A stretch of 64,000 bases of DNA from Longibacter salinarum. GTDB lineage: Bacteria > Bacteroidota > Rhodothermia > Rhodothermales > Salinibacteraceae. The position numbers were made by a program, and so were the translations under genes. Numbering within the stretch: the first letter of the stretch is position 1; every line of letters begins with the position of its first letter. The notes beneath the pieces are model-generated. The model made no database searches. It was not told the DNA's origin and was given only the letters and a program-made list of their open reading frames with translations. The DNA is taken from NCBI RefSeq assembly GCF_002554795.1, contig NZ_PDEQ01000006.1, forward strand, positions 186,001-250,000. Direction: 5' to 3'. This document shows, piece after piece, positions 1-64,000 of the stretch.

Positions 1-416
1 TGCTTGGGGTTGAAGATCTGCAGCGTCATGAACACCATGAACAGGGCGATCACCTTCGCGGCCGTGGAGTCCAGCGAAACTCGTCTCCACATTACAGCGG
101 CAATAAAAAGAATGAGCGTAAGCGCGGGACCGACGAGCAGAATCGGATCATTCCCTGACCACCCCGATATCGGCACGAGAAGACGGCGAAGGTCTCCGAG
201 AAGTGTTAGGTAGATAAGCAGCGCGAGAATCGCGAGTCGCACGTTCTTGAGCGCGATTCCAAAAAGAATCAAACCGCATGTGCCTGCCACAACAAGGCGA
301 ACGTGTCCTGCATCAATGAGCACTGTAATCGTCGCAGCGCCGAGAAACATAGCGACGACAATCGCAAGGCGTAGCCAGCGTTCGCGCGACATGGTGAGGG
401 AGCTTAGCGTGGTCAT
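1..416 (-). CDS. N-terminal part of a polytopic membrane protein, possibly an O-antigen ligase/polymerase-like protein (runs off the window)
   Basis: Translating the minus strand from the ATG at 416 gives an open frame to the window edge. The product has at least three hydrophobic segments, including stretches reading LRLAIVVAMFLGAAT, LAILALLIYLTLLGDL and ILLVGPALTLILFIAAVMW. The start overlaps the stop of the upstream glycosyltransferase in an ATGA arrangement, which supports this start; a second in-frame ATG lies at 392. The position at the end of a polysaccharide cluster and the multi-pass N-terminus fit a Wzy/WaaL-like polymerase or ligase, but the diagnostic loop and C-terminus are outside the window. 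Translation as a membrane protein is secure; the polymerase assignment is inference. Confidence 0.7.
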   Translation of the reverse strand, partial: MTTLSSLTMSRERWLRLAIVVAMFLGAATITVLIDAGHVRLVVAGTCGLILFGIALKNVRLAILALLIYLTLLGDLRRLLVPISGWSGNDPILLVGPALTLILFIAAVMWRRVSLDSTAAKVIALFMVFMTLQIFNPK

Positions 417-1579
417 CGTGCTAGGGTAGGCCGAGGGGAGGGGACGTCAACGGCATCTGTCGTCTCAGCGATAAGCAACTCGTTGATTCTGGAGGCGAAG
501 GCTTTCACGGAAAAGCTGCGGGCTCGAATCGCTGCATTGTGCGCAACGCGGTCCGAAAACTCTGCGTCGCCGAAGTACCGAACTATCGCTTTTGCCATGG
601 CCTCAGCGTCACCATACGGCGTAAGAAGGCCGGTTTGGCCATGCTCGATGACTTCGGTCGGTCCGGCTGTATCGGAGGCAATAACCGGTCGAGCAGACGC
701 CATGGCTTCGATCACGACAATGCCGAACGGCTCACGGTCTGATGCGTGGACGACGACATCGGCTGCGTGCATCCAGTCGCGAACGTTGGACTGAAATCCG
801 ACCATGTGGATAGACTCCTCGAGGTTTCTCCGTTGAATCAGATCCTTGAGGTACTGCGGGTACTCCGGCTCTAGATCGTGCTTCCCTCCAACCACAATCC
901 CTTGAACATCGGGATAGTCCTGCCGGACTTGATCGATACTCTCGATGAAAACATGCATGCCTTTCCAGCGCTGAAGCCGGCCGACGATAACAGCCGTTGG
1001 CGCAGTTTCGTCCAGTCCAAGGCGTCGTCGGATGGCGCTGCGGTGTTCAGGTCCAGGTGCAAAGTGTCTAACATCTGTCCCGGGGTGCACGACTGCGGTC
1101 CGACGGTGCGGGAAGAGAGCCGCCTGGGCTTTGGCGCCGGCGTTCGAACACGTCAGGACGCGACGGGCGGGAATGGCGGTTGCGAGTCGGTCCATCCAGT
1201 GGACATCCGCGGGCAAACCGAGCTGGAACCAGAAGGCGGGGCAGCCGAGCGTAAACGCTGCTGGACCTCCATACACGTGCCCCTTGCTCATCCAGCCGAG
1301 AATGCCCCGCGCTTGAACGTCTTTTCCAAGCTCAACGAGCTGGCGAATCGTCCGCCCATATGACATCACATGGCGGAGGCGTCCAGCAGGAAAAACGTGC
1401 GTATCGGACCACTCCGACCGGCACTCGTCCACCATGGGGCCATCTTCGAGGAAGACCACATGCCAGTGGATCGTTGTGGGAGCGGCTTCCGGCGGCGTGG
1501 TAACGAGTTGTTTAAGCATTAACTCCGCTCCGCCTCGCTGCTCCGCCAAAGGCATTACGACGATCACGTCTACTGTCAT
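413..1579 (-). CDS. Glycosyltransferase, GT4 family
   Basis: A 388-residue GT-B glycosyltransferase predicted to add a sugar to a growing surface polysaccharide at the cytoplasmic membrane face. The N-terminal domain has the glycine-rich QRGGAE turn (residues 14-19). The C-terminal nucleotide-sugar domain has VGRLQRWKG (199-207), with the expected Arg and Lys, and the GT4 E-x7-E motif EPFGIVVIE at 283-291. Length is normal for GT4. It overlaps both neighbours by 4 bases (stop on the start of the membrane protein at 416, start on the stop of the next GT at 1576), which indicates translational coupling in one operon. Donor and acceptor cannot be read from the sequence. Confidence 0.92.
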   Translation of the reverse strand: MTVDVIVVMPLAEQRGGAELMLKQLVTTPPEAAPTTIHWHVVFLEDGPMVDECRSEWSDTHVFPAGRLRHVMSYGRTIRQLVELGKDVQARGILGWMSKGHVYGGPAAFTLGCPAFWFQLGLPADVHWMDRLATAIPARRVLTCSNAGAKAQAALFPHRRTAVVHPGTDVRHFAPGPEHRSAIRRRLGLDETAPTAVIVGRLQRWKGMHVFIESIDQVRQDYPDVQGIVVGGKHDLEPEYPQYLKDLIQRRNLEESIHMVGFQSNVRDWMHAADVVVHASDREPFGIVVIEAMASARPVIASDTAGPTEVIEHGQTGLLTPYGDAEAMAKAIVRYFGDAEFSDRVAHNAAIRARSFSVKAFASRINELLIAETTDAVDVPSPRPTLAR

Positions 1580-2772
1580 GGCAGGGAGGATTCGATGAGA
1601 GGGGAGGGTGTCGTGGCATCGTTTGGGTTTGTTGGAATCGCTCGTTCGAGTGAGTCCATGAAACGGGGGACTGTGATGCGAAAGTCGTACGTTTCATTGT
1701 ACAGCCGGCGTCCCGCTTGACCTATCGTTTTTCGTCGACGTGTGTCTTCATAAAGCTCGGATGCTCGGGCACCGAAAGACGCTGGATCGTCGGCGGGGGC
1801 GAGACAAAAGGCCGTTCCGTCAGCTTCAATCAGGGCTTGATCCGTGAGGTGGCCTCGAGTGCCCAGTGTTGGCACGGCGTGCTGGAGGCCGGCCATAAAT
1901 GATCCGCGTCTAGACGAGATGCCGTCCGGAAATGGCGTCAGATGAAGGTCCATGATCTGCAGGTGACGCGAAACGTCTTCGGCGGGAAGACGGCCGGCGT
2001 CAACGATGCAATGTGCCGGTAACATTTGCTTAAGTTCGGTCCCATTCGGGCCCACGTAGAGAAGCACAGGATCTTGTTCTCCTCGTGACTGTGCCCGGCG
2101 TCGAATTGCCTGGACGGCCGCGTCGATGTGGTCAATGAGTCGGCCACGAAGGGTGCCAAAGAAACCAATGACGAATCGGTCATCAGAGAGCTCAAGGAAT
2201 TGCTTCAGGTCTGTTGAGCGTTCATTGACGAGGGGTATATTCGATCCGATTGGAAAATGGCAGACGGGTGTATCTTCGAACCAGTCATTGTATCTATCCA
2301 CCCAGGGAGCAATGGAAAAATAGATCCGGTCTGCCACTCGTCCCAGAGCCCGAAATTGTGCCCGCTGCCACACGCTCATTATGGCAAACTTCCAAGAGAT
2401 TGCCGGTACGAAGTCCTCGTGGGCCATCCAGGCAATTCCGATGGATGGATCTGTTCGTTTGAGGCGGTGGAGTGCCCAGGGAAGAAACGGATTCAACCCC
2501 CATCGACCATAACTGAACTGATTGAATTGAACGAGCAGCCAGTCGGGCGGGTCAGAGAGAACCGTTTCGATAAACTCGCTGGTGCGCCAGATGGGTTGAG
2601 TCGCGAAGGCGTTGCGGCAGACGCGAACATCTGGGATAGGGGTGACCTCCGATGCCGCTGTGAGCACCCTCACGTCCGCACGAGAGGTCATCTCTCGCGC
2701 GATCCTCGAGGTATGATCGCCGATCCCGTCTAATGATGGAGGCAATGTGGGGAAGAGGATGTCGATGCGCAC
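1576..2772 (-). CDS. Glycosyltransferase, GT4-like
   Basis: A 398-residue GT-B-type glycosyltransferase. The N-terminus (ILFPTLPPSLDGIGDHTSRI) is the usual first strand and glycine loop of GT4 enzymes that bind the acceptor. The middle contains VIGFFGTLRGRLIDH, matching the start of the nucleotide-sugar-binding half. The second E-x7-E Glu is not obvious; the corresponding area reads SSRRGSFMAGLQHAVPTLGT, so this is a divergent member. The start appears to be GTG at 2772 because no ATG lies nearby in frame. It overlaps the downstream GT4 gene by 4 bases. Substrate unknown. Confidence 0.85.
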   Translation of the reverse strand: MRIDILFPTLPPSLDGIGDHTSRIAREMTSRADVRVLTAASEVTPIPDVRVCRNAFATQPIWRTSEFIETVLSDPPDWLLVQFNQFSYGRWGLNPFLPWALHRLKRTDPSIGIAWMAHEDFVPAISWKFAIMSVWQRAQFRALGRVADRIYFSIAPWVDRYNDWFEDTPVCHFPIGSNIPLVNERSTDLKQFLELSDDRFVIGFFGTLRGRLIDHIDAAVQAIRRRAQSRGEQDPVLLYVGPNGTELKQMLPAHCIVDAGRLPAEDVSRHLQIMDLHLTPFPDGISSRRGSFMAGLQHAVPTLGTRGHLTDQALIEADGTAFCLAPADDPASFGARASELYEDTRRRKTIGQAGRRLYNETYDFRITVPRFMDSLERAIPTNPNDATTPSPLIESSLP

Positions 2773-2808
2773 GGGACCCGAAGTGGTGGGGAAAGGAGAA
2801 GTGTGAGC

Positions 2809-3969
2809 TTACGAGGCGATAGCGTGCTTGGCTGGATAGCAGTCGAGGACCACATTCCAAAACCGCCGACGCTGCTCCTCGATGCGGAAGCGCGATTCGG
2901 CTAATTCAAGCGCTCCCTTCACGACGTGCGCACGCCGCTCTGGAATGGAACGCACGGCCGAGAGGATGTCCTTCGGATCGAGGGACTCGGAGAGAATGCC
3001 GGCGTCGTGTCGTCGGAGCAGGTCTGCGGCGGCGGACTGTTCGGGTCCGTGATACAGAATCGGAACCCCGGACGCTACGTAGGTGATCATCTTTGTTGAT
3101 AGGCTGAACCGGACAAACGTACTGAACTCGCTGTCGAATGGGAGAGGCAGATATAAAGCGTCTGCTTCGGCTATTTCTCGTTCTACGTCATCTTGCGTAC
3201 CCCAACCGAGAACGTCGACCGGGACCGATCCGGTCGTTAGTTCGAATGGGATGCTCCCTCGGACGGTCAGTCGCACGTCAAGGCTAGAGTCGGACGCTTT
3301 TAAGCGCTCTAAAGCGAGAACCAACGCCTGAAATGGTTCACGATACGTCATGTGCACCGAGCCCATGAAGTAGAGATGGAAGGAACCGTCGTGGGCGCTC
3401 CGTGGCGCGGGTTGAATGGTGTGAACGCCATCTGTTACGACGGAGTATTGTCGGTCCCCGTAGCGGTTGTTGTAGGCCTGTCCCATTGCATCCGATATCA
3501 CCATTCGAGCGTCCGATTTACGCCAAACAGTAGCTAGGCGCTTCATGGCCTGCGTTAAGTAAACACGATCCTGGAGGTTGTACGTCAGATCGTCGTGGAC
3601 CGTGAGGATATACGGAAGGCCGAGGTCACGGGACACGAGGTACGCATCCCAAAAGTCGATTCCATGGGGGATAGCGTGAATCAGCTTGACGTCCTGTTCG
3701 ATGCAAAGCGACCGAAGTTGCTGACGAAACTGCGGGCGATAAGCGAGCGTGACGGCGGAAATCGGATACGACAGTCGCGTATGCTCAATACGTCCGAAGT
3801 AGGGACGCACGGGAAGGTGCCGTTCTCGCTCTGTGTCCATCTCGTTGGGCGCCTGCGGGCTCGTACACACGCTCAGAATCGGTACGGGTGCGCCCTCAAA
3901 GAGCGATCGGAGGATACGAGCACCGCCACCCGGAGACGCAAGTCCAAATGGCTGAACAGAAAGAATCAT
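2809..3969 (-). CDS. Glycosyltransferase, GT4-like
   Basis: A 386-residue protein with GT-B features. The N-terminus (SVQPFGLASPGGGARILRSL) has the glycine-rich acceptor loop. LHAI-type and HDDLTYNL segments follow in the first domain, then YFMGSVHMTYREPFQAL in the position of the C-terminal nucleotide-binding strand. It is shifted from the classic GT4 consensus, so family membership is by overall layout. It lies 8 bases downstream of the epimerase stop and 36 bases upstream of the next GT start, consistent with one operon. Probable role: sugar transfer in surface-glycan assembly. Confidence 0.8.
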   Translation of the reverse strand: MILSVQPFGLASPGGGARILRSLFEGAPVPILSVCTSPQAPNEMDTERERHLPVRPYFGRIEHTRLSYPISAVTLAYRPQFRQQLRSLCIEQDVKLIHAIPHGIDFWDAYLVSRDLGLPYILTVHDDLTYNLQDRVYLTQAMKRLATVWRKSDARMVISDAMGQAYNNRYGDRQYSVVTDGVHTIQPAPRSAHDGSFHLYFMGSVHMTYREPFQALVLALERLKASDSSLDVRLTVRGSIPFELTTGSVPVDVLGWGTQDDVEREIAEADALYLPLPFDSEFSTFVRFSLSTKMITYVASGVPILYHGPEQSAAADLLRRHDAGILSESLDPKDILSAVRSIPERRAHVVKGALELAESRFRIEEQRRRFWNVVLDCYPAKHAIAS

Positions 3970-3977
3970 AGGGGCAT

Positions 3978-5045
3978 TCAGGTTTTGAGCTGTGCCAGCC
4001 GCGACGCCCAGCTTTCATGGATCTCTCCGAAGATGTCGTCGAGCGATTTGCTGATATCCCATGACGGGTAGTGGGATCGCATTTTCGTGAGGTCGGAGAT
4101 ATAGCAGATATGGTCACCCGAGCGGTTTTGCTCGTCGTAATCATACAGCATTTCTTTTCCGGAAATAGACTCAATTATCGAGAACGCCTCGAGAATCGAG
4201 CAACTGTTTTCCCGGCCGCCGCCGAGGTTGTATACCTCTGCCGTCCGCGGCGCTTCGATGAATGCCTCCATGAATCGCGCAACGTCCAGTGAATGGATGT
4301 TGTCGCGTACCTGCTTCCCCTTGTAGCCGAAAATCGTGTACTTTCGGCCGATCATATTGCATTTGACGAGATAGCTCAGAAACCCATGTAGTTCGACACC
4401 TGAGTGGTTCGGACCGGTTAAGCACCCGCCGCGAAGACAGGCCGTTTTCATGTCGAAGTAGCGTCCGTACTCTTGTACCATTACGTCGGCAGCCACCTTC
4501 GAGGCGCCGAAGAGCGAGTGTTTTGATTGGTCAATTGGAAAGGTCTCTGAAATGCCGTTCGCGAAATCACGGTCCGCGTAGTCGTATCGCGTTTCCGTTT
4601 CGACGAGGTCAAGCGTATTGGGTCGATCGCCGTAGACCTTGTTCGTCGACATATGCACGAACGGGCTTTGCGGCGTGAACCGGCGTGTTGCTTCGAGCAA
4701 GTTCAGCGTCCCAACGGCGTTCGTGTCGAAGTCGTCGAACGGAATAGCTGCTGCTCGGTCATGAGAGGGTTGAGCGGCCGAATGGACGATCGCGGTCGGT
4801 CGAAGGTGGTCAATCAGGTTCAGCACGCCCTCTCGATTCCGGATATCGAGTTCGTGGTGCGTGAAGTCCTTAAGCGTCGACTCCAGTCGGTGCTGGTTCC
4901 ATCGTGTATCTCCTTCGGCACCGAAGAATTCGCGTCGCAAGTTTGCGTCGACACCGTGCACCGCCCATCCTCGCTTTGAGAAGTACGTGCATACCTCAGA
5001 TCCAATGAGTCCAGATGAGCCGGTAACAAGTAGTTTTCTAGGCAT
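3978..5045 (-). CDS. NAD-dependent sugar-nucleotide epimerase/dehydratase, CDP-paratose 2-epimerase-like
   Basis: A 355-residue extended SDR. The Rossmann glycine motif is GSSGLIG (residues 9-15). The [18 protein letters not shown] segment (33-50) resembles CDP-paratose/tyvelose 2-epimerases. The STNKVYGD motif (133-140) carries the catalytic Ser/Thr region. The position of the usual catalytic YxxxK reads F179-GAS-K183, so Phe stands where Tyr is expected; related sequences in this subgroup are remembered to share this. The frame extends to 5153, but the ATG at 5045 places the Rossmann motif at the proper distance, and this start overlaps the sulfotransferase stop by 8 bases. It probably supplies a modified nucleotide sugar to the glycosyltransferases. 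Exact substrate unknown. Confidence 0.88.
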
Positions 5046-5805
5046 TTGAGGTTGATGTTGGGGCGGAACGGGTCGGTGAGGGCGCGACGGTTTGCTGTGT
5101 TTGGATCCGTCTTTGAAAGAGCTCGCATGCAAATTCGTAGAGCTCCATGTCAAGCTGGTGACTTTCGATCAATGTTCGACGCGTCTGCTCGGACAATCCA
5201 TTGATGGTGGGACGGGCGCGCGTCTGTTTGTGTCTTCTTCCGGTTTCATCAGCCGGCGGATCAGCAGGAAAGCCAAGGGCACGGGAGACGTGTGCCGCCG
5301 AGGTCGCGAACTCTTCCTTGATCCCGAAAGCGATGTACCGATGCTCAAGATTGTATTTGGCACGGTCGAGCATTCGCTTCTCGAACCATGGCTGACCGAT
5401 GTACCGCCGCATCAGTTCGTATTCCATTCCTGCCAGCATCTGCGTCATCTCATTTTGGAATCGAGGCATGGAGTAGAAATCGGAAATCGAATTCCTTCGT
5501 GCAATATCGTAGAGCGTGTGTTCGCAGAGAGCCGGGTCGCACTGGAGGATGAAGTGGTAGGCCGAAATGGCTCTGTCTACAGGTTGCCGAAGCATGGTCA
5601 CGTAGCGGCAGGGCCGACGAGTGAGACGATGAAGCCCGAACGCTCGATGGCCTGTGACAACGCGGTGATCGGGTCGAAGAGATCGCCGGAAGGAGAGGAG
5701 CGAAGTTTGTGAAAGGATCTCGTTCGGCTCGACGTTCGGGTGGAAGACCCGACGGAAGAAGCTCGTGCCTGCGGTCTTGGGTATATGAGTGAAAATGGTC
5801 AGCAT
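5038..5805 (-). CDS. Sulfotransferase family protein (heparan-sulfate-type, Sulfotransfer_2-like)
   Basis: A 255-residue PAPS-dependent sulfotransferase. The 5'-phosphosulfate-binding loop [13 protein letters not shown] is at residues 7-19 and the 3'-phosphate-binding segment [11 protein letters not shown] at 73-83; both are typical of carbohydrate sulfotransferases. It would transfer sulfate from PAPS to a sugar hydroxyl. Within this glycosyltransferase cluster it implies a sulfated polysaccharide. Length fits the family. The stop overlaps the epimerase start by 8 bases. A second, unrelated sulfotransferase lies at 9514-10464. Confidence 0.9.
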
Positions 5806-5904
5806 CGGTCACGTCGGAGTAGAGTTGCCGAATGAGGTCAGGAGCCAGCGTCAAGTCAGGCCCTCGCGGCCGCGTTGCACGCAGTGGACGGGAGGGGCAG
5901 ACCT

Positions 5905-6921
5905 TCACCATCCGGCAAGGCGAAGAAGGGCCTGGACACTGCGCACCGTGGTAGAGTGCATATTGGATTGCGTCTGAGAAAGCCAACGGTGAATCTGCCG
6001 CTCGAACGGTCCCCGCGGGTCGGAAAGGTCACCGTTGCTGGGCATGCCGAGCTCGCGGCTTGTTTCACGCCAGTCCACGTCCCAGATATCGATTTTTCGA
6101 AAGGTGTCCGGCCCATGGTCGTGAAGCATCTCTACGACGGATTCGTCCCAGTGGTAGGGCGCGTCGTTCTCAATCGTGCGCATATCGATTCCGCGCTGTT
6201 CGTAGCCATCCAGCCAGTCGTCTGCGAGTGGCTTCATGTTCTGGATATCGGCGTGCATGAAATTGTACTGCCGATAAATCGTGACAGGTCGCTTGTCGGG
6301 CTTGTTGACTCGTTCCCAGCATTGATACCAGCGCTGCTTACTAAGCATGCGCTCCCAGTTGGCGTACTGATAGTGAAGCACATGGATAGATTCAGCATGC
6401 TGCCATGGGGCATCCGGCGGCACCGGGACGCGCGGACTGTGAATTAGCTCTCCCTCATGGGCGGCACCATCATCGACGTATCCGAATGGTTTGGATTCAT
6501 TGTCCAGCCATCCTCCAGCTACATCAGGGCCGACGTTCACCCACCGAAATCCGAGGACGGTACCAGGTGGAGAGTGGATGAGCGTGTCCCACTCGGGATG
6601 ACTCATCCAGTTGGCTGTCAAAATCTCGTCGGCATCGAGAGCGATCATAACACGTTGCCGATCGCCGATATCGATTCGCCGCGCTTCGTCGATTAAGAGA
6701 CGCTGACGGCCGGCCTCATCGTATCCCGGGAAGGGATTGTCGACGACATGGACCTTGTCGAATGTTTTGGCGATCGCGCGGCTGTTGTCGTCCGAGTGTT
6801 GGTCGGCCACGACGATATGGTCGGCCCAGGTTGAGGCACACTGAAGAAACCGGTCGAGAATCCATGCCTCATTCTTGACCGGCGTCATGCAGATGAGGGC
6901 AGGTCGGGGGGAGCGGCTCAT
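5905..6921 (-). CDS. Glycosyltransferase, GT2 family
   Basis: A 338-residue GT-A enzyme. The N-terminus has MTPVKNEAWILDRFL (residues 12-26), the usual first strand and helix of GT2, then VVADQHSDDNS (38-48). IALDADE at 93-99 holds the DxD metal and nucleotide site. The frame extends upstream to a TTG at 6942, but the ATG at 6921 is preferred. It probably adds a single sugar to a surface glycan. It lies 99 bases downstream of the sulfotransferase start side and 45 bases after the epimerase stop in the same direction. Donor unknown. Confidence 0.9.
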   Translation of the reverse strand: MSRSPRPALICMTPVKNEAWILDRFLQCASTWADHIVVADQHSDDNSRAIAKTFDKVHVVDNPFPGYDEAGRQRLLIDEARRIDIGDRQRVMIALDADEILTANWMSHPEWDTLIHSPPGTVLGFRWVNVGPDVAGGWLDNESKPFGYVDDGAAHEGELIHSPRVPVPPDAPWQHAESIHVLHYQYANWERMLSKQRWYQCWERVNKPDKRPVTIYRQYNFMHADIQNMKPLADDWLDGYEQRGIDMRTIENDAPYHWDESVVEMLHDHGPDTFRKIDIWDVDWRETSRELGMPSNGDLSDPRGPFERQIHRWLSQTQSNMHSTTVRSVQALLRLAGW

Positions 6922-6966
6922 AGCGGGGAAGAAGAGCGCCAACGGGGGAGCGAGAACAGTTGCCTC

Positions 6967-7920
6967 CTAAGCAATGACGGGAAGTTTCTCGTGCGTGAGC
7001 AGCTTCGACAATCCCTCTTCGAGACGATGTTGGGCTCGGATGCCAGTGAGTGCTAAAAGTCGGGTAGTGTCCGCTCGTTGGTGCAGCTTGTCGACAGATC
7101 GTTTGCGATTTGCCCGCTGACGAATCGTAATATCGATTCCGGTCAGCTCACGAAGAATATCGATGATGTCTTCCGCCGAATATTCGACCCCGGTCCCCAC
7201 GTTGGTGACGGCATACCCGTTCTTGCGGTCGGTCAGATCGGCCATGGCGGCGGCGATGAGAAGTTCAGCGACGTCTTCGGCGTAGATGTAGTCGCGTTTC
7301 GTATGGATATTACCAAGGGGGACCACCGGCCCTGCATGCAGACTCTCTATGATGTGGGGAATGAGATGAGGATTGGTTTCGTAGGCCCCATATGTATTGA
7401 ATAGCCGAGCAGCGACGACCTGCAGGTCTGTTGTCCGCGCGACGTGTTCGCAGACATTCTCCGTGAGAAGCTTACTCAAGCCATAAACATCCACGGGCTC
7501 ATGGGGAAGATCTTCGGAGATGAGATCATCGACGCTTGGGTATATCGCGCCGCTGGAGGCCACAACCGCGGTCGTAACACCATGTTGTGCTGCGACGTCC
7601 AAGACGATGTTCGTTCCCTCTACGTTGACGCGTAGTGTTTCGTCGGGATTCTCATTACAGAAGGGGATAAAGTGATGCGCGGCCATGTGGAAGACATGGG
7701 TCGGCTGAAACGTGCTCATCGCTTGCTGAACAGCGGCTCGATCCAAGATGTCATCTTCAAACACGTCGATATCAGACGCGAACTCGGCGATGTTTTCTGG
7801 GGTGCCCGCGCAGAAATTGTCATACACTGCGACGTCGTATGAACGGTTTAAGCACTGTTTTGCGATCCAGCGCCCAATGAATCCGGCACCGCCGGTGATG
7901 AAGATTCGTGCTTGCGTCAT
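6967..7920 (-). CDS. NAD-dependent epimerase/dehydratase, UDP-glucose 4-epimerase-like
   Basis: A 317-residue extended SDR. It has TGGAGFIG (residues 9-16) for NAD binding, AYDN-type acidic strand end VYDNF (33-37), the catalytic Ser region ASSGAIY (121-127) and intact YGLSK (Y146, K150). Together these define a functional sugar-nucleotide epimerase or dehydratase. It is the first gene of the downstream transcription block: 319 bases with a terminator-like hairpin separate it from the next upstream gene. It likely provides a nucleotide sugar for the cluster. Substrate cannot be assigned from sequence alone. Confidence 0.9.
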   Translation of the reverse strand: MTQARIFITGGAGFIGRWIAKQCLNRSYDVAVYDNFCAGTPENIAEFASDIDVFEDDILDRAAVQQAMSTFQPTHVFHMAAHHFIPFCNENPDETLRVNVEGTNIVLDVAAQHGVTTAVVASSGAIYPSVDDLISEDLPHEPVDVYGLSKLLTENVCEHVARTTDLQVVAARLFNTYGAYETNPHLIPHIIESLHAGPVVPLGNIHTKRDYIYAEDVAELLIAAAMADLTDRKNGYAVTNVGTGVEYSAEDIIDILRELTGIDITIRQRANRKRSVDKLHQRADTTRLLALTGIRAQHRLEEGLSKLLTHEKLPVIA

Positions 7921-8239
7921 GTTGGAAGGTCAGGTCGGTCCGAAGGAGATCAAGGCACTTCGAAAGTACTGCGAGACGACGGCTTGGCGCACACACCTGT
8001 GGATGATTCGGAAGGGGGATTGCGTGCGGTGACGGTCATCCTCAAGTGCGGCTCGGATGATAATTAGAATCCAAAGCTGCGAACTCGCTGCGCCATTGGT
8101 CCGCACGGATAATATTCTTTGTCCACTGTATGCGCATGCGCGTGGGTACGGAGAAAACGCAAAACGGTCCGGCCCACCTGATGGGGGCCGGACCGTTCTT
8201 GTAATCGATTGCGATCACGTCATGCAGAGCGAAGCCCCG
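7921..8239. other. Intergenic region inside the polysaccharide locus
   Basis: 319 bases without a credible gene. It holds the strong hairpin at 8161-8199, which ends the upstream block, and an AT-rich patch around 8105-8120 (ATAATATTC). A promoter for the epimerase block must lie between the hairpin and 7920 if the hairpin terminates transcription; no confident promoter motif was identified. Confidence 0.6.
8161..8199 (-). terminator. Intrinsic terminator-like hairpin downstream of the GT4 gene
   Basis: The arms AACGGTCCGGCCC and GGGCCGGACCGTT pair almost perfectly around a short loop. Read on the minus strand, the stem is followed by a T-rich TTTTGCGTTTTC tract. It lies 41 bases past the stop of the 8240-9496 gene, so it would end the upstream part of the polysaccharide operon. 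Confidence 0.75.
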
Positions 8240-9496
8240 TTAGACGGAAATGGCATTTCTCGACTGATCCTGGTTCCATGTCGATGGGGCGTTCTGCACA
8301 GATTGGTACACCGCTTCTAGCTTGTCTACCAGCGAGTCGACGGAGAACTTATTCTGAACGAGCATGCGACCATTTTCTCCCATTTGTTTCGAGCGATCGG
8401 GGTGATCCAAAACGAATGAGATGCCCTCAGCGACACTGGTGGCCGTTTGGTCAACAACAATGCCTCCATCATTGCCTTCAATCAGGGCATCGAGACCATG
8501 AGCAGGACCGCCGATGACGGGCTTTCCGTAGCTCCATGCCTCAAGATAAACAGCAGGCAATATCTCAAACTTTGATGGCATGCAAAAGATGTCGCACGCG
8601 GCGTACGCATCGGCCTTCTCTTGCTTTGACACGAATCCAAGCACGTGAAGCCGAGGATCTGTGCTGGAAAGCCGTTCTTTAGCGTCATCGGAGACTGGAC
8701 CGACGAATACGAACTGTACATCTGGATTCCGTTTCCATACGATTGGCGCAGCCTCCTCCATGGCCTTTACGCCTTTGTATTCGACCATTCGTCCGACGAA
8801 GAGGACGACAGGTCGATCTCCCAGATCGTGTTGACGGCGAAATTCGGAACCATCGGATGTCGGGGGCAAGAGCGGCACAACGCCGTAGAGGTGAATCCGA
8901 TCGCGTGCGACGCCGAGATTGACCAACATCTCCTGGTCCGTTTCCAGAAGAGCGAGGACGGCGTCGGATCGCCTGTAGTACGCGACGCTATCGGGGTCGT
9001 CCCCGTGCTGCCCGGGATGAACATACGGGGTGACCACAAACGGGATGTCCAATTGTTGCGCCATGTGTTGCGCCGTCCACCCCAGGTAGCCGCCGGCAAT
9101 CGAGTGGACGACATCAACATCCTTCATTAACTGCCGAAATCGCTCCTCGTACACGCGTCGGAAGAACGGATACCCGAAACGTCGAAGCGCGTGATACTTG
9201 TATCGACCGAGCCTGGGGATGGCACGGGTGGCGATTGGAAGCATCCGAAGCCGGTCCATCAGCGAAGGAGTAAGCGCATGAACCGTGACATCGCCGTCGT
9301 CGAACCCGGTCGCGGAGGGAAGAAACAAACTGTCTTCTAGTACGCCGAGACGCTTAGGGAGGTCGACGTCGTCGAACTGGGCTGCCGCGACCTCCACATG
9401 ATCCCGTTTAGCGAGCTCATTCATAACGAGACGCGTCTGGGTCTCTACGCCGCCGACGTAGGGATGATATCGCTGCGCTACGAGAAGTACATTCAT
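8240..9496 (-). CDS. Glycosyltransferase, GT4 family
   Basis: A 418-residue GT-B enzyme. The N-terminus VAQRYHPYVGGVETQTRLVM has the canonical GT4 glycine loop with the GGVE motif. The C-terminal half starts with VVLFVGRMVEYKGVKAMEEA, carrying the conserved Arg and Lys. The E-x7-E region reads EILPAVYLEAWSYGKPVIG, matching the family. Length is normal. It is the last gene before the hairpin at 8161-8199 and lies 17 bases after the sulfotransferase stop, so it ends the upstream transcription block. Predicted to build the surface polysaccharide at the inner membrane. Confidence 0.93.
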   Translation of the reverse strand: MNVLLVAQRYHPYVGGVETQTRLVMNELAKRDHVEVAAAQFDDVDLPKRLGVLEDSLFLPSATGFDDGDVTVHALTPSLMDRLRMLPIATRAIPRLGRYKYHALRRFGYPFFRRVYEERFRQLMKDVDVVHSIAGGYLGWTAQHMAQQLDIPFVVTPYVHPGQHGDDPDSVAYYRRSDAVLALLETDQEMLVNLGVARDRIHLYGVVPLLPPTSDGSEFRRQHDLGDRPVVLFVGRMVEYKGVKAMEEAAPIVWKRNPDVQFVFVGPVSDDAKERLSSTDPRLHVLGFVSKQEKADAYAACDIFCMPSKFEILPAVYLEAWSYGKPVIGGPAHGLDALIEGNDGGIVVDQTATSVAEGISFVLDHPDRSKQMGENGRMLVQNKFSVDSLVDKLEAVYQSVQNAPSTWNQDQSRNAISV

Positions 9497-9513
9497 GGCA
9501 CGTCGGAGGCTGG

Positions 9514-10464
9514 TTAAGTAAGAGACACGTTTGCTGCCGGAACGGTACGCTTCTCTCGGTCGACCATGGCAACCCAGTCGTTACTCGTTTCGTAACCGGT
9601 GTTGAGGAGAATGTCGCCGAACCGCTCTAGAAAATAGTCGGCGTGTGCTGTGTTGAAGTGGTTTATCCAGTCTCCGGCAACGCCTTTCCTGTAGTGGCTC
9701 TGAGCATCGCTTTCCCCTTTCGTTCGGCCACCCGCTTTCTTCTCGAAGCGATTATCGTAGACCGGTCCGAGAAGCATCGAGCCGCTTACACTGGTTTGGT
9801 GTCGAAGCATTGATAGGCCTGAATGTCGACTAACAAGGCGATTCCACGCAGTTTGCAGGAATCGCTTCGTTTTATCTATCATTCGCGTGTCATCCTCCCA
9901 GGCCATGAGTTCAAGAAAGTCGAATATCTTAACGAAGCCCCCGTACGGATCCGTTGTTAGATTTTCCATGCGCACCTCGAGGATGTTGTCCCGGTTGTAG
10001 TCCCAGGTGTCAATATCCTGAAGACACGCCTTCAGGAAGTCCATTTCCATGAAAAGGCCCTCCTCAAAAGACGTACTCAGGAGCTTGGCGCGGTGCGCCT
10101 TTAGATGTGGCAAGCCGTCCACCGGATGGCTGTTTCGGTGGGAAAAATAAGCTGAGACCACAATGTCTCGCGGATCCCGGATGACGTGAAAGCCTTTCGC
10201 ATCTTTACTCGCCATAAGGCAATCAGCCTGAGAAACATCGGCCGTAATGCAAGAGATGAAGTCTATGTCTTTCGATGCTATGTACGAGCACATTTCGCTT
10301 CTCTCGAACCTGGACTCGTAGTCGGTCAACAGGGCGTGTTTGAGGGGCGTCCCGGGGTCTACGACGACCGAGTACGTGTAACCAGCCTCCCGGAGAACGT
10401 GCTCGATGATGGTGCGCACCCACGTCGAGGCGCATTTGTGATGGCCAAAGTATGCGTAGTTCAT
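9514..10464 (-). CDS. Sulfotransferase domain protein
   Basis: A 316-residue PAPS-dependent sulfotransferase. The 5'-PSB loop is GHHKCASTW (residues 7-15) and the 3'-PB motif RDPRDIVVSAYFS spans 96-108. Both are clear matches to the Sulfotransfer_1/3 type, distinct from the other sulfotransferase in this cluster. The frame reaches a TTG at 10491, but the ATG at 10464 places the PAPS loop at the usual N-terminal position. It probably sulfates a sugar of the polysaccharide or a carrier-linked intermediate; the acceptor cannot be told from sequence. Confidence 0.88.
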   Translation of the reverse strand: MNYAYFGHHKCASTWVRTIIEHVLREAGYTYSVVVDPGTPLKHALLTDYESRFERSEMCSYIASKDIDFISCITADVSQADCLMASKDAKGFHVIRDPRDIVVSAYFSHRNSHPVDGLPHLKAHRAKLLSTSFEEGLFMEMDFLKACLQDIDTWDYNRDNILEVRMENLTTDPYGGFVKIFDFLELMAWEDDTRMIDKTKRFLQTAWNRLVSRHSGLSMLRHQTSVSGSMLLGPVYDNRFEKKAGGRTKGESDAQSHYRKGVAGDWINHFNTAHADYFLERFGDILLNTGYETSNDWVAMVDREKRTVPAANVSLT

Positions 10465-10507
10465 TGTCTTGAAGGGGGTGAGGGAGGGCAATAAGTACTT
10501 CCGGACG

Positions 10508-11626
10508 CTACGTGTCAGAAGGCGAAAGATGCGTATGCATTATCTCTTGCATTTCGATGAGGTCTACATTGAAATCATCGTCTCTCCATGCGCCCGTCGA
10601 GTGCATCCGCCTGTATGTGTGATTACGCGAAGCAGACAGAAAGTAGAATGATGGAACGAGATGGTGCGACGGGAAAAGCTCTAGAACAAATGCTCGGTCG
10701 GCCCAAAGCAAGTTGGAGAAGCCTGCGCCGTGCGGTCCGACTACGGCCTCGGCATCATAGAAAAGATGGATCTGGTCCTCGTACGAAAGATCTTGCAGCC
10801 GATACGAACGAAAGCCGAATGGACGAAGCGCTTCGAGGACGGCTTCTTCGTTTAGAACCTGTCGTCCCTTCGAATTCCCTGCGCGGCTAATATAGATCCT
10901 GTTCTTGCGTTCACGGGGACGGTTTGGCAGCATTCGATCCGATACGTAGCGCAGGTACTCCGCCGGTAGGTAGCCCGCATGGCGGCGGGTCATAAAAGAG
11001 GTAAATAGAAGCGTATCGAACTCATAGAGCACCCGTCGGCGCAATCTGAGCGGATGGACATTCGACGGAGCCATGCGTGATACGAGAAGCTCTTCGAGCG
11101 GAGTTGGGCCGTCTCGGAGTAAGAGACCGATACGATCAAAAGACTGAAAGAACGGTGCTTGAAGAAGAAAAAGTCGGGGGGCGTGATCGATCAACGTGTG
11201 ATAGTAGTGGTTAAACCTGGACCGCAACGGGGTCACCGGTTGATCGATGCGAATGATTTTCGATGCTGAAAGTGCGTAATGGTCCAGATATTCGGTACGG
11301 CGAATCGTACTCATGGACTCCGCTAAAACCTCTCCGTCTCGGTTCAGGATGACGTTATTGAACGGGCAGTAGAGCACGTTTCGTAGAATCGCCGCGAAGG
11401 CACGCGGGGAGTCAAAGTGCGGCGCTTGATAGTGCTTTACATCCGGAACCAAGGTGGCATTTTCGAGCTCAACTGTTTCGATACGACGCGGCTCGATAAG
11501 CGTCGTCTTTTCGACGTTCGGGAACATGTCATCGAACGTTTCAATCGAGATGTCGCGTCGATCCCGAAAGTGGCTCAGCACCTTTCGGCCGATGGGACGC
11601 GTGAAGTCGATAAATTGCTTGAGCAT
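10508..11626 (-). CDS. Glycosyltransferase family 61 (DUF563) protein
   Basis: A 372-residue protein. The C-terminal half holds the DUF563/GT61 signature GPHGAGFSNLLWADRAFVLE, preceded by NRIYISRAGNSKGRQVLNEE, typical of this family. GT61 enzymes add sugars such as xylose or GlcNAc in eukaryotic glycans; bacterial members occur in polysaccharide loci with unknown specificity. The frame extends to a TTG at 11710 inside the ABC transporter gene, but the ATG at 11626, 47 bases after that gene's stop, is more likely. It sits between the ABC exporter and a sulfotransferase. Confidence 0.85.
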   Translation of the reverse strand: MLKQFIDFTRPIGRKVLSHFRDRRDISIETFDDMFPNVEKTTLIEPRRIETVELENATLVPDVKHYQAPHFDSPRAFAAILRNVLYCPFNNVILNRDGEVLAESMSTIRRTEYLDHYALSASKIIRIDQPVTPLRSRFNHYYHTLIDHAPRLFLLQAPFFQSFDRIGLLLRDGPTPLEELLVSRMAPSNVHPLRLRRRVLYEFDTLLFTSFMTRRHAGYLPAEYLRYVSDRMLPNRPRERKNRIYISRAGNSKGRQVLNEEAVLEALRPFGFRSYRLQDLSYEDQIHLFYDAEAVVGPHGAGFSNLLWADRAFVLELFPSHHLVPSFYFLSASRNHTYRRMHSTGAWRDDDFNVDLIEMQEIMHTHLSPSDT

Positions 11627-11673
11627 CGTGTGGAGAGGGGCGAACCCGTGGTAAAACGTGGGTTGAGGGGCGT

Positions 11674-13566
11674 CTACGCCATTTGTACCTGCAGTTTGTG
11701 ATACTCCCAAAGCTTGCCCTGCTGGTCGATGAGTTCACCGTAGGATCCGTTCTCGACGATCTTACCTTCTTCTAGCACGAATACTTTGTCGGCAGACTCT
11801 ACGGTAGACAGTCGATGTGCGATGATGATGACCGTTCGGTTCTGCATCAGGTGTTCAAGGGAATCGTGGACCAGCTTTTCTGATGCCGAATCAAGTGCAC
11901 TGGTCGCCTCATCAAGGACGAGGATGTCCGGGTCTTGCAGGAGCGATCGAGCAATTGCAATCCGTTGTCGCTGGCCCCCTGAGAGGCGGACGCCTCGGTC
12001 ACCCAGAGGCGTATCAAACCCGTCCGCCATTTCTTCGATGAAGTCGAGCGCATTCGCTTGGGCTGCGACCGCACGGAGCCGTTGTTCGTCCACACCATCC
12101 AGTCCGTAGCAGATGTTGTCGCGCACGGAGGCGTTGAACAAGAATGTGCTCTGGCTCACGACTGCAATTCGATTGCGGAGATCGGACAGTCGGTACTCCC
12201 GGATGTCGTGCCCGTCGTACAGGATTCTCCCTTCTGTTGGGTCGTACACACGGATAATTAGATCTGCCAAGGTGGACTTGCCGGCTCCGGATCCGCCCAC
12301 GAAGGCCACTGTCTGTCCCCGCTCAATTTCAAAGCTCACATCCCGAATGACCTTACTCCCTGGTTCGTATTCGAAGCTGACGTGCTCCAGCACGATTCGA
12401 TCGGTAAAGGCGGGTAAGCGCCGGTTTCCGTCCTGAATGTACGGTTTGTTTGCTGCGTCCAGAAACTCGACAACGTCTTCCAGCGAGCCCCGCTGTGCGG
12501 CCCATTGCCCTCGCAAGCCATTTACGTTCTGCAGGAAGGGCATCAACCGAAAGAGGGCGAAGAGATACGTGAGAAGCGTCGCGACACTCATCGTCCCCGC
12601 AAGGACGAAGTACTTCATTGCGATCACGATGAGTGTGATCAGAGCCGTGGAGGAGACGGACTGCGAGATCGGGCCGATCATCGAATTCATCCGCCCAATA
12701 TCGACTGCGACGTCAGCAAGGCGTCGGCTCTCTCTTTTGTAGCGTTCAGCCTCATACTCATTATTGCCCGAAAGCGAGACGGTACGGATACCCTGAATCA
12801 TCTGAGAGACGATCGACATCACGCGGCTATTGACCTTCGGTATTTCACGTCCTTCCTTCCGTAGACGCCGGACGAAGAGGGTCATCCCACCGAATAGAAT
12901 CCCACAGAGCAGCACAACGAGCGACGTGAGCTTCCAGGAAAGCAAAACAATCGCGGCGGAATACATCACAATCATGTAGCCCTGGATCATGATCTGAACC
13001 GCCGTATCGAAAAAATACTGGACCCGCGAAACCTCTCCACGGACTGTGTTCAGAATCCGCCCCGCGTCGTTTTTCGAGAAGTAAGACAACGACAGTGCGT
13101 TGATCTGGTCGACCACCTCACACCGAATTCGGTGCAGGATGTCTTGCTTCATGCGGATGCTAAAATATTGGCCCAGATACCCAAACCCCGCACGCATGAA
13201 AATGCTCAGGAGGATCAGGCCCGAGATGTGGAATAATCGGTACTCGACATCAGCATCGACAGCCAGAATATATGTGTCGATGAATTCAATCCCACTTCGC
13301 CATGATTCTTGATCTGGTGACGTTAGGCCCTCCAGAAAAGGGATTAGGAGCCCGAGCCCGAGCCCCTCGAAGAGGGCTCCGAGCCCAAGAAAGACGACCG
13401 TGACAGCGAACGTCTTCCGCTCATACCAGAGGTGGCGAAGCAGAAATCGACGATATTTGTCCTTCGGGCGAAGATATTTCGTATACAGTGCGCGCAGAAG
13501 ACGAAGCACCCGCGAGGGGGACTCATTCGTCAGCGTGCCGTTATCGGTCCGAAAAAATGAGGCCAT
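11674..13566 (-). CDS. ABC transporter, fused permease and ATP-binding protein (MsbA-like exporter)
   Basis: A 630-residue half-transporter that would work as a homodimer in the inner membrane. Six hydrophobic segments fill roughly residues 50-340. The nucleotide-binding domain follows, with Walker A GGSGAGKST (about 423-431), signature LSGGQRQR (about 525-532), and Walker B plus catalytic Glu in ILVLDEATSALD (about 544-555), then the switch histidine in IIAHRLSTV. All ATPase motifs are intact. The position among glycosyltransferases suggests it flips a lipid-linked oligosaccharide or glycolipid, but MsbA-like lipid export is possible. There is no dedicated exporter beside the lasso locus 12 kb away, so a role there cannot be ruled out. 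Confidence 0.93.
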   Translation of the reverse strand: MASFFRTDNGTLTNESPSRVLRLLRALYTKYLRPKDKYRRFLLRHLWYERKTFAVTVVFLGLGALFEGLGLGLLIPFLEGLTSPDQESWRSGIEFIDTYILAVDADVEYRLFHISGLILLSIFMRAGFGYLGQYFSIRMKQDILHRIRCEVVDQINALSLSYFSKNDAGRILNTVRGEVSRVQYFFDTAVQIMIQGYMIVMYSAAIVLLSWKLTSLVVLLCGILFGGMTLFVRRLRKEGREIPKVNSRVMSIVSQMIQGIRTVSLSGNNEYEAERYKRESRRLADVAVDIGRMNSMIGPISQSVSSTALITLIVIAMKYFVLAGTMSVATLLTYLFALFRLMPFLQNVNGLRGQWAAQRGSLEDVVEFLDAANKPYIQDGNRRLPAFTDRIVLEHVSFEYEPGSKVIRDVSFEIERGQTVAFVGGSGAGKSTLADLIIRVYDPTEGRILYDGHDIREYRLSDLRNRIAVVSQSTFLFNASVRDNICYGLDGVDEQRLRAVAAQANALDFIEEMADGFDTPLGDRGVRLSGGQRQRIAIARSLLQDPDILVLDEATSALDSASEKLVHDSLEHLMQNRTVIIIAHRLSTVESADKVFVLEEGKIVENGSYGELIDQQGKLWEYHKLQVQMA

Positions 13567-14015
13567 GAGAAGAGGAATGAGTGGGCGTTCCTGAAAGGAA
13601 GCATACGCCGCACCCCGGTTGGCATGTGTCTACTGAAGGGGGAAGACGACCGGGGATGGCATACGAAGGAACGAAGGGCGATGGACGAGTACGTACCACC
13701 ATCGTGCTAAAGCAAAAGGTGTCCTGGCAGAAAGTAGATCGGGCTCGAAACGCTTGAGTCATGCCAAGAAAATCTGTACACCGACGGCTTTCGCTCAGCG
13801 AAGTTGATCATCGCTTCGAACCTACAACAGCCTGAAGGTATCTACACAAGCACAAGAATCTCTGAGCTTTTAGCGTGTCGAGGATGATCCAACGGAGAGA
13901 AGGAAGACGACCGGACGACGGTCGCGGTACAGCACCAGGCAGCTAAAAGTGGGTCGGAAAGGATCCAGATGCAGGGTGTTGGACCGGTGCGAGTTGTCGA
14001 CTGACATCCCACCAG
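13567..14015. other. Intergenic region, no gene recognised
   Basis: 449 bases between two minus-strand genes. Open frames here are short and match no known family. A 12-base word GAAGACGACCGG occurs twice (near 13645 and 13905). The promoter of the ABC transporter block probably lies in the part next to 13566, but no convincing motif was found. Confidence 0.5.
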
Positions 14016-15446
14016 CTACGTATGCAGACGTAGGTGTGTGAGCTGACCAATGAGCGAAGTCATCGGGTCTTTCGCGCGATCGGGATCCACAGCGAAGAAG
14101 GTTTCTTCGGCCACGTTCCGGCGCATATGGTCAATTCGGCGAGCCACGCGAAAGGGAATACCCCGAGAACGGTCGAAACGGCTCCACAGCGACCACGATA
14201 GCGGAAGCCCGCCGAAGCAATCGCGCAGACGCTCGGCCATTGCCGTCTCGTGAGAGATGTCGGATAGCAATCCCCTTTCGACGAGAGTTTCACGAATCTC
14301 GTCGGGTCGGGAGGAAGGGGACTGGAGCAAGCCGTGAAGGGTATCAATCAGCGAGAGAAGACGCTCAATGACGACCTCGTCGTTGAAGTGGCTTAGTACA
14401 TAGCGTCGGCCCTCGGCCCCCATGGCCTCACGACGGCGTTGATCGGTTGCGAGGTCGTAAACCGCGTCAAAAAGCTTCGACCACTTTGCTACAACGTATC
14501 CTGTCTGGCCATTGCGTACGACTTCACACTGGCTGTTGTCGCGACTGGGTGTAGAAAGGGTTACGACCGGCACGCCGCACGCTTGCGATTCTGCCAGAAC
14601 GTTTCCGAACGTCTCGCCCTGACGTGTGATGTGCATAAAGATATCGAATGCTCCGTACGCACGTCTAAGTTCGGTCGGGTCGTCAATTCGATCCAGGATT
14701 CGGATGTAAGGCCGCGTCTTCGGATCAAGCATGCCTACTGCGGATCTGAATTTCTCTGACGGCGCGACGGAGACGAGCCAGGCATTCACCCCACAAGCTC
14801 GAAGGCGTCGGACAAGGGGCAGAAGAGACGAATGAGACTTCCCAGCATATGATTGACCAACCCGACCCAGCAGCACAGCATCATCGGGGATGCCGTGCGA
14901 TTGGCGCCAGTCCGTTCGGAGTTTCGACGACGTGGGGAAAAAGCGATCACCACGCACGGCATTCGGTACCGTGACGAGTACCGGCTTCGACGACGCTCGG
15001 CTCTTTCGATTCAGTGAGCGTTGTTCATAGGCCCAGCAGCACCACGATGACAACTGGCAACTGGCATGAAGAAGAGACTCGTAGGAGCTTGGCTCACCCC
15101 ATATATTCTTCTCGATAAAAACAGTTTGTCGCGACAGTCGGCTCTTCAAAAGCGGGACCAGAGACGCTGGGACGCTGTGGGAGTGAATATGAACAGCGTC
15201 AGGAGACCATTCCTCGACCTCCCGTAATACGGCGTCCGTTCTCGCCGTACCGGGATTCATGACGCCGATCCAGGTCGGTACGCCCTCTGCTTCAAGATCT
15301 GCATACATCGGACCGCTTTCAGCCGCCCACAGCCGGGAATCACGTCCACAGCGAGCATAACCCGTTGCGTAATTCGTCGATACACGTTGGACCCCGCCCG
15401 TCTTCAATCCTGGTGTAATCGTGAGTATTTTCTGAGCGCGCGACAT
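14016..15446 (-). CDS. Glycosyltransferase, GT4 family
   Basis: A 476-residue GT-B enzyme, somewhat longer than average because of a C-terminal extension of about 90 residues. The N-terminus ITPGLKTGGVQRVSTNYATG has the GT4 glycine loop. The middle has VLLGRVGQSYAGKSHSSLL in the position of the nucleotide-binding GR...K motif. QGETFGNVLAESQACGVPVV is a clear E-x7-E motif. It lies 33 bases after the GT2 stop. Predicted role: sugar addition in surface-glycan synthesis. The function of the C-terminal extension is unknown. Confidence 0.9.
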   Translation of the reverse strand: MSRAQKILTITPGLKTGGVQRVSTNYATGYARCGRDSRLWAAESGPMYADLEAEGVPTWIGVMNPGTARTDAVLREVEEWSPDAVHIHSHSVPASLVPLLKSRLSRQTVFIEKNIWGEPSSYESLLHASCQLSSWCCWAYEQRSLNRKSRASSKPVLVTVPNAVRGDRFFPTSSKLRTDWRQSHGIPDDAVLLGRVGQSYAGKSHSSLLPLVRRLRACGVNAWLVSVAPSEKFRSAVGMLDPKTRPYIRILDRIDDPTELRRAYGAFDIFMHITRQGETFGNVLAESQACGVPVVTLSTPSRDNSQCEVVRNGQTGYVVAKWSKLFDAVYDLATDQRRREAMGAEGRRYVLSHFNDEVVIERLLSLIDTLHGLLQSPSSRPDEIRETLVERGLLSDISHETAMAERLRDCFGGLPLSWSLWSRFDRSRGIPFRVARRIDHMRRNVAEETFFAVDPDRAKDPMTSLIGQLTHLRLHT

Positions 15447-15479
15447 GAGGGATAAATATCTGAGTACAAAACACGAAGG

Positions 15480-16472
15480 CTACAAGGAAGACGTAGCCTT
15501 CGAACGGCCGTTCATGCCCGTTATCGCCGATACGGACAGCAACAGGTCATCACGGCGCTTGGCGCGCGTGTAGCCGGTTAGGAAGCCTCGATGCCACGCA
15601 AATTGATAGGCTTCGATAAATCGTCTGTCAGAAGCGAAGGAACGCGCCACGATTGACCGAAGACCCTGGGTAATCCAGTTCATGTAGAGCCACACCGGCG
15701 TGTGTGTCTTATTCGACGCCAAATGTTTCGCGCATAACGTCCATCCCGGCCACAACGCCTCGCGATACCGACGATCGAGGATCCATTCTTCCGTGTATGT
15801 TGCGGGAGATACGCGATGTTCTACACGGGCGTCGGGGACAAATATCGGTTCGCAGCCTGATTCCTGAAGTCGAATTTGCATCTCCGTTTCGTCCCCGACC
15901 GAATTTAAGGTGGATCCGGGACCCAGCCGTGGATCGAATCCTCCGGTCGCGCGCAGGTCGTGTGCGTAGGCCGCCCAGTTAAAGCCCATAAATCCCGTAA
16001 ACCTTCTATCCTTGGTAACGGGGTTGTGGATTCGATCTTGCGCTGAAGCGGGGAGGTATGCTTTTATATGGGTTGGAATGACACGGTTTTTTGGCGTTTC
16101 ATGTGGCCCTCCGAAATAGGCTCGTTTGGGGGCAGATTCTGCTGCGTGAACGTATGCGTTTAGAATGTCGGAATGGAAGGTGATGTCGTCGTCCGTAAAG
16201 AAGATGAGTCCATCTTCGATCGCGCGGAGAGCTGCATTCAGAGCCGATGTTTTTCCCGGACGACTGCGAAAGATATACTGAAGATTTGGGATGCCCGTGT
16301 TCGTAGAGGACAGATGACGCAATGTCGCAGAATCACCGTTCTCTACAATGACCGTTTTGTTGTAGCATGAGGGAAAATCACACGAAGCAAGCGACTGAAT
16401 TGTGCGCGACAGTTTTTCCGTTCGGCTCGAGGCTGCGATGACGATGGAAAGGGAGAGAGGGTGTGTGCGCAT
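15480..16472 (-). CDS. Glycosyltransferase, GT2 family
   Basis: A 330-residue GT-A enzyme. SLSIVIAASSRTEKLSRTIQ starts the nucleotide-binding fold, GKTSALNAAL follows, and FFTDDDITF provides the DxD metal motif. GGFDPRLGPG and the GDETEMQIRL segment match the GT2 acceptor/catalytic ED region. The frame extends to 16538, but the ATG at 16472 places the first strand eight residues in, as usual. It is followed by the GT4 gene at 14016 in the same operon. Confidence 0.9.
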   Translation of the reverse strand: MRTHPLSLSIVIAASSRTEKLSRTIQSLASCDFPSCYNKTVIVENGDSATLRHLSSTNTGIPNLQYIFRSRPGKTSALNAALRAIEDGLIFFTDDDITFHSDILNAYVHAAESAPKRAYFGGPHETPKNRVIPTHIKAYLPASAQDRIHNPVTKDRRFTGFMGFNWAAYAHDLRATGGFDPRLGPGSTLNSVGDETEMQIRLQESGCEPIFVPDARVEHRVSPATYTEEWILDRRYREALWPGWTLCAKHLASNKTHTPVWLYMNWITQGLRSIVARSFASDRRFIEAYQFAWHRGFLTGYTRAKRRDDLLLSVSAITGMNGRSKATSSL

Positions 16473-16632
16473 AGTCGAGGACCGGTTCGACGAAACATCA
16501 AGGGGCGGGCCAGTAGTCAAACAGGGGAATTCCCCCATGGTGCTGAGTTGTGAAACGACTCGACGGAATGGTGCAAGCAGACTAATTCGACAATCGTCCT
16601 GGATCGGGCACCTGCCTCGCGCGGTGGACGTA

Positions 16633-17151
16633 TCAACGGGACAATCGGAGCACCAAAAGGGTCAGGCTTGAGGCTGTGCCGATCAGTGTGCTGATCATGC
16701 GTAGCCCGATCGTTCGGCGTCGCTTCACTTCAATAGCTAATATATCGTTGTTCTGAAGATCTGGGTATGACGACCCCTCCTCCAATATGTCCTCGATCTT
16801 TTCCCGGTAGATCTGTTTTCGTTCGCCACCAACGGATCGGTAGATCACGACATATGGAGTCGATCGCTGCCCGATTTGATCGAGGCCGATTCCTGGAACC
16901 TGAACGACGGAGAGAAACTCGACGAGATCGACATCTCGCTCAACGCGCCAAATACCGGGTCGATTGGCTTCTCCCCAGACGTTCACAATCATCGTGGCTT
17001 CTCCAGGGCGGGCGTATGTTTGGATATTTGCGTCCGTCGGGGTGCTTCCTGAACCGGCTACGCCCTGCGCATACGTTGATAAAGGCACGCCAGTAATGAA
17101 AACAATCACAGTCAGAAACGACGCAAGACGGCGCAGCTCGGAGTTGGACAT
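16633..17151 (-). CDS. SLBB-domain polysaccharide-export-associated protein
   Basis: A 172-residue secreted protein. It has a signal peptide of about 29 residues (hydrophobic ASFLTVIVFITGVPLS, likely cut after TYAQ). A beta-grasp SLBB-like domain follows, reading VNVWGEANRPGIWRVERDVD, then YPDLQNNDILAIEVKRR, which resembles the end of a polysaccharide export (Wza-type) domain. A C-terminal hydrophobic helix (LIGTASSLTLLVLRL) could anchor it. It is much shorter than a full Wza. It is the first gene of the polysaccharide locus in reading direction, suiting a role in export or assembly. Confidence 0.78.
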   Translation of the reverse strand: MSNSELRRLASFLTVIVFITGVPLSTYAQGVAGSGSTPTDANIQTYARPGEATMIVNVWGEANRPGIWRVERDVDLVEFLSVVQVPGIGLDQIGQRSTPYVVIYRSVGGERKQIYREKIEDILEEGSSYPDLQNNDILAIEVKRRRTIGLRMISTLIGTASSLTLLVLRLSR

Positions 17152-17280
17152 AGACCTATCACGGAAGGGGGAATTCAGTGTGCGAGAAGATTACGGGCAC
17201 GACGAGATACGTGGATACTCCTCTGGATTACTGAGGGGTATCAATTTGGGCATAAACATCAAGGTTCGCGATCATGCCAG

Positions 17281-17350
17281 AAACTGAAATACGGCTGCCA
17301 CGGGAGTAACCGCGGCAGCCGCGAGACCATTCAGTTTCTTTTTTTTGTAA
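17281..17350 (-). terminator. Composite hairpin between the giant secreted protein and the SLBB gene
   Basis: An outer stem GAAACTGAA/TTCAGTTTC encloses an inner stem of about 12 base pairs (CGGCTGCC and GGCAGCCG arms with one wobble pair). On the plus side it is followed by CTTTTTTTT; on the minus side by a weaker T-rich stretch. It lies downstream of the minus-strand gene ending at 17418 and most likely terminates it. The better U-tract is on the plus strand, so it may act in both directions. Confidence 0.7.
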
Positions 17351-17417
17351 CTGGAAAAACGTCGGCCTCATGAATGAATGAGAGATGAGCCGGTCTCCTC
17401 TCTTGGTGTCACCGGTT

Positions 17418-20400
17418 CTATCGGATGATGGTCATTTTTCCAGTTCGACTTATCGATCGGTCATCGATCTTCACCGTCAGGCGATACAAGTACATTCCTG
17501 CCGCCAGGTTACCTGCCTCCAGTGTCAGCCGCTGGTTTCTTCCGGCCTGAATGCCGCGTTCCGGTACGCGGATGACGCGTTGTCCCAGGACATTGTAGAC
17601 GTCCATGCTAACGACAGCAGGTATGGGTACGTCAAGCACAATGTCAGTCGACGAATGGAATGGGTTCGGGTAATTCCCTTTCAGCTCGAAGGACGAAGGG
17701 ACGTCCTTCAAAGCACTAAGTGGCAACGACAGTCTGAGCGAGGACACGGTTGAATCGTTGAGAACAAAGGTGGCCCCATCCCTCAGGTCATACGTTCGTC
17801 TGCTGGCTCCGCCTCCAACTTCCTCTGCGGTCCCGGCCGCAGCCTTTCCGGAGACGGATACGGAAATGGGATACGCAGACGCCTGCAGCGAAATCGTGCT
17901 CGTTGTTGTAGTGAGTAGACGACTATCTCCGTCGAAACGGACGTCGAATGAGCCCGTCGGTGGTTTAGGAGGCATCGCATACTGATCCACGATGGCAGGG
18001 TTATTCACGTCCGAGATCTGAAGGACTTGCGTCGCCCCATGTGCATCTTTGAATTGCATCGACATCCGAGGTTCGACTGGTTCGGCATCGGACATCGACT
18101 TTGAGCTCGCGATCGTGGCGGAGGAAGTACAATCGAGCGTGATAGTGATTGGGTCCGAAACACGAACCCAGATCCCCTCGAATGGCACCGTCGATGTCGT
18201 TGTGGTGTAGCTTCCGTTGCTATAACGGTACGCAGTAACCACCTCGGAGGGGAGAGGAACCGTGCAGTTCGGCCCCGAAATCAAATTCCAGCCCGTGTTC
18301 AGGTGCACCCGTACGGATGTAAGCGGGAATCCATCGTACGTCTGGGATCCCCCCGCGGGGGCATTTATCCAGTACCCTTGACCATTCCGGACCTGCGAGA
18401 AGGCGACATATCCACCATTGTACCCCAGGATCGAACCTGGCTCAATGAGGGGAAGCAAGGTCGCCGACGGCACAGCTCCTACGTCATAAGACAGTCCCCA
18501 TAGGGTCCAACCGGTTCCAATTGACTCCGTAAAGCTCGCCAGATCGGCCGGGTCATACGGTGAGAATGTGATCGTCAGGGTTGAGGGAGTCCCCGAAAGA
18601 GTGGTCGAGGACTGAGACTTCATGTTCACGACGTTCGAACTCGACGATGAGCTCATCTCGAACGTGCCCAACGGTAACAGTGCAGGCTCCCACGAAAGTG
18701 TAATTGGATTCGTGCTTCCTTGTACATCTAGTGTCCACTCGAGGGTAGACGGATAGGTTACGCTCGGACGAATATCCGTGAATAGGTCAAAGCTGCCTCC
18801 TATGAATCGCGCGTCGAATGCGTCCACAGGCGGAGTAGGCGGTGCCTTGACATCCTCGCCAGGGTCGAAGCCACTGGTTGCCGTTCCCGACGTGCCGAAC
18901 GAACGTTGAAGGGTTACTGAACCAGAGGTAACGGACATCGAGGCGACGAACGAGTCAGACGTCGGCAAAGGCTCGAACGTTGCCGTGATGAGATAGTCGG
19001 CATTCATGGTGAACTCGATCGGGTTGTTTGTCCCGGTGCGTTCTCCAGACCAACCTGCGAAGTACCATCCGCTTGCCGGTACGGCTTCGACCGACACGAC
19101 AGTGCCTTGATCATAAAAGTCCTGGTTAGGGCTTTTCACGATGCTTCCCTCGCCCACGACCTGCGTATTAAGCGTGTACTGCTCGATTTGCTCGGAGAAG
19201 GTTGCTGTAACAGCAATGTTGGAGTCGACCGTGACCGAAATCGGGTTTGACGTGCCCGTCACATCACCGGACCAGCCAGCGAAAAGCCACCCTGAGCCGG
19301 GCTCTGCAGTGAGTTCGACACTTGATCCAGCATCGTACGATGCTTGATCCGGAGTTTTCGTCACCGTTCCAGTGCCTTGGGTCGAGGTCGACACCGTGTA
19401 TGTGGCGCTTGTGGACTCGGTGAACGTTGCACTAACGGTCACATCGGAGTCCATCGTGACACTGATTGGGTTTGTCGATCCCGTGACATCACCGGTCCAC
19501 TCGACGAACTCCCAGCCGGCTGCTGGCGTGGCCGTGAGCTCGACGATCGTTCCAGGTGCATACGTGCTTTGGTCCGGGGATTGGGTGACCGTCCCGCTTC
19601 CCTGGACATTTGTCGTCAGCGTGTAAGACACCGATGTGTCTTCACTCAAGACTTCGATTGCGCTGACCTTCGCGTTGTTTACTACGCTGGTGAAGTTCAG
19701 AGTCAGGGATCCGTCTGAGACTGTTATCCCTGATACTTCTTTAACGAGCGCCGTTAAGGGGGCTCCCGTCTCTGCGAGGATGTCGAAATCGTCGAGGATC
19801 AGTGAGCCTTCAGCGGATACATCGAATACCCGCTGTCCAGGGTCATTCGTCCCGCGTTCGACGCCGAAGAACAGTTCCGCAAAGTGTAGTCGGACCGTAT
19901 ATGAGCCGTCGCTCACCGGAATGTCGTAGGTCATGTCCCCGTACCGCTCCGTTCGGTAGAGTGGGTCCTCTTGGGTCCCCGCAATCGCGGTGGTGCTACT
20001 TACCTTATATTTGGTTCCGCCGGAGTTGTATTGATCACCGCTCCATACTTCACCCGTGGTCGCTGTGTATGCTGACCCGCCAGTGTTCAGGCGCTGTTCC
20101 GATACCAGCTGGAGGGGCTCATATTTAAGTAGGACCCGGTCAGACGGGTCGCTCTGAGAGCCGGATTGGTCGACAACGACCGCGCTCAGTACGTTGTAGC
20201 CGCCGTCTGCAGAGCTATTCAGCAAGTTGATGGAGATCTCCGCTGTGCCGTTGTTGTCAAGCGTAGCCGTATACTCCTGGACTTGCTTAACACTGTTCAC
20301 ATCATACGGCGAGACCTGGTAGCCACCGGTTGACGGAAGATGGAGGGCAGCCTCGGTCTGCAGGAGTCGAACGGTCTCGCCGGGCGTGCCCGTTACGCGG

Positions 20401-23400
20401 ACGGTCTGCCCAGCGCTGTTCACTGTTGTGGGGAGCGTGGTGATTCCATCAATAGAAATCGATGGCGTTGCGGGTCGACCGCTTTTCGCTATCGCCACGC
20501 CCCCGCTAGTCGTCGAAGATCCATATCCACGGAAGATCTTGCTCGAGTAGCTCAACCCCGTCGAAAATGTCATCTGGACATCTGTGCCCGTAAGCTCAAG
20601 GCCAGAAACATGGGCGGCATTGTTTGGCCCCGGAGGTTCCGTGCCTTTGATGCTTGTTGGATCCACATCGACGGAAAATGAAAAGCTTTCGGTCGGGTCG
20701 AACTCTGTAAACGTCAGTTCGAGCACACCGTACCCGTCGTCCCCATCCGTCCCGTTTGTGGGTTCGACAAAGGAATGTCCCGAAAAGCCTGTTGATGAAC
20801 CTCCGTCTGCAGGGGTCAGTGTCACAGCATCAGTTGCACCGGCCGTTCCGAGTGGATCGAATACAGCGTCGGAAATCAGAGCAGATCGAAGGTCAATACG
20901 GACGGACTGGATGAGCTCACCGTCGGCAGAATCGTTTGTCACAACAAATGCTCCGGATGAGGAAGTTGTGGCGTCGATGGTCCCATTCTGCGTTACGGCT
21001 AAGGTACCAGCCGATGTCTGCGGCGCCTCTTCAATCCGGAAGTACTCGTAATCAGCCTGGAATGTACTTGCACTGCCCCCCGTTGTGGCCATGGTACCAA
21101 CCGCAAGGCCCGTGGGTAGACCGCTGCTGGAAAGCGTATGCGATCCTGTCATCGCGTCCAACAGCGCGCCGGACACCGAGACCGAGGTTCCGAGCTTCAC
21201 CTCAGGATTCGAACCCACTGCATATGCCGCCTGTACCGTAGATGCGTCAGGGTCGATGTAGATAAATAGGCTGACATTCTCTGCTGTATCGACGAGTCCA
21301 TTTACGGGAAATAGTTGGCGCGATACGCTATCATCGGACTCAATTACAAACTCAAGGCCTCCATCGGCTCCCTGCGCGGAAAAGTCAGAACTCGCACTGA
21401 GGGTGAGCGAGACAAAGTTGGATTGGTCTCCTGTACCCACGAATATGCCCTGCTCAAAACCGTCGGTCGGCGCGTTGTTAAAGTACGACCCGATTAGCTG
21501 GGCCTCGACGCGGTATGGTACGCTGGGCGGTGCGATTCCGAATTGGAAGCCATTGCTCAGATTGTTCGTTGTGCCATACGCTGTGCCGCTTCCGACCTCA
21601 ATGATAGAAAACTGTCCGGTTGCTCCGCCCGTCAAGAGGTTTGAGGGCTCAAACATGGACTTGTAGTCGGTCGACCCATTCGTCATGAGCCCAGTAAATC
21701 CGATGCCGCCGGCGAGATTGACGTTCAAATCCGCAAGGAACAGGTCCTTGAAGGCGGGGACATTCAGATTTGTGCCGTTCGATCCATCAACCTGAAACGG
21801 GTCGGTTAGATCGGCTTCGCCGTCGTTGTCGTCATCCGGATCATTCAGATCCGATACGAGAAAGTCCCGGGTGCCACTGTCAATCTCTTCTTGCTCCAGG
21901 GCAGCGTCATTATTGAGCGGGACGTCTGATGCGGAGCATGCGTTGACGCCGTTGTCAATCTCATCTGCGTTTGTGTAATTGTCGCCATCTTCGTCGATCG
22001 TATCGTCGTACGTTCCGCTGCACAGCAGGTCTTCGTCAGGCTCGAGTATAGCAATCGAGCCTCCACCGCCGTACGTCGCAACCCAGATAACACCCGGGTA
22101 GGGTGAGTCGTCTCCTGTAATGGTAAGGTCAAGCGGTGCGGACAGTCCTGAGGCGAGATTGGAGGTCGTAACCACACCTGTTCCCGACGCATCGACATCG
22201 ACATGCTTGATGGTCCCGTCGTTCAGGCTTGCAAGCATGAGGTCGCCTTGCAGGTTGCCCTGCGCCAGGTACTCTGCAATTCCGTTCACGGACAGTTTGT
22301 GCCACGTTGCAAGAGCACCGTCATCATCGCCCGCGCTTCGGTAGTCACACTCAATCGGGTTCGCGGTAGGAACGACTTCGGCCCAGTCCGACGGGAGTTG
22401 GGGGTCCCCAGGCTCGAGCCAAGCGCCGTTCAGATAGAGGCCAGCTTCGTCGTTTCCGCGAACAGGGGCAGGGTGACCACCATAGTAGCCGGCTGTCACC
22501 AGATGGAGATTATCTTTGTTGTTAACCTTGGGATCTCCGCCCGGGCCCATGCTCGTCGAGCCAGGTTCGTTTGGATCGTATGCATTGGTACACGTGCCGG
22601 GGAGATCGCCATCTGGATCGCTGGGATAGTCAGATTCTCCTAATGGATGTCCTCCCCAGCCGGGGTTGGCTCCATTATCAATTACCCACAGGTTTCCGCC
22701 CTCGGTCAGTACGAGGTCATACGCATTGCGCCATCCAGGGGAATAGATCTGGACCGGACTGTCGGTGGTGATTTTTGCCTGGTTCAGTCCGTCATTTCCT
22801 CCGAATGGGTCGTTTTCGTCGGTGTATCCAGAGGAGGGGGACAGGTCCAGTACTTCAACATCTAGTGTTACACCCTGCGGAGACCCCTGGAAAGGCGAAC
22901 CGGCAGCTACATACATCTGGTTGTCGTATACGACGGCCTGCGTCCCGTGCCGACCGGAGTTCATGGGGGAGAGCGTTCGCCAAGTTTCTGTGGCGACGTT
23001 AAAGGCCTCGACCGTGTCGTAGGCATTCGATTGAAGGTTGCTTTCCCCTCCTGCGACGATAATTTCGCCGTTGATAAGGCCTGTAGGGGCAGCTGCACGA
23101 GGCGTAGGGAGATTGCTTGACTCAGCTAGCGTGCTCCATGTCCCTGAGTCGAAGTCGTATACATCCACCTCCGGGACGGTTTGATTGAAGATTGTCCCAT
23201 CGGATGGGTCCGACTCGCGTCCTCCTATCGCGTATAGTTTGTTGTTGTATACCGTTACGAAAAAATGGTCGCGCGCGTGCGGTGCATCAGGAAGCGTTGT
23301 CCATGTGCCGGTAGAGGGATCGAACGCGTCGAATTTAGCAGTCGCCGGGCCATTGTGGCCGTTAGCATTGCCGCCCAAAAGGTAGATCTGCCCGTTATAG

Positions 23401-24593
23401 ACGGCTGCGCCTCCACCGCCACGTCGACGATCGACCGGAATTTCCGCTCCAATCGACCAGGAGTCCGAAGCGGTATCGTATTCGTAAACGTTGGTGGCCG
23501 GTGGTTCATTGCAACAGGCTCCTGTCATTCCCCCGACTGCGTACACAACCCCACCTATTTCTACGGCTTGGAAGTGGTGGAGCGAGCCCGGCCAGCCCGT
23601 ACCGGTTGGCATGGTGGATCCTGCACTCCAAGACGCCGAAACTGGGTCGTAGGTCTGAACAGTTTGAGATTCGCGACTCCCGATCATGTAGAATCGGCCG
23701 TCAACATTGATGAACGACGTTTCATGTCGGTCCTCAATGCCGGCCGCATCCGTCTGCCACACCCCGATTCCGACATCGGTTCGTGTCGGATCGTTCAAGG
23801 TCGGCATGTTATATTTGTACATGCGCCCGTTCGAGTCCGTCTTCGTCGGGAGCGCCTCGATCGTTGCGAGATCGATGGTTAAGACCGCTGCCGAATAGGC
23901 GTATTCCGTTGTTAGAGCAAAATTGTTCGACGGGGCACCAGCGTTCGTGTGGCCGCCGACCGCGACGTAGAGCGTATTGCTGGTCGCGTCCATTTGAATC
24001 CCGTTTACGGAATGATTCTCCTCGGATCTTGGTAGACCTCGCACCAAGTCGATGGCAGACCATGACGTGCCATCGTACGTCAATTTCGTCAACACACCGG
24101 AATTCGTATCGAGATTTGCATCTGAACCGTCGCTTCCTGCTCCTATGCGTGGGTCGCTTGATCCGACGTAAAGCACTGGCAGCGACTCATCTTGCGGATT
24201 CGAGCTAACGTAAATACCGGTTACTTGTCGTTGCCCTTGCCACTCAGACGGTGCCAGCGTCCCATCGTCGTTGTGATTCGGAATACTCTGAATGGCGGTT
24301 ATCGACTCGACCGCTGTCGCTGTGTAGTTGTTAGCTGAACCTTTGGATATCGTGATGGCCTGAATCAGTCCGTTCTGCTGGGCTACGTACAGTCGACCGT
24401 CCGGGCCAAACTGGAGCGAGGTTGGAGCGGAGAGATCGAGGTTTTGCAGCGTGCTGGTAGTAAAGCTTTGCGCTACTGCAGAGACAGGGTATAACAGCAG
24501 CGAGACGAGGAGGAGGAGGAGGAACAGGTATCCATTGAGGGTCGTCGCCCAGGACGTAAAATACCGTCGCGTGACTCTTCGTAAACCGCTCAT
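17418..24593 (-). CDS. Giant secreted multidomain protein with propeller, Kelch, malectin-like, InlB-type repeats and a T9SS sorting domain
   Basis: A 2391-residue secreted protein. A long N-terminal signal segment (GYLFLLLLLVSLLLYPVSAV) ends near AVAQ. A glucose/sorbosone-dehydrogenase-like propeller begins at about residue 45 and is interrupted at about 278-588 by a Kelch propeller with repeated blades such as GGVVYAVGG and GQIYLLGG. The first propeller resumes with NAYDLVLTEGGNLWVIDNG. Acidic DEDGDNYTNADE and DPDDDNDGEADLTDP segments look like thrombospondin-type-3 calcium sites. A malectin-like domain lies at about 1490-1645, followed by three InlB-type repeats (about 1655-1880, about 74 residues each with GW..WSGD..G..NPI). 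The last 90 residues (NYPNPFHSSTDI ... MYLYRLT) are a type A T9SS sorting domain. It probably acts in adhesion or polymer binding at the cell surface; no catalytic activity can be assigned. Confidence 0.9.
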   Translation of the reverse strand: MSGLRRVTRRYFTSWATTLNGYLFLLLLLVSLLLYPVSAVAQSFTTSTLQNLDLSAPTSLQFGPDGRLYVAQQNGLIQAITISKGSANNYTATAVESITAIQSIPNHNDDGTLAPSEWQGQRQVTGIYVSSNPQDESLPVLYVGSSDPRIGAGSDGSDANLDTNSGVLTKLTYDGTSWSAIDLVRGLPRSEENHSVNGIQMDATSNTLYVAVGGHTNAGAPSNNFALTTEYAYSAAVLTIDLATIEALPTKTDSNGRMYKYNMPTLNDPTRTDVGIGVWQTDAAGIEDRHETSFINVDGRFYMIGSRESQTVQTYDPVSASWSAGSTMPTGTGWPGSLHHFQAVEIGGVVYAVGGMTGACCNEPPATNVYEYDTASDSWSIGAEIPVDRRRGGGGAAVYNGQIYLLGGNANGHNGPATAKFDAFDPSTGTWTTLPDAPHARDHFFVTVYNNKLYAIGGRESDPSDGTIFNQTVPEVDVYDFDSGTWSTLAESSNLPTPRAAAPTGLINGEIIVAGGESNLQSNAYDTVEAFNVATETWRTLSPMNSGRHGTQAVVYDNQMYVAAGSPFQGSPQGVTLDVEVLDLSPSSGYTDENDPFGGNDGLNQAKITTDSPVQIYSPGWRNAYDLVLTEGGNLWVIDNGANPGWGGHPLGESDYPSDPDGDLPGTCTNAYDPNEPGSTSMGPGGDPKVNNKDNLHLVTAGYYGGHPAPVRGNDEAGLYLNGAWLEPGDPQLPSDWAEVVPTANPIECDYRSAGDDDGALATWHKLSVNGIAEYLAQGNLQGDLMLASLNDGTIKHVDVDASGTGVVTTSNLASGLSAPLDLTITGDDSPYPGVIWVATYGGGGSIAILEPDEDLLCSGTYDDTIDEDGDNYTNADEIDNGVNACSASDVPLNNDAALEQEEIDSGTRDFLVSDLNDPDDDNDGEADLTDPFQVDGSNGTNLNVPAFKDLFLADLNVNLAGGIGFTGLMTNGSTDYKSMFEPSNLLTGGATGQFSIIEVGSGTAYGTTNNLSNGFQFGIAPPSVPYRVEAQLIGSYFNNAPTDGFEQGIFVGTGDQSNFVSLTLSASSDFSAQGADGGLEFVIESDDSVSRQLFPVNGLVDTAENVSLFIYIDPDASTVQAAYAVGSNPEVKLGTSVSVSGALLDAMTGSHTLSSSGLPTGLAVGTMATTGGSASTFQADYEYFRIEEAPQTSAGTLAVTQNGTIDATTSSSGAFVVTNDSADGELIQSVRIDLRSALISDAVFDPLGTAGATDAVTLTPADGGSSTGFSGHSFVEPTNGTDGDDGYGVLELTFTEFDPTESFSFSVDVDPTSIKGTEPPGPNNAAHVSGLELTGTDVQMTFSTGLSYSSKIFRGYGSSTTSGGVAIAKSGRPATPSISIDGITTLPTTVNSAGQTVRVTGTPGETVRLLQTEAALHLPSTGGYQVSPYDVNSVKQVQEYTATLDNNGTAEISINLLNSSADGGYNVLSAVVVDQSGSQSDPSDRVLLKYEPLQLVSEQRLNTGGSAYTATTGEVWSGDQYNSGGTKYKVSSTTAIAGTQEDPLYRTERYGDMTYDIPVSDGSYTVRLHFAELFFGVERGTNDPGQRVFDVSAEGSLILDDFDILAETGAPLTALVKEVSGITVSDGSLTLNFTSVVNNAKVSAIEVLSEDTSVSYTLTTNVQGSGTVTQSPDQSTYAPGTIVELTATPAAGWEFVEWTGDVTGSTNPISVTMDSDVTVSATFTESTSATYTVSTSTQGTGTVTKTPDQASYDAGSSVELTAEPGSGWLFAGWSGDVTGTSNPISVTVDSNIAVTATFSEQIEQYTLNTQVVGEGSIVKSPNQDFYDQGTVVSVEAVPASGWYFAGWSGERTGTNNPIEFTMNADYLITATFEPLPTSDSFVASMSVTSGSVTLQRSFGTSGTATSGFDPGEDVKAPPTPPVDAFDARFIGGSFDLFTDIRPSVTYPSTLEWTLDVQGSTNPITLSWEPALLPLGTFEMSSSSSSNVVNMKSQSSTTLSGTPSTLTITFSPYDPADLASFTESIGTGWTLWGLSYDVGAVPSATLLPLIEPGSILGYNGGYVAFSQVRNGQGYWINAPAGGSQTYDGFPLTSVRVHLNTGWNLISGPNCTVPLPSEVVTAYRYSNGSYTTTTSTVPFEGIWVRVSDPITITLDCTSSATIASSKSMSDAEPVEPRMSMQFKDAHGATQVLQISDVNNPAIVDQYAMPPKPPTGSFDVRFDGDSRLLTTTTSTISLQASAYPISVSVSGKAAAGTAEEVGGGASRRTYDLRDGATFVLNDSTVSSLRLSLPLSALKDVPSSFELKGNYPNPFHSSTDIVLDVPIPAVVSMDVYNVLGQRVIRVPERGIQAGRNQRLTLEAGNLAAGMYLYRLTVKIDDRSISRTGKMTIIR
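18960..19635 (-). repeat. Three tandem InlB-type beta-repeat units within the giant secreted protein
   Basis: Three consecutive protein repeats of about 74 residues, each running from a T/V-x-G-G-T/S-V-T/V start through SPDQ/TPDQ/SPNQ, a GW core, W(S/T)GD or WSGE, TNPI or SNPI, and ending in a TATF-like strand. They diverge at DNA level, so this is an old protein-level repeat and not a recent DNA duplication. Such modules are common in adhesins. Confidence 0.8.
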
Positions 24594-25278
24594 GATTCAG
24601 CCGGAAGTAGAAATGGGAGGTGGCCAACCTGTTTGCTACGATTCATTCTGTATTTAACCGAGCATCAGGAGGCCGGGAGAGATTGAGTACATTGAATGTA
24701 TGGTTCTTGTACGTGCTATCGCGTCAACCACGCTAGGATCGGTATCGATTACTTCTGGATCATTGATGTACAACCTTTGAAGACCCACAGCCCAACCACG
24801 AGTGTGCTCTTCCTTTGCATTCTAGGCGCAAATGCGCGAATGCGCGTGAATGACTGCAGGCATACATGTGTTATTTCAGACTCGTCGAGCGATGGCAAAC
24901 TCGGTATGTGATTCTCGTAAGAACAAGAATAGCGAACTGTGGGCGTGTAGGTGGGCATAAAAAACGTACGCTTAGTGTGGTCGTGATGGCGAAGGGCCAT
25001 CTGGATGAGCGCACTGAGGTTTATCGTGTATCCATATCATAACTTTTTATGAGTGGATCATGATGAGCCACGTCCGTGGGGGATATGTGGCGACTTGGGA
25101 GAGTCTGACGACGTATGTGTCGCGACGGCGTGCTCCAGAGGATTGCCTCGCTGATGCCTAATCCTGCGCACCGATGCGCCGCAGTCGGTACAATGTGCGA
25201 GGCCGGTCAGCGGATACTGTGGAGCATCTCTGCTATCCCTTCCGATCCGACAGGTCCGCTGCCCGCCCTTCGCGCTTC
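24594..25278. other. Divergent intergenic region upstream of the lasso locus
   Basis: 685 bases between the giant secreted protein (minus) and the lasso cyclase (plus). It is more AT-rich than its surroundings. Small open frames (24696-24911 plus, 24749-25000 minus) do not resemble an RRE, PqqD or leader-peptidase protein. An AT-rich block around 25028-25050 (ATATCATAACTTTTTATG) is a candidate promoter zone for the lasso operon. No confident operator was found. Confidence 0.5.
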
Positions 25279-27285
25279 ATGATCCCTCTGTTTGTTCACG
25301 TTCGGCGCCAAGGTGCTCCACTCACCGCATCTCAACTGCGCAAGGAGGCGGCATCGTTGCTCGAGGTCGTCCCCGGCGTGCTGGACGTCAGCTTGGTGTC
25401 TCCGTTTGCTGGCATGTCGTGCGTCCGGCCGGAGGGAGCGACCGAGCGAACGTGGATCGCGGACGATGGGGAAACGGCGTGCGTAGCAGACGCGAGGTTC
25501 GATCACATCGATGACCTCAGAGCCGGATTCCCCGTTTCTCCGAACGCACCCGCTGCGGACATTGTCCAGGCTGCGTATCGGGAATATGATGGAGATGCGC
25601 CTCGATACCTTCCGGGGGATCTGGCCATCGTGATCTGGGACGAACGCAAGGAACAGCTTCTGGCAGCACGGGATCGCATTGGAACGCGCCCGCTCTTCTA
25701 CCAGGAAACGAGCGATGGCATCGTTGTGTCATCCGAGTTGGTCGCGTTTAGGGCCTTTGGCGGGCTGGATCGGGTACGAGAGGACGCCGTAGCCGAATTT
25801 CTTGCAGGTGCCCCACGATTGGCATCCGCAACGATGTACGAGCGGGTCCACCGCGTCCCTCCCGGGCATATGCTCGTGGCGGACGGTGCGGGTACACGGG
25901 TGGAGCGCTATGATGCATTTCACTCCGATGCTTGTTTTCGCCGAAAGGACCCGTCCGATGTTCGGGCTGCTTTTCTTGAGCGGTTCCGGTCGGCCGTTCG
26001 AGTGCGTTGTGATGCCGGAGGTACCCCGGACGAACTGGATGATCGTCCGCCGGCCGTTCTGCTGAGCGGAGGCCTGGATTCGTCGCTCATCGCCTGCTGT
26101 GCACGAGATCATGCCCAGACTCGCGACCGCGGACCCGTCACCGCACTCACGTCGGTCTATTCCCGGGAGGAGTGTTCGGAAATCGACTTCGTGGAGGCCG
26201 TGACCGAAACCGGCGGATTCGACTGGATGCCCGTTCCGGCGGACGATCTCCGTCCAATCGATCATCTTCTGCAGATCGTCTCTCGGCTACGCGAGCCTCT
26301 TTTTGCCCCACATGCCTCCGCCTCGGAGGACCGGTTCGAGGCGGCCCGCGACGCCGGCGTCCGTATCCTTCTGGATGGACACGGAGGCGACGAAGTCGTG
26401 TCACACGGGCCGGTGCGAATGAGAGAGCTGGCCGTGAGCGGTCGCTGGTGGCAGCTCGCGCGAGAGGCGCGGGGAATGGCCGATCCGACGATCCCTCATC
26501 ACGCTGCGCTCCTCTGGGGGTTGGCCGTCTATCGTGGCGTCGGGCACCGGTTGACGCAGAATCTCCCTCACCGCGTTCGAAGCCGAGTTCAGAGTTTGAT
26601 AGGTCGAATGCAGGCAATGGCCTCGCCCGAACGCGGATCACCCACGGCGACATGGCGCGACGTGCTGCGTCCAGACCTCGTGGACGTCTGTTCCGGACGA
26701 GTAGAACAGGCTCGTCGGCTTGACCACAGGGCCGCGTCCACCAGTCACGAAGCCCACCGTCGGCTCGTAAGCGGGACTGACCAGCCGTTTTTTCTAGAAT
26801 CACTGACGCGTCTCGCAGCCTCACACGGCGTGGAATTGCGGTTTCCCTTCTGGGATCGTGACCTGGTGGAATTTTGCCTCTCCCTTCCAGGCGAGTGGAA
26901 GTTAAGGGACGGTTGGGATCGGTACATCCTCCGCGACGCGACGGCGGGCGTCCTTCCCGATGCGATCCGCTGGCGTACGGAAAAAACCAACTTCTTTCCG
27001 TCCTTTCGCGATGGCTTGCGGGCCGAGATTGAGAGCGCCCGTAACCTCATTGAGGACGAATCGAATCCTGCGCGACCGTTCGTTCAGATTGATACGGTCC
27101 GCTCTCTGCTGAACGTGGCGTGCGACCCGGAAACCCATCCCGGCGACCTGCTTCTTCTATGGCGAGTCCTCGTTCTCTTTGCCTGGCTCAAAACGCTTCA
27201 GGATGATCTGGACTCCGTCGCTTCGGGATCCGCCTGTTTTCCGCGCCAAGGCTCACACGCCAACCCTGCTATCCCCACCCCTTGA
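25279..27285 (+). CDS. Lasso-peptide cyclase, asparagine-synthetase-like (lasso protein C)
   Basis: A 668-residue AsnB-family protein. The N-terminal glutaminase-like domain begins MIPLFVHVRRQG and lacks the Cys2 nucleophile of true asparagine synthetase, as expected for lasso cyclases, which activate a side-chain carboxylate with ATP and form the isopeptide bond. The synthetase domain keeps LLSGGLDSSL (about 260-269) for ATP and LLDGHGGDEV (about 364-373). The frame extends to 25174, but the ATG at 25279 gives the expected N-terminus. It abuts the kinase gene and lies 1.2 kb before a matching precursor at 28466. Without that precursor it could have been called a generic asparagine synthase; context makes the lasso role likely. 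Confidence 0.85.
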   Translation: MIPLFVHVRRQGAPLTASQLRKEAASLLEVVPGVLDVSLVSPFAGMSCVRPEGATERTWIADDGETACVADARFDHIDDLRAGFPVSPNAPAADIVQAAYREYDGDAPRYLPGDLAIVIWDERKEQLLAARDRIGTRPLFYQETSDGIVVSSELVAFRAFGGLDRVREDAVAEFLAGAPRLASATMYERVHRVPPGHMLVADGAGTRVERYDAFHSDACFRRKDPSDVRAAFLERFRSAVRVRCDAGGTPDELDDRPPAVLLSGGLDSSLIACCARDHAQTRDRGPVTALTSVYSREECSEIDFVEAVTETGGFDWMPVPADDLRPIDHLLQIVSRLREPLFAPHASASEDRFEAARDAGVRILLDGHGGDEVVSHGPVRMRELAVSGRWWQLAREARGMADPTIPHHAALLWGLAVYRGVGHRLTQNLPHRVRSRVQSLIGRMQAMASPERGSPTATWRDVLRPDLVDVCSGRVEQARRLDHRAASTSHEAHRRLVSGTDQPFFLESLTRLAASHGVELRFPFWDRDLVEFCLSLPGEWKLRDGWDRYILRDATAGVLPDAIRWRTEKTNFFPSFRDGLRAEIESARNLIEDESNPARPFVQIDTVRSLLNVACDPETHPGDLLLLWRVLVLFAWLKTLQDDLDSVASGSACFPRQGSHANPAIPTP

Positions 27286-27290
27286 CACCG

Positions 27291-28223
27291 ATGAATCGAT
27301 ACATCGCGTACGGTCTACGTATTCACTCCGACCTCCCTCTTCCCGAACTCGTCCCGGCAGAAGGCAACGCAGCCCCAGATGTCGTTATTCGCCTGCAGTC
27401 TCTCGACCCGGATCGGGAAGAGATGGACGAACCGGACACAGCATACTTTTCGTGGGAAGAGGTGGGACGGTTCGAGGCGCGTCGGGGAAAACACGTGATC
27501 GCAGATCTAAACGATAATGTCGATCCGGACATCGCACGGCTCCCTCTGTTGGGACTCGTGCTCGGGGCCATCCTCCTTCAGCGTGGGTTTCTGGTGTTGC
27601 ACGCGAGTGCCGTCGTGGTGGACGACGGCGTCGTCGCATTTCTCGGCCACAAGGGATACGGAAAGTCGACGACCGCTGCCGCACTTCACGCGCAGGGACA
27701 TCCTCTCATCGCCGACGACCTTCTCGCGGTGCATGTCCCGCAGGACGGCTCGACGCCGCTGGTCTGGCCGGGTTTTCCCGTACTGAAGCTGTGGCCCGAG
27801 TCGGTTTCGCCCGCAACAGGGACAGGAGCGGAAGCTTGGCCGACCTTGCACGAACGTGTCGAAAAACGTCTTTGCACGCTACCGCCTGAAGTTGCGCCGG
27901 ATACGCCGATTCCGCTCCGTCGACTGTTCGTTCTCAAGCGAGGCGATCAACTGGCGATCGAGCCGCTCGCCCCATCGAAGGCATTTATTACGCTGCACTC
28001 GTTTTCGTATCACTTACCCGATTTACGAGAGCGTCTCCAAACGGCTGACCGCGCCGCAACACCCGTGGCGCAGTACGGAGAAGTCGTTAGCCATGTCCCC
28101 GTGCGTCACCTGGTTCGCCCAGCGGATCTGTCGGCGCTTCCGGAGATGGCGAACAGAATCGTAGATGAGATTCGAGGAGGGAGTTCTTGCGAGAAGCCCC
28201 CAGAAAAAACAGTTGCGGAATAA
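27291..28223 (+). CDS. HPr-kinase-like protein, probable lasso-precursor kinase
   Basis: A 310-residue protein with the HPr kinase/phosphorylase C-terminal fold. The P-loop GHKGYGKST lies near residues 118-126 and is followed by the HPIADD-like PLIADDLLAV (about 139-148), whose paired Asp are typical of HprK. Lasso clusters of the paeninodin type contain such kinases, which phosphorylate the C-terminal Ser of the precursor; the precursor here ends in Ser. An in-frame TTG at 27282 would overlap the cyclase stop, but the ATG at 27291 is preferred. It lacks the N-terminal domain of true HprK. Phosphorylation of the local precursor is inference. Confidence 0.82.
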   Translation: MNRYIAYGLRIHSDLPLPELVPAEGNAAPDVVIRLQSLDPDREEMDEPDTAYFSWEEVGRFEARRGKHVIADLNDNVDPDIARLPLLGLVLGAILLQRGFLVLHASAVVVDDGVVAFLGHKGYGKSTTAAALHAQGHPLIADDLLAVHVPQDGSTPLVWPGFPVLKLWPESVSPATGTGAEAWPTLHERVEKRLCTLPPEVAPDTPIPLRRLFVLKRGDQLAIEPLAPSKAFITLHSFSYHLPDLRERLQTADRAATPVAQYGEVVSHVPVRHLVRPADLSALPEMANRIVDEIRGGSSCEKPPEKTVAE

Positions 28224-28465
28224 ACCAAGAACGGAAGGGGCGATGGAGGGATGGAGCATACGATACCGGTTCGGCACCACGATCTTGGCTCCCTATTCCC
28301 TTCAGACCGCATTTACCCATCCGCCGATGAGGTAATTCACTATGGCATAGGGTCGATTTGACTCATGCCCGTCAAACTCGGGCGCCGGTGTCGTTTTCGT
28401 GCCGCGCCTGATCGAGAAGGCCGTTTCGGCGGTCTTCGTTTCTTCTCACAATCACTCGCCTTCCA

Positions 28466-28624
28466 ATGGATAACAAGAAGAGCAAGTCGTATGAGCCCCC
28501 CCGCTTGAGTGAACTCGGGCGCGTGGAGGACATCACCGCTGCTGGTCAAAATGGCTATTGCCTGGATGACTCGTTTCAAGCGGGGACGCCCTTCGACGAC
28601 CTGACGTTCTCGGTGTGCAGCTAA
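28466..28624 (+). CDS. Lasso-peptide precursor (lasso protein A), 52 residues
   Basis: A short open frame starting ATG at 28466 encodes a 25-residue leader and a predicted 27-residue core. The leader reads YEPPRLSELGRVEDITA and fits the lasso pattern YxxPxLx3Gx5Tx at every position (Y9, P12, L14, G18, T24). Thr24 at -2 predicts a core starting AGQNGYCLDD, so Ala1 could form an isopeptide with Asp9. One Cys (core 7) would lie in the ring and another (core 26) beside the C-terminal Ser27. No Shine-Dalgarno is visible. It lies 242 bases after the kinase and 30 bases before a strong terminator. Gly27 as core residue 1 with Asp8 or Asp9 is an alternative. Confidence 0.85.
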   Translation: MDNKKSKSYEPPRLSELGRVEDITAAGQNGYCLDDSFQAGTPFDDLTFSVCS

Positions 28625-28654
28625 CCTGAGCAAGGTTACTGGGCAAAAAGGGTA

Positions 28655-28691
28655 AACCTCCCGGTGGCTACGAAAGCGCCGGGAGGTTTTT
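28655..28691 (+). terminator. Intrinsic terminator after the lasso precursor
   Basis: A ten-base-pair stem AACCTCCCGG/CCGGGAGGTT with a 14-base loop is followed by TTTTT. It is 30 bases past the precursor stop. The left flank has an A-rich tract, so it can also serve the convergent acyl-CoA dehydrogenase gene that stops at 28716. Confidence 0.88.
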
Positions 28692-28715
28692 GTGTGTCAG
28701 CGTATTTTGGGGCGG

Positions 28716-30497
28716 TCAGTCGTCCGACGTGTCGATAAGTTCGGTGAGCCGTTCATCTGCACGCGACGCTCCGTCACCGGACGTCGAGTGACATTCGTAG
28801 AGGGTCGGGCAATTGAAATCCCACACCAGCACGTAGGCGCCATGGTGGTCAACGTCTGTCACGTGTGAGATTCGCTGTGCCGCGAGGCGCTCTGCCGCGG
28901 CCGCGGATCGACCATCCTGTTCGTTATCGAGCGCCCACTGGGCATGGCTGCAGGTGAGCGCCAGTTCGAGCGAGTTGCCGAGCGTGAGAGCAAATCGACG
29001 AGCACCGGCCTGCATGGCGTCTTCGTCGCCCATCGCTTCTTTCAGCCAAACGACAGCGTCCCGGAAGGCGCGCACGGCCACGGCCATCGCTTCCTGCAGG
29101 CGAGGGGCCTGAACGCCACGTGCACATCGCTGAAATTCTTCCTTGAGCGGCGCAACGCCTCCGACCGACTGGATCGCTCGCAGGGTGTCGAGGGACAGCA
29201 CGTTGGTCGTGCCTTCCCAGATCGGTAGCACCTGAGCGTCGCGAAGCAGAGTTGGAAGGCCGGTGTCTTCAACGTAGCCCGCTCCGCCGAATGCTTCGAG
29301 GAGTTCGCTTACGGCGGGAACGACCTGTTTGCCCGTGGTGAGCTTTGTGATCGGCGTAAGGAGTCGAAGAAGGCCCTGCTGCTCACCTGTCAACGTGCCA
29401 TGCTCGGCTTTCCCCAAAAGCTCAGCGACCCGAAACGAGAGATGCAGCATTCCTTCATAGGTTGCCTGCACATCGGCAAGGGTCTCTTGATGGAGCGGAT
29501 GGTTGATTATGGTATCGCCGAAGGCTTCTCGTTTCCGCGCATAATCCCGGGCGAGGGCGAGTCCCCGCCGCACGAAGCTCGTCGCCGTCACCGCGTTCCA
29601 GGTCCGCGTCACGTTGAGCATCGGCGCAATGTTGCGCGTCCCGTTCTTCAGCTCACCAACGGGGTAGGCGCGCGCGCCATCGAGGTCGAGCTCCGCGGTC
29701 GGCAGTTTGCGCGTCCCCAGTTTGTCTTTGAGCCGGTTGACGGCGATACCGTTGGCAAGCGTATCGTCTTCACGGATTGGCACGTAAAACAGGGCGAGGC
29801 CGCGACCACCATCCGGGTTTCCCTCCGGTCGGGCAAGTGCGAGCGCCATGTTTGCCGTGATCGCGCTCGTGAACCACTTTCGACCGTAGAGCCGCCACGT
29901 TCCATCTTCGTCCTGTCGCGCGGTCGTTTTCGACCGACCGACATCCGAGCCACCGGATAACTCGGTCATCCATTGACCCGAGGTCCAGAAGGTCGCTGGG
30001 TCGCGACTCGTCAGGTGCGGAACGGCCTTCTCAATGAGGTCCTCATTGCCGGAGGCGAGAAGCGTGCTGGCCGCGCCATCCGTCATCGCGAGGGGGCAGC
30101 CGTACATGTCCGTGGAGGGAATGAAGAGATGCGCGAGTGCGAACTGATGAACGCGACTGCAGTCGCCCAGCGTGCCCTCGTAGCCTGCAGCTACAACGCC
30201 ATACTCTGCCGCGACGCGCTCAGCGCGCGTCCACACATCCGTGACCTCGATCTCGTCGACGCGATCCCCCCATGCGCCCCACCGCGTCAGAACAGGTTCG
30301 TTTTGCAGGTCGTTTAGAAACAGATCGTACAGCTCGTTTCCCGCGAGCTCGCCGAGTGACCGAAGCTCTCCCTCGACGCGTTCAAGCTGATCGGCTGAAA
30401 GCGTGCGAGCGAGATAGCTTACCAGCGCGCGGTCATTGTCATACTGATTTCCGAGTGCGGGCGGCTCCTGTGTAACGTCAGCATCGGAGGGAGTCAT
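28716..30497 (-). CDS. Acyl-CoA dehydrogenase, AidB-like
   Basis: A 593-residue FAD-dependent acyl-CoA dehydrogenase of the long AidB-like type. GQWMTELSGGSDVG (about 171-184) is the hallmark FAD/substrate loop and matches AidB. RRGLALARDYARKREAFG precedes the last helical domain, and LPIWEGTTNV (about 423-432) holds the catalytic Glu position. A C-terminal extension beyond standard ACADs is present, as in AidB. A clear paralogue lies just upstream at 30695-32416. Substrate is unknown; AidB itself is linked to alkylation stress, while similar long ACADs act on acyl-CoA. It ends at the shared terminator. Confidence 0.9.
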   Translation of the reverse strand: MTPSDADVTQEPPALGNQYDNDRALVSYLARTLSADQLERVEGELRSLGELAGNELYDLFLNDLQNEPVLTRWGAWGDRVDEIEVTDVWTRAERVAAEYGVVAAGYEGTLGDCSRVHQFALAHLFIPSTDMYGCPLAMTDGAASTLLASGNEDLIEKAVPHLTSRDPATFWTSGQWMTELSGGSDVGRSKTTARQDEDGTWRLYGRKWFTSAITANMALALARPEGNPDGGRGLALFYVPIREDDTLANGIAVNRLKDKLGTRKLPTAELDLDGARAYPVGELKNGTRNIAPMLNVTRTWNAVTATSFVRRGLALARDYARKREAFGDTIINHPLHQETLADVQATYEGMLHLSFRVAELLGKAEHGTLTGEQQGLLRLLTPITKLTTGKQVVPAVSELLEAFGGAGYVEDTGLPTLLRDAQVLPIWEGTTNVLSLDTLRAIQSVGGVAPLKEEFQRCARGVQAPRLQEAMAVAVRAFRDAVVWLKEAMGDEDAMQAGARRFALTLGNSLELALTCSHAQWALDNEQDGRSAAAAERLAAQRISHVTDVDHHGAYVLVWDFNCPTLYECHSTSGDGASRADERLTELIDTSDD

Positions 30498-30694
30498 GGC
30501 GGGGCGAGGGCTTTCGTGGAAAACGTTTCGGTCAGGATGGACATCGGTAGAATCACGTACGCCGAGTTCAATCGGTGCACCGGAGATGTCAACAGACCCT
30601 TATTGTTGTACGCCGCATGAGAGTGAATGCGCCGTTCATTATGGAATAATCGCCCATTCGGTACCGTCCAGAGCCGGGTCGTTACAGGTTGCAG

Positions 30695-32416
30695 CTAGGA
30701 GCGGAAGAGCGACTGGGCCGTGGAGTCCTGGCCAAGCATCCGTGCATCGTAGGTTCGGCGCGCGGCGATGTCGTCGATGCCCTGGGTGGCAAAGTGCTCG
30801 ACGACCGCGACGGCGCGATTTCCTTCGCGCGGCATTGCCCACTGCGCGTGACGGGCGAGAAGGGCCAGTTCGAGGCTTTTGCCAATGGTCATGGCGAAGC
30901 GGCGTGCGCCCGCTTCGGTGGCATCCGGCGACTCCTCCAGCGATTCCGCCAGCCACATGACGGCCGACCGGAAGGCCGACTGTGCGGACTCGACGGCCTG
31001 AACGAGGACAGGCGATTCAACGGCCTCGCGGCACCGGTTCAGTTCGTTTCGGATGGCTTTCAGGCGGCGTTCGCGACGAAGCGATTGGAGTGCTATGAGG
31101 GACATGACGTTCGTCGTTCCCTCCCAGATCGTGAGTGCGTGGACGTCGCGGAGCAAGAGGGGAATGCCTGTTTCCTCGACGTAACCGGCCCCGCCGAAGG
31201 CTTCCACGACTTCCCCGATCACCTGCACCGACTGCTTCGCCGTCAGTAGTTTGACGATGGGCGTGAGTGCGCGAAGTAGCTGGACGCCGTCGTCATCCAG
31301 TTCACCGGCTTCAAGCTCGCCCAGCAGTTCGACCGTCCGGAACGTCAGGTGGAAGGCTCCTTCCATCGTCGACTGAAGCGAGGCGAGCGTATCGTAATGA
31401 AGGGGTTTCTCGATGATCGGCGTGCCGAAGGCCTCGCGCTTCCGGGAGAAGTCGCGGGCCAGTGCCAGGCCGCGACGCATGAAACCGGTCGCCATCACGG
31501 CATTCCAGACGCGCGCGATCTCGACCATCGGCGTCAGGTACCGCGTGCCATGACGCGTTTCGAGAGGAAGCGCCTTCGCTCCGTCGAGACGAATCTCGGA
31601 AACGGGAATCTTTCGGGCGCCGAGGTTCTCCTTGATTCGGTTGACGCCAATCCCTTCGTTCGGAGGCGTGTCGGGATTCTCGCGAATCGGGACGTAGAAG
31701 AGACCGAGTTCGTCGTGATTGCTTTCGCCGTTTTCGGCGCTCTTCCCAGGACGTTCTGGATGCGCCAGGACGAGAGCTGCATTCGCAGCGCTCGAGGAGG
31801 TGAACCATTTTCGGCCGTGGAGGGACCACGTGCCGTCGTCATTTGGCACAGCTCTCGTTTTGATCCGGGAGAGATCCGTTCCGCCGGCCTGTTCGGTGCG
31901 CCACTGCCCGCATGTCCAGATGGATTCCGGATCGCGGGAGAGAAAGTGTTGGACGGCCTCGGCCGTGTCGCGGGGCTGCCCGAGATCAAGCAGCGTACGC
32001 ACCGCCCCGTCGGTCGTCGCCATCAAGAATCCGATCATGTCGGTGGATGGCGTAAACAGGTAGGCTTTCGCCATCTGATGGACGCGACTGTACTTGCCGT
32101 GCTCCCGCTCGTAGGCCGTGGCGATAATCCCGTGCTCCGCGGCTACCTCAATGGCGCGTTTCCAGCTATCCGTCAGCTCGACATGATCGATCCGGTTGCC
32201 GGTAGCATCCCACTGAGTTAGCTCAGGGCGAGACGTGCGATCTGACAGCTGTAGATCGTAAAGCTCGCCCCCTGCCTTTTCGCCCAATGCTTCGAGATCG
32301 GGGCGTACGTCGTTGAGCACGTTGTCCGGAAGAAGGCGCTCCAGATATCCCTGGAGAACGCGGTCATCGGAGAACTGATTGTCGAGTTGTGCAATTTTGG
32401 AGGCGTTAGGAGGCAT
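30695..32416 (-). CDS. Acyl-CoA dehydrogenase, AidB-like (paralogue of the neighbouring gene)
   Basis: A 573-residue FAD-dependent acyl-CoA dehydrogenase, collinear with the 28716 product along its whole length. GQWRTEQAGGTDLS (about 169-182) corresponds to the FAD loop, MRRGLALARDFSRKREAFG precedes the C-terminal helices, and LTIWEGTTNV (about 427-436) carries the catalytic Glu. The loop change from WMTELSGGSD to WRTEQAGGTD suggests a shifted substrate pocket. A gap of 197 bases separates the two paralogues. Likely a beta-oxidation-type dehydrogenase of unknown chain preference. Confidence 0.9.
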   Translation of the reverse strand: MPPNASKIAQLDNQFSDDRVLQGYLERLLPDNVLNDVRPDLEALGEKAGGELYDLQLSDRTSRPELTQWDATGNRIDHVELTDSWKRAIEVAAEHGIIATAYEREHGKYSRVHQMAKAYLFTPSTDMIGFLMATTDGAVRTLLDLGQPRDTAEAVQHFLSRDPESIWTCGQWRTEQAGGTDLSRIKTRAVPNDDGTWSLHGRKWFTSSSAANAALVLAHPERPGKSAENGESNHDELGLFYVPIRENPDTPPNEGIGVNRIKENLGARKIPVSEIRLDGAKALPLETRHGTRYLTPMVEIARVWNAVMATGFMRRGLALARDFSRKREAFGTPIIEKPLHYDTLASLQSTMEGAFHLTFRTVELLGELEAGELDDDGVQLLRALTPIVKLLTAKQSVQVIGEVVEAFGGAGYVEETGIPLLLRDVHALTIWEGTTNVMSLIALQSLRRERRLKAIRNELNRCREAVESPVLVQAVESAQSAFRSAVMWLAESLEESPDATEAGARRFAMTIGKSLELALLARHAQWAMPREGNRAVAVVEHFATQGIDDIAARRTYDARMLGQDSTAQSLFRS

Positions 32417-32648
32417 GCAGCCGAGGCGTCGTCGTGCAAAAGGTCAGCGTCTAACAGTGCGCACGTTGGGCAGTCACTGCGCAGTCTGAAAATACTGCAG
32501 TCACTATGCCGAACTCGTCGTTACTTCGAGCACTTTAAGCGAAACCCACGCAGGGAAAAACCCTGCTATTGCGCCAGAAATGAGCAGGGGCGGGTTGTGG
32601 CCAGCGGGATTGCTCGTGTGTATGGATTCGATCGGTTGCTTTCAGCGA

Positions 32649-33458
32649 TCAGGACGGTACGGAGATGTCCTCGGCCAAAAATCTTCGGATCGCATGCGTT
32701 ACGGCTTCGGGTTGCTCGACCGCGGAGGAATGGCCAGCCTGTGGGACGATGAGCATCTTCGAATTGGGGAGGGCGTCGTGTGCAGCGGCAGTTTTTTCGG
32801 GAGGGGTCGTTACATCTTCACCACCGACCATGAGGAGGGTAGGCGTCCGCGCTTTCCCGAGGAGCGGCAGCGCGCTTTCCCGCGAAAAGATGCCCCGGCC
32901 GGCCGGAACGATGCCGCGTGGATCCTGCGCCGTGATGCGCTCGGTCCACATTTCAACCGCTTCGGGCTGTTCTCGTCGGAAGGTTTCACCGAACATGAGA
33001 GGAATCACACGGTCGATCACGCTGTCGTAGCCGAAATGCTCAACCATGGTGAGCATGGCCTGATACTTTAGCCAGCGCAACATGCTTTCCGCGCCGGCAT
33101 CGCTGTCGAGAAGGACGGCCGAGTGCAAGCGGTCGCCGTAGTGAGCCAGCAGGCGGAAGCCGACAAACCCGCCCATGGACAGCCCCACGTAGTGACATCG
33201 GTCCACGTCCATCGCGTCGAGTAGGGAGGCGACATCTCGCGCGAGATCCCGGACGTCGTAGCCACCGGTCGTAATCTGCGTCATCCCCTGCCCCCGCCAG
33301 TCGAATGCGATGCAGCGATAGGAGTCACTAAGCGCGTCGACCTGAGCGTCGAACAGACGGTGTGTCATCAGGTAGCCGTGTCCAAAGACGATGGTCTCCG
33401 GACCCTCTTCTGTATCTTTGACAAAGTACTCGCAACCATTGACGGTAACGTACGGCAT
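32649..33458 (-). CDS. Alpha/beta-fold hydrolase
   Basis: A 269-residue alpha/beta hydrolase. TIVFGHGYLMTHRLFD near residues 21-36 is the oxyanion loop (HGxx). GLSMGG near 90-95 is the nucleophile elbow with Ser at about 92, and QAGHSSAVEQPE near 236-247 supplies the catalytic His. The frame extends to 33542, but the ATG at 33458 is the sensible start. The residues around the active site resemble 3-oxoadipate enol-lactonase/haloperoxidase-type hydrolases. The actual ester or lactone substrate is unknown; it stands among acyl-CoA genes and may be a thioesterase. Confidence 0.88.
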   Translation of the reverse strand: MPYVTVNGCEYFVKDTEEGPETIVFGHGYLMTHRLFDAQVDALSDSYRCIAFDWRGQGMTQITTGGYDVRDLARDVASLLDAMDVDRCHYVGLSMGGFVGFRLLAHYGDRLHSAVLLDSDAGAESMLRWLKYQAMLTMVEHFGYDSVIDRVIPLMFGETFRREQPEAVEMWTERITAQDPRGIVPAGRGIFSRESALPLLGKARTPTLLMVGGEDVTTPPEKTAAAHDALPNSKMLIVPQAGHSSAVEQPEAVTHAIRRFLAEDISVPS

Positions 33459-33566
33459 ATCGGTCGAGCGGATGGGGTAAAATTGGCGTAACCGCGGAGG
33501 TGTAACATAAAGCGTAAACACGCCCGCACTTGGAGGGGTCATACGCTACGAGTACAAAGACGTGGT

Positions 33567-34781
33567 CTACAGGTTTACTCCATATTCCCTGAAGACGCGC
33601 CGAGCGACAACGGATTTGTGGACCTCACTCGGCCCATCATAGATCGACGCCCCGCGCTCATGGCGATACCAGAAGCTGAGGAGTGTGTCGTCCGTCACGC
33701 CAAGGGCGCCATGAACCTGAATTGCCTGGTCGAGAACCTCGTGCAGTGTATCCGCCACAAAGTACTTGATGGTCGAAATATCGACGCGCGCGGCTCTAGC
33801 GCCTTTCTCATCGATCGTCCGGGCAGCTTTCAGCACCATCAGCCGCGCGGCATCGATACGGGCGCGGGACTCGGCGACCCAGTTCTGGATCGTCTGCTTC
33901 GAGGCCAGGGGCGTCCCGGGTGACAGTTCCCGCGAGGCGGCCCGTTCACACATCATTTCGAAGGCCCGTTCACAGATGCCGATCCATCGCATGCAGTGAT
34001 GGATGCGTCCCGGACCGAGCCGCTCCTGGGCAATCGTGAATCCGTGCTTCTCCGGCCCCAGCCGGTTGTCCACCGGCACTCTCACATCATGAAATCGAAG
34101 CTCGGAGTGGGAGAGCCAGCCCTCTCCTTCTTCGCCCATGATCGGGATCTTGCGAACGTGCTCCAGTCCCTCGGCGTCCATCGGCACGATGATCATGCTG
34201 GCCCGCTGATAGGGGTTGTCGGCGTCGGGATTCGTGACGGCCATAACGATCGTGAAGTCCGCGCCGTCGGCCCCCGTCGTAAACCACTTATGCCCGTTGA
34301 GAACGTATGCTTCACCATTTTCGTCGGAGACGCGCTCGGCCGTCGTCGAGAGTTGCTTTGGATTCGAGCCTGCGTTTTCCGGTTCCGTCATAGCAAAGCA
34401 ACTCCGGACCTCGCCCGCAGTCAGCGGGTCAAGGAAGGCGTCTTTTTGCGCCTCAGAGGCATGATCAGCCAGGATCTCCATGTTGCCTGCGTCCGGTGCC
34501 TGGCAGTTCAATGCAAGGTGTCCCAGAGGCGATCGACCGAGGACCTCGCTCAGGCGTCCAAAGTCGTGGAGCGAGAGCCCCATGCCACCGTGCTCGGCGT
34601 TCATCTGCGGGCACCACCAGCCGTTCTCCTTCGCCACCTCGCGAGCCGACTCAATGCCGGAGGATATCGCCGCGAGACCGTCGGTTCGAAGTTTGGGTTC
34701 GAGAGGGATAAGGCGTTCCTCCACGAAATTCCGCACATCGGAGAGGAGGGTGTCCATGTCCGTCGCCGTGGTCGTCGTCAT
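33567..34781 (-). CDS. Acyl-CoA dehydrogenase, ACAD10/11-like
   Basis: A 404-residue ACAD. CFAMTEPENAGSNP is the FAD/substrate loop, GHKWFTTGADGADFTIVMA follows, and the C-terminal section reads IQVHGALGVTDDT. The position of the catalytic base reads SIYDGPSEVHKSV, so Asp replaces the usual Glu, as in ACAD10/11-type enzymes. The frame extends to 34868 over the SDR stop, but the ATG at 34781 gives a standard N-terminus. With the SDR (34834) and enoyl-CoA hydratase (35684) it forms a probable three-gene beta-oxidation-like operon. Confidence 0.9.
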   Translation of the reverse strand: MTTTTATDMDTLLSDVRNFVEERLIPLEPKLRTDGLAAISSGIESAREVAKENGWWCPQMNAEHGGMGLSLHDFGRLSEVLGRSPLGHLALNCQAPDAGNMEILADHASEAQKDAFLDPLTAGEVRSCFAMTEPENAGSNPKQLSTTAERVSDENGEAYVLNGHKWFTTGADGADFTIVMAVTNPDADNPYQRASMIIVPMDAEGLEHVRKIPIMGEEGEGWLSHSELRFHDVRVPVDNRLGPEKHGFTIAQERLGPGRIHHCMRWIGICERAFEMMCERAASRELSPGTPLASKQTIQNWVAESRARIDAARLMVLKAARTIDEKGARAARVDISTIKYFVADTLHEVLDQAIQVHGALGVTDDTLLSFWYRHERGASIYDGPSEVHKSVVARRVFREYGVNL

Positions 34782-34833
34782 AACTGAAGTGCGTGGCTCG
34801 GTTCTGTAGAGCGAGTGTGATGGGCATCCCGGA

Positions 34834-35622
34834 CTATTCAAGCATCCCGGATCCCACGAGGAGTCCACCGTCGGCCCGGAAGGCGGAGCCGGTGACGAAG
34901 TCAGATGCTGGTGAGCCCAGATACAGCGCGAGCCCCGCGAGTTCGTCCGGGTCCGCCATGCGATGCTGCGGTGTCGACTTCAGGACCGACTCGCTGAGGT
35001 CGTCATTCGCCCAGATGGCTTTGCTGAACTTCGTCTTGATGAAGCCAGGCACGATCGCGTTGACTTGAACATTTGCCTGAGCGAGTTCAGCGGCCAGCGT
35101 TTTTGTGAGCATAAGTACACCGGCTTTCGTGACGCCGTAGACGCCCATGCCTGCCATCGGCTGTTCACCGGCGACGGACGCGATATTAATTACCTTGCCT
35201 CCTCCGCGTGCTTTCATGCGTGGATAGCACGCCTTTACCATCCGCCAGTATCCCTTGACGTTCACGTCGAAGGTCTTGTCCCAGTGACTGTCCTCGGCCG
35301 TTAGTAGCGGGCCGAAGTGCGGGTTGGTGGCTGCATTGTTGATCAAGACATCGACGCCCCCGAACGCTTCGTCCACGGTGTCCAGGAGGTCGTCGATGGC
35401 ATCGATTTCCCCGACGTGCGCCGCGACGGGTAGAGCGGTGCCACCGTCCGCCTCGATGTCTGACGCGACTTCATCCAGCGTCTCCTGCGTTCGGCTCGTT
35501 AGCACGACACGGGCGCCGGCATCCGCGAAGGCTTCAGCGAAGGCTCGCCCGATACCGCGGCTGGCACCGGTGATGAGAACAACACGATCCTGGACGTCGA
35601 AGCGAGCGTTGGGGTCGGGCAT
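34834..35622 (-). CDS. Short-chain dehydrogenase/reductase
   Basis: A 262-residue classical [16 protein letters not shown] holds the TGxxxGxG NAD(P) motif, LINNAATN is the NNA motif, and the catalytic Ser and YGVTK (Tyr, Lys) follow. [13 protein letters not shown] is the usual C-terminal end of FabG-like enzymes. The frame extends to 35718, but the ATG at 35622 is preferred. It lies 62 bases after the enoyl-CoA hydratase stop and 52 bases before the ACAD. Likely a 3-hydroxyacyl-CoA or related alcohol dehydrogenase; substrate unknown. Confidence 0.9.
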
Positions 35623-35683
35623 GAGGTGTTTCCAGGAAAAACAGGGGGAGGGCGGGAGTAGGGAAGGCGATGTAGCCGGCGGG

Positions 35684-36511
35684 TCAGTCACCGCGAAACT
35701 CAGGCTCTCGCTTTTCAAGAAAGGCCGACAACCCTTCGCGATGGTCTCGCGTCTGGATCGCGTTCATCTGGAGTTCCGACTCGAACTCGATGGTTTCCTT
35801 TAGGTCGTGATCCTGTGCGAACTGTAGGGCTTCCTTCGTGAGCGCAAGGGCGGTCGTCGGTCGCTCCGCAAGGTGTTGCGCCCAGTCTGCGGTCGCCTCA
35901 AGGAGGGTGCTAGAGGGGACGACTTTGTTTGCAATGCCGAGGTCATGGCACTGCTCGGCGCCGATGGGTTGGGCCTCGGCCGCTAGTTCGAAGGCTCGGT
36001 TGTAGCCGACCTGGCGGACGAGGAAGTATGACGCTCCACTGTCGGGGACGAAGCCGATCTGACTGAAGGCCATGATCATGGCGGCGTCATCGGCCATGAC
36101 GATCAGGTCGCAGGCAAGGGCGAGGGCCATTCCGGCTCCAGCAGCCATCCCGTTGACGCCGGCAATGATCGGTTTGGGACACGACTGGATTCCCTCGATC
36201 AACGGAAGATACCGCGTCGTCAGGTGATCGTACAGATCCTCAGGCGTGGGGCTGTCTTTTAGCACCGAAAGGTCAGCTCCGGCACAAAACCCATTTCCCG
36301 CGCCGGTGAGGACCACCGCTCGAATCGAGTCATCTTCGCTTACATGATCGAAAGCGTCTCGCAGGTCGCGGTCGAGTGAGGGATGAAGGGCGTTTCGGCG
36401 TTCCGGCCGGTTCATGGTCAGCGTGACGACCGCGCCGTCTCGTTCGAACAAGACGGTTTCGTACGTGGGTGCGTCAGCGGAAAGCGCGTCTGGAGTCGGC
36501 GTGTCGCTCAT
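35684..36511 (-). CDS. Enoyl-CoA hydratase/isomerase family protein
   Basis: A 275-residue crotonase-fold protein. [13 protein letters not shown] and [16 protein letters not shown] form the two oxyanion-hole peptide turns that hold the thioester. [13 protein letters not shown] occupies the active-site helix; the hydratase Glu pair is not both evident (Asp in PDSG), so isomerase-type chemistry is possible and resembles PaaG. The frame extends to 36580, but the ATG at 36511 is the likely start. First gene of the operon with the SDR and ACAD. Confidence 0.9.
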
Positions 36512-36768
36512 GGATGAACCCGGTCGGTTAACGTCGTTAAGTTGATGCTGCAACATAGGACGATCCGTCGCGAAAGGCAATGTGATGGTCGCGCGAAGGT
36601 GCTATGCGTTTCGCCTGCTCGGATCGGCCAGGCTTTGCCTACGGTCGCGTTGCGACAGAGGGTGGGTTTGGGAAACTCGCAAAACAGGCTGACATTCAAG
36701 ACCCTGCTTTTTCACCTCGATCCGGCCGACCATGGGCCGGTCCCCATCCTCTCTCTACCGATACCCCC

Positions 36769-38103
36769 ATGGAGTTAAGCCGACAGTCACTGGTCCTCTC
36801 CGGAATCGCGGCTCTGATTCTCTTTGCTGCCGGCGGCGCGTTTGCGTACGAAACGTATTTTCGGTCCGATGAGCCGGGTGTTCATACGGCCGGCATTTCC
36901 GAGCGGCCCATCGAGAGCGTCGTGAAAGGGTTCGGCCGTGCCCGCCCGTCGGTTGAGATCCCGATCCGGTCGGAGGTATCCGGCGAGATCATGGAGCTCT
37001 ACGTCAAAGAGGGCGATCGTGTGCGAGAAGGTGACCCACTGGTCCGTCTTCGCGACGACGACTATCGAGCGGCCATCCAGCAGCGTCGTGCGTCGGTTCT
37101 TCGGGCACAGGCAGATGTCGCGGCGGCCCGTGCGGATTCGTTCCGTGTTGCCCGGACGCTCGCGAGAGAAGAGCGTTTGTTCGAACGCGAAATGGTGCCG
37201 CAGTCGTCCGTGCAGGAAGCGCAGTCCGCTTACGATCAATCCGTTGCCCGGCTGGAGGCTACAGAAGCGGCCGTCAAGCAGACGGAAGCCCTACTCGATC
37301 GGGCGCGCGAGCTGGCGCAGCAGACTCGTATTTCTACGCCGATAACAGGAATCGTTACCCAGCTCAACGTGGAGGTGGGTGAGCGTGTCCTCGGAACGAT
37401 GCGCGTTCAAGGGACGGAAATAATGCGACTCGGCGGTCCCGAAGCCATGGAGTTTGTCGTTTCCGTCCCGGAAGACCAGATCCGCACCGTGGATGTCGGC
37501 GACGCGGCCGAGATTCAGACGGAGTCGTACGGCGAGCGTCTCCTGAAAGGGCGGGTCGTCGAACTGGCAAATGCCGCCCGGATGGGAGAGGGAGGGATCG
37601 GATCGGCGTCGGAGCCCGAGTATCCGGTCCACGTTCGAGTCACGAGCCCACATAAATTAGCAGCCCGGCTCGAGCCCGTGTCGGTGACCGCTACCGATTC
37701 TGCTGACGAATCGGGCGTGCCCGTGCTGCGTCCGGGGATGAGCGGGGAGGTGCGAATTCTGGCGGCGTCGATCGCGGATGCACTCGCCGTCCCGAGGGCG
37801 GCCGTCACGACGAGGAACGTATCACGACTGGACTCCAGTGCCGTGGCAGAGTTCGCACGGTTGCGTCGCCCGCCCACCGGAGAACCGGATGACCTCCGAC
37901 GCGTCGTGTTCGTGCTAACAGGCGGTGTGGTCCACATGGTCGAGGTGGCTGTCGGCTTGCGTTCGGAGTCTGTGGCCCAGGTGAGCGGTCAACTGCAGGC
38001 ACGAGATACGGTCATCGTTGCTCCCGAGGACGCTGTTGCGCGCGAGCTGGTGCCGGGGGCACGCCGGTCGGTGGACACCTTCACGGAGGCTTCTGCATAC
38101 TGA
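36769..38103 (+). CDS. Periplasmic adaptor (membrane-fusion) subunit of an efflux system, HlyD/AcrA type
   Basis: A 444-residue protein. An N-terminal membrane anchor (LVLSGIAALILFAAGGAFAY) is followed by a biotinyl-lipoyl half (SGEIMELYVKEGDRVREGDP), an alpha-hairpin rich in Arg, Ala and Gln (about residues 100-190), then the second lipoyl half (ISTPITGIVTQLNVEVGERV) and beta-barrel domains. This matches membrane-fusion proteins of RND or MacAB pumps. The open frame extends to 36604, but the ATG at 36769 gives the expected anchor. No pump or outer-membrane channel gene adjoins it, so the partner must be elsewhere. Confidence 0.88.
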   Translation: MELSRQSLVLSGIAALILFAAGGAFAYETYFRSDEPGVHTAGISERPIESVVKGFGRARPSVEIPIRSEVSGEIMELYVKEGDRVREGDPLVRLRDDDYRAAIQQRRASVLRAQADVAAARADSFRVARTLAREERLFEREMVPQSSVQEAQSAYDQSVARLEATEAAVKQTEALLDRARELAQQTRISTPITGIVTQLNVEVGERVLGTMRVQGTEIMRLGGPEAMEFVVSVPEDQIRTVDVGDAAEIQTESYGERLLKGRVVELANAARMGEGGIGSASEPEYPVHVRVTSPHKLAARLEPVSVTATDSADESGVPVLRPGMSGEVRILAASIADALAVPRAAVTTRNVSRLDSSAVAEFARLRRPPTGEPDDLRRVVFVLTGGVVHMVEVAVGLRSESVAQVSGQLQARDTVIVAPEDAVARELVPGARRSVDTFTEASAY

Positions 38104-38172
38104 TTTCGGCTTCTCGAACGAGTTAGCGACTCCGTCAGAAGCGCGACCCTGATTCGACACGCAAAAATCGTT

Positions 38173-38622
38173 ATGAGCACATCTCTGACCCGCATCGGCC
38201 GCATTGCGGTCCGCTTCCTCCTTGGTCTGGTTCTGCTCCTGTCCGGGATTGGGAAATTGCTCGATCCGACGGGCGCCGAATCTCTTGTCGGCGTGGTCAT
38301 GGGAGCGGACTCTGTGTTCGTCGACTACGCCACGCTCATCGTTTATCTCGTCACACTGAGTGAGCTCGTCCTCGTCGGTTGGCTGGCCTGGGGACGGCAC
38401 CTAATGGCTGCGTTTACAGCGACCTTCGTTCTGGTGGCGATCTTTACCTTCGTCGTTGGGTCCATCGTGATGAGCGATCAGGTGGTCGCCACCTGTGGTT
38501 GTTTCGGGGCGCTGGGACTCGATCTATCGGCTGAAGGGACCCTCGTGCGTAACCTGGTCCTTCTCGCCATTATCCTGACCGGCATCTTGCTGACCGATGC
38601 TTCGCAGAAAGCGGAGGCGTAA
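38173..38622 (+). CDS. MauE/DoxX-family membrane protein
   Basis: A 149-residue protein with four predicted transmembrane helices. The first reads LLGLVLLLSGIGKLLDP, a typical DoxX/MauE start. The third loop holds VATCGCFG, the Cys-x-Cys signature of MauE-like methylamine-utilisation proteins, which are thought to help disulfide handling. A thioredoxin-like protein (38764-39309) is convergent with it, which supports a redox role. It lies 69 bases after the adaptor gene and may be co-transcribed. Confidence 0.82.
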   Translation: MSTSLTRIGRIAVRFLLGLVLLLSGIGKLLDPTGAESLVGVVMGADSVFVDYATLIVYLVTLSELVLVGWLAWGRHLMAAFTATFVLVAIFTFVVGSIVMSDQVVATCGCFGALGLDLSAEGTLVRNLVLLAIILTGILLTDASQKAEA

Positions 38623-38666
38623 TGGAACGGACCGGTGGCGGGCCGTTCGCGCATCGAATGGCAAAA

Positions 38667-38757
38667 GGAAAACGCCCGCACCGCACGTTCTCTGACGAGA
38701 ATCAGAGAACGGGGTGGGGCGCTCTGTAAGCCGTACCCGGCGTTTTCCGGTTAAAGG
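38667..38757. terminator. Nested bidirectional terminator hairpin
   Basis: An inner perfect stem CGTTCTCTGA/TCAGAGAACG (38686-38695 and 38702-38711) is enclosed by CGCCCGCACC/GGTGGGGCG arms. An outer GGAAAACGCC/GGCGTTTTCC pair surrounds both. It sits between two convergent genes (stops at 38622 and 38764) and can serve both directions. Confidence 0.75.
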
Positions 38758-38763
38758 ATGTAC

Positions 38764-39309
38764 CTAGTTGGCGGACTCTACTGTTTCCGGTGATGAGACT
38801 GCGGCGTAGAGGCGGTTTACGTCGGCTTTTCCTTTGAAAGCGCGCACGTACCGGTGCGACTCGTCATATACGATCGTGTACGGCACGCCCTCCACGCCGT
38901 ATTTCTGGAAGAGGGATCCACCGAAATCGCGAAGCACGCGAATATTGTCGAACTGGTCCAGGTTGTACTCTTTCACGTAGGCCTGCAGGGCATTCCGCGC
39001 AAAGGTTGAGACCATCAGGATCGTTGCGTCCTGTGGAAGCTGCTTGTGTTGAACGATCTCTGCAGTTTCCTGCTGGCAGTAGGGGCATGTGGGGCTGAAG
39101 AACATCAGCACAACGGGTCGGTCCTTCGGGACGCTGGCAAATTCAAATGTGCCGCCGCCAGTGGTCTGCAGGATGCCGCTCGGGAATTGCTGCTGTTGCG
39201 TCTGAGCCTGTTTCTCCGCTTCGGACTCGGTTAGCATTCCATATCCGAAATAGCCGATCGCTCCAATCACGATCACGAGGAGGCCGAGGGCGAGGGTACG
39301 CTTAGACAT
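38764..39309 (-). CDS. Membrane-anchored thioredoxin-like (TlpA/redoxin) protein
   Basis: A 181-residue protein. An N-terminal membrane anchor (TLALGLLVIVIGAIGYFGYG) is followed by a thioredoxin fold with the active site TCPYCQQ, and a cis-Pro loop reading VEGVPYTIVYD. It would reduce or exchange disulfides in the periplasm. The frame extends to 39510, but the ATG at 39309 gives the expected anchor. It faces a MauE-like protein that could supply electrons across the membrane. Confidence 0.88.
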   Translation of the reverse strand: MSKRTLALGLLVIVIGAIGYFGYGMLTESEAEKQAQTQQQQFPSGILQTTGGGTFEFASVPKDRPVVLMFFSPTCPYCQQETAEIVQHKQLPQDATILMVSTFARNALQAYVKEYNLDQFDNIRVLRDFGGSLFQKYGVEGVPYTIVYDESHRYVRAFKGKADVNRLYAAVSSPETVESAN

Positions 39310-39701
39310 GTGGGAAGCGTGGGCAGTTGAAAGGCGAGAACATAGGGGCACCGGTACAGACGCCCGATGCATAAACATGGACGCGCGCCGGACCAGAAAG
39401 ATGCATTTCTTTCTGCGGTCACCGTTCGCGGAGGTGCTCAGTACCATGTGGGCACTTTGTTCGCGACCGGGACAGCCGGCAGAGAGCGGCCGGTGAGTGA
39501 ACGGTATCATCCATCAGAGTGATGGTCTGCTTGACGAAACGCAAGCGCCGATCCACTCCCCTTGGTGGAGGGAAAGGGATTCCGTCTTGCTTGACCGGAG
39601 TTGGATCGAAGTCCGTCGCATCGGGTACAGGAGCATGACGTAAATTGTATGCGTGATCAGCGAATGTTCGCCGTCTCCTACACCGGTTCCGAAATCTGTC
39701 G

Positions 39702-40556
39702 ATGCCTGAAGACACGTCTACTGAAGCGCAAGCGATTCCTGACTCCGACGTCCTTAGCGTTGAGCGCGATGGAGCGGTCGCAACGGTCTGGCTCGACCGG
39801 CCGGGTGCACTCAATGCGATGGGCCCGGACTTCTTCGCTGACATGCCGGCGTCTATGGCGGCACTTAGCGAGGATTCGTCGGTCCGGTGCATTGTCATTG
39901 CAGCGCGAGGATCGGCCTTTTCCGCCGGGCTCGACCTTAAGACGATGGGAATGGATGTGCTGCAGCCGGACGCTGATAAATCACCCGTGCAGAACCGACA
40001 GGAGCTTCTCGAGAAGGTTCGGTACATGCAGAAAGCGATGACCACGGTGGACGAATGCAGGAAACCGGTGATCGCAGCGATTCATGGTGCGTGCATCGGC
40101 GGAGGGGTCGATCTCGCGACGGCCTGCGATATCCGGCTTGCCGCATCCGACGCGACGTTCTCCGTCCGAGAAACGAGGCTGGCCATGGTCGCAGACCTCG
40201 GGACGCTTCAGCGCCTTCCCAGAATCGTCTCCGACGGGCACGTGGCTGAACTGGTATATACGGGAAAAGACGTCGACGCGGTGCGAGCAAAGGAAATCGG
40301 ACTGGTCAACCACGGGTACGATAGCGATGAATCCCTTCATCGTGCGGCCGGCGAAATGGCACAGGAGATCGCCTCGAATTCTCCGCTCGCGGTCCAGGGT
40401 GCGAAGTCCGTCCTTCGTGCCGGACGATCTCAGACGGTCGAGGAAGGCCTTGAACATGTCGCTCTCTGGAATAGCGCCTTTTTGCAGTCCGAAGATCTTG
40501 CGGAAGCAGTCTCGGCGTTCATGGACAAGCGTGCGCCGAACTTCTCCGGCAAATAG
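39702..40556 (+). CDS. Crotonase-family enzyme, delta(3,5)-delta(2,4)-dienoyl-CoA isomerase-like
   Basis: A 284-residue crotonase. ARGSAFSAGLDLKTMGMD and HGACIGGGVDLATACD supply the oxyanion hole. ETRLAMVADLGTLQRLPR closely matches the dienoyl-CoA isomerase ECH1, including a Glu and an Asp eight residues apart that correspond to the two ECH1 acidic catalytic residues. It would move double bonds in unsaturated acyl-CoA during beta-oxidation. It stands alone on the plus strand, divergent from the thioredoxin-like gene. Confidence 0.88.
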   Translation: MPEDTSTEAQAIPDSDVLSVERDGAVATVWLDRPGALNAMGPDFFADMPASMAALSEDSSVRCIVIAARGSAFSAGLDLKTMGMDVLQPDADKSPVQNRQELLEKVRYMQKAMTTVDECRKPVIAAIHGACIGGGVDLATACDIRLAASDATFSVRETRLAMVADLGTLQRLPRIVSDGHVAELVYTGKDVDAVRAKEIGLVNHGYDSDESLHRAAGEMAQEIASNSPLAVQGAKSVLRAGRSQTVEEGLEHVALWNSAFLQSEDLAEAVSAFMDKRAPNFSGK

Positions 40557-40786
40557 GGAAGAAGCACCTGAATAACGTCTGCTCCTTTGATGAGCCTTGC
40601 TGCGCATGGAGAAGCCGTCAAGACCCATTGAGGCGTTACCGAAACGTCAACGCGTTGATTGCGCTTTCTAAGCGTAGCCCCTACCGTGAGGTTGAGCGCA
40701 TCTCGATCTAGTGTGCGCGGCTCTGGATCCCGATCACGGCGCTATATTCCACAGACTACCAGCATCGCTCCGGTTTTCCACTCTGT

Positions 40787-42310
40787 ATGAGTCTCGATCC
40801 CTTGCTCTTGGCGGGTCTTGCCCTGCTCGTCTTGCTCGCCGTCCTTGCCATTCGCACGGCAATGTTCCGGACCCGTCAGGTCGCGGTCCGCGGAATTGAC
40901 GCTCCTGACCTGGACCCTGAGGCACCTCGGAGGCTCGCGCGGGCACTTCAGTTTAAGACCATCACGCAGCGGGATCCGTCTGAGATCGACGCCGATGCGT
41001 ATCGTGCCTACCGGGAGTACCTGGAGGAGGCCTTTCCGAAGGTTCATGACGCCATGGACCGGACGGAAATCAATGAGCACAGCATCCTCTATCGCTGGGA
41101 GGGAACCGATTCCGACTCGGGGTCGGTCGTTCTTGCAGCACACTATGATGTCGTACCGGTCGATGCGCCTGACCAGTGGGACCACGGTCCGTTCGACGGG
41201 GTGATTGAAGACGACTTCGTCTACGGTCGCGGTGCCCTCGACGACAAGGCATCAGCGATCGCGCTCTTCGAGTCGATGGAAATGCTCATCGCCGCGGGTT
41301 ACTCGCCGCGCCGTACCGTGTACCTTGCAATCGGTCACGATGAGGAGGTCGGCGGGGAAGATGGTGCCGCTGCGATCGCAGATTATCTTGAGCAACACGG
41401 GGTGTCGCCCTCGGTTGTTATTGACGAAGGGGGAGCAATCACGGTGGGCGCCGTTCCGGATGTGTCTGAGCCGGTCGCACTCGTTGGGGTCGCGGAGAAA
41501 GGCTACCTCAGCGTAGAAATTCGTGCCGACGGCATGGGCGGTCACTCGTCCATCCCACCGGAGCAAACGAGCATCGATGTTGTCACCACGGCGGTCCAGC
41601 GTCTTCGGGACAACCCGCTGCGGGCGAGCCTGTCGGGCGTCACCGGCGAAACGCTCCAGTTTATCGCTCCCGAGATGGGACCGGCCGGCAAAACGGCATT
41701 TGCGAACCTGTGGCTGCTGCGCGGCCTCATCACGTGGGCTCTGACGAAGGATCCCACGACGGATGCTGCCATCCGCACGACGACGGCGCCGACCATTCTC
41801 GATGCCGGAGTCAAGGACAACGTCGTCCCGAGCACCGCCCGTGCCGTTGTCAACTTCAGAATCCGGCCGAGCGAGAGCGTGAAAGATGTCATGGATCACG
41901 TTCGCTCCCAACTGTCCGACCTGCCGATCACGTTGCATCCTCAACAGCAGGGCGAGCCGACGCGCGTTTCTCCGATGAACGATGAGTGGTTCGATCTCGT
42001 CCAGCGCACCATCCGAGAGGTCGCCGACGGTGTTGTTGTTGCCCCGTTCCTGGTGCCGGGGACGACGGATAGTCGCCACTACGCATCGATCTCGGAGCAT
42101 GTGTACCGCTTCGCACCGTTCCGCCTGACGGAGGATGATAAGCACCGCATTCACGGGATCAACGAGCGTATTTCTATCTCTTGCTACCGGACGATGATCG
42201 CCTATTACATGCAGATCGTCCGCAATGCCGACGCGCTCGGCGATGCCCCTGGATCGGACGGAGCCGCGTCTGAGGCACCGGAAGTGACTGCTCACGAACG
42301 GTCGGCCTGA
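40787..42310 (+). CDS. M20-family metallopeptidase (carboxypeptidase S/PM20D1-like)
   Basis: A 507-residue protein with an N-terminal membrane anchor (LLAGLALLVLLAVLAIRTA). The di-zinc ligands are visible: AAHYDVVP (His about 119), GRGALDDK (Asp near 151), GHDEEVGG (catalytic and ligand Glu near 185-187), IDEGG (near 209) and TTDSRHY (His near 430). The lid dimerisation domain starts with MGGHSSIPP. Related PM20D1 enzymes condense or hydrolyse N-acyl amino acids and yeast CPS1 releases amino acids from peptides; which applies here is not known. Confidence 0.9.
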   Translation: MSLDPLLLAGLALLVLLAVLAIRTAMFRTRQVAVRGIDAPDLDPEAPRRLARALQFKTITQRDPSEIDADAYRAYREYLEEAFPKVHDAMDRTEINEHSILYRWEGTDSDSGSVVLAAHYDVVPVDAPDQWDHGPFDGVIEDDFVYGRGALDDKASAIALFESMEMLIAAGYSPRRTVYLAIGHDEEVGGEDGAAAIADYLEQHGVSPSVVIDEGGAITVGAVPDVSEPVALVGVAEKGYLSVEIRADGMGGHSSIPPEQTSIDVVTTAVQRLRDNPLRASLSGVTGETLQFIAPEMGPAGKTAFANLWLLRGLITWALTKDPTTDAAIRTTTAPTILDAGVKDNVVPSTARAVVNFRIRPSESVKDVMDHVRSQLSDLPITLHPQQQGEPTRVSPMNDEWFDLVQRTIREVADGVVVAPFLVPGTTDSRHYASISEHVYRFAPFRLTEDDKHRIHGINERISISCYRTMIAYYMQIVRNADALGDAPGSDGAASEAPEVTAHERSA

Positions 42311-42599
42311 CCAGTCGGATCAACGGCCGGACATACGGTTCTGGCATAAGGGCTGCGCACGGATTTCTGTGGGTCTGCGACGTGACGCAGATGCATCGGC
42401 GCCCGACAACGAGGAATACCATTCCCGTTGCATGGATCGGTTCTGGCACAGATAAGGGCACCGTGAAGGATTTGCGAAGTCGGTGTCCGCGCCGTATGAT
42501 GGACGTGTTGCTGCCGGTGCGGCCGTTGAGAGCTTCTAGCGTTTGAGAGAAGCCGCTGCCGGTGTTCGTCCTCCCGTCCGCGAGCCAATTGATCCGTCC

Positions 42600-44177
42600 A
42601 TGCCTTACACCAGCCCGTACGCTGACGTCGAAATTCCGAATGTATCGCTGCCGGAGTATGTCATGTCCGGATTCGAAGACCGTCGGCAACAGCCGGCGTT
42701 GATCGATGGACCCAGCGGTCGCACGATCAGCTTCGGTGAACTCGGAGGTGCGATCAAAGCCTTCGCAGCGGGTCTCGCCGAACGCGACTTCGGACGGGGC
42801 GATGTGTTTGCCATTTACATGCCCAATGTGCCGGAATACGCGATTGCGTTTTTCGGCATTTTGCGTGCGGGGGGCGTCGTCACGACGTTGAATCCGCTCT
42901 ACACGGCGAACGAGGCGCAGCATCAGCTCGAGGATGCCGGCGCTCGTTTCCTTCTGACGGTCCCGCCCTTCCTCGACAAAGCGAAGGAGGCTGCCGACGC
43001 ATCCGGGATAGAGGAGGTCTTTGTGCTTGGCGAGGCCGAGGGGGCGACGCCGTTCTCCAGCCTCATGCGACAGGATTCGCCAGCGCCGGAGCTTGATATT
43101 GACCCTTCAGATGATGTCGCCGCCCTGCCGTACTCGAGCGGCACGACGGGTCTACCGAAGGGCGTGATGCTGACCCACCGGAACCTCGTGGCAAATGTGT
43201 GCCAGTGCGTTCCGATCGAGGGAATCCAGCCTGAGGAGCGGACGGTGGGCATACTTCCGTTCTACCACATTTACGGGATGACCGTCATCCTCAGCATGGC
43301 GCTCCGTCAAGGGGCGACGGTGATTACCATGCCGAAGTTCGAGATGGAGCCGTTCTGTGGCCTCGTCCAGGAGCACAAGATCAAGAGCGCGTACCTGGTC
43401 CCGCCGATCATCCTCGGACTCGCGAAGCAGCCGGTGATTGACAACTACGATCTCTCGAGTCTGGACTACATTACAAGCGGGGCCGCGCCGCTCCCTGTTT
43501 CGGTGGCTGAAAACTGTGCAGAACGCATCGGCTGTATGGTGAAGCAGGGCTACGGAATGACCGAGACGAGTCCCGTGACCCACCTGGTGCCGCGCGATGC
43601 GACGGATACGCCGATCGATTCCGTCGGCCACGTCGTGCCGAATACCGAATTTCGCGTCGTGGACGTGGCGGGCGAGAGCGATGTGGATCCGGGCGAGAAA
43701 GGAGAACTCTGGATCCGTGGACCGCAGGTCATGAAAGGCTATCACAACAATAAGGCGGCGACCGACGATACGATTGATCGAGATGGCTGGCTTCACACCG
43801 GAGATGTGGCGGTCGTCGACGAGGACGAATACGTGTACATCGTCGATCGCGTCAAGGAGCTCATCAAATACAAGGGATATCAGGTCGCTCCGGCAGAGCT
43901 TGAGGAGGTGCTTCAGTCGCACGACGACGTGGCCGATGCGGCCGTGATCCCGAGTCCAGACGAAGAAGCGGGCGAGGTCCCAAAGGCATTCATCGTGCGC
44001 AAGCAGCACGCCCGAGACCTGACCGCGGAGGACATCATGACATTCGTGGCATCCCAGGTTGCGCCGTACAAGAAGGTCCGCCTCGTCGAGTTCGTTGATG
44101 AGATTCCGAAAACAGCTTCCGGTAAAATCCTACGTCGTGATCTCGTGAAGCAGGAGCGCGAGCGAGCCAATGCGTAG
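42600..44177 (+). CDS. AMP-forming acyl-CoA synthetase, 4-coumarate-CoA ligase-like
   Basis: A 525-residue ANL-superfamily ligase. YSSGTTGLPKGVM (about 178-190) is the phosphate loop, YGMTETSP (about 318-325) the adenine-binding motif, GWLHTGDVAVVDEDEY the hinge region with catalytic Asp, and KTASGKILRR holds the catalytic C-terminal Lys. It would activate an aryl or fatty acid to its CoA thioester via an acyl-AMP. The frame extends to 42543, but the ATG at 42600 is more likely. The acid it prefers cannot be read from sequence. A gap of 173 bases leads to an SCP2 gene. Confidence 0.92.
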   Translation: MPYTSPYADVEIPNVSLPEYVMSGFEDRRQQPALIDGPSGRTISFGELGGAIKAFAAGLAERDFGRGDVFAIYMPNVPEYAIAFFGILRAGGVVTTLNPLYTANEAQHQLEDAGARFLLTVPPFLDKAKEAADASGIEEVFVLGEAEGATPFSSLMRQDSPAPELDIDPSDDVAALPYSSGTTGLPKGVMLTHRNLVANVCQCVPIEGIQPEERTVGILPFYHIYGMTVILSMALRQGATVITMPKFEMEPFCGLVQEHKIKSAYLVPPIILGLAKQPVIDNYDLSSLDYITSGAAPLPVSVAENCAERIGCMVKQGYGMTETSPVTHLVPRDATDTPIDSVGHVVPNTEFRVVDVAGESDVDPGEKGELWIRGPQVMKGYHNNKAATDDTIDRDGWLHTGDVAVVDEDEYVYIVDRVKELIKYKGYQVAPAELEEVLQSHDDVADAAVIPSPDEEAGEVPKAFIVRKQHARDLTAEDIMTFVASQVAPYKKVRLVEFVDEIPKTASGKILRRDLVKQERERANA

Positions 44178-44350
44178 CGCGACGAGCGAGAGAAAGCGGT
44201 GCGAGTGTGGTCCCACAAAGTTGTTATGATTCCTCGACGGGGAAACCTGCGATTGTAGGGACGATTGCCGAAATACCCTGTCCGCTTTTTTGTGCGTGAG
44301 GGTGGACGCTTCTCTCGATCCCTACATGACGGCAAAAACCGCTGAACACG

Positions 44351-44680
44351 ATGCCTGCTTTTTCGACTGTGCCCGAATTGCTTGAGCTGTACCCGAACGC
44401 CTTTAATCCGGAGGCGGCAAAGGGAATGGATGGCGTCGTGCAACTTGACATTTCTGGAGAGAAGGGAGGGACCTACTATCTCGAGATTGCGGATCAATCG
44501 CTAGACATTGAGGAAGGCAGACACGCCGACCCGGAAGTCACGATTAAGACGACGGCCCAGCACTGGCTGGACATTCACCGTGGAGAGGCCAACCCGATGT
44601 CATTGATGATGCAGGGCGAGATGTCGGTTTCCGGCTCCATGGCGATGGCGACCAAATTCCAGAACTTGTTTGACGTGTAA
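44351..44680 (+). CDS. SCP2 sterol-binding domain protein
   Basis: A 109-residue single-domain SCP2 protein. The core reads VQLDISGEKGGTYYLEIAD, then DPEVTIKTTAQHWLDIHRGE and SGSMAMATKFQNLFDV at the C-terminus, which closely matches the family. It likely carries or presents hydrophobic acyl-CoA or lipid ligands in the cytoplasm. It follows an acyl-CoA ligase on the same strand and is convergent with an SDR (gap 22 bases). Confidence 0.9.
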   Translation: MPAFSTVPELLELYPNAFNPEAAKGMDGVVQLDISGEKGGTYYLEIADQSLDIEEGRHADPEVTIKTTAQHWLDIHRGEANPMSLMMQGEMSVSGSMAMATKFQNLFDV

Positions 44681-44702
44681 TGGCGGTCCCGTTTGCCTCA
44701 GA

Positions 44703-45545
44703 TCACCTTTCGGATCGATTGGCGAAATTTCTGGCCTCCTCTTCGCGCCCGGGAAGGCTTCGTACGTAACTACCCGGAAAGAGGCGTTTCCAGTACCAGA
44801 TCATGCGAGACATCCACGTCGGATAGATGACGTGGATCGTCTCTTTGGCAGCTTTCTCCAGAGCATGCTCCGCGACGTCTGCAGCTGAGAGGTCGGATTT
44901 GGCCATCAGCGCCTGCGTCATCGACCGGGCGGAGTCGGGGCCGACAAGGTCTCGATCGATGTTTGTTTGGAAGAAGGATGGCATCACGACCGAGACGTGA
45001 ATTCCGTCGTCCTTTAGTTCGCCGTACAATGTTTCGGACAGGGAGCGGACGCCGGCTTTGGTCACGTTGTACATTGACATCCGCGGCGCTGAGGCCACAG
45101 CGGCAATGCTTGCTATGTTCATCAGGTGTCCGCCGCCGCGCTGGAGATGAGGAACGAAGGCCTTGCACCCGTTCACCACGCCGAGGAGATTGACGTCAAT
45201 GACCGAGCGCCACTGATCAATTGTCGAATCCATGAACGGGCCCCCAGCACCGAGGCCTGCGTTGTTAATCACGAGATCGATCCCGCCAGTCGCCTCTACG
45301 AAATCATTTGCTGCGGCCTCGAATGCAGTCGCATCCGTCACGTCAAGCTCAACCGAATGAGTGGCCGCACCGAGGTTCTGCATCTCTCGGGCCGCTTCCG
45401 CCAGACCGTCGGCGTCGATGTCTGCGAGTCCGATCGTCCAGCCGTCGCGCGCCAAGTGGCGGCAAAACGCTCGGCCGAGACCGGACGCGGCGCCCGTGAT
45501 GAATGCGCGGTGTGAGGTGAGGCGACTTGTCAGGGCAAGAGGCAT
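44703..45545 (-). CDS. Short-chain dehydrogenase/reductase
   Basis: A 280-residue classical SDR. FITGAASGLGRAF provides the NAD(P) glycine motif, ADIDAD the acidic strand end typical of NAD preference, LVINNAGLG the NNAG motif and MYNVTKAGVRSLSE the Tyr and Lys. The long C-terminal region after the core (HVIYPTWMSRMIWYWKRLFP) is hydrophobic and may contact the membrane. The frame extends to 45626, but the ATG at 45545 is preferred. Substrate unknown; acyl or steroid-like alcohols are plausible. Confidence 0.9.
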   Translation of the reverse strand: MPLALTSRLTSHRAFITGAASGLGRAFCRHLARDGWTIGLADIDADGLAEAAREMQNLGAATHSVELDVTDATAFEAAANDFVEATGGIDLVINNAGLGAGGPFMDSTIDQWRSVIDVNLLGVVNGCKAFVPHLQRGGGHLMNIASIAAVASAPRMSMYNVTKAGVRSLSETLYGELKDDGIHVSVVMPSFFQTNIDRDLVGPDSARSMTQALMAKSDLSAADVAEHALEKAAKETIHVIYPTWMSRMIWYWKRLFPGSYVRSLPGREEEARNFANRSER

Positions 45546-45790
45546 GCGCAGGATCCCAGGTTCGTTGTAGAGTCGAGGATGATGCCAAGACAATGATAAG
45601 GCATAAATTACACGATCACACGCCATCCCGTCGGATGTCTATTCCCACGCCTCCAGCGATCACAGTCTGAACGACCCCACGATGCTGAGGCGAAATGACA
45701 CCGATCCGGAGCCTGACGTTCGAACAAGCGTAAGCGCGGACCCGACGTCATCGGCTCCTTTATCAGACTCTCGTCCAACTTACAGCGTCC

Positions 45791-46855
45791 ATGTCTCTAC
45801 TCATCTACGGAGCGTACGGTTACACCGGCCAACTCGTCACGGAGCAGGCCGTCGAAAGGGGGCTGACCCCGATTGTAGCTGGCCGGAACGCACAGAAGGT
45901 CCATCGGATCTCTACGCAATACGATCTGCCGGCACGGGTATTCAGCCTCGACATGCCGCGAGAGATTCGGCGGGGGCTGGAAGACGTTGATGTGGTTCTC
46001 CATTGCGCGGGACCCTTCATGCACACGTCGGCCCCCATGCTGCAAGCGTGTCTCGATACGGGAACGCATTATCTCGACATCACGGGGGAGATCGAGGTGT
46101 TCGAGGCGGCCGCGAAGCGGGACGCGGAAGCGAAGGAGGCGGGCATTATGGTATGCCCGGGCGTCGGATTCGATGTTGTGCCGACGGACTGCACGGCGAA
46201 ATATCTTTCCGAGCAACTGCCCGATGCCACCACGCTCGAGATCGCGTTCATGGGACTGGGCCGTGTGTCGCGTGGCACGGCCCTGACGGCCGTTTCGAAT
46301 CTCGGCGAGGGCGGGATGGTGCGCCGCAACGGGCGGATCGTCACGGTCCCACCAGCCTGGACGACGCGCGAGGTCGACTTCGGCCGGGGACCAAAAACAG
46401 TGGTCTCGATCCCGTGGGGCGATGTGTCGACCGCGTACCATTCGACCGGCATACCCAATGTGACGGCCTACACGTATTTGCCGAACAATGCGATTACGCT
46501 ACTCCGGCTAAGCCGCTACATTTCGTGGTTGCTGAAGTGGGAGCCGGTCAAGCGCGTGCTCGAGGCTCTCGTCCGCATGCAGCCGGCCGGACCGGACGAA
46601 GACGAGCGAGAGCAGGGAGTCACGCTGGTCTGGGGGCGCGCTACGAATGATGCAGGGGACGAGGTCACTGCCCGACTGAAAGGGCCGGAAGGGTATACCT
46701 TTACGGCACAAACGTCGGTCGCAGCAGCACAGCACGTTCTGGACGGAGGTGCAACGCCAGGTTTCCAGACTCCGTCGACGGCCTTCGGCTCGCACTTTGT
46801 TCGCCACTTCGAGGGCGTCGAAGTGTTGGATGAGTCGGGGAAGGTTGAGGGTTGA
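45791..46855 (+). CDS. Saccharopine-dehydrogenase-like NAD(P)-binding protein (trans-acting enoyl reductase type)
   Basis: A 354-residue protein starting MSLLIYGAYGYTGQLVTEQA, the Rossmann motif GxxGxxG of saccharopine-dehydrogenase-like reductases. CAGPFMHTSAPMLQACLDTG and YLDITGEIEVFE are the conserved follow-on segments. Members include the mycobacterial trans-acting enoyl reductase used in lipid synthesis and SCCPDH in eukaryotes. A role in reducing an acyl or lipid intermediate is likely. Divergent from the SDR at 44703; the 245-base spacer may hold a shared promoter. Confidence 0.85.
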   Translation: MSLLIYGAYGYTGQLVTEQAVERGLTPIVAGRNAQKVHRISTQYDLPARVFSLDMPREIRRGLEDVDVVLHCAGPFMHTSAPMLQACLDTGTHYLDITGEIEVFEAAAKRDAEAKEAGIMVCPGVGFDVVPTDCTAKYLSEQLPDATTLEIAFMGLGRVSRGTALTAVSNLGEGGMVRRNGRIVTVPPAWTTREVDFGRGPKTVVSIPWGDVSTAYHSTGIPNVTAYTYLPNNAITLLRLSRYISWLLKWEPVKRVLEALVRMQPAGPDEDEREQGVTLVWGRATNDAGDEVTARLKGPEGYTFTAQTSVAAAQHVLDGGATPGFQTPSTAFGSHFVRHFEGVEVLDESGKVEG

Positions 46856-47194
46856 GGATTATGGATTGAGGATTTCGGAGGGCGGATTACGCGAGGGGCG
46901 AAGAGGTGGGCACCACCGCCACGTGCCAATGACCCCTGCCGAATCATACGCGCCGTCTCCGACCATCGAATGCACTATCCACCACGCACAATCCACGGAA
47001 TTCCACAGTCACGAAAAAGTTAGGTATCGACAGCGAGAATCGGTCGACATCCAGGTCTCGGGCTCGTATTCTTTGGCCCGAAGTGGGCCGTAGAAAAGTC
47101 GGCGCTGAAGCAGGAGAAATTTGAGAGGGCGGAGTAGACCCGGACTCGGGTTCTTGCACATAAATCGATAAACCAATCGCTGTCTTTTGCCGCT
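46856..47194. other. Intergenic region with a short direct-repeat tract
   Basis: 339 bases without a credible gene. The first 30 bases contain a tandem low-complexity tract of GGTTGAGG/GGATTGAGGATT units (46848-46874). A matching 12-base word occurs in reverse orientation at 59665-59676. The rest is featureless as far as can be judged. Confidence 0.55.
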
Positions 47195-48130
47195 ATGAAT
47201 CGGATCGACAAGTCGACATGGTACGTGGACACCGAATACCTCGGTCATGATAACCTGATTGCGACGGCGGGACTCGAAACTAGTGAGGGGCCTCTTCTCG
47301 TGGATCCGGGTCCGACGACATCTCTGGACACGCTGTCGTCGAAATTGGAGAGCGCCGGGTACGACTGGAGCGACGTAGCCGGTCTCCTGCTCACGCATAT
47401 CCATCTAGACCATGCCGGGTCGACGGGCACAATCATCCAGCACCATGCGCCGGATGCACGCGTCTTTGTGCACGAACGCGGCGCTCCCCACATGAAGCGT
47501 CCGGGTCGCTTGCTCAAGAGCGCTCGCCGCATATACGGGGACGACATGGATCGCCTGTGGGGTGATTTCGAACCGGTGCCGGAAGAGAATGTGACGGTTC
47601 TCGAGGGAGGAGAAAAGCTGGACATCGGCGGCCGCGCGATCGAGGTTTCCTACACACCCGGCCATGCCCAACACCACGTGAGCTACCACGACACGGCCAG
47701 TGGCACGGCCTTTATTGGTGACGTCGGTGGCATGCGAGTCCACGGCTCCGACTACATCGTTCCTGTGATGCCTCCACCGGACGTAGATCTTCCCGCATGG
47801 GCGACGAGCCTGGAGAAAGTTCTGGCCTGGAACCCCGACCGAATTTTTCTCACCCACTTCGGCCCGTCGGAAGACGTGGAGCGTCACATCCGTGTTGTCG
47901 CCGAGAGAATCGACGCGTTTGCCGAGACCGTGCGTCTCACGCTCGACTCGACAGAGCAGCAGGATGATGCGGAGCTTGCCGCTCGATTTGCTGAAAAAGA
48001 AAATGACCGCATGCGCAGTCACACAGATGAGGCGTACTGGGAGGCGTACGAACGCTTCGGGCAGCCGCGGGACTCGTGGAATGGTCTCGCACGCTACTGG
48101 CGCAAGCACGCGATGTCCGGAAACGGCTGA
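47195..48130 (+). CDS. MBL-fold metallo-hydrolase
   Basis: A 311-residue metallo-beta-lactamase-fold protein. The metal motif HIHLDHAG has His68, His70, Asp72 and His73. GHAQHHVSY and FIGDVGG follow as the third His and the bridging Asp. A C-terminal helical extension (about residues 230-311) is typical of MBL proteins that act on thioesters or lactones. Substrate unknown. A hairpin (48165-48187) lies 34 bases after the stop. Confidence 0.88.
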   Translation: MNRIDKSTWYVDTEYLGHDNLIATAGLETSEGPLLVDPGPTTSLDTLSSKLESAGYDWSDVAGLLLTHIHLDHAGSTGTIIQHHAPDARVFVHERGAPHMKRPGRLLKSARRIYGDDMDRLWGDFEPVPEENVTVLEGGEKLDIGGRAIEVSYTPGHAQHHVSYHDTASGTAFIGDVGGMRVHGSDYIVPVMPPPDVDLPAWATSLEKVLAWNPDRIFLTHFGPSEDVERHIRVVAERIDAFAETVRLTLDSTEQQDDAELAARFAEKENDRMRSHTDEAYWEAYERFGQPRDSWNGLARYWRKHAMSGNG

Positions 48131-48164
48131 TTACTGCCGAGCACCTGTCTCGATACCATGACTA

Positions 48165-48187
48165 TCCCATCGCGTAGCCCGATGGGA
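48165..48187 (+). terminator. Small intrinsic terminator after the MBL gene
   Basis: An eight-base-pair stem TCCCATCG/CGATGGGA with a seven-base loop is followed by CCATTTTCC. It lies 34 bases after the MBL stop and 35 bases before the next start. The U-tract is short, so efficiency may be low. Confidence 0.6.
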
Positions 48188-48222
48188 CCATTTTCCTCTC
48201 GCGAAGACCCTCTTTCCACCCG

Positions 48223-49221
48223 ATGGCGAAGACGTACAGAAAGCTGATTGCGACCAAGCTCACGACCAATTTCCGTGATGCAGCAGAATTAGTCGAGGAG
48301 GACGTACCGGAACTGAAACCGCATGAGGTCCTGATCAGAAATGTATACGCCGGAATTAATGCGACGGATGTAAATATCACGGCCGGACGGTATCAGCCCG
48401 GTGCGAAGCCGCCGATCGACCTTGGTGCGGAAGCGGCCGGCATTGTCGAGAAGGTTGGGAGCGAGGTTCGCCACCTGTCGCCCGGAGATGCGGTGGTAAC
48501 CAGCACACTGGGCGGTGGGTACCGCGAGTACAACGTGGTCCGTGCGAGCAACGCCCTTCCGGTCGACGAGCCTACGCCAGAGGCACTAAGCATCATGGTC
48601 AGCGGGTTGACGGCATCGATCGCACTGGAAGAGGTTGGCGACATGTCCAGCGGTGAAACCGTTCTGGTGACCGCGGCCGCCGGCGGAACGGGCCAGTACG
48701 CTGTGCAACTGGCGAAACGGGCTGGCAACCACGTGATTGGAACGTGCGGGAACGAGCGGAAGATGGAGCTTCTCAAAGAGCTCGGCTGCGATCATCCGAT
48801 CAATTACAACGAAGAGGATGTCCGGGACGTGCTCCGGAGCGAGTATCCAAGTGGCGTGAACCTCGTTTATGAAGGCGTCGGCGGTGAACTCTTTGATACG
48901 TGCGTGGATGCACTGGCGCGGTACGGTCGCCTCCTCAGCATTGGCTACGTGAGCGAGTATAAAGGTGGGGCGGAGAAAGTGTCGTCTGAGCGGATCTACA
49001 CGAAGCTTTTGCCGAAGAGTGCATCAATCCGCGGCTTTTTCCTGCCACACTTCGCCGAGTCGTTCGCCGATCACATGAGCCGGCTCATGAAGCTGGTCAA
49101 CAGCGGCGCGCTGCAGGTGTCGATCGATCAGAGCACCTTCGAGGGGATCGAGTCCATTCCGGACGCAGTCGAATACCTGCACACCGGGGAGAGTCGAGGA
49201 AAGGTCGTCGTGAAGTTGTAG
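48223..49221 (+). CDS. MDR-family zinc-independent reductase, quinone oxidoreductase/PTGR3 (ZADH2)-like
   Basis: A 332-residue medium-chain dehydrogenase/reductase. The N-terminal GroES-like domain has INATDVNITAGRYQPGAKPP, closely like ZADH2/prostaglandin reductase 3. The coenzyme domain has TAAAGGTGQYAVQLAKRAG, the NADPH-binding glycine motif. The zinc ligands of alcohol dehydrogenases are absent. It would reduce an alpha,beta-unsaturated carbonyl or quinone with NADPH. Its location next to acyl-CoA genes suggests an enoyl or oxo-lipid substrate, unproven. Confidence 0.9.
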   Translation: MAKTYRKLIATKLTTNFRDAAELVEEDVPELKPHEVLIRNVYAGINATDVNITAGRYQPGAKPPIDLGAEAAGIVEKVGSEVRHLSPGDAVVTSTLGGGYREYNVVRASNALPVDEPTPEALSIMVSGLTASIALEEVGDMSSGETVLVTAAAGGTGQYAVQLAKRAGNHVIGTCGNERKMELLKELGCDHPINYNEEDVRDVLRSEYPSGVNLVYEGVGGELFDTCVDALARYGRLLSIGYVSEYKGGAEKVSSERIYTKLLPKSASIRGFFLPHFAESFADHMSRLMKLVNSGALQVSIDQSTFEGIESIPDAVEYLHTGESRGKVVVKL

Positions 49222-49636
49222 CAGGACCCGTCGATCTAAGGTGATCAATGCTAGATGCATGCTGACGCCCGTTTCAGTCGTTGGATGTCCTTCGGGCGTT
49301 CGAACATGCTGAGGTGGTTTTTGCTAAATCTGCCATTTTCGGGTAAACCTCGGTCATCTATCACGTGTGTATCGCCGTGTGTGGGAGTCATTGAATTGCT
49401 CTGACGATTCACGCGCGTTGCATCCGTGGCCACGAGGTTGTAACCGGATGGCAATCACAAAACAAACCGCCCGTGGCGCCGTAACGACACCGGATTTTGT
49501 AGGAGGTTGTATGTAGCAGAATGATTGAACAGGTCGGGGGCGGAGTGAAGTGCATTCCGCCATGCCGGCCGGCAACCTTGCACGGTTCTACAATCCGACG
49601 TTCGGACTTTCCAACCGAAAACGAGGAACTTGATTT
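49222..49636. other. Intergenic region upstream of superoxide dismutase
   Basis: 415 bases with no gene recognised. Small frames on both strands lack family resemblance. It must hold the promoter of the superoxide dismutase gene; a GAGGA stretch 12 bases before its ATG is a possible weak ribosome-binding site. No clear terminator was seen after the MDR gene. Confidence 0.5.
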
Positions 49637-50251
49637 ATGGCTTTCACTCTTCCTGATCTACCGTACGACTACGACGCGCTCGAGCCGCATATCGATGAGC
49701 GCACGATGCGGATTCATCATACCAAGCATCATCAGGGCTATACGACCAAGCTGAATGCTGCCCTGGAAGGCTACGAAGACCTTCAGAAGCATAGTATTGA
49801 AGAACTTCTGTCGGCTGTCAATAACCTGCCAGCAGATGTGCAGACGGCGGTCCGGAATAACGGCGGCGGGTTTTACAACCACCGTCTCTTCTGGAATATT
49901 ATGTCGCCGAATGGCGGCGGCGAACCGACGGGTGCGCTGGCCGATGCCATCGATGAACAGTTCGGCTCATTCGACGCCTTCAAGGAGGAGTTTGGCAATA
50001 CGGCGGGAGGCCAGTTCGGTAGCGGCTGGGGCTGGCTCGTGGCCGACGCCAACGGCAAACTGACGGTTCTCAGCACGCCGAACCAGGACAACCCACTGAT
50101 GGATGGTCACCAGCCCGTCATGGGACTGGACGTATGGGAGCACGCCTACTACCTGCACTACCAGAATGAGCGTGGTACATACATCGATCACTTCTGGAAT
50201 GTGGTCGACTGGGATGCCGTGAACGAGAACTACGAGGAGATCACATCCTGA
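49637..50251 (+). CDS. sodA: Superoxide dismutase, Mn type
   Basis: A 204-residue Mn/Fe superoxide dismutase that converts superoxide to oxygen and hydrogen peroxide. Metal ligands are His27, His82 (in FYNHRLFW), Asp165 and His169 (in LDVWEHAYY). [10 protein letters not shown] and TPNQDNPL, with the Gln in the second segment, match the Mn type and not the Fe type. Length is typical. No signal peptide, so it is cytoplasmic. Followed by a strong terminator; monocistronic. Confidence 0.95.
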
Positions 50252-50716
50252 CTCCCTCACCGACGGCCGCGTAGCGGATCCGTCTGATGCTTGACGCTCG
50301 AAGGGCAGTGGATTCACGTCCGCTGCCCTTTTTGTGATATACCAGCAAACGGAGGGGGCTGCGGTCGCGTCCGTCGGGGGTGTCAGGTGGATGGCGTGCT
50401 GCGCGTCCCCTTGAATTCGTAGCGTCCGAGCGTAGGGAAGAGGCCGAAATAGGAGCCGCGTTTAGCAAGAGATAATGAATGCCGCACGCAGTGACGCTCA
50501 CGTTACGTCAAAACTGGATACTTTCGCTGTCTCCGCGTACCATTACAAATCGAAAAACAAGCGGTATCTCGGTTGTGCGTCCAACATGTGTGGCCACACA
50601 GGGAGTCCGTTCGTCCTCCCCACGATGATAACAGGACGAACGTCCATAGACTGTGCACAAGTGCATGGTCCCGAGGTGCTGCCCGTCCCTACCACTGTAT
50701 TTCCCGGCGACGCTTC
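50252..50716. other. Intergenic region between superoxide dismutase and the Mrp operon
   Basis: 465 bases. The first part holds the terminator at 50301-50333. The remainder, about 380 bases up to mrpF, has no recognised gene and should hold the Mrp operon promoter. An AT-richer segment around 50540-50570 is the best candidate region. Confidence 0.5.
50301..50333 (+). terminator. Intrinsic terminator after superoxide dismutase
   Basis: A 12-base-pair stem AAGGGCAGTGGA/TCCGCTGCCCTT with one wobble pair and a six-base loop is followed by TTTTT. It is about 50 bases past the superoxide dismutase stop. Confidence 0.88.
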
Positions 50717-51022
50717 ATGACGCTGACTGATCTGACGCTGATCGAGTGGGTCGTTTATATTACGCTCGCGGTTTTAAGCCTCGCGATTGGCGCAGCGTTT
50801 ACACGTGTTCTGCGCGGTCCCAGTCTGCCGGATCGCGTCGTGGCGCTGGACCTCGTAGCTTATCTCGCGATGGGCTTTCTGGGTGCCTACGCAGTGCTCT
50901 CGAACCAGGAGACGTACATTGACGCTGCGCTTGTCTTGGGCCTTCTTGCGTTTCTTGGCACCGTCGCAGTGGCTCGTTATATCGAACGCGTCGAGTCGAA
51001 CGAACCCCAAGAGGAACTATGA
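50717..51022 (+). CDS. mrpF: Mrp cation/proton antiporter subunit F
   Basis: A 101-residue membrane protein with three predicted helices. VLRGPSLPDRVVALDLVAY is the MrpF signature. The frame extends to 50573, but the ATG at 50717 gives the standard length for MrpF. Its stop overlaps the start of mrpG by 4 bases (ATGA), showing coupling. It is the first gene of the operon, ahead of mrpG and then A-B-C-D-E. The complex exchanges cytoplasmic sodium for protons and helps salt and pH balance. Confidence 0.92.
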   Translation: MTLTDLTLIEWVVYITLAVLSLAIGAAFTRVLRGPSLPDRVVALDLVAYLAMGFLGAYAVLSNQETYIDAALVLGLLAFLGTVAVARYIERVESNEPQEEL

Positions 51023-51516
51023 GCGAGATCATTGCCGCCGTGCTCATGCTGGCGGGAACGGGTTTCATGTCGATAGCCGCTATTGGTTTGATTCGACTGC
51101 CCGATCTCTATACTCGGATGCACGCCATCACAAAGGCCGGCACACTCGGGATCGGTCTCCTTCTTGTAGGCGTCGCTGTATATATGGGCGACGTGAGCTT
51201 TACCACACGGGCAATCGTCGTCATCCTGTTCGTCCTGCTTACCGCTCCGGTGTCTGCACACATGATCGGCCGGGCCGGGTATCTCGGCGGCGTGTCGATG
51301 TGGCAGGGAACCGTCGTTGATCAGTGGCGCCAGACGTTTCGCGATGTTGTGGAGGAGCAAGGACGCCTTGAAATCCGCAGCTCATCGCCGGAAAACGACG
51401 TACCTGTGCATCGTACGGACGCGCTTCACGAAGGGGATCGACGCGCCCTGTTTTCTGACGTCGACCCGAAGAAGCCCGACCCGAGTAAGAAGAATTCGTC
51501 TGCTACCGACTCCTGA
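51019..51516 (+). CDS. mrpG: Mrp cation/proton antiporter subunit G
   Basis: A 165-residue protein. The first 100 residues form three helices with IGLIRLPDLYTRMHAITKAG, the MrpG signature, and TAPVSAHMIGRAGY. A polar, charged C-terminal tail of about 60 residues extends past the usual MrpG end. The start overlaps mrpF by 4 bases. A gap of 112 bases leads to mrpA. Confidence 0.9.
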   Translation: MSEIIAAVLMLAGTGFMSIAAIGLIRLPDLYTRMHAITKAGTLGIGLLLVGVAVYMGDVSFTTRAIVVILFVLLTAPVSAHMIGRAGYLGGVSMWQGTVVDQWRQTFRDVVEEQGRLEIRSSSPENDVPVHRTDALHEGDRRALFSDVDPKKPDPSKKNSSATDS

Positions 51517-51628
51517 CGTGCAGACACGCTCTGACCGAAGCGTTTCGGTCTCGTTCTACATCGTCCGCGGGCTGTTGCCTCACCGCTTCCCCGGTCGATC
51601 GTCCCTCGCTCACGTATGACTCGCCCTC

Positions 51629-54121
51629 ATGCTGCTGGCTGTTCTTAGCGTTTTCGCCGCTGCCGCCATTGCCCCGCTCGTCGTCCGCCTCACGCGGAAA
51701 GCCTCCGGCTGGATTCTGGCGACGGTGCCTCTCGGTGCGTTCGTCTACTTCCTGCTTCAGGCCGGACACGTTACGCACGAAGGCGCCATCCGGCAGTCGA
51801 CCACGTGGTTTCCCGCCTACGACCTCCCCCTGTCTTTTTATCTGGACGGGCTGAGTCTGCTCTTTGCCCTCCTCGTCACGGGGATCGGCACGCTGATCGT
51901 CGTGTATGCGGGTGGGTACCTCAAGCATAGCGACGAGCTCGGACGATTCTACGTCCAGCTCCTGTCATTTATGGGCGCGATGCTCGGGCTCGTCCTCGCG
52001 GACAATGCGATTGTCTTCTTTATCTTCTTCGAGCTGACGAGCCTCACCTCGTATCTGCTGATCGGCTTCTACCACAACGAAGAAGATTCCCGTCGTGCCG
52101 CCCGGAAAGCGCTCATCGTGACCGGGACAGGTGGGCTCGCTCTCATGGCCGGGCTCGTTCTCCTGCAGCAGGTCACCGGGACCTGGGAGTTCAGCGAAAT
52201 GCTGGCGATGGGAGACATGGTCTCGCAGTCGCCGCTCTACCTGGGCATCTTCATTCTGGTCTGTGCCGGTGCGTTCACGAAGTCCGCGCAGTTTCCCTTC
52301 CACTTCTGGCTCCCGGCTGCGATGGCGGGCCCGACGCCCGTTAGCGCATACCTGCACTCCGCGACGATGGTCAAGGCCGGTGTCTTCATTCTCGCGCGAT
52401 TGCATCCCGTTCTTGGCGGCACGGAGGTGTGGACGACCACGCTCGTGCTGTTCGGCGGCTTCACGATGGTGCTGACGGCATGGCTCGCACTGCGCTACAC
52501 GGATTTAAAGCAAATCCTGGCGTATACGACGACCATGGTCCTGGGGCTGCTCACAATGCTCCTGGGCGTTGGGACCGAGGAGGCCATCGCCGCAATGGTC
52601 ACCTTCACACTCGTTCACGCGCTCTACAAAGGGGCACTCTTCATGCTGGCCGGTAACATCGATCACGAGACCGGGACGCGCGATTTGACCGAACTCGGTG
52701 GGCTTCGCGCCGCCATGCCGATCACGATGGCTGGCGGCCTCGCAGCCGCCTTGTCTATGTCCGGCATTCCTCCATTCTTTGGCTTCATCGGAAAAGAGAT
52801 TACGTACGAAGCCGCCCTCCACGGCGGAAGCTGGAGCACATTGATTCTTGTCGCGAGCGTTCTCGCAAATGCTGCGCTGGTCGCATCCGGGCTCCTTGTT
52901 GGTCTGAAACCGTTCATCGGAGAGGTGAAAGGCGCGTTCACACGTGAGCCGCACGAAGCGCCGCTGAGCATGTACCTCGGCCCCTGCGTTCTTGGCGGAC
53001 TGGGACTACTGCTCGGCGTCTACCCAGCCCTGGTCGATCATGGGCTTCTGCAGACGGCCCAGGCTGGAATCATGCAGGAGACCCACGAGCTGCATCTGGC
53101 CCTCTGGCATGGCGTGAACCCGGCTCTTATTGCGAGCCTCGTCACATTCGCACTCGGCTTCGGCATCTACTATCTCTGGGAACGCCTGCACGAGAGCACC
53201 GCGATGGTTGGGTTCGGGCGGGCCTTCGCCGACGCGCCGGGCGACGGATTCGAGCGTATGCTCTATGGCCTGGGGAGAGGAAGCTACTCGATTACGAATG
53301 CTCTGCAGACGGGCAAATTCCGCCGTTACCTGCTGCTCATCTTTTTGGGCACCATCGTTATGGTCGGCGGAGCCCTGATTGCGGAATCATCGATCTCCTG
53401 GCCGACCGAACTCGGTGAGGTTCGTTATTACGAAGCCGCCCTCGCCGGACTGATTGTGCTGTCGGCCCTGGCCGCGGTCCGGGCGCACGACCGCTTCGTC
53501 GCTATCCTTGCGCTCAGCATCGGTGGATACAGCGTTGCCCTGCTTTACCTGCTGTTCGGCGCGCCTGACCTCGCGATGACGCAGTTCTCGGTCGAGACAC
53601 TGACGCTCATTCTGCTCGTGATTGTTTTAATTCACCTGCCGAATATCGAAGGGCACGAGCCCGTGGCAAGGCGAATCCGCGATGCCGTGGTGTCGCTGGG
53701 CGTCGGCGCCATCGTTACGACCGTGGCGTTTGCTGCGCTGTCGTTCCCGCTTGACCGCTCTGTGTCTGACTTCATGACGAACAACAGCTATACGGCTGCG
53801 CAGGGGTCGAATGTCGTGAATGTCATTCTGGTCGACTACCGTGGCCTTGATACGTTTGGCGAAATCACCGTCCTGACGATGGCGGCTCTCGGCGTATTCG
53901 TCATGATGCGGATGCGACGGATTCGTCTGCCGGAGATTCTCGGCACGCGTTTCCATTCCGAAGACGTCCCTGCAGATGGAATGCAGAAGGAAGCCGAACT
54001 AACCGACGCTGGCGAAACGCCACCTGAGGATCCAGGACCGAAAGATGAGAGCGGTACCGAAGTTCACCCCGAAGACGAGGCGGCGGAAGAAGAGGAAACG
54101 ACATCGGACAATCGAAGCTAA
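51629..54121 (+). CDS. mrpA: Mrp cation/proton antiporter subunit A
   Basis: An 830-residue polytopic membrane protein related to Nuo[21 protein letters not shown] and [15 protein letters not shown] are the antiporter-core signatures with the conserved Lys. The C-terminal part contains MbhD/MbhE-like segments ([18 protein letters not shown] and [19 protein letters not shown]) that end the usual MrpA. A strongly acidic soluble tail of about 60 residues follows, which is unusual. It is the largest subunit and forms the proton and cation path with MrpD. Confidence 0.93.
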
Positions 54122-54171
54122 TCCGACATCGTTTCCCGCTCCGTAGCCCCCTGACCTGTTCTCAACGTGCT

Positions 54172-54612
54172 ATGATTCAATCGCTGATTCTCCAGATCGC
54201 CACGCGCCTGCTCGTGCCGATTCTGCTCGTATTCTCGGTGTTCATGCTTCTCCGAGGTCATAATCTCCCCGGTGGCGGTTTCGTGGGGGGGCTGGTCGCT
54301 GCAAGTGCGTTCGTTCTGTATGCACTCGCCGTCGGTGTAGACGGTGCTCGTCGCGTCCTTCGGATTGAACCACGGACGCTTCTCGGAACGGGATTGGCCT
54401 TGGCACTCGGAGCCGGACTTCTGGCACTCGGAACGGGCAACTCGTTTTTGCAGAGCCTCTGGCTCAAGGTTCCGCTGCCGGGTCTCGACGATCCGCTCAA
54501 ACTCGGGTCGACCCTTGCTTTCGACATCGGGGTGATGTTTGTCGTCGTCGGCACCGTGCTTCTGATGGTGTTTAGCGTGGAAGACCGCGTGCCCGGACTC
54601 ATCGACGACTAG
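54172..54612 (+). CDS. mrpB: Mrp cation/proton antiporter subunit B
   Basis: A 146-residue membrane protein with about four helices. [20 protein letters not shown] is the MnhB/MrpB signature and [18 protein letters not shown] the C-terminal helix. It lies 50 bases after mrpA and 64 bases before mrpC. Part of the Mrp complex in the inner membrane. Confidence 0.92.
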
Positions 54613-54676
54613 TTCTGTTTTGCCGACGGGCACTGCCAGCGCCCTACGCTGATTCTGATCGACCTGACTTGCTGTT

Positions 54677-55069
54677 ATGGAATTGATTCTTGCAGTCGTT
54701 TCGGGGCTACTCTTCGCCGCGAGCTTTTACCTGCTCCTGCGTCGTAACCTGCTCCGTTTTGTCATCGGCATTATCATCCTGGGTAATGCTGTCAACCTGC
54801 TCATCTTCACGATGGGACGGTTGACCCGGGAGGTGCCGCCCGTCATTCCGTATGGGCAAAAGACGATTGAGGGGGCGTATGCCAACCCGCTTCCTCAGGC
54901 ACTCATCCTGACGGCTATCGTGATCAGCTTTGGCCTGCTAGCGTTTACGCTCGTACTCATATATCGAAATTACACCGTGTCGGAAACCGTCGATGCGGAC
55001 AACCTCATGGCGTCTGAGCCTAAGCGTGACGTGGACCTTCAGACGGAAGACAAGCGCCTGCCCGCGTAA
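54677..55069 (+). CDS. mrpC: Mrp cation/proton antiporter subunit C
   Basis: A 130-residue NuoK-like membrane protein with three helices. IGIIILGNAVNLLIFTMGR and DPLPQALILTAIVIS-like NPLPQALILTAIVISFGLLA match MrpC. A charged C-terminal tail extends beyond the last helix. It lies 65 bases before mrpD. Confidence 0.92.
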   Translation: MELILAVVSGLLFAASFYLLLRRNLLRFVIGIIILGNAVNLLIFTMGRLTREVPPVIPYGQKTIEGAYANPLPQALILTAIVISFGLLAFTLVLIYRNYTVSETVDADNLMASEPKRDVDLQTEDKRLPA

Positions 55070-55134
55070 ACCCGCGCTGTAGGTCGTACCCGAGCCATCC
55101 CCCCTGAATTCGCCCTGACTTCCTTACCCTGCCG

Positions 55135-56622
55135 ATGAAGGTTCTTCTTGTACTTCCGGTAATCATCCCAGCCTTAACCGGCATTTTGACGCTATTGCTG
55201 CGTCGGTCGCGGAGGGCCCAGCGCGTCCTCAGCGTTCTGGGGGCGACCGCATTGCTCGGCGCCTCGTCTGTTATCCTGTGGAACGTGCAGACGGAGGGGA
55301 TTCAGGTTGCTCAAATGGGCGATTGGGCGGCTCCCTTCGGGATTACGCTCGTCGCGGACGCGTTCTCAGCCGGTCTCATCACGATCTCTGCGTTCGTGGC
55401 GCTCGCCGTCGCTGTCTATGCGTTGCGGGGCATGGACGTGGAACGTGAGTTTTTCGGCTTTCACACGCTGCTGCACCTCCTGATGATGGGGATCAACGGG
55501 GCGTTCATTACGGGCGACCTGTTTAATATGTACGTGTGGTTTGAGGTGCTTCTGATTGCCTCGTTCGTCCTGCTCGTGCTCGGTAACGAAGAGCGGCAGC
55601 TGGATGGGGCGGTCAAATACGTTGGCATCAACCTCGTCGCCTCCGTGTCCTTCCTCACGGCCATCGGACTGCTGTACGGCTTCACCGGCTCGCTTAACTT
55701 CGCGGACATTGCGACCAGCATGGGCAATATCCGCGAGGCGGGCCTGGAGGCGACGATCGCCGCTCTGTTTCTCGTTGGCTTCGGCATAAAAGCGGGGCTC
55801 TTCCCGCTCTATTTCTGGCTTCCTGCGTCCTATCACACGCCGCCCGCACCTGTGTCGGCAATCTTCGCCGGCCTCCTGACGAAAGTCGGCGTGTACTCGT
55901 TGATTCGCATCTTCACCCTGCTCTTCCCCGAGCCGACCGGATACACGAAAACACTCCTTCTGGTCGTCGCCGGTCTCACCATGGTCATCGGCGTGCTCGG
56001 TGCAGTGACGGAGCGAAATGTGAACCGCCTGCTCGCGTTTCTCGTGATCAGCGCAATGGGCTATGTCGTAATGGGCCTCGGCTTCTTTACGACGCTCGGC
56101 CTCGCCGGCGCCGTCTTCTACATCTTCCAGGATATCCCGGTCAAAGCCTCTCTTTTCCTTATCGGAGGCGTGATGGAGCGGGAGACGGGGACGACGGAAA
56201 TCGGAAAGATGGGCGGGTTGTATACGCATCGTCCGTTGCTCGCACTGGCGTTCATCGTCCCAGCGTTTTCGCTTGCCGGCTTCCCACCGTTTCCAGGCTT
56301 CTGGGGTAAATTGACGCTTGTTCAGGCGGGACTTGAGACAGAGAACTATCTCATCGTAGCCGTCGCGCTGCTCGTCGGCGCCCTCACGCTCCTGGTCGTC
56401 GGCCAACTCTGGGCGCGCGCGTTCTGGAGTCCCGCCCGGGAGGACGGGCTGGTGAGTACCGACACGTTCCTGCAGCGGTCCGTGCTTCAGACGCCCATCG
56501 TGGTGCTGGCCGTCGCCCTTTTTGCCGTCGGTCTCTACGCACAGCCGCTCTTCGAACTTGCTCACCAGGCAGCGACGAACCTGACGAACACCGCCCCCTA
56601 CATCCAGGCGGTTCTCGGATAG
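55135..56622 (+). CDS. mrpD: Mrp cation/proton antiporter subunit D
   Basis: A 495-residue NuoM/NuoN-like membrane protein with about 14 helices. GDLFNMYVWFEVLLIASFVL carries the conserved Glu, and GLFPLYFWLPASYHTPPAP the core HTPP-like proton-path motif. KVGVYSLIRIFTLLFP holds the conserved Lys. Length is typical for MrpD. Together with MrpA it forms the ion path. Confidence 0.94.
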   Translation: MKVLLVLPVIIPALTGILTLLLRRSRRAQRVLSVLGATALLGASSVILWNVQTEGIQVAQMGDWAAPFGITLVADAFSAGLITISAFVALAVAVYALRGMDVEREFFGFHTLLHLLMMGINGAFITGDLFNMYVWFEVLLIASFVLLVLGNEERQLDGAVKYVGINLVASVSFLTAIGLLYGFTGSLNFADIATSMGNIREAGLEATIAALFLVGFGIKAGLFPLYFWLPASYHTPPAPVSAIFAGLLTKVGVYSLIRIFTLLFPEPTGYTKTLLLVVAGLTMVIGVLGAVTERNVNRLLAFLVISAMGYVVMGLGFFTTLGLAGAVFYIFQDIPVKASLFLIGGVMERETGTTEIGKMGGLYTHRPLLALAFIVPAFSLAGFPPFPGFWGKLTLVQAGLETENYLIVAVALLVGALTLLVVGQLWARAFWSPAREDGLVSTDTFLQRSVLQTPIVVLAVALFAVGLYAQPLFELAHQAATNLTNTAPYIQAVLG

Positions 56623-56700
56623 TCGCCGGCGCCGCGTGCCTCGCGTGATGGTGCGCCCTTCACCTTCGTTCACCTGTTCCCGTTTTTCCCTTTCCAGCTG

Positions 56701-57234
56701 ATGCTTGCTACGACGATCCGCTCACTGGTTCTGGCACTCATCTGGGTGTCGTTGCAGGGGACATTCACGGTCCCGAATCTGATCTTCGGCCTCTTGCTCG
56801 GCGCGGCCGTCACGGTGTTCTCGCAGCCGATCTTCGATCGGGCCGATGATAAGGGCACGCTTCGGGGCGCGAACCCTGTGCGTCGGATGTACCGCATCGT
56901 GGTCCTGTTCCTCGTCTTTTTGCGCGAGCTAGCCATCTCGAGCGTTCGTGTCGCTCGGATTACGGTCGCTCCGACGCTGAACATCCGGTCCGCCGTAATT
57001 GAGTACCCGCTGGACGTGACAACGAACCGGGAGATTACGGCGCTTTCGAACCTTATCACGCTCACGCCCGGGACGATGACCCTTGACGTCTCGTCCGATA
57101 AAAAGCATCTTTACATCCACAGCATGGCGATCGAATCTGATGATGGTCAGGGCGTGATTTCTGATATCAAGCGGTCGTTGGAGAAGCATGTCCAACTCGC
57201 CTTCGGTCCAGTCAACCAGGAAACAGCCGAATGA
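56701..57234 (+). CDS. mrpE: Mrp cation/proton antiporter subunit E
   Basis: A 177-residue protein with two hydrophobic N-terminal segments and a soluble C-terminal domain. NLIFGLLLGAAVTVF and LITLTPGTMTLDVS match MrpE. Its stop overlaps the start of the phosphopantetheinyl transferase gene by 4 bases, so the two are coupled. Last Mrp gene of this operon. Confidence 0.92.
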   Translation: MLATTIRSLVLALIWVSLQGTFTVPNLIFGLLLGAAVTVFSQPIFDRADDKGTLRGANPVRRMYRIVVLFLVFLRELAISSVRVARITVAPTLNIRSAVIEYPLDVTTNREITALSNLITLTPGTMTLDVSSDKKHLYIHSMAIESDDGQGVISDIKRSLEKHVQLAFGPVNQETAE

Positions 57235-58001
57235 CGGAGCCGCATCCGGGGCGAAAGGAGCCAATGACCGGCGCATGGCTGCGTGCGGAGCAGCGGTTGC
57301 GGTCGGTTCTAGGAGATGACGTACAACTTCAGGCGGTCGCGTACGACGACGACCGAGCCGCGACCTGGCGCACGTGGTTGTCGGTCGAGGAGCGGTCGTG
57401 TCTGGAGACGTTCGGGGCGGAGAAGCGCCAGCGCGAGTTTATCGCGGGGCGGGCAGCAGCGCGAGATCTGATCGGAAAGGAGGAGGAGATCGACCCAGCC
57501 GATGTCCGGCTGAAGGTTGCAGACGACGGAGCGGTCGATGTGCCCGATCTGATGTGGCACCTCTCGATTGCGCACTGCGGTCCGCACGCCGTCGCAGCAC
57601 TGTCACCTACACCCGTTGGCACGGACCTCGAGGCGATTGCTGAGCGCGACGCGGGTCTGGAGCGTTTTCTTATGCACCCGGAGGACGAGAGGCTGCTTGC
57701 GACACTTCCGTATGAGCATGACGCATCTCTTATCCTCGTGTGGACCATCAAGGAATCTGTCCTGAAGGCGCGAAGAAGTGGATTTCGTACGTCGCCCAAG
57801 AAATTGAACATCGACGTTGGAGTCCATTCGGGAGACGTCGTCGAAGGAATGAGTGTCGAAAAAGAAAACGCCCCTCCGATGACCGGACAGGCGTTCGTTA
57901 CGGTTGACGACGGCGGGGTATGGAAGGTTGCCTATACCCGTGTCGACCCCGATGAGGGAGAAAAAGACACGTACTGGTGGTCTGTGGCCATTCCAGAATG
58001 A
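57231..58001 (+). CDS. 4'-phosphopantetheinyl transferase superfamily protein (Sfp-type)
   Basis: A 256-residue Sfp-type enzyme that moves phosphopantetheine from CoA to a carrier protein. SIAHC (112-116), GTDLE (130-134) with the metal-binding Asp and Glu, and W171-TIKES-VLKA with Lys174, Glu175 and Lys179 are the three PPTase motifs. It overlaps mrpE by 4 bases. The convergent NAD(P)-binding gene ends one base away (58003). No carrier protein, polyketide or peptide synthetase gene is in the window; it could serve fatty-acid ACP or a remote cluster. Confidence 0.9.
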   Translation: MTEPHPGRKEPMTGAWLRAEQRLRSVLGDDVQLQAVAYDDDRAATWRTWLSVEERSCLETFGAEKRQREFIAGRAAARDLIGKEEEIDPADVRLKVADDGAVDVPDLMWHLSIAHCGPHAVAALSPTPVGTDLEAIAERDAGLERFLMHPEDERLLATLPYEHDASLILVWTIKESVLKARRSGFRTSPKKLNIDVGVHSGDVVEGMSVEKENAPPMTGQAFVTVDDGGVWKVAYTRVDPDEGEKDTYWWSVAIPE

Positions 58002-58002
58002 A

Positions 58003-58809
58003 TTACGCGGGCACGCTGGATGATTCCGACGTTTTGCTCGACCGTCTAAGCATCCAGTAGGCCATCGTGGCGCCCCCGAGACCTGCGAGAAGCGGTCGAA
58101 GCGTCGGTTCCGGCAGGTCGCTGGGATCGATGAGTCCGCTCGTTCGCGCGATGTCGTCGATCTGATTGACGTTCAGCGGCCCTTTCAGCGTGTCCTGTGC
58201 TGCCGCATGCACCGCCGCGGCTGCGACGCTCTGGACGGGTAGGGGGCGGCCCTCGTGAGAACCGTAGGGGAACGGGACCACCCGTGCCGCGGCTTGTAGA
58301 AGGCCAGCCATCGTGCACGTGGCAAATCGGTCGTCTCCGAAGACGAGATTTGGCTGGAGAAATACGCTCCGTAGCGATGGGAACCGTTCCGGAATGGTGC
58401 GCTCGGCCCGCCGCATCGAGGCCAAGAATCGACCCGATACACCAGGGGGTTTATCCTGGATGGATAGTTTCACGAACGTGTCTACCCCGGACTTCGCCGC
58501 GGCATCCGCAGCAACGATAGCGGCTTCACCGTTGATGCGCTCGAACGTGATACCGTTCGATGGATCCTGTACGATGGTTCCGATTGTGTGAATGACCGCA
58601 TCCGCTCCGTCGAGCACATCCGACCACGCGTCAACGTCGAAGACATCCGCTGATAGCCATGTCACCTTCCCGACCCACGGATGCCGGACCGGCGTGAGGT
58701 CGGGTTCTCCGGATCGACCGAACGCAACGACATCGTGTCCCGCGTTAACGGCCACCTCGCAAATGTGTGATCCTATGAATCCGTTGCCTCCTGGGATGAC
58801 GAGTTTCAT
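58003..58809 (-). CDS. NAD(P)-binding protein, complex I NDUFA9-like atypical SDR
   Basis: A 268-residue atypical SDR. VIPGGNGFIGSHICEVA supplies the nucleotide-binding glycine motif (residues 4-20). VIHTIGTIVQDPSNGITFE and FLQPNLVFGDDRF resemble the NDUFA9-type family. The classical YxxxK pair is not evident, which fits a non-catalytic or scavenging role. C-terminal PEPTLRPLLAGLGGATMAYW is hydrophobic. It abuts the PPTase gene tail-to-tail with one base between the stops. Function unknown. Confidence 0.82.
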   Translation of the reverse strand: MKLVIPGGNGFIGSHICEVAVNAGHDVVAFGRSGEPDLTPVRHPWVGKVTWLSADVFDVDAWSDVLDGADAVIHTIGTIVQDPSNGITFERINGEAAIVAADAAAKSGVDTFVKLSIQDKPPGVSGRFLASMRRAERTIPERFPSLRSVFLQPNLVFGDDRFATCTMAGLLQAAARVVPFPYGSHEGRPLPVQSVAAAAVHAAAQDTLKGPLNVNQIDDIARTSGLIDPSDLPEPTLRPLLAGLGGATMAYWMLRRSSKTSESSSVPA

Positions 58810-58933
58810 TGGACGGACCGATTCATGAGTGAGAAGTTGAGTCCGAAACTGACGGCCGGGTTCGGGGACGAGGGGACAAGTGTGGGATGATGCACGCGGA
58901 ATAATGCGCGCGGAAAGGTCGTGGCGACCGTTC

Positions 58934-59416
58934 CTACTCGGCGGAGGACGAAACGTCGAGGAGCTCTACCTCAAAGATCAATGTCGCATTCGGCGGAATG
59001 GGGCCGGTGCCGCTGGCTCCGTAAGCGAGCTCCGGTGGAATGACGAGCTGGCGTTCGCCGCCGACCTTCATTCCTGCGACCCCTTCATCCCAACCTTCGA
59101 TGACCTGTCCTGCGCCCAAGCGGAACTCAAGTGGGCTGCGACCGACGGAGGAGTCAAACTGTGTGTTGTCTGACTGCAGCCATCCGGTGTAGTGAACGCG
59201 GACATAATCGCCGGACTCGGCGGTTTCGCCAGACCCGACCTGAAAGTCGTAGATCTTGAGACCAGAGGATGTGGTCGTATATTCCGATGCCGATACGTCG
59301 CGCGGAGAGGAAGAGGATTCTTCTGCGTCTCCATTGCTGCCACAAGCAGACAGGAACACGAGGGCTGCGAGAACTCCGACGACGGCGAAGAGGGAAGAGG
59401 GAATGAGACGAGTCAT
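58934..59416 (-). CDS. FKBP-type peptidyl-prolyl isomerase lipoprotein
   Basis: A 160-residue protein. A lipoprotein signal with lipobox LSAC (Cys at about 25) follows the hydrophobic [15 protein letters not shown] Ser-rich linker precedes one FKBP domain: [30 protein letters not shown], and [10 protein letters not shown] are canonical. It probably helps protein folding in the periplasm, attached to a membrane. Catalytic aromatic residues appear kept. Monocistronic. Confidence 0.93.
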
Positions 59417-59861
59417 ACAGGGGGCGTGAACGATTGAGGTTAATAAAGCTCCGCGCGCAATGTAGTACGTAGGGTGCGGTCGGGGGCTGCCTTATGCAAG
59501 TGCGAAGCCTGTTCGGTTTCGAAAATGTGTCATTCGGCGTGCGCAATTCTGTTCCACGCGTACCCTCCTCGCGAGTCGTGGTCGGTTGTCGATTGGATCG
59601 TCTTCGGGCAAAGTCCGCGACTCCAAAAGAGGTCGTCCTCGCCCATCGGCTATTCTCAATCGCCAATCCTCAATCCTTCCTCCTTAACACAGGACGCACC
59701 GCAGCCGAATGTACGAACGCGATTGCAATGGACCGTGCCGGAAGCGCTTTTCGTGAACAGGAAACCGCGGGTGCATCGCGCCTTTATATTCGGTTGAAGC
59801 ACGGCAATACGCTCCTGTTGTCGCCGTCCCCGCTGTCCTGTACAATTCCTGCCGTCGAGCC
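59417..59861. other. Divergent intergenic region upstream of icmF
   Basis: 445 bases between the FKBP gene (minus) and the icmF-like gene (plus). Small frames here are not convincing. It contains the word AATCCTCAATCC (59665-59676), the reverse complement of the tract at 46863-46874. Promoters for both genes should be in this stretch; none was confidently identified. Confidence 0.5.
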
Positions 59862-62800
59862 ATGGAGACCGAGCGCTATCAGCCCGAGAACCCCGTCCGA
59901 TTCGTTACCGCGACTAGCCTGTTCGATGGGCACGATGCGGCGATCAACATCATGCGGCGGATCCTGCAGTCGACCGGAGTCGAGGTGATCCATCTCGGCC
60001 ACAACCGGTCGGTCTTGGATGTCGTCGAAACCGCCATCGAGGAGGATGCGCAGGGGATTGCGGTGTCGAGTTATCAGGGTGGGCATGTCGAGTACTTCAA
60101 GTACATGCACGACCTGTTGGAGGAGAAGGGAGCCGGCCACATCCGCATCTACGGCGGCGGAGGCGGCGTCATCGTGCCGGAGGAGATCGAAGAACTGGAG
60201 GCATACGGCATCGCCAAGATCTTCTCCCCGGAGGACGGCATGCAGATGGGCCTTCAGGGCATGATCAACCAGATGGTACGGGACTGCGACTACCCGATCA
60301 CGGATGCCGAGTTTGAGGGCGTCGATGCCTCGAACGCCAAAGATGATCGCACGATCGCGCGGAGCCTATCGCGGATTGAGACGCCCTTCGCTGAGAAAGC
60401 GGAAACTGTCGTTGCAGAGCTCGCAGGGGCTGACGATGTGGAGCTCGATGCGGGTGATGGCGCGCCGGCCGGGGATGGGCAGCCGCAGGATGCTGCATCC
60501 GTCAATCTGTCGGCATCCACGGTTCCCACGCTCGGCATCACCGGGACTGGGGGCGCCGGGAAGTCTACGCTGACGGACGAATTGGTCCGCCGGTTCATCA
60601 ACGATTTCGACGATATCGACCTTGCCGTCCTCAGCGTCGACCCGACGCGGCGGCGGACGGGCGGTGCGCTCCTCGGAGACCGCATCCGCATGAACGCGAT
60701 TTACGGGGGAAACTCGGAGCGCGTCTACATGCGTTCGTTCGCCACACGTCAGCAGAATCGCTCCACCAGCGAAGCACTGCGTGAGGCCATGAGCGTGTGC
60801 AAGGCTGCTGGGTTTGATCTCATTATCCTCGAGACGGCCGGCATCGGTCAGAGCGACACCGAGATCGTCGATCTCACGGATTTCTCCCTGTACGTCATGA
60901 CGCACGATTTCGGTGCGCCGACGCAACTGGAGAAGATCGGCATGCTGGACCTCGCCGATTTCGTCGCTATCAACAAGTTTGAGAAGCGAGGGTCGGAGGA
61001 TGCGCTGCGTGACGTACGCAAGCAGGTGCAACGCAACCGCGTGCGCTTCGATGAGAAGCCGGAAGATATGCCGGTGTACCCGACAATGGCGTCCCACTTC
61101 GGCGACCCCGGCGTGACGCGCCTCTACCTCGGGCTCCTCGATGAGCTCAACGCGTCGTTTGGCTTCGACCGTACGTCGCCGACGTATGGCGACCGGGACG
61201 TGCCAGAGCCCGATCCGGCGGAGGTCGCGATCATCCCGCCGAGCCGCAACCGCTACCTGGGAGAGATCGTCGAGGCCGGTCGAGGCTACCGCTCATGGGC
61301 AGAAGAGCAGATCGAGATTGCACGAAAGTGGGGCGAGGCTCAGGGGGCGCGCTCGCAGGTCGATGACTGGGCGCCAGAAGACCGGGAGCAGATCGCCGGG
61401 CGCCTGGATGACATGGTGCAGCACTGGTGGGACAAGCTCGACTCCCGCTGCCGTGACATTCTCACGGACTGGGACGACCTCAAGGACGCGTACCAGCAGG
61501 ACACATTTACCTATACCGTGCGCGGGCGTGACTTCGAGGTGCCGCTGTACCGCGAAACGCTAAGTGGAACGAAGGTCCCGCGCGTTGCACTACCGAAGAC
61601 CGAAGATCCCGGAGAACGTCTCCGGTTCGCCCTCCTCGAGAATCTGCCCGGCTACTTTCCATTCACCGCCGGCGTCTTCCCATTCAAACGTGAGGGTGAA
61701 GACCCGACACGCATGTTTGCCGGAGAGGGCTCGCCCGAACGGACGAACCGGCGGTTCCACCTCGTCTCCTCCGACAGCCCGGCCAACCGACTTTCTACAG
61801 CGTTCGATAGCGTTACACTGTACGGGTTCGATCCGGATGAACGACCGGACATCTACGGGAAAGTCGGGAATGCCGGAGTGTCGATCTGCACGCTGGACGA
61901 CATGAAGAAGCTCTACTCGGGCTTCGATCTCGCCGATCGCAAGACGTCGGTGTCGATGACGATCAACGGTCCGGCGCCGATGATCCTCGCGATGTTCCTG
62001 CAGACGGCGATCGATCAGCAGGTTGAGAAACATCTCCGCGAGGAGGGACGCTGGGATAAAGCCGAGTCCGTGATCGAAGAGAAGCTCGGTGATGATCGGC
62101 CCGAATACGTTCCGTACGGCCCCAACGGACGGGAAGACGAACTGCCGGAAACGCACGATGGAAGCGGCCTCGGATTGCTCGGCTGCACTGGCGCAGAGCT
62201 CGTGGAGTGGGACGTTCTGGATGCCGAAACGTATGAGCGCATCAAAGAGGATACACTCAACGTCGTGCGCGGCACCGTTCAGGCCGACATCCTGAAGGAG
62301 GATCAGGCTCAGAATACCTGCATCTTCTCGACAGACTTCGCCCTTCGCATGATGGGCGACATCCAGCAGTACTTCATCGATTGGAGCGTGCGCAACTTCT
62401 ACTCGGTGTCGATTTCCGGGTATCACATCGCGGAGGCCGGCGCCAACCCGATCACACAGCTTGCCTTCACACTCGCCAACGGGTTTACGTACGTCGAGTA
62501 CTACCTGAGCCGCGGGATGGACATCGACGACTTCGCGCCGAACCTGTCGTTCTTTTTCTCGAACGGCATGGATCCGGAGTACAGCGTCATCGGTCGCGTT
62601 GCTCGCCGGATCTGGAGCGTTGCGATGCGCGAGAAATACGGCGCCAACGAGCGGAGTCAGAAGCTGAAATACCACATCCAGACCTCCGGGCGCAGTCTGC
62701 ACGCGAAGGAGATTCAGTTCAACGACATCCGCACGACGCTACAGGCGCTCATGGCGGTGTATGACAACTGCAATAGCCTCCATACCAACGCGTACGACGA

Positions 62801-63371
62801 GGCCATCACGACGCCGACGGAGGAGAGCGTGCGGCGGGCGATTGCGATCCAGATGATCATCAATCGCGAGCTCGGGATGACGAAAAACGAGAACCCGCTG
62901 CAGGGTGCGTACGTCATCGAGGAGCTTACCGATCTTGTCGAGGAAGCCGTCTGGGCGGAGTTCGAACGGATCAACGACCGCGGCGGTGTTCTCGGAGCCA
63001 TGGAGTCGATGTACCAGCGCGGGAAGATCCAGCAGGAGTCGATGGTCTCCGAGGAGAAGAAGCACAGCGGCGAACGCCCGATCATCGGCGTCAACACGTT
63101 TCTACGAGAAGATGGGCAGACGGAGGAAGATCTGTCGGTCGACCTGATGCGATCGTCGGACGACGAGAAGCAGCACCAGCTTCGCGCGCTCCGTGCCTTC
63201 CAGGACCGCTACCCCGAGAAGGCGGACGATGCGATCGAGCACCTTCGCGAAGCGGCCCGCACCGGGGGTAACACGTTCGACGTTCTGATGGAGGCCGTTA
63301 AATACTGTTCGCTCGGTACGATCACACGCGTCTTGTTCGACGAAGGAGGCGAGTACCGCCGCAACATGTAA
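59862..63371 (+). CDS. icmF: Fused isobutyryl-CoA mutase (B12 domain, G-protein chaperone and mutase), IcmF
   Basis: A 1169-residue B12 enzyme. The cobalamin-binding domain comes first (about 1-140) with [19 protein letters not shown] (base-off DxH) and [13 protein letters not shown] MeaB-like GTPase follows with [10 protein letters not shown] (about 226-235), [16 protein letters not shown] and NKFEKRG near 370. The acyl-CoA-binding mutase barrel fills the rest, with [34 protein letters not shown] and [14 protein letters not shown]. This B12-GTPase-mutase order defines IcmF. It interconverts isobutyryl-CoA and n-butyryl-CoA, with the fused chaperone protecting the cofactor. The FPF stretch fits IcmF and not methylmalonyl-CoA mutase. 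It links branched-chain and fatty acyl-CoA use. Confidence 0.94.
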
Positions 63372-64000
63372 TTGAGCCTCTCCACGATTGTCGTGGCATC
63401 GCGCCGTCTTCCCGATGGGAGGGCGGCGTTCTGTTTTCGGTAGTTTGACGTCGATAATACGTTTTCCGAATGATATGGTCGGGATCGCCCAACCCGTGTC
63501 CTCGTAGGGGCTCCGCGTTGAGAAGAGACCGTTTCAACGGATGTTTTTCTGCTACGGTGTGGCGCGACCGCCGAATCGAAGCCGTTGGAGACACCGGCAT
63601 TCTAAAGTCGAAACGGTATAATATTTCCGTTCCGTTGTTGCCGTCTGGCTGTGCTTTGCCGCGGTGAGCATACGGGGGGCAATCCAACGTCACCGACGAC
63701 CGAATGGGACGTGGCTTCCGGTGGCTCCGACTATGGCGCGATCGGTCGTAAGCGTGGATCACCGCGTTTCAGGCACGGTTTCCCGGCATCGTGTCAAGCA
63801 GAGACGTAAATCCCGGAAGGCAGACGGCCCGAACCGATTTGTAGCGCTGCAGGAGAAACAGCCGGGTGGCGTCTGGAATGTAGTTTCGCACGAGGTGCAT
63901 TCCGCGTGTACAAGTGCGGAGTCCGTGGAGTGCATCTATCGGGAGACAGAACATCCGAGATTACGAAGCACGCGAAACAAGGATCTCATGGTGCCACCGG
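63372..64000. other. Region downstream of icmF to the window end, no secure gene
   Basis: 629 bases. Past the icmF terminator, one minus-strand frame (63769-63954, 61 residues) has plausible codon use but no recognisable family. A separate minus frame from the window edge ends at a TAG near 63941 and could be the last residues of a gene that starts outside the window. Neither can be supported as a real gene. Confidence 0.45.
63402..63436 (+). terminator. Intrinsic terminator after icmF
   Basis: CGCCGTCTTCCC pairs with GGGAGGGCGGCG (12 base pairs, two wobble pairs) around a very short loop. It is followed by TTCTGTTTT. It is about 30 bases past the icmF stop. Confidence 0.78.

Follow-up and report, generated by a model that had tools for sequence, protein, structure and literature searches.

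The 64 kb stretch of DNA that we analyzed (the window) carries, between 25279 and 28691, three genes and a terminator, all on the plus strand, as the initial annotation had described: an AsnB-like protein (C), an HPr-kinase-like protein (K) and a short precursor frame (A). Profile searches, phylogeny and core homology all support the view of this region as a lasso-peptide locus. Its features are listed in Table 1, together with a second lasso locus of the host genome.

Table 1. Features of the window locus and location of the second lasso locus in the host genome.
Feature	Position	Strand	Basis
C, lasso cyclase (AsnB-like), 668 aa	25279..27285	+	NF033535 profile and tree
K, HPr-kinase-type precursor kinase (P0003), 310 aa	27291..28223	+	HprK-related matches, residues, model, tree
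Hairpin and T-rich tail between K and A, possible attenuator (weak)	28416..28437	+	Terminator scan
A, precursor (P0002), 52 aa	28466..28624	+	Lasso-leader model
A leader, 25 aa, ends ...DITA, Thr at -2	28466..28540	+	NF033521, motif scan
A predicted core AGQNGYCLDDSFQAGTPFDDLTFSVCS, 27 aa, predicted ring A1-D9	28541..28621	+	Homologue register
Intrinsic terminator 3' of A	28654..28689	+	RNA fold -29.2 kcal/mol, z -2.54, T-run
Lasso locus no. 2: cyclase P0006, precursor P0012, PRTase-PqqD fusion P0007, kinase P0008	G000:C5:152005-156402		

C had been reported to lack the Cys2 nucleophile of asparagine synthetases, and its N-terminus (MIPLFVHVRRQGAP, MIPLF...) does have Ile at residue 2, where E. 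coli AsnB has Cys. Alignment placed this start in register with the start of its relatives (MSGIVGVYHLQGDP, MSGIV...), and the ATP motif SGGLDSS is kept. The top model for C in a profile search was NF033535 (E=3e-103, 346.6 bits), compared with 8e-52 for the asparagine synthase model. Both C and P0006, the second cyclase of the host genome, fall short of the 525-bit cut-off of NF033535, which is an NCBI naming threshold (an "exception" model) and not a biological requirement. We built a maximum-likelihood tree that took in E. coli AsnB and AsnB-like neighbors, and C fell inside a 26-row group of cyclases drawn nearly all from lasso clusters (support 96/90), with E. coli AsnB outside it. A clustering with true asparagine synthetases, which the initial annotation had named as evidence against its reading, therefore did not occur. 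The tree does not fix the exact place of C within this group. C sits on a long branch (1.51), forcing it together with the cyclases of two related genomes, G006 and G017, was neither supported nor rejected (AU p = 0.14), and a scan of genome contigs returned distant relatives and no close ones.

The kinase assignment likewise held. K scored 24 bits with Hpr_kinase_C of Pfam, under the cut-off of 33.3, and its His-Lys-Asp-Asp catalytic set, which characterized lasso kinases need (PMC9266682), is complete: H104, the Walker-A K125 and an Asp-Asp pair, with the motifs LHAS, GHKGYGKST (P-loop) and ADD. An AlphaFold model of K (pLDDT 78) resembles PEPCK/HprK crystal structures, and in the kinase tree K groups with kinases from the G006 and G017 lasso loci (SH-aLRT 98). 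PadeK and PsmK phosphorylate a C-terminal Ser (PMC9266682, PMC8498205), while BsfK phosphorylates Ser3 (PMC10368454). As in substrates of the PadeK/PsmK type, the last residue of A is Ser (...FSVCS), and the same is true of the precursor at the second lasso locus. The window peptide is probably phosphorylated. Many kinase-bearing relatives have precursors without a C-terminal Ser, and the site of phosphorylation is for that reason uncertain.

The 52-codon frame A begins with the leader YEPPRLSELGRVEDIT, which matches the lasso pattern YxxPxLx3Gx5T at all fixed positions, as had been claimed for it. It was the sole six-frame match in the 64 kb, and 60 Markov-simulated windows contained none. 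The precursor profile search that the initial annotation had called for placed A above the cut-off of the NCBI model NF033521, lasso_leader_L3 (25.2 vs 19 bits). Within the range of core positions 7 to 9, where an Asp or Glu is looked for behind such a leader, A has Asp at position 9, which is invariant across the aligned homologues. The predicted core has one Cys in the ring (Cys7), one in the tail (Cys26) and Ser27 at the C-terminus. A core starting at Gly27 of the precursor, with a G1-D8 ring, is less likely because the Thr would then fall at -3 and because the homologues have their acceptor at position 9. The paeninodin precursor model NF033524 gave no match to A. A would work like a paeninodin-type precursor, although it is not filed in that family. 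Directly downstream, the terminator reported for the locus was found as a hairpin followed by a T-run, which a simple terminator scan did not list. The hairpin scan of the window returned three sites, the one between K and A among them, where 3.7 would be expected by chance.

We compared the core with those of precursors taken from loci where they adjoin C and K. The aligned rows, with a slash at the leader-core junction, are TA/AGQNGYCLDDSFQAGTPFDDLTFS-VCS for the window, TH/GNSRGSALDNTFQAGTPVSQLTFS for Paracoccus (L119), TQ/GQSSGWSLDATFPTGTPFGDLTFS for Mesorhizobium (L016), TM/LGGSGEYTDAAFPTHTPKGDLTFES for a Priestia peptide annotated as paeninodin family (L121; 57.7 bits with NF033524) and TA/GSQDGAFTDAAFPAKTPADELTFSD for G006. 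Taking Thr as -2 puts the Asp of all five at core position 9, and this speaks for an A1-D9 ring of nine residues. The core from G017 has one additional residue ahead of its Asp and fits this register inexactly. The window core is identical to the Paracoccus and Mesorhizobium cores at 13 of 24 positions each, with no gaps, and aligns less closely with the Priestia peptide. Local core scores were 60-70 against Paracoccus, Mesorhizobium, G006 and G017, and the next best was 26. The small frame, carrying a comparable core, is conserved beside a cyclase and a kinase in relatives (G006 and G017), a point on which the initial annotation had let its reading depend. The window core retains the ring acceptor and the TP..LTF motif of the family. 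Peculiar to it are the ring and tail Cys pair and the residues VCS past LTFS, so that it ends in Ser again; the Ser of LTFS is itself the C-terminus in the Paracoccus and Mesorhizobium peptides. The suggestion that the peptide may be undescribed survives for the exact peptide, which was not found elsewhere among the sequences compared in this analysis, but not for its core family, which is spread over several phyla (Bacillota, Alphaproteobacteria and the host's family).

The locus had also been called compact. C, K and A do lie together, but the word is misleading, since the leader peptidase (B2), the leader-binding protein (B1), the nucleotidyltransferase (N) and the exporter (D) are all absent from the window locus and lie on another contig. 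The genes next to the window locus encode a secreted-type protein of 2391 aa and proteins resembling acyl-CoA dehydrogenases. B1 and B2 usually share the cluster, although the chemistry does not need this, and both are present in the host genome, at G000:C3 positions 439096 and 438629, respectively. This B2 is the only one in the whole genome (99.76% complete, 22 contigs) and scored above the NF033537 cut-off (80 vs 33 bits). It belongs to a cassette of an ABC transporter (D), an NTP_transf_5 nucleotidyltransferase (N), B2 and a PqqD-type B1, in which there is no C, A or K. The second lasso locus, on contig C5, also has no B2. Its precursor (MKDSKKYESPRLKVHGTVADLTAAGRTNPGSDCQVYGDDLRGSSMNANCWGNQS) lies above the lasso-leader cut-off, and its fusion of a phosphoribosyltransferase (PRTase) with PqqD, of which clear counterparts outside the host genome were seen in G012 and G009 only, may supply a leader-binding domain of its own.

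Unless they are on different replicons, the window locus is separated from the C3 cassette by at least 252 kb and from the C5 locus by at least 325 kb, and the latter two are at least 231 kb apart; these values are lower bounds derived from contig positions. With 79 kb or more between the loci and the contig ends, we rejected a contig-end artefact as the reason for the absence of B2. No upstream regulatory element shared by the three was found in a search of 14-mers with at most one mismatch. The leaders of the two precursors are not each other's best match and are no more alike than leaders generally, so there is no sign that they have been tuned to one B1.

One related genome, G017, carries the same seven genes side by side, ordered C-A-K-D-N-B2-B1. 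Trees join the C3 transporter to the G017 transporter (96) and place the C3 N in a supported set (95) together with the N proteins of G017, G006, G003, G010 and G009; B2 and B1 of C3 cluster less firmly with their counterparts from G017, G006, G003 and G010. The kin of the window kinase are in the same genomes as kin of the C3 genes (G006 and G017). The simplest reading is that the pieces derive from one ancestral cluster that has come apart. By gene position, a B2 unlinked to the cyclase occurs in at least four related genomes. In G006, B2 is alone on an 11.7 kb contig amid unrelated genes, with C-A-K-N-B1 elsewhere; C and B2 are 1.7 Mb apart on the single contig of G031, about 0.9 Mb apart in G026 and about 0.7 Mb apart in G040. 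The B2 proteins of the last three are of a different clade, which makes their use by the lasso clusters of those genomes less sure. A genome of the same genus, G001 (83% complete), has no counterpart. Among open-licence papers, which do not establish absence, we found nothing relevant on lasso peptides in Rhodothermus or Salinibacter, or on unlinked B genes.

We judge it likely that C, K and A of the window are one part of a lasso pathway whose D, N, B2 and B1 genes lie at a distant locus of the same chromosome or on another replicon. The best reading is a system of the known A-B1-B2-C-D-K-N kind split in three, in which one B2 would act in trans on two precursors; as the genome has a single B2, it must serve both, if both are matured by a B2. 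The interpretation given in the initial annotation is in this way partly supported.

Leader removal at the window locus might instead be independent of the C3 B2, through another protease or through a cyclase acting on a pre-trimmed core. Pseudomycoidin reportedly forms in vivo without a leader and leader peptidase (Zyubko 2019), and the lasso clusters of G026, G040 and G031 have their sole B2 at a distance and from a different clade. We regard this as unlikely, because the host does have a B2 above the lasso-B2 cut-off, next to B1, N and D and of a clade found within the lasso clusters of relatives, and because the leader motif of A, including Thr(-2), is fully kept, which suggests recognition by B1 and B2. 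It is rather improbable that the window locus is a decaying remnant that no longer makes a product. The cluster is split and C has a long branch, but the frames of C, K, A, B2, B1, N and D are open, catalytic motifs are kept where they are known, the ring acceptor and TP..LTF are retained in the core, A is followed by a terminator, and the second pathway of the host would need the same B2. That there is no lasso peptide at all, with C a true asparagine synthetase or other amide-forming enzyme and the small frame due to chance, could draw on the sub-threshold NF033535 score of C, but is very improbable and by the sequences already contradicted: C lacks Cys2 and falls among lasso cyclases, the precursor is above its cut-off with no chance matches in simulations, and the core is conserved across phyla beside C, K, B1 and B2.

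For the dispersed pathway, we took paeninodin, pseudomycoidin and bsf (PMC8498205, PMC9266682, PMC10368454) as models for the probable order of steps. Once the genes are expressed and A is translated, B1 would bind the YxxPxL...T leader, and K would phosphorylate the precursor, most likely at Ser27 or else at Ser24, the LTFS serine with which some homologues end. B2 would cleave behind the Thr-Ala end of the leader. C would then activate Asp9 with ATP and close the ring onto Ala1, with the tail threaded through it. A sugar may be added to the phosphate by N, and D would export the product, in which Cys7 and Cys26 could form a disulfide of the class III type. The calculated monoisotopic masses are 2839.17 Da for a lasso core that starts at Ala26 of the precursor, 2837.16 Da once the disulfide has formed, 2917.13 Da with a phosphate added to that and 3079.18 Da with a hexose as well. 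The C5 precursor would be served by the same single B2, and perhaps also by B1, N and D. We advance only tentatively the full proposal that a B1/B2/N/D cassette acting in trans matures two precursors with their own cyclases and kinases, and that the window product carries both a phosphate and a ring-tail disulfide.

Since the genes involved make up a known set and the core family is widespread, this is not a new class of lasso peptide. As far as our searches reach, novelty lies in the three-locus layout with a single B2, in having the Cys pair alongside a kinase, and in the fusion of PRTase with PqqD. Lasso mining generally seeks A, B and C side by side, and if a modular system can be dispersed in this manner, cluster-based mining would miss parts of it or call them incomplete. 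A single peptidase shared among several cyclases would lend itself to testing how lasso enzymes locate partners and substrates, and would make mix-and-match maturation readily available. The core links a peptide family of Bacillota, Alphaproteobacteria and the host lineage, and the tail extension past LTFS makes the site choice of the kinase testable.

Among known systems, psm of Bacillus pseudomycoides and paeninodin (pade) resemble ours in C, A, an HPr-type K with His-Lys-Asp-Asp and a C-terminal Ser, and in the N and split B1/B2 present in the host genome. They differ in that the window cluster is without B1, B2, N and D, that A does not match NF033524, and that the window core has Cys7/Cys26 and three residues past LTFS. 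The Priestia paeninodin-family core shares D, F, TP and LTF with it. The loci of Paracoccus MC1862 and Mesorhizobium denitrificans share core identity, register and C with K, whereas their genes are contiguous with B1-B2 and their cores end in LTFS and have no Cys. The bsf cluster of Bradymonas sediminis has the full A-B1-B2-C-D-K-N set and a YxxPxL leader, but it is a single cluster with Ile(-2), a G1-D8 ring and phospho-Ser3 (PMC10368454), compared with Thr(-2), a predicted A1-D9 ring and dispersed genes in our host. In bsf, B1 speeds up the kinase (PMC10368454), and N-type proteins yield glycosylated phospho-lasso peptides (PMC9266682, PMC8498205). Class III lasso peptides (BI-32169 and 9401-LP1) resemble the predicted window core in pairing a ring Cys with a tail Cys, between which the window product may form a disulfide; the 9401-LP1 cluster has A-D genes only (PMC9266682). 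Finally, unclustered lanthipeptide leader proteases (PMC8960859) offer a parallel of a RiPP cluster that relies on a leader protease encoded elsewhere, but in another class, whereas the protease of our host is a dedicated lasso B2 beside B1, N and D.

On the host-genome contig that carries the second lasso locus, the gene of a phosphoribosyltransferase-like protein with a C-terminal PqqD domain is flanked by the second precursor and that precursor's kinase. Among the homologues found, clear ones were encoded in the lasso loci of two genomes only (G012 and G009). This fusion is possibly a leader-binding protein with an extra activity.

Coordinates of the features
Feature	Location	Strand
Phosphoribosyltransferase-PqqD fusion, 404 aa	L010:8980-10194 (G000:C5)	-
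Secreted-type protein, 2391 aa, adjoining lasso locus	window 17418-24593	-
Acyl-CoA dehydrogenase-like genes, two (by eye)	window 28716-30497, 30695-32416	-
Solitary precursor	L112:8769-9038 (G033:C23)	
Precursor sets around single cyclase and kinase	L063:6620-10291, L064:1605-5294 (G003, G010)	
Tandem precursor-like frames, three, Calothrix MAG	L015:19088-20944	
Haloarchaeal lasso-type cluster, Halopiger xanaduensis plasmid pHALXA01	L120:3469-11209	
Precursor-like frame without annotation, same cluster	L120:8871-9032	
Nucleotidyltransferase-B2-kinase-B1 cassettes	L106:7411-10284, L107:7208-10078 (G026, G040)	

Judged by eye, the 2391-aa protein beside the window locus contains Kelch-like repeats and has a sorting-type domain at its C-terminus, and the mutually related dehydrogenase-like genes stand in tandem immediately downstream.

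The solitary precursor closely resembles that of the lasso cluster on contig C13 of the same genome, and further lasso genes were absent from its vicinity; it is a dispersed copy of a precursor. In G003 and G010, three differing precursors, all ending in ...DCS, surround the one cyclase and one kinase. The Calothrix frames have near-identical leaders and different ends, and are followed by a second lasso-type kinase.

The Halopiger cluster contains B1 (leader-binding protein), B2 (leader peptidase), cyclase, kinase and nucleotidyltransferase genes, with an ABC transporter close by. The cassettes of G026 and G040 form a separate clade, lack a cyclase, and possibly represent a different peptide-modification system.
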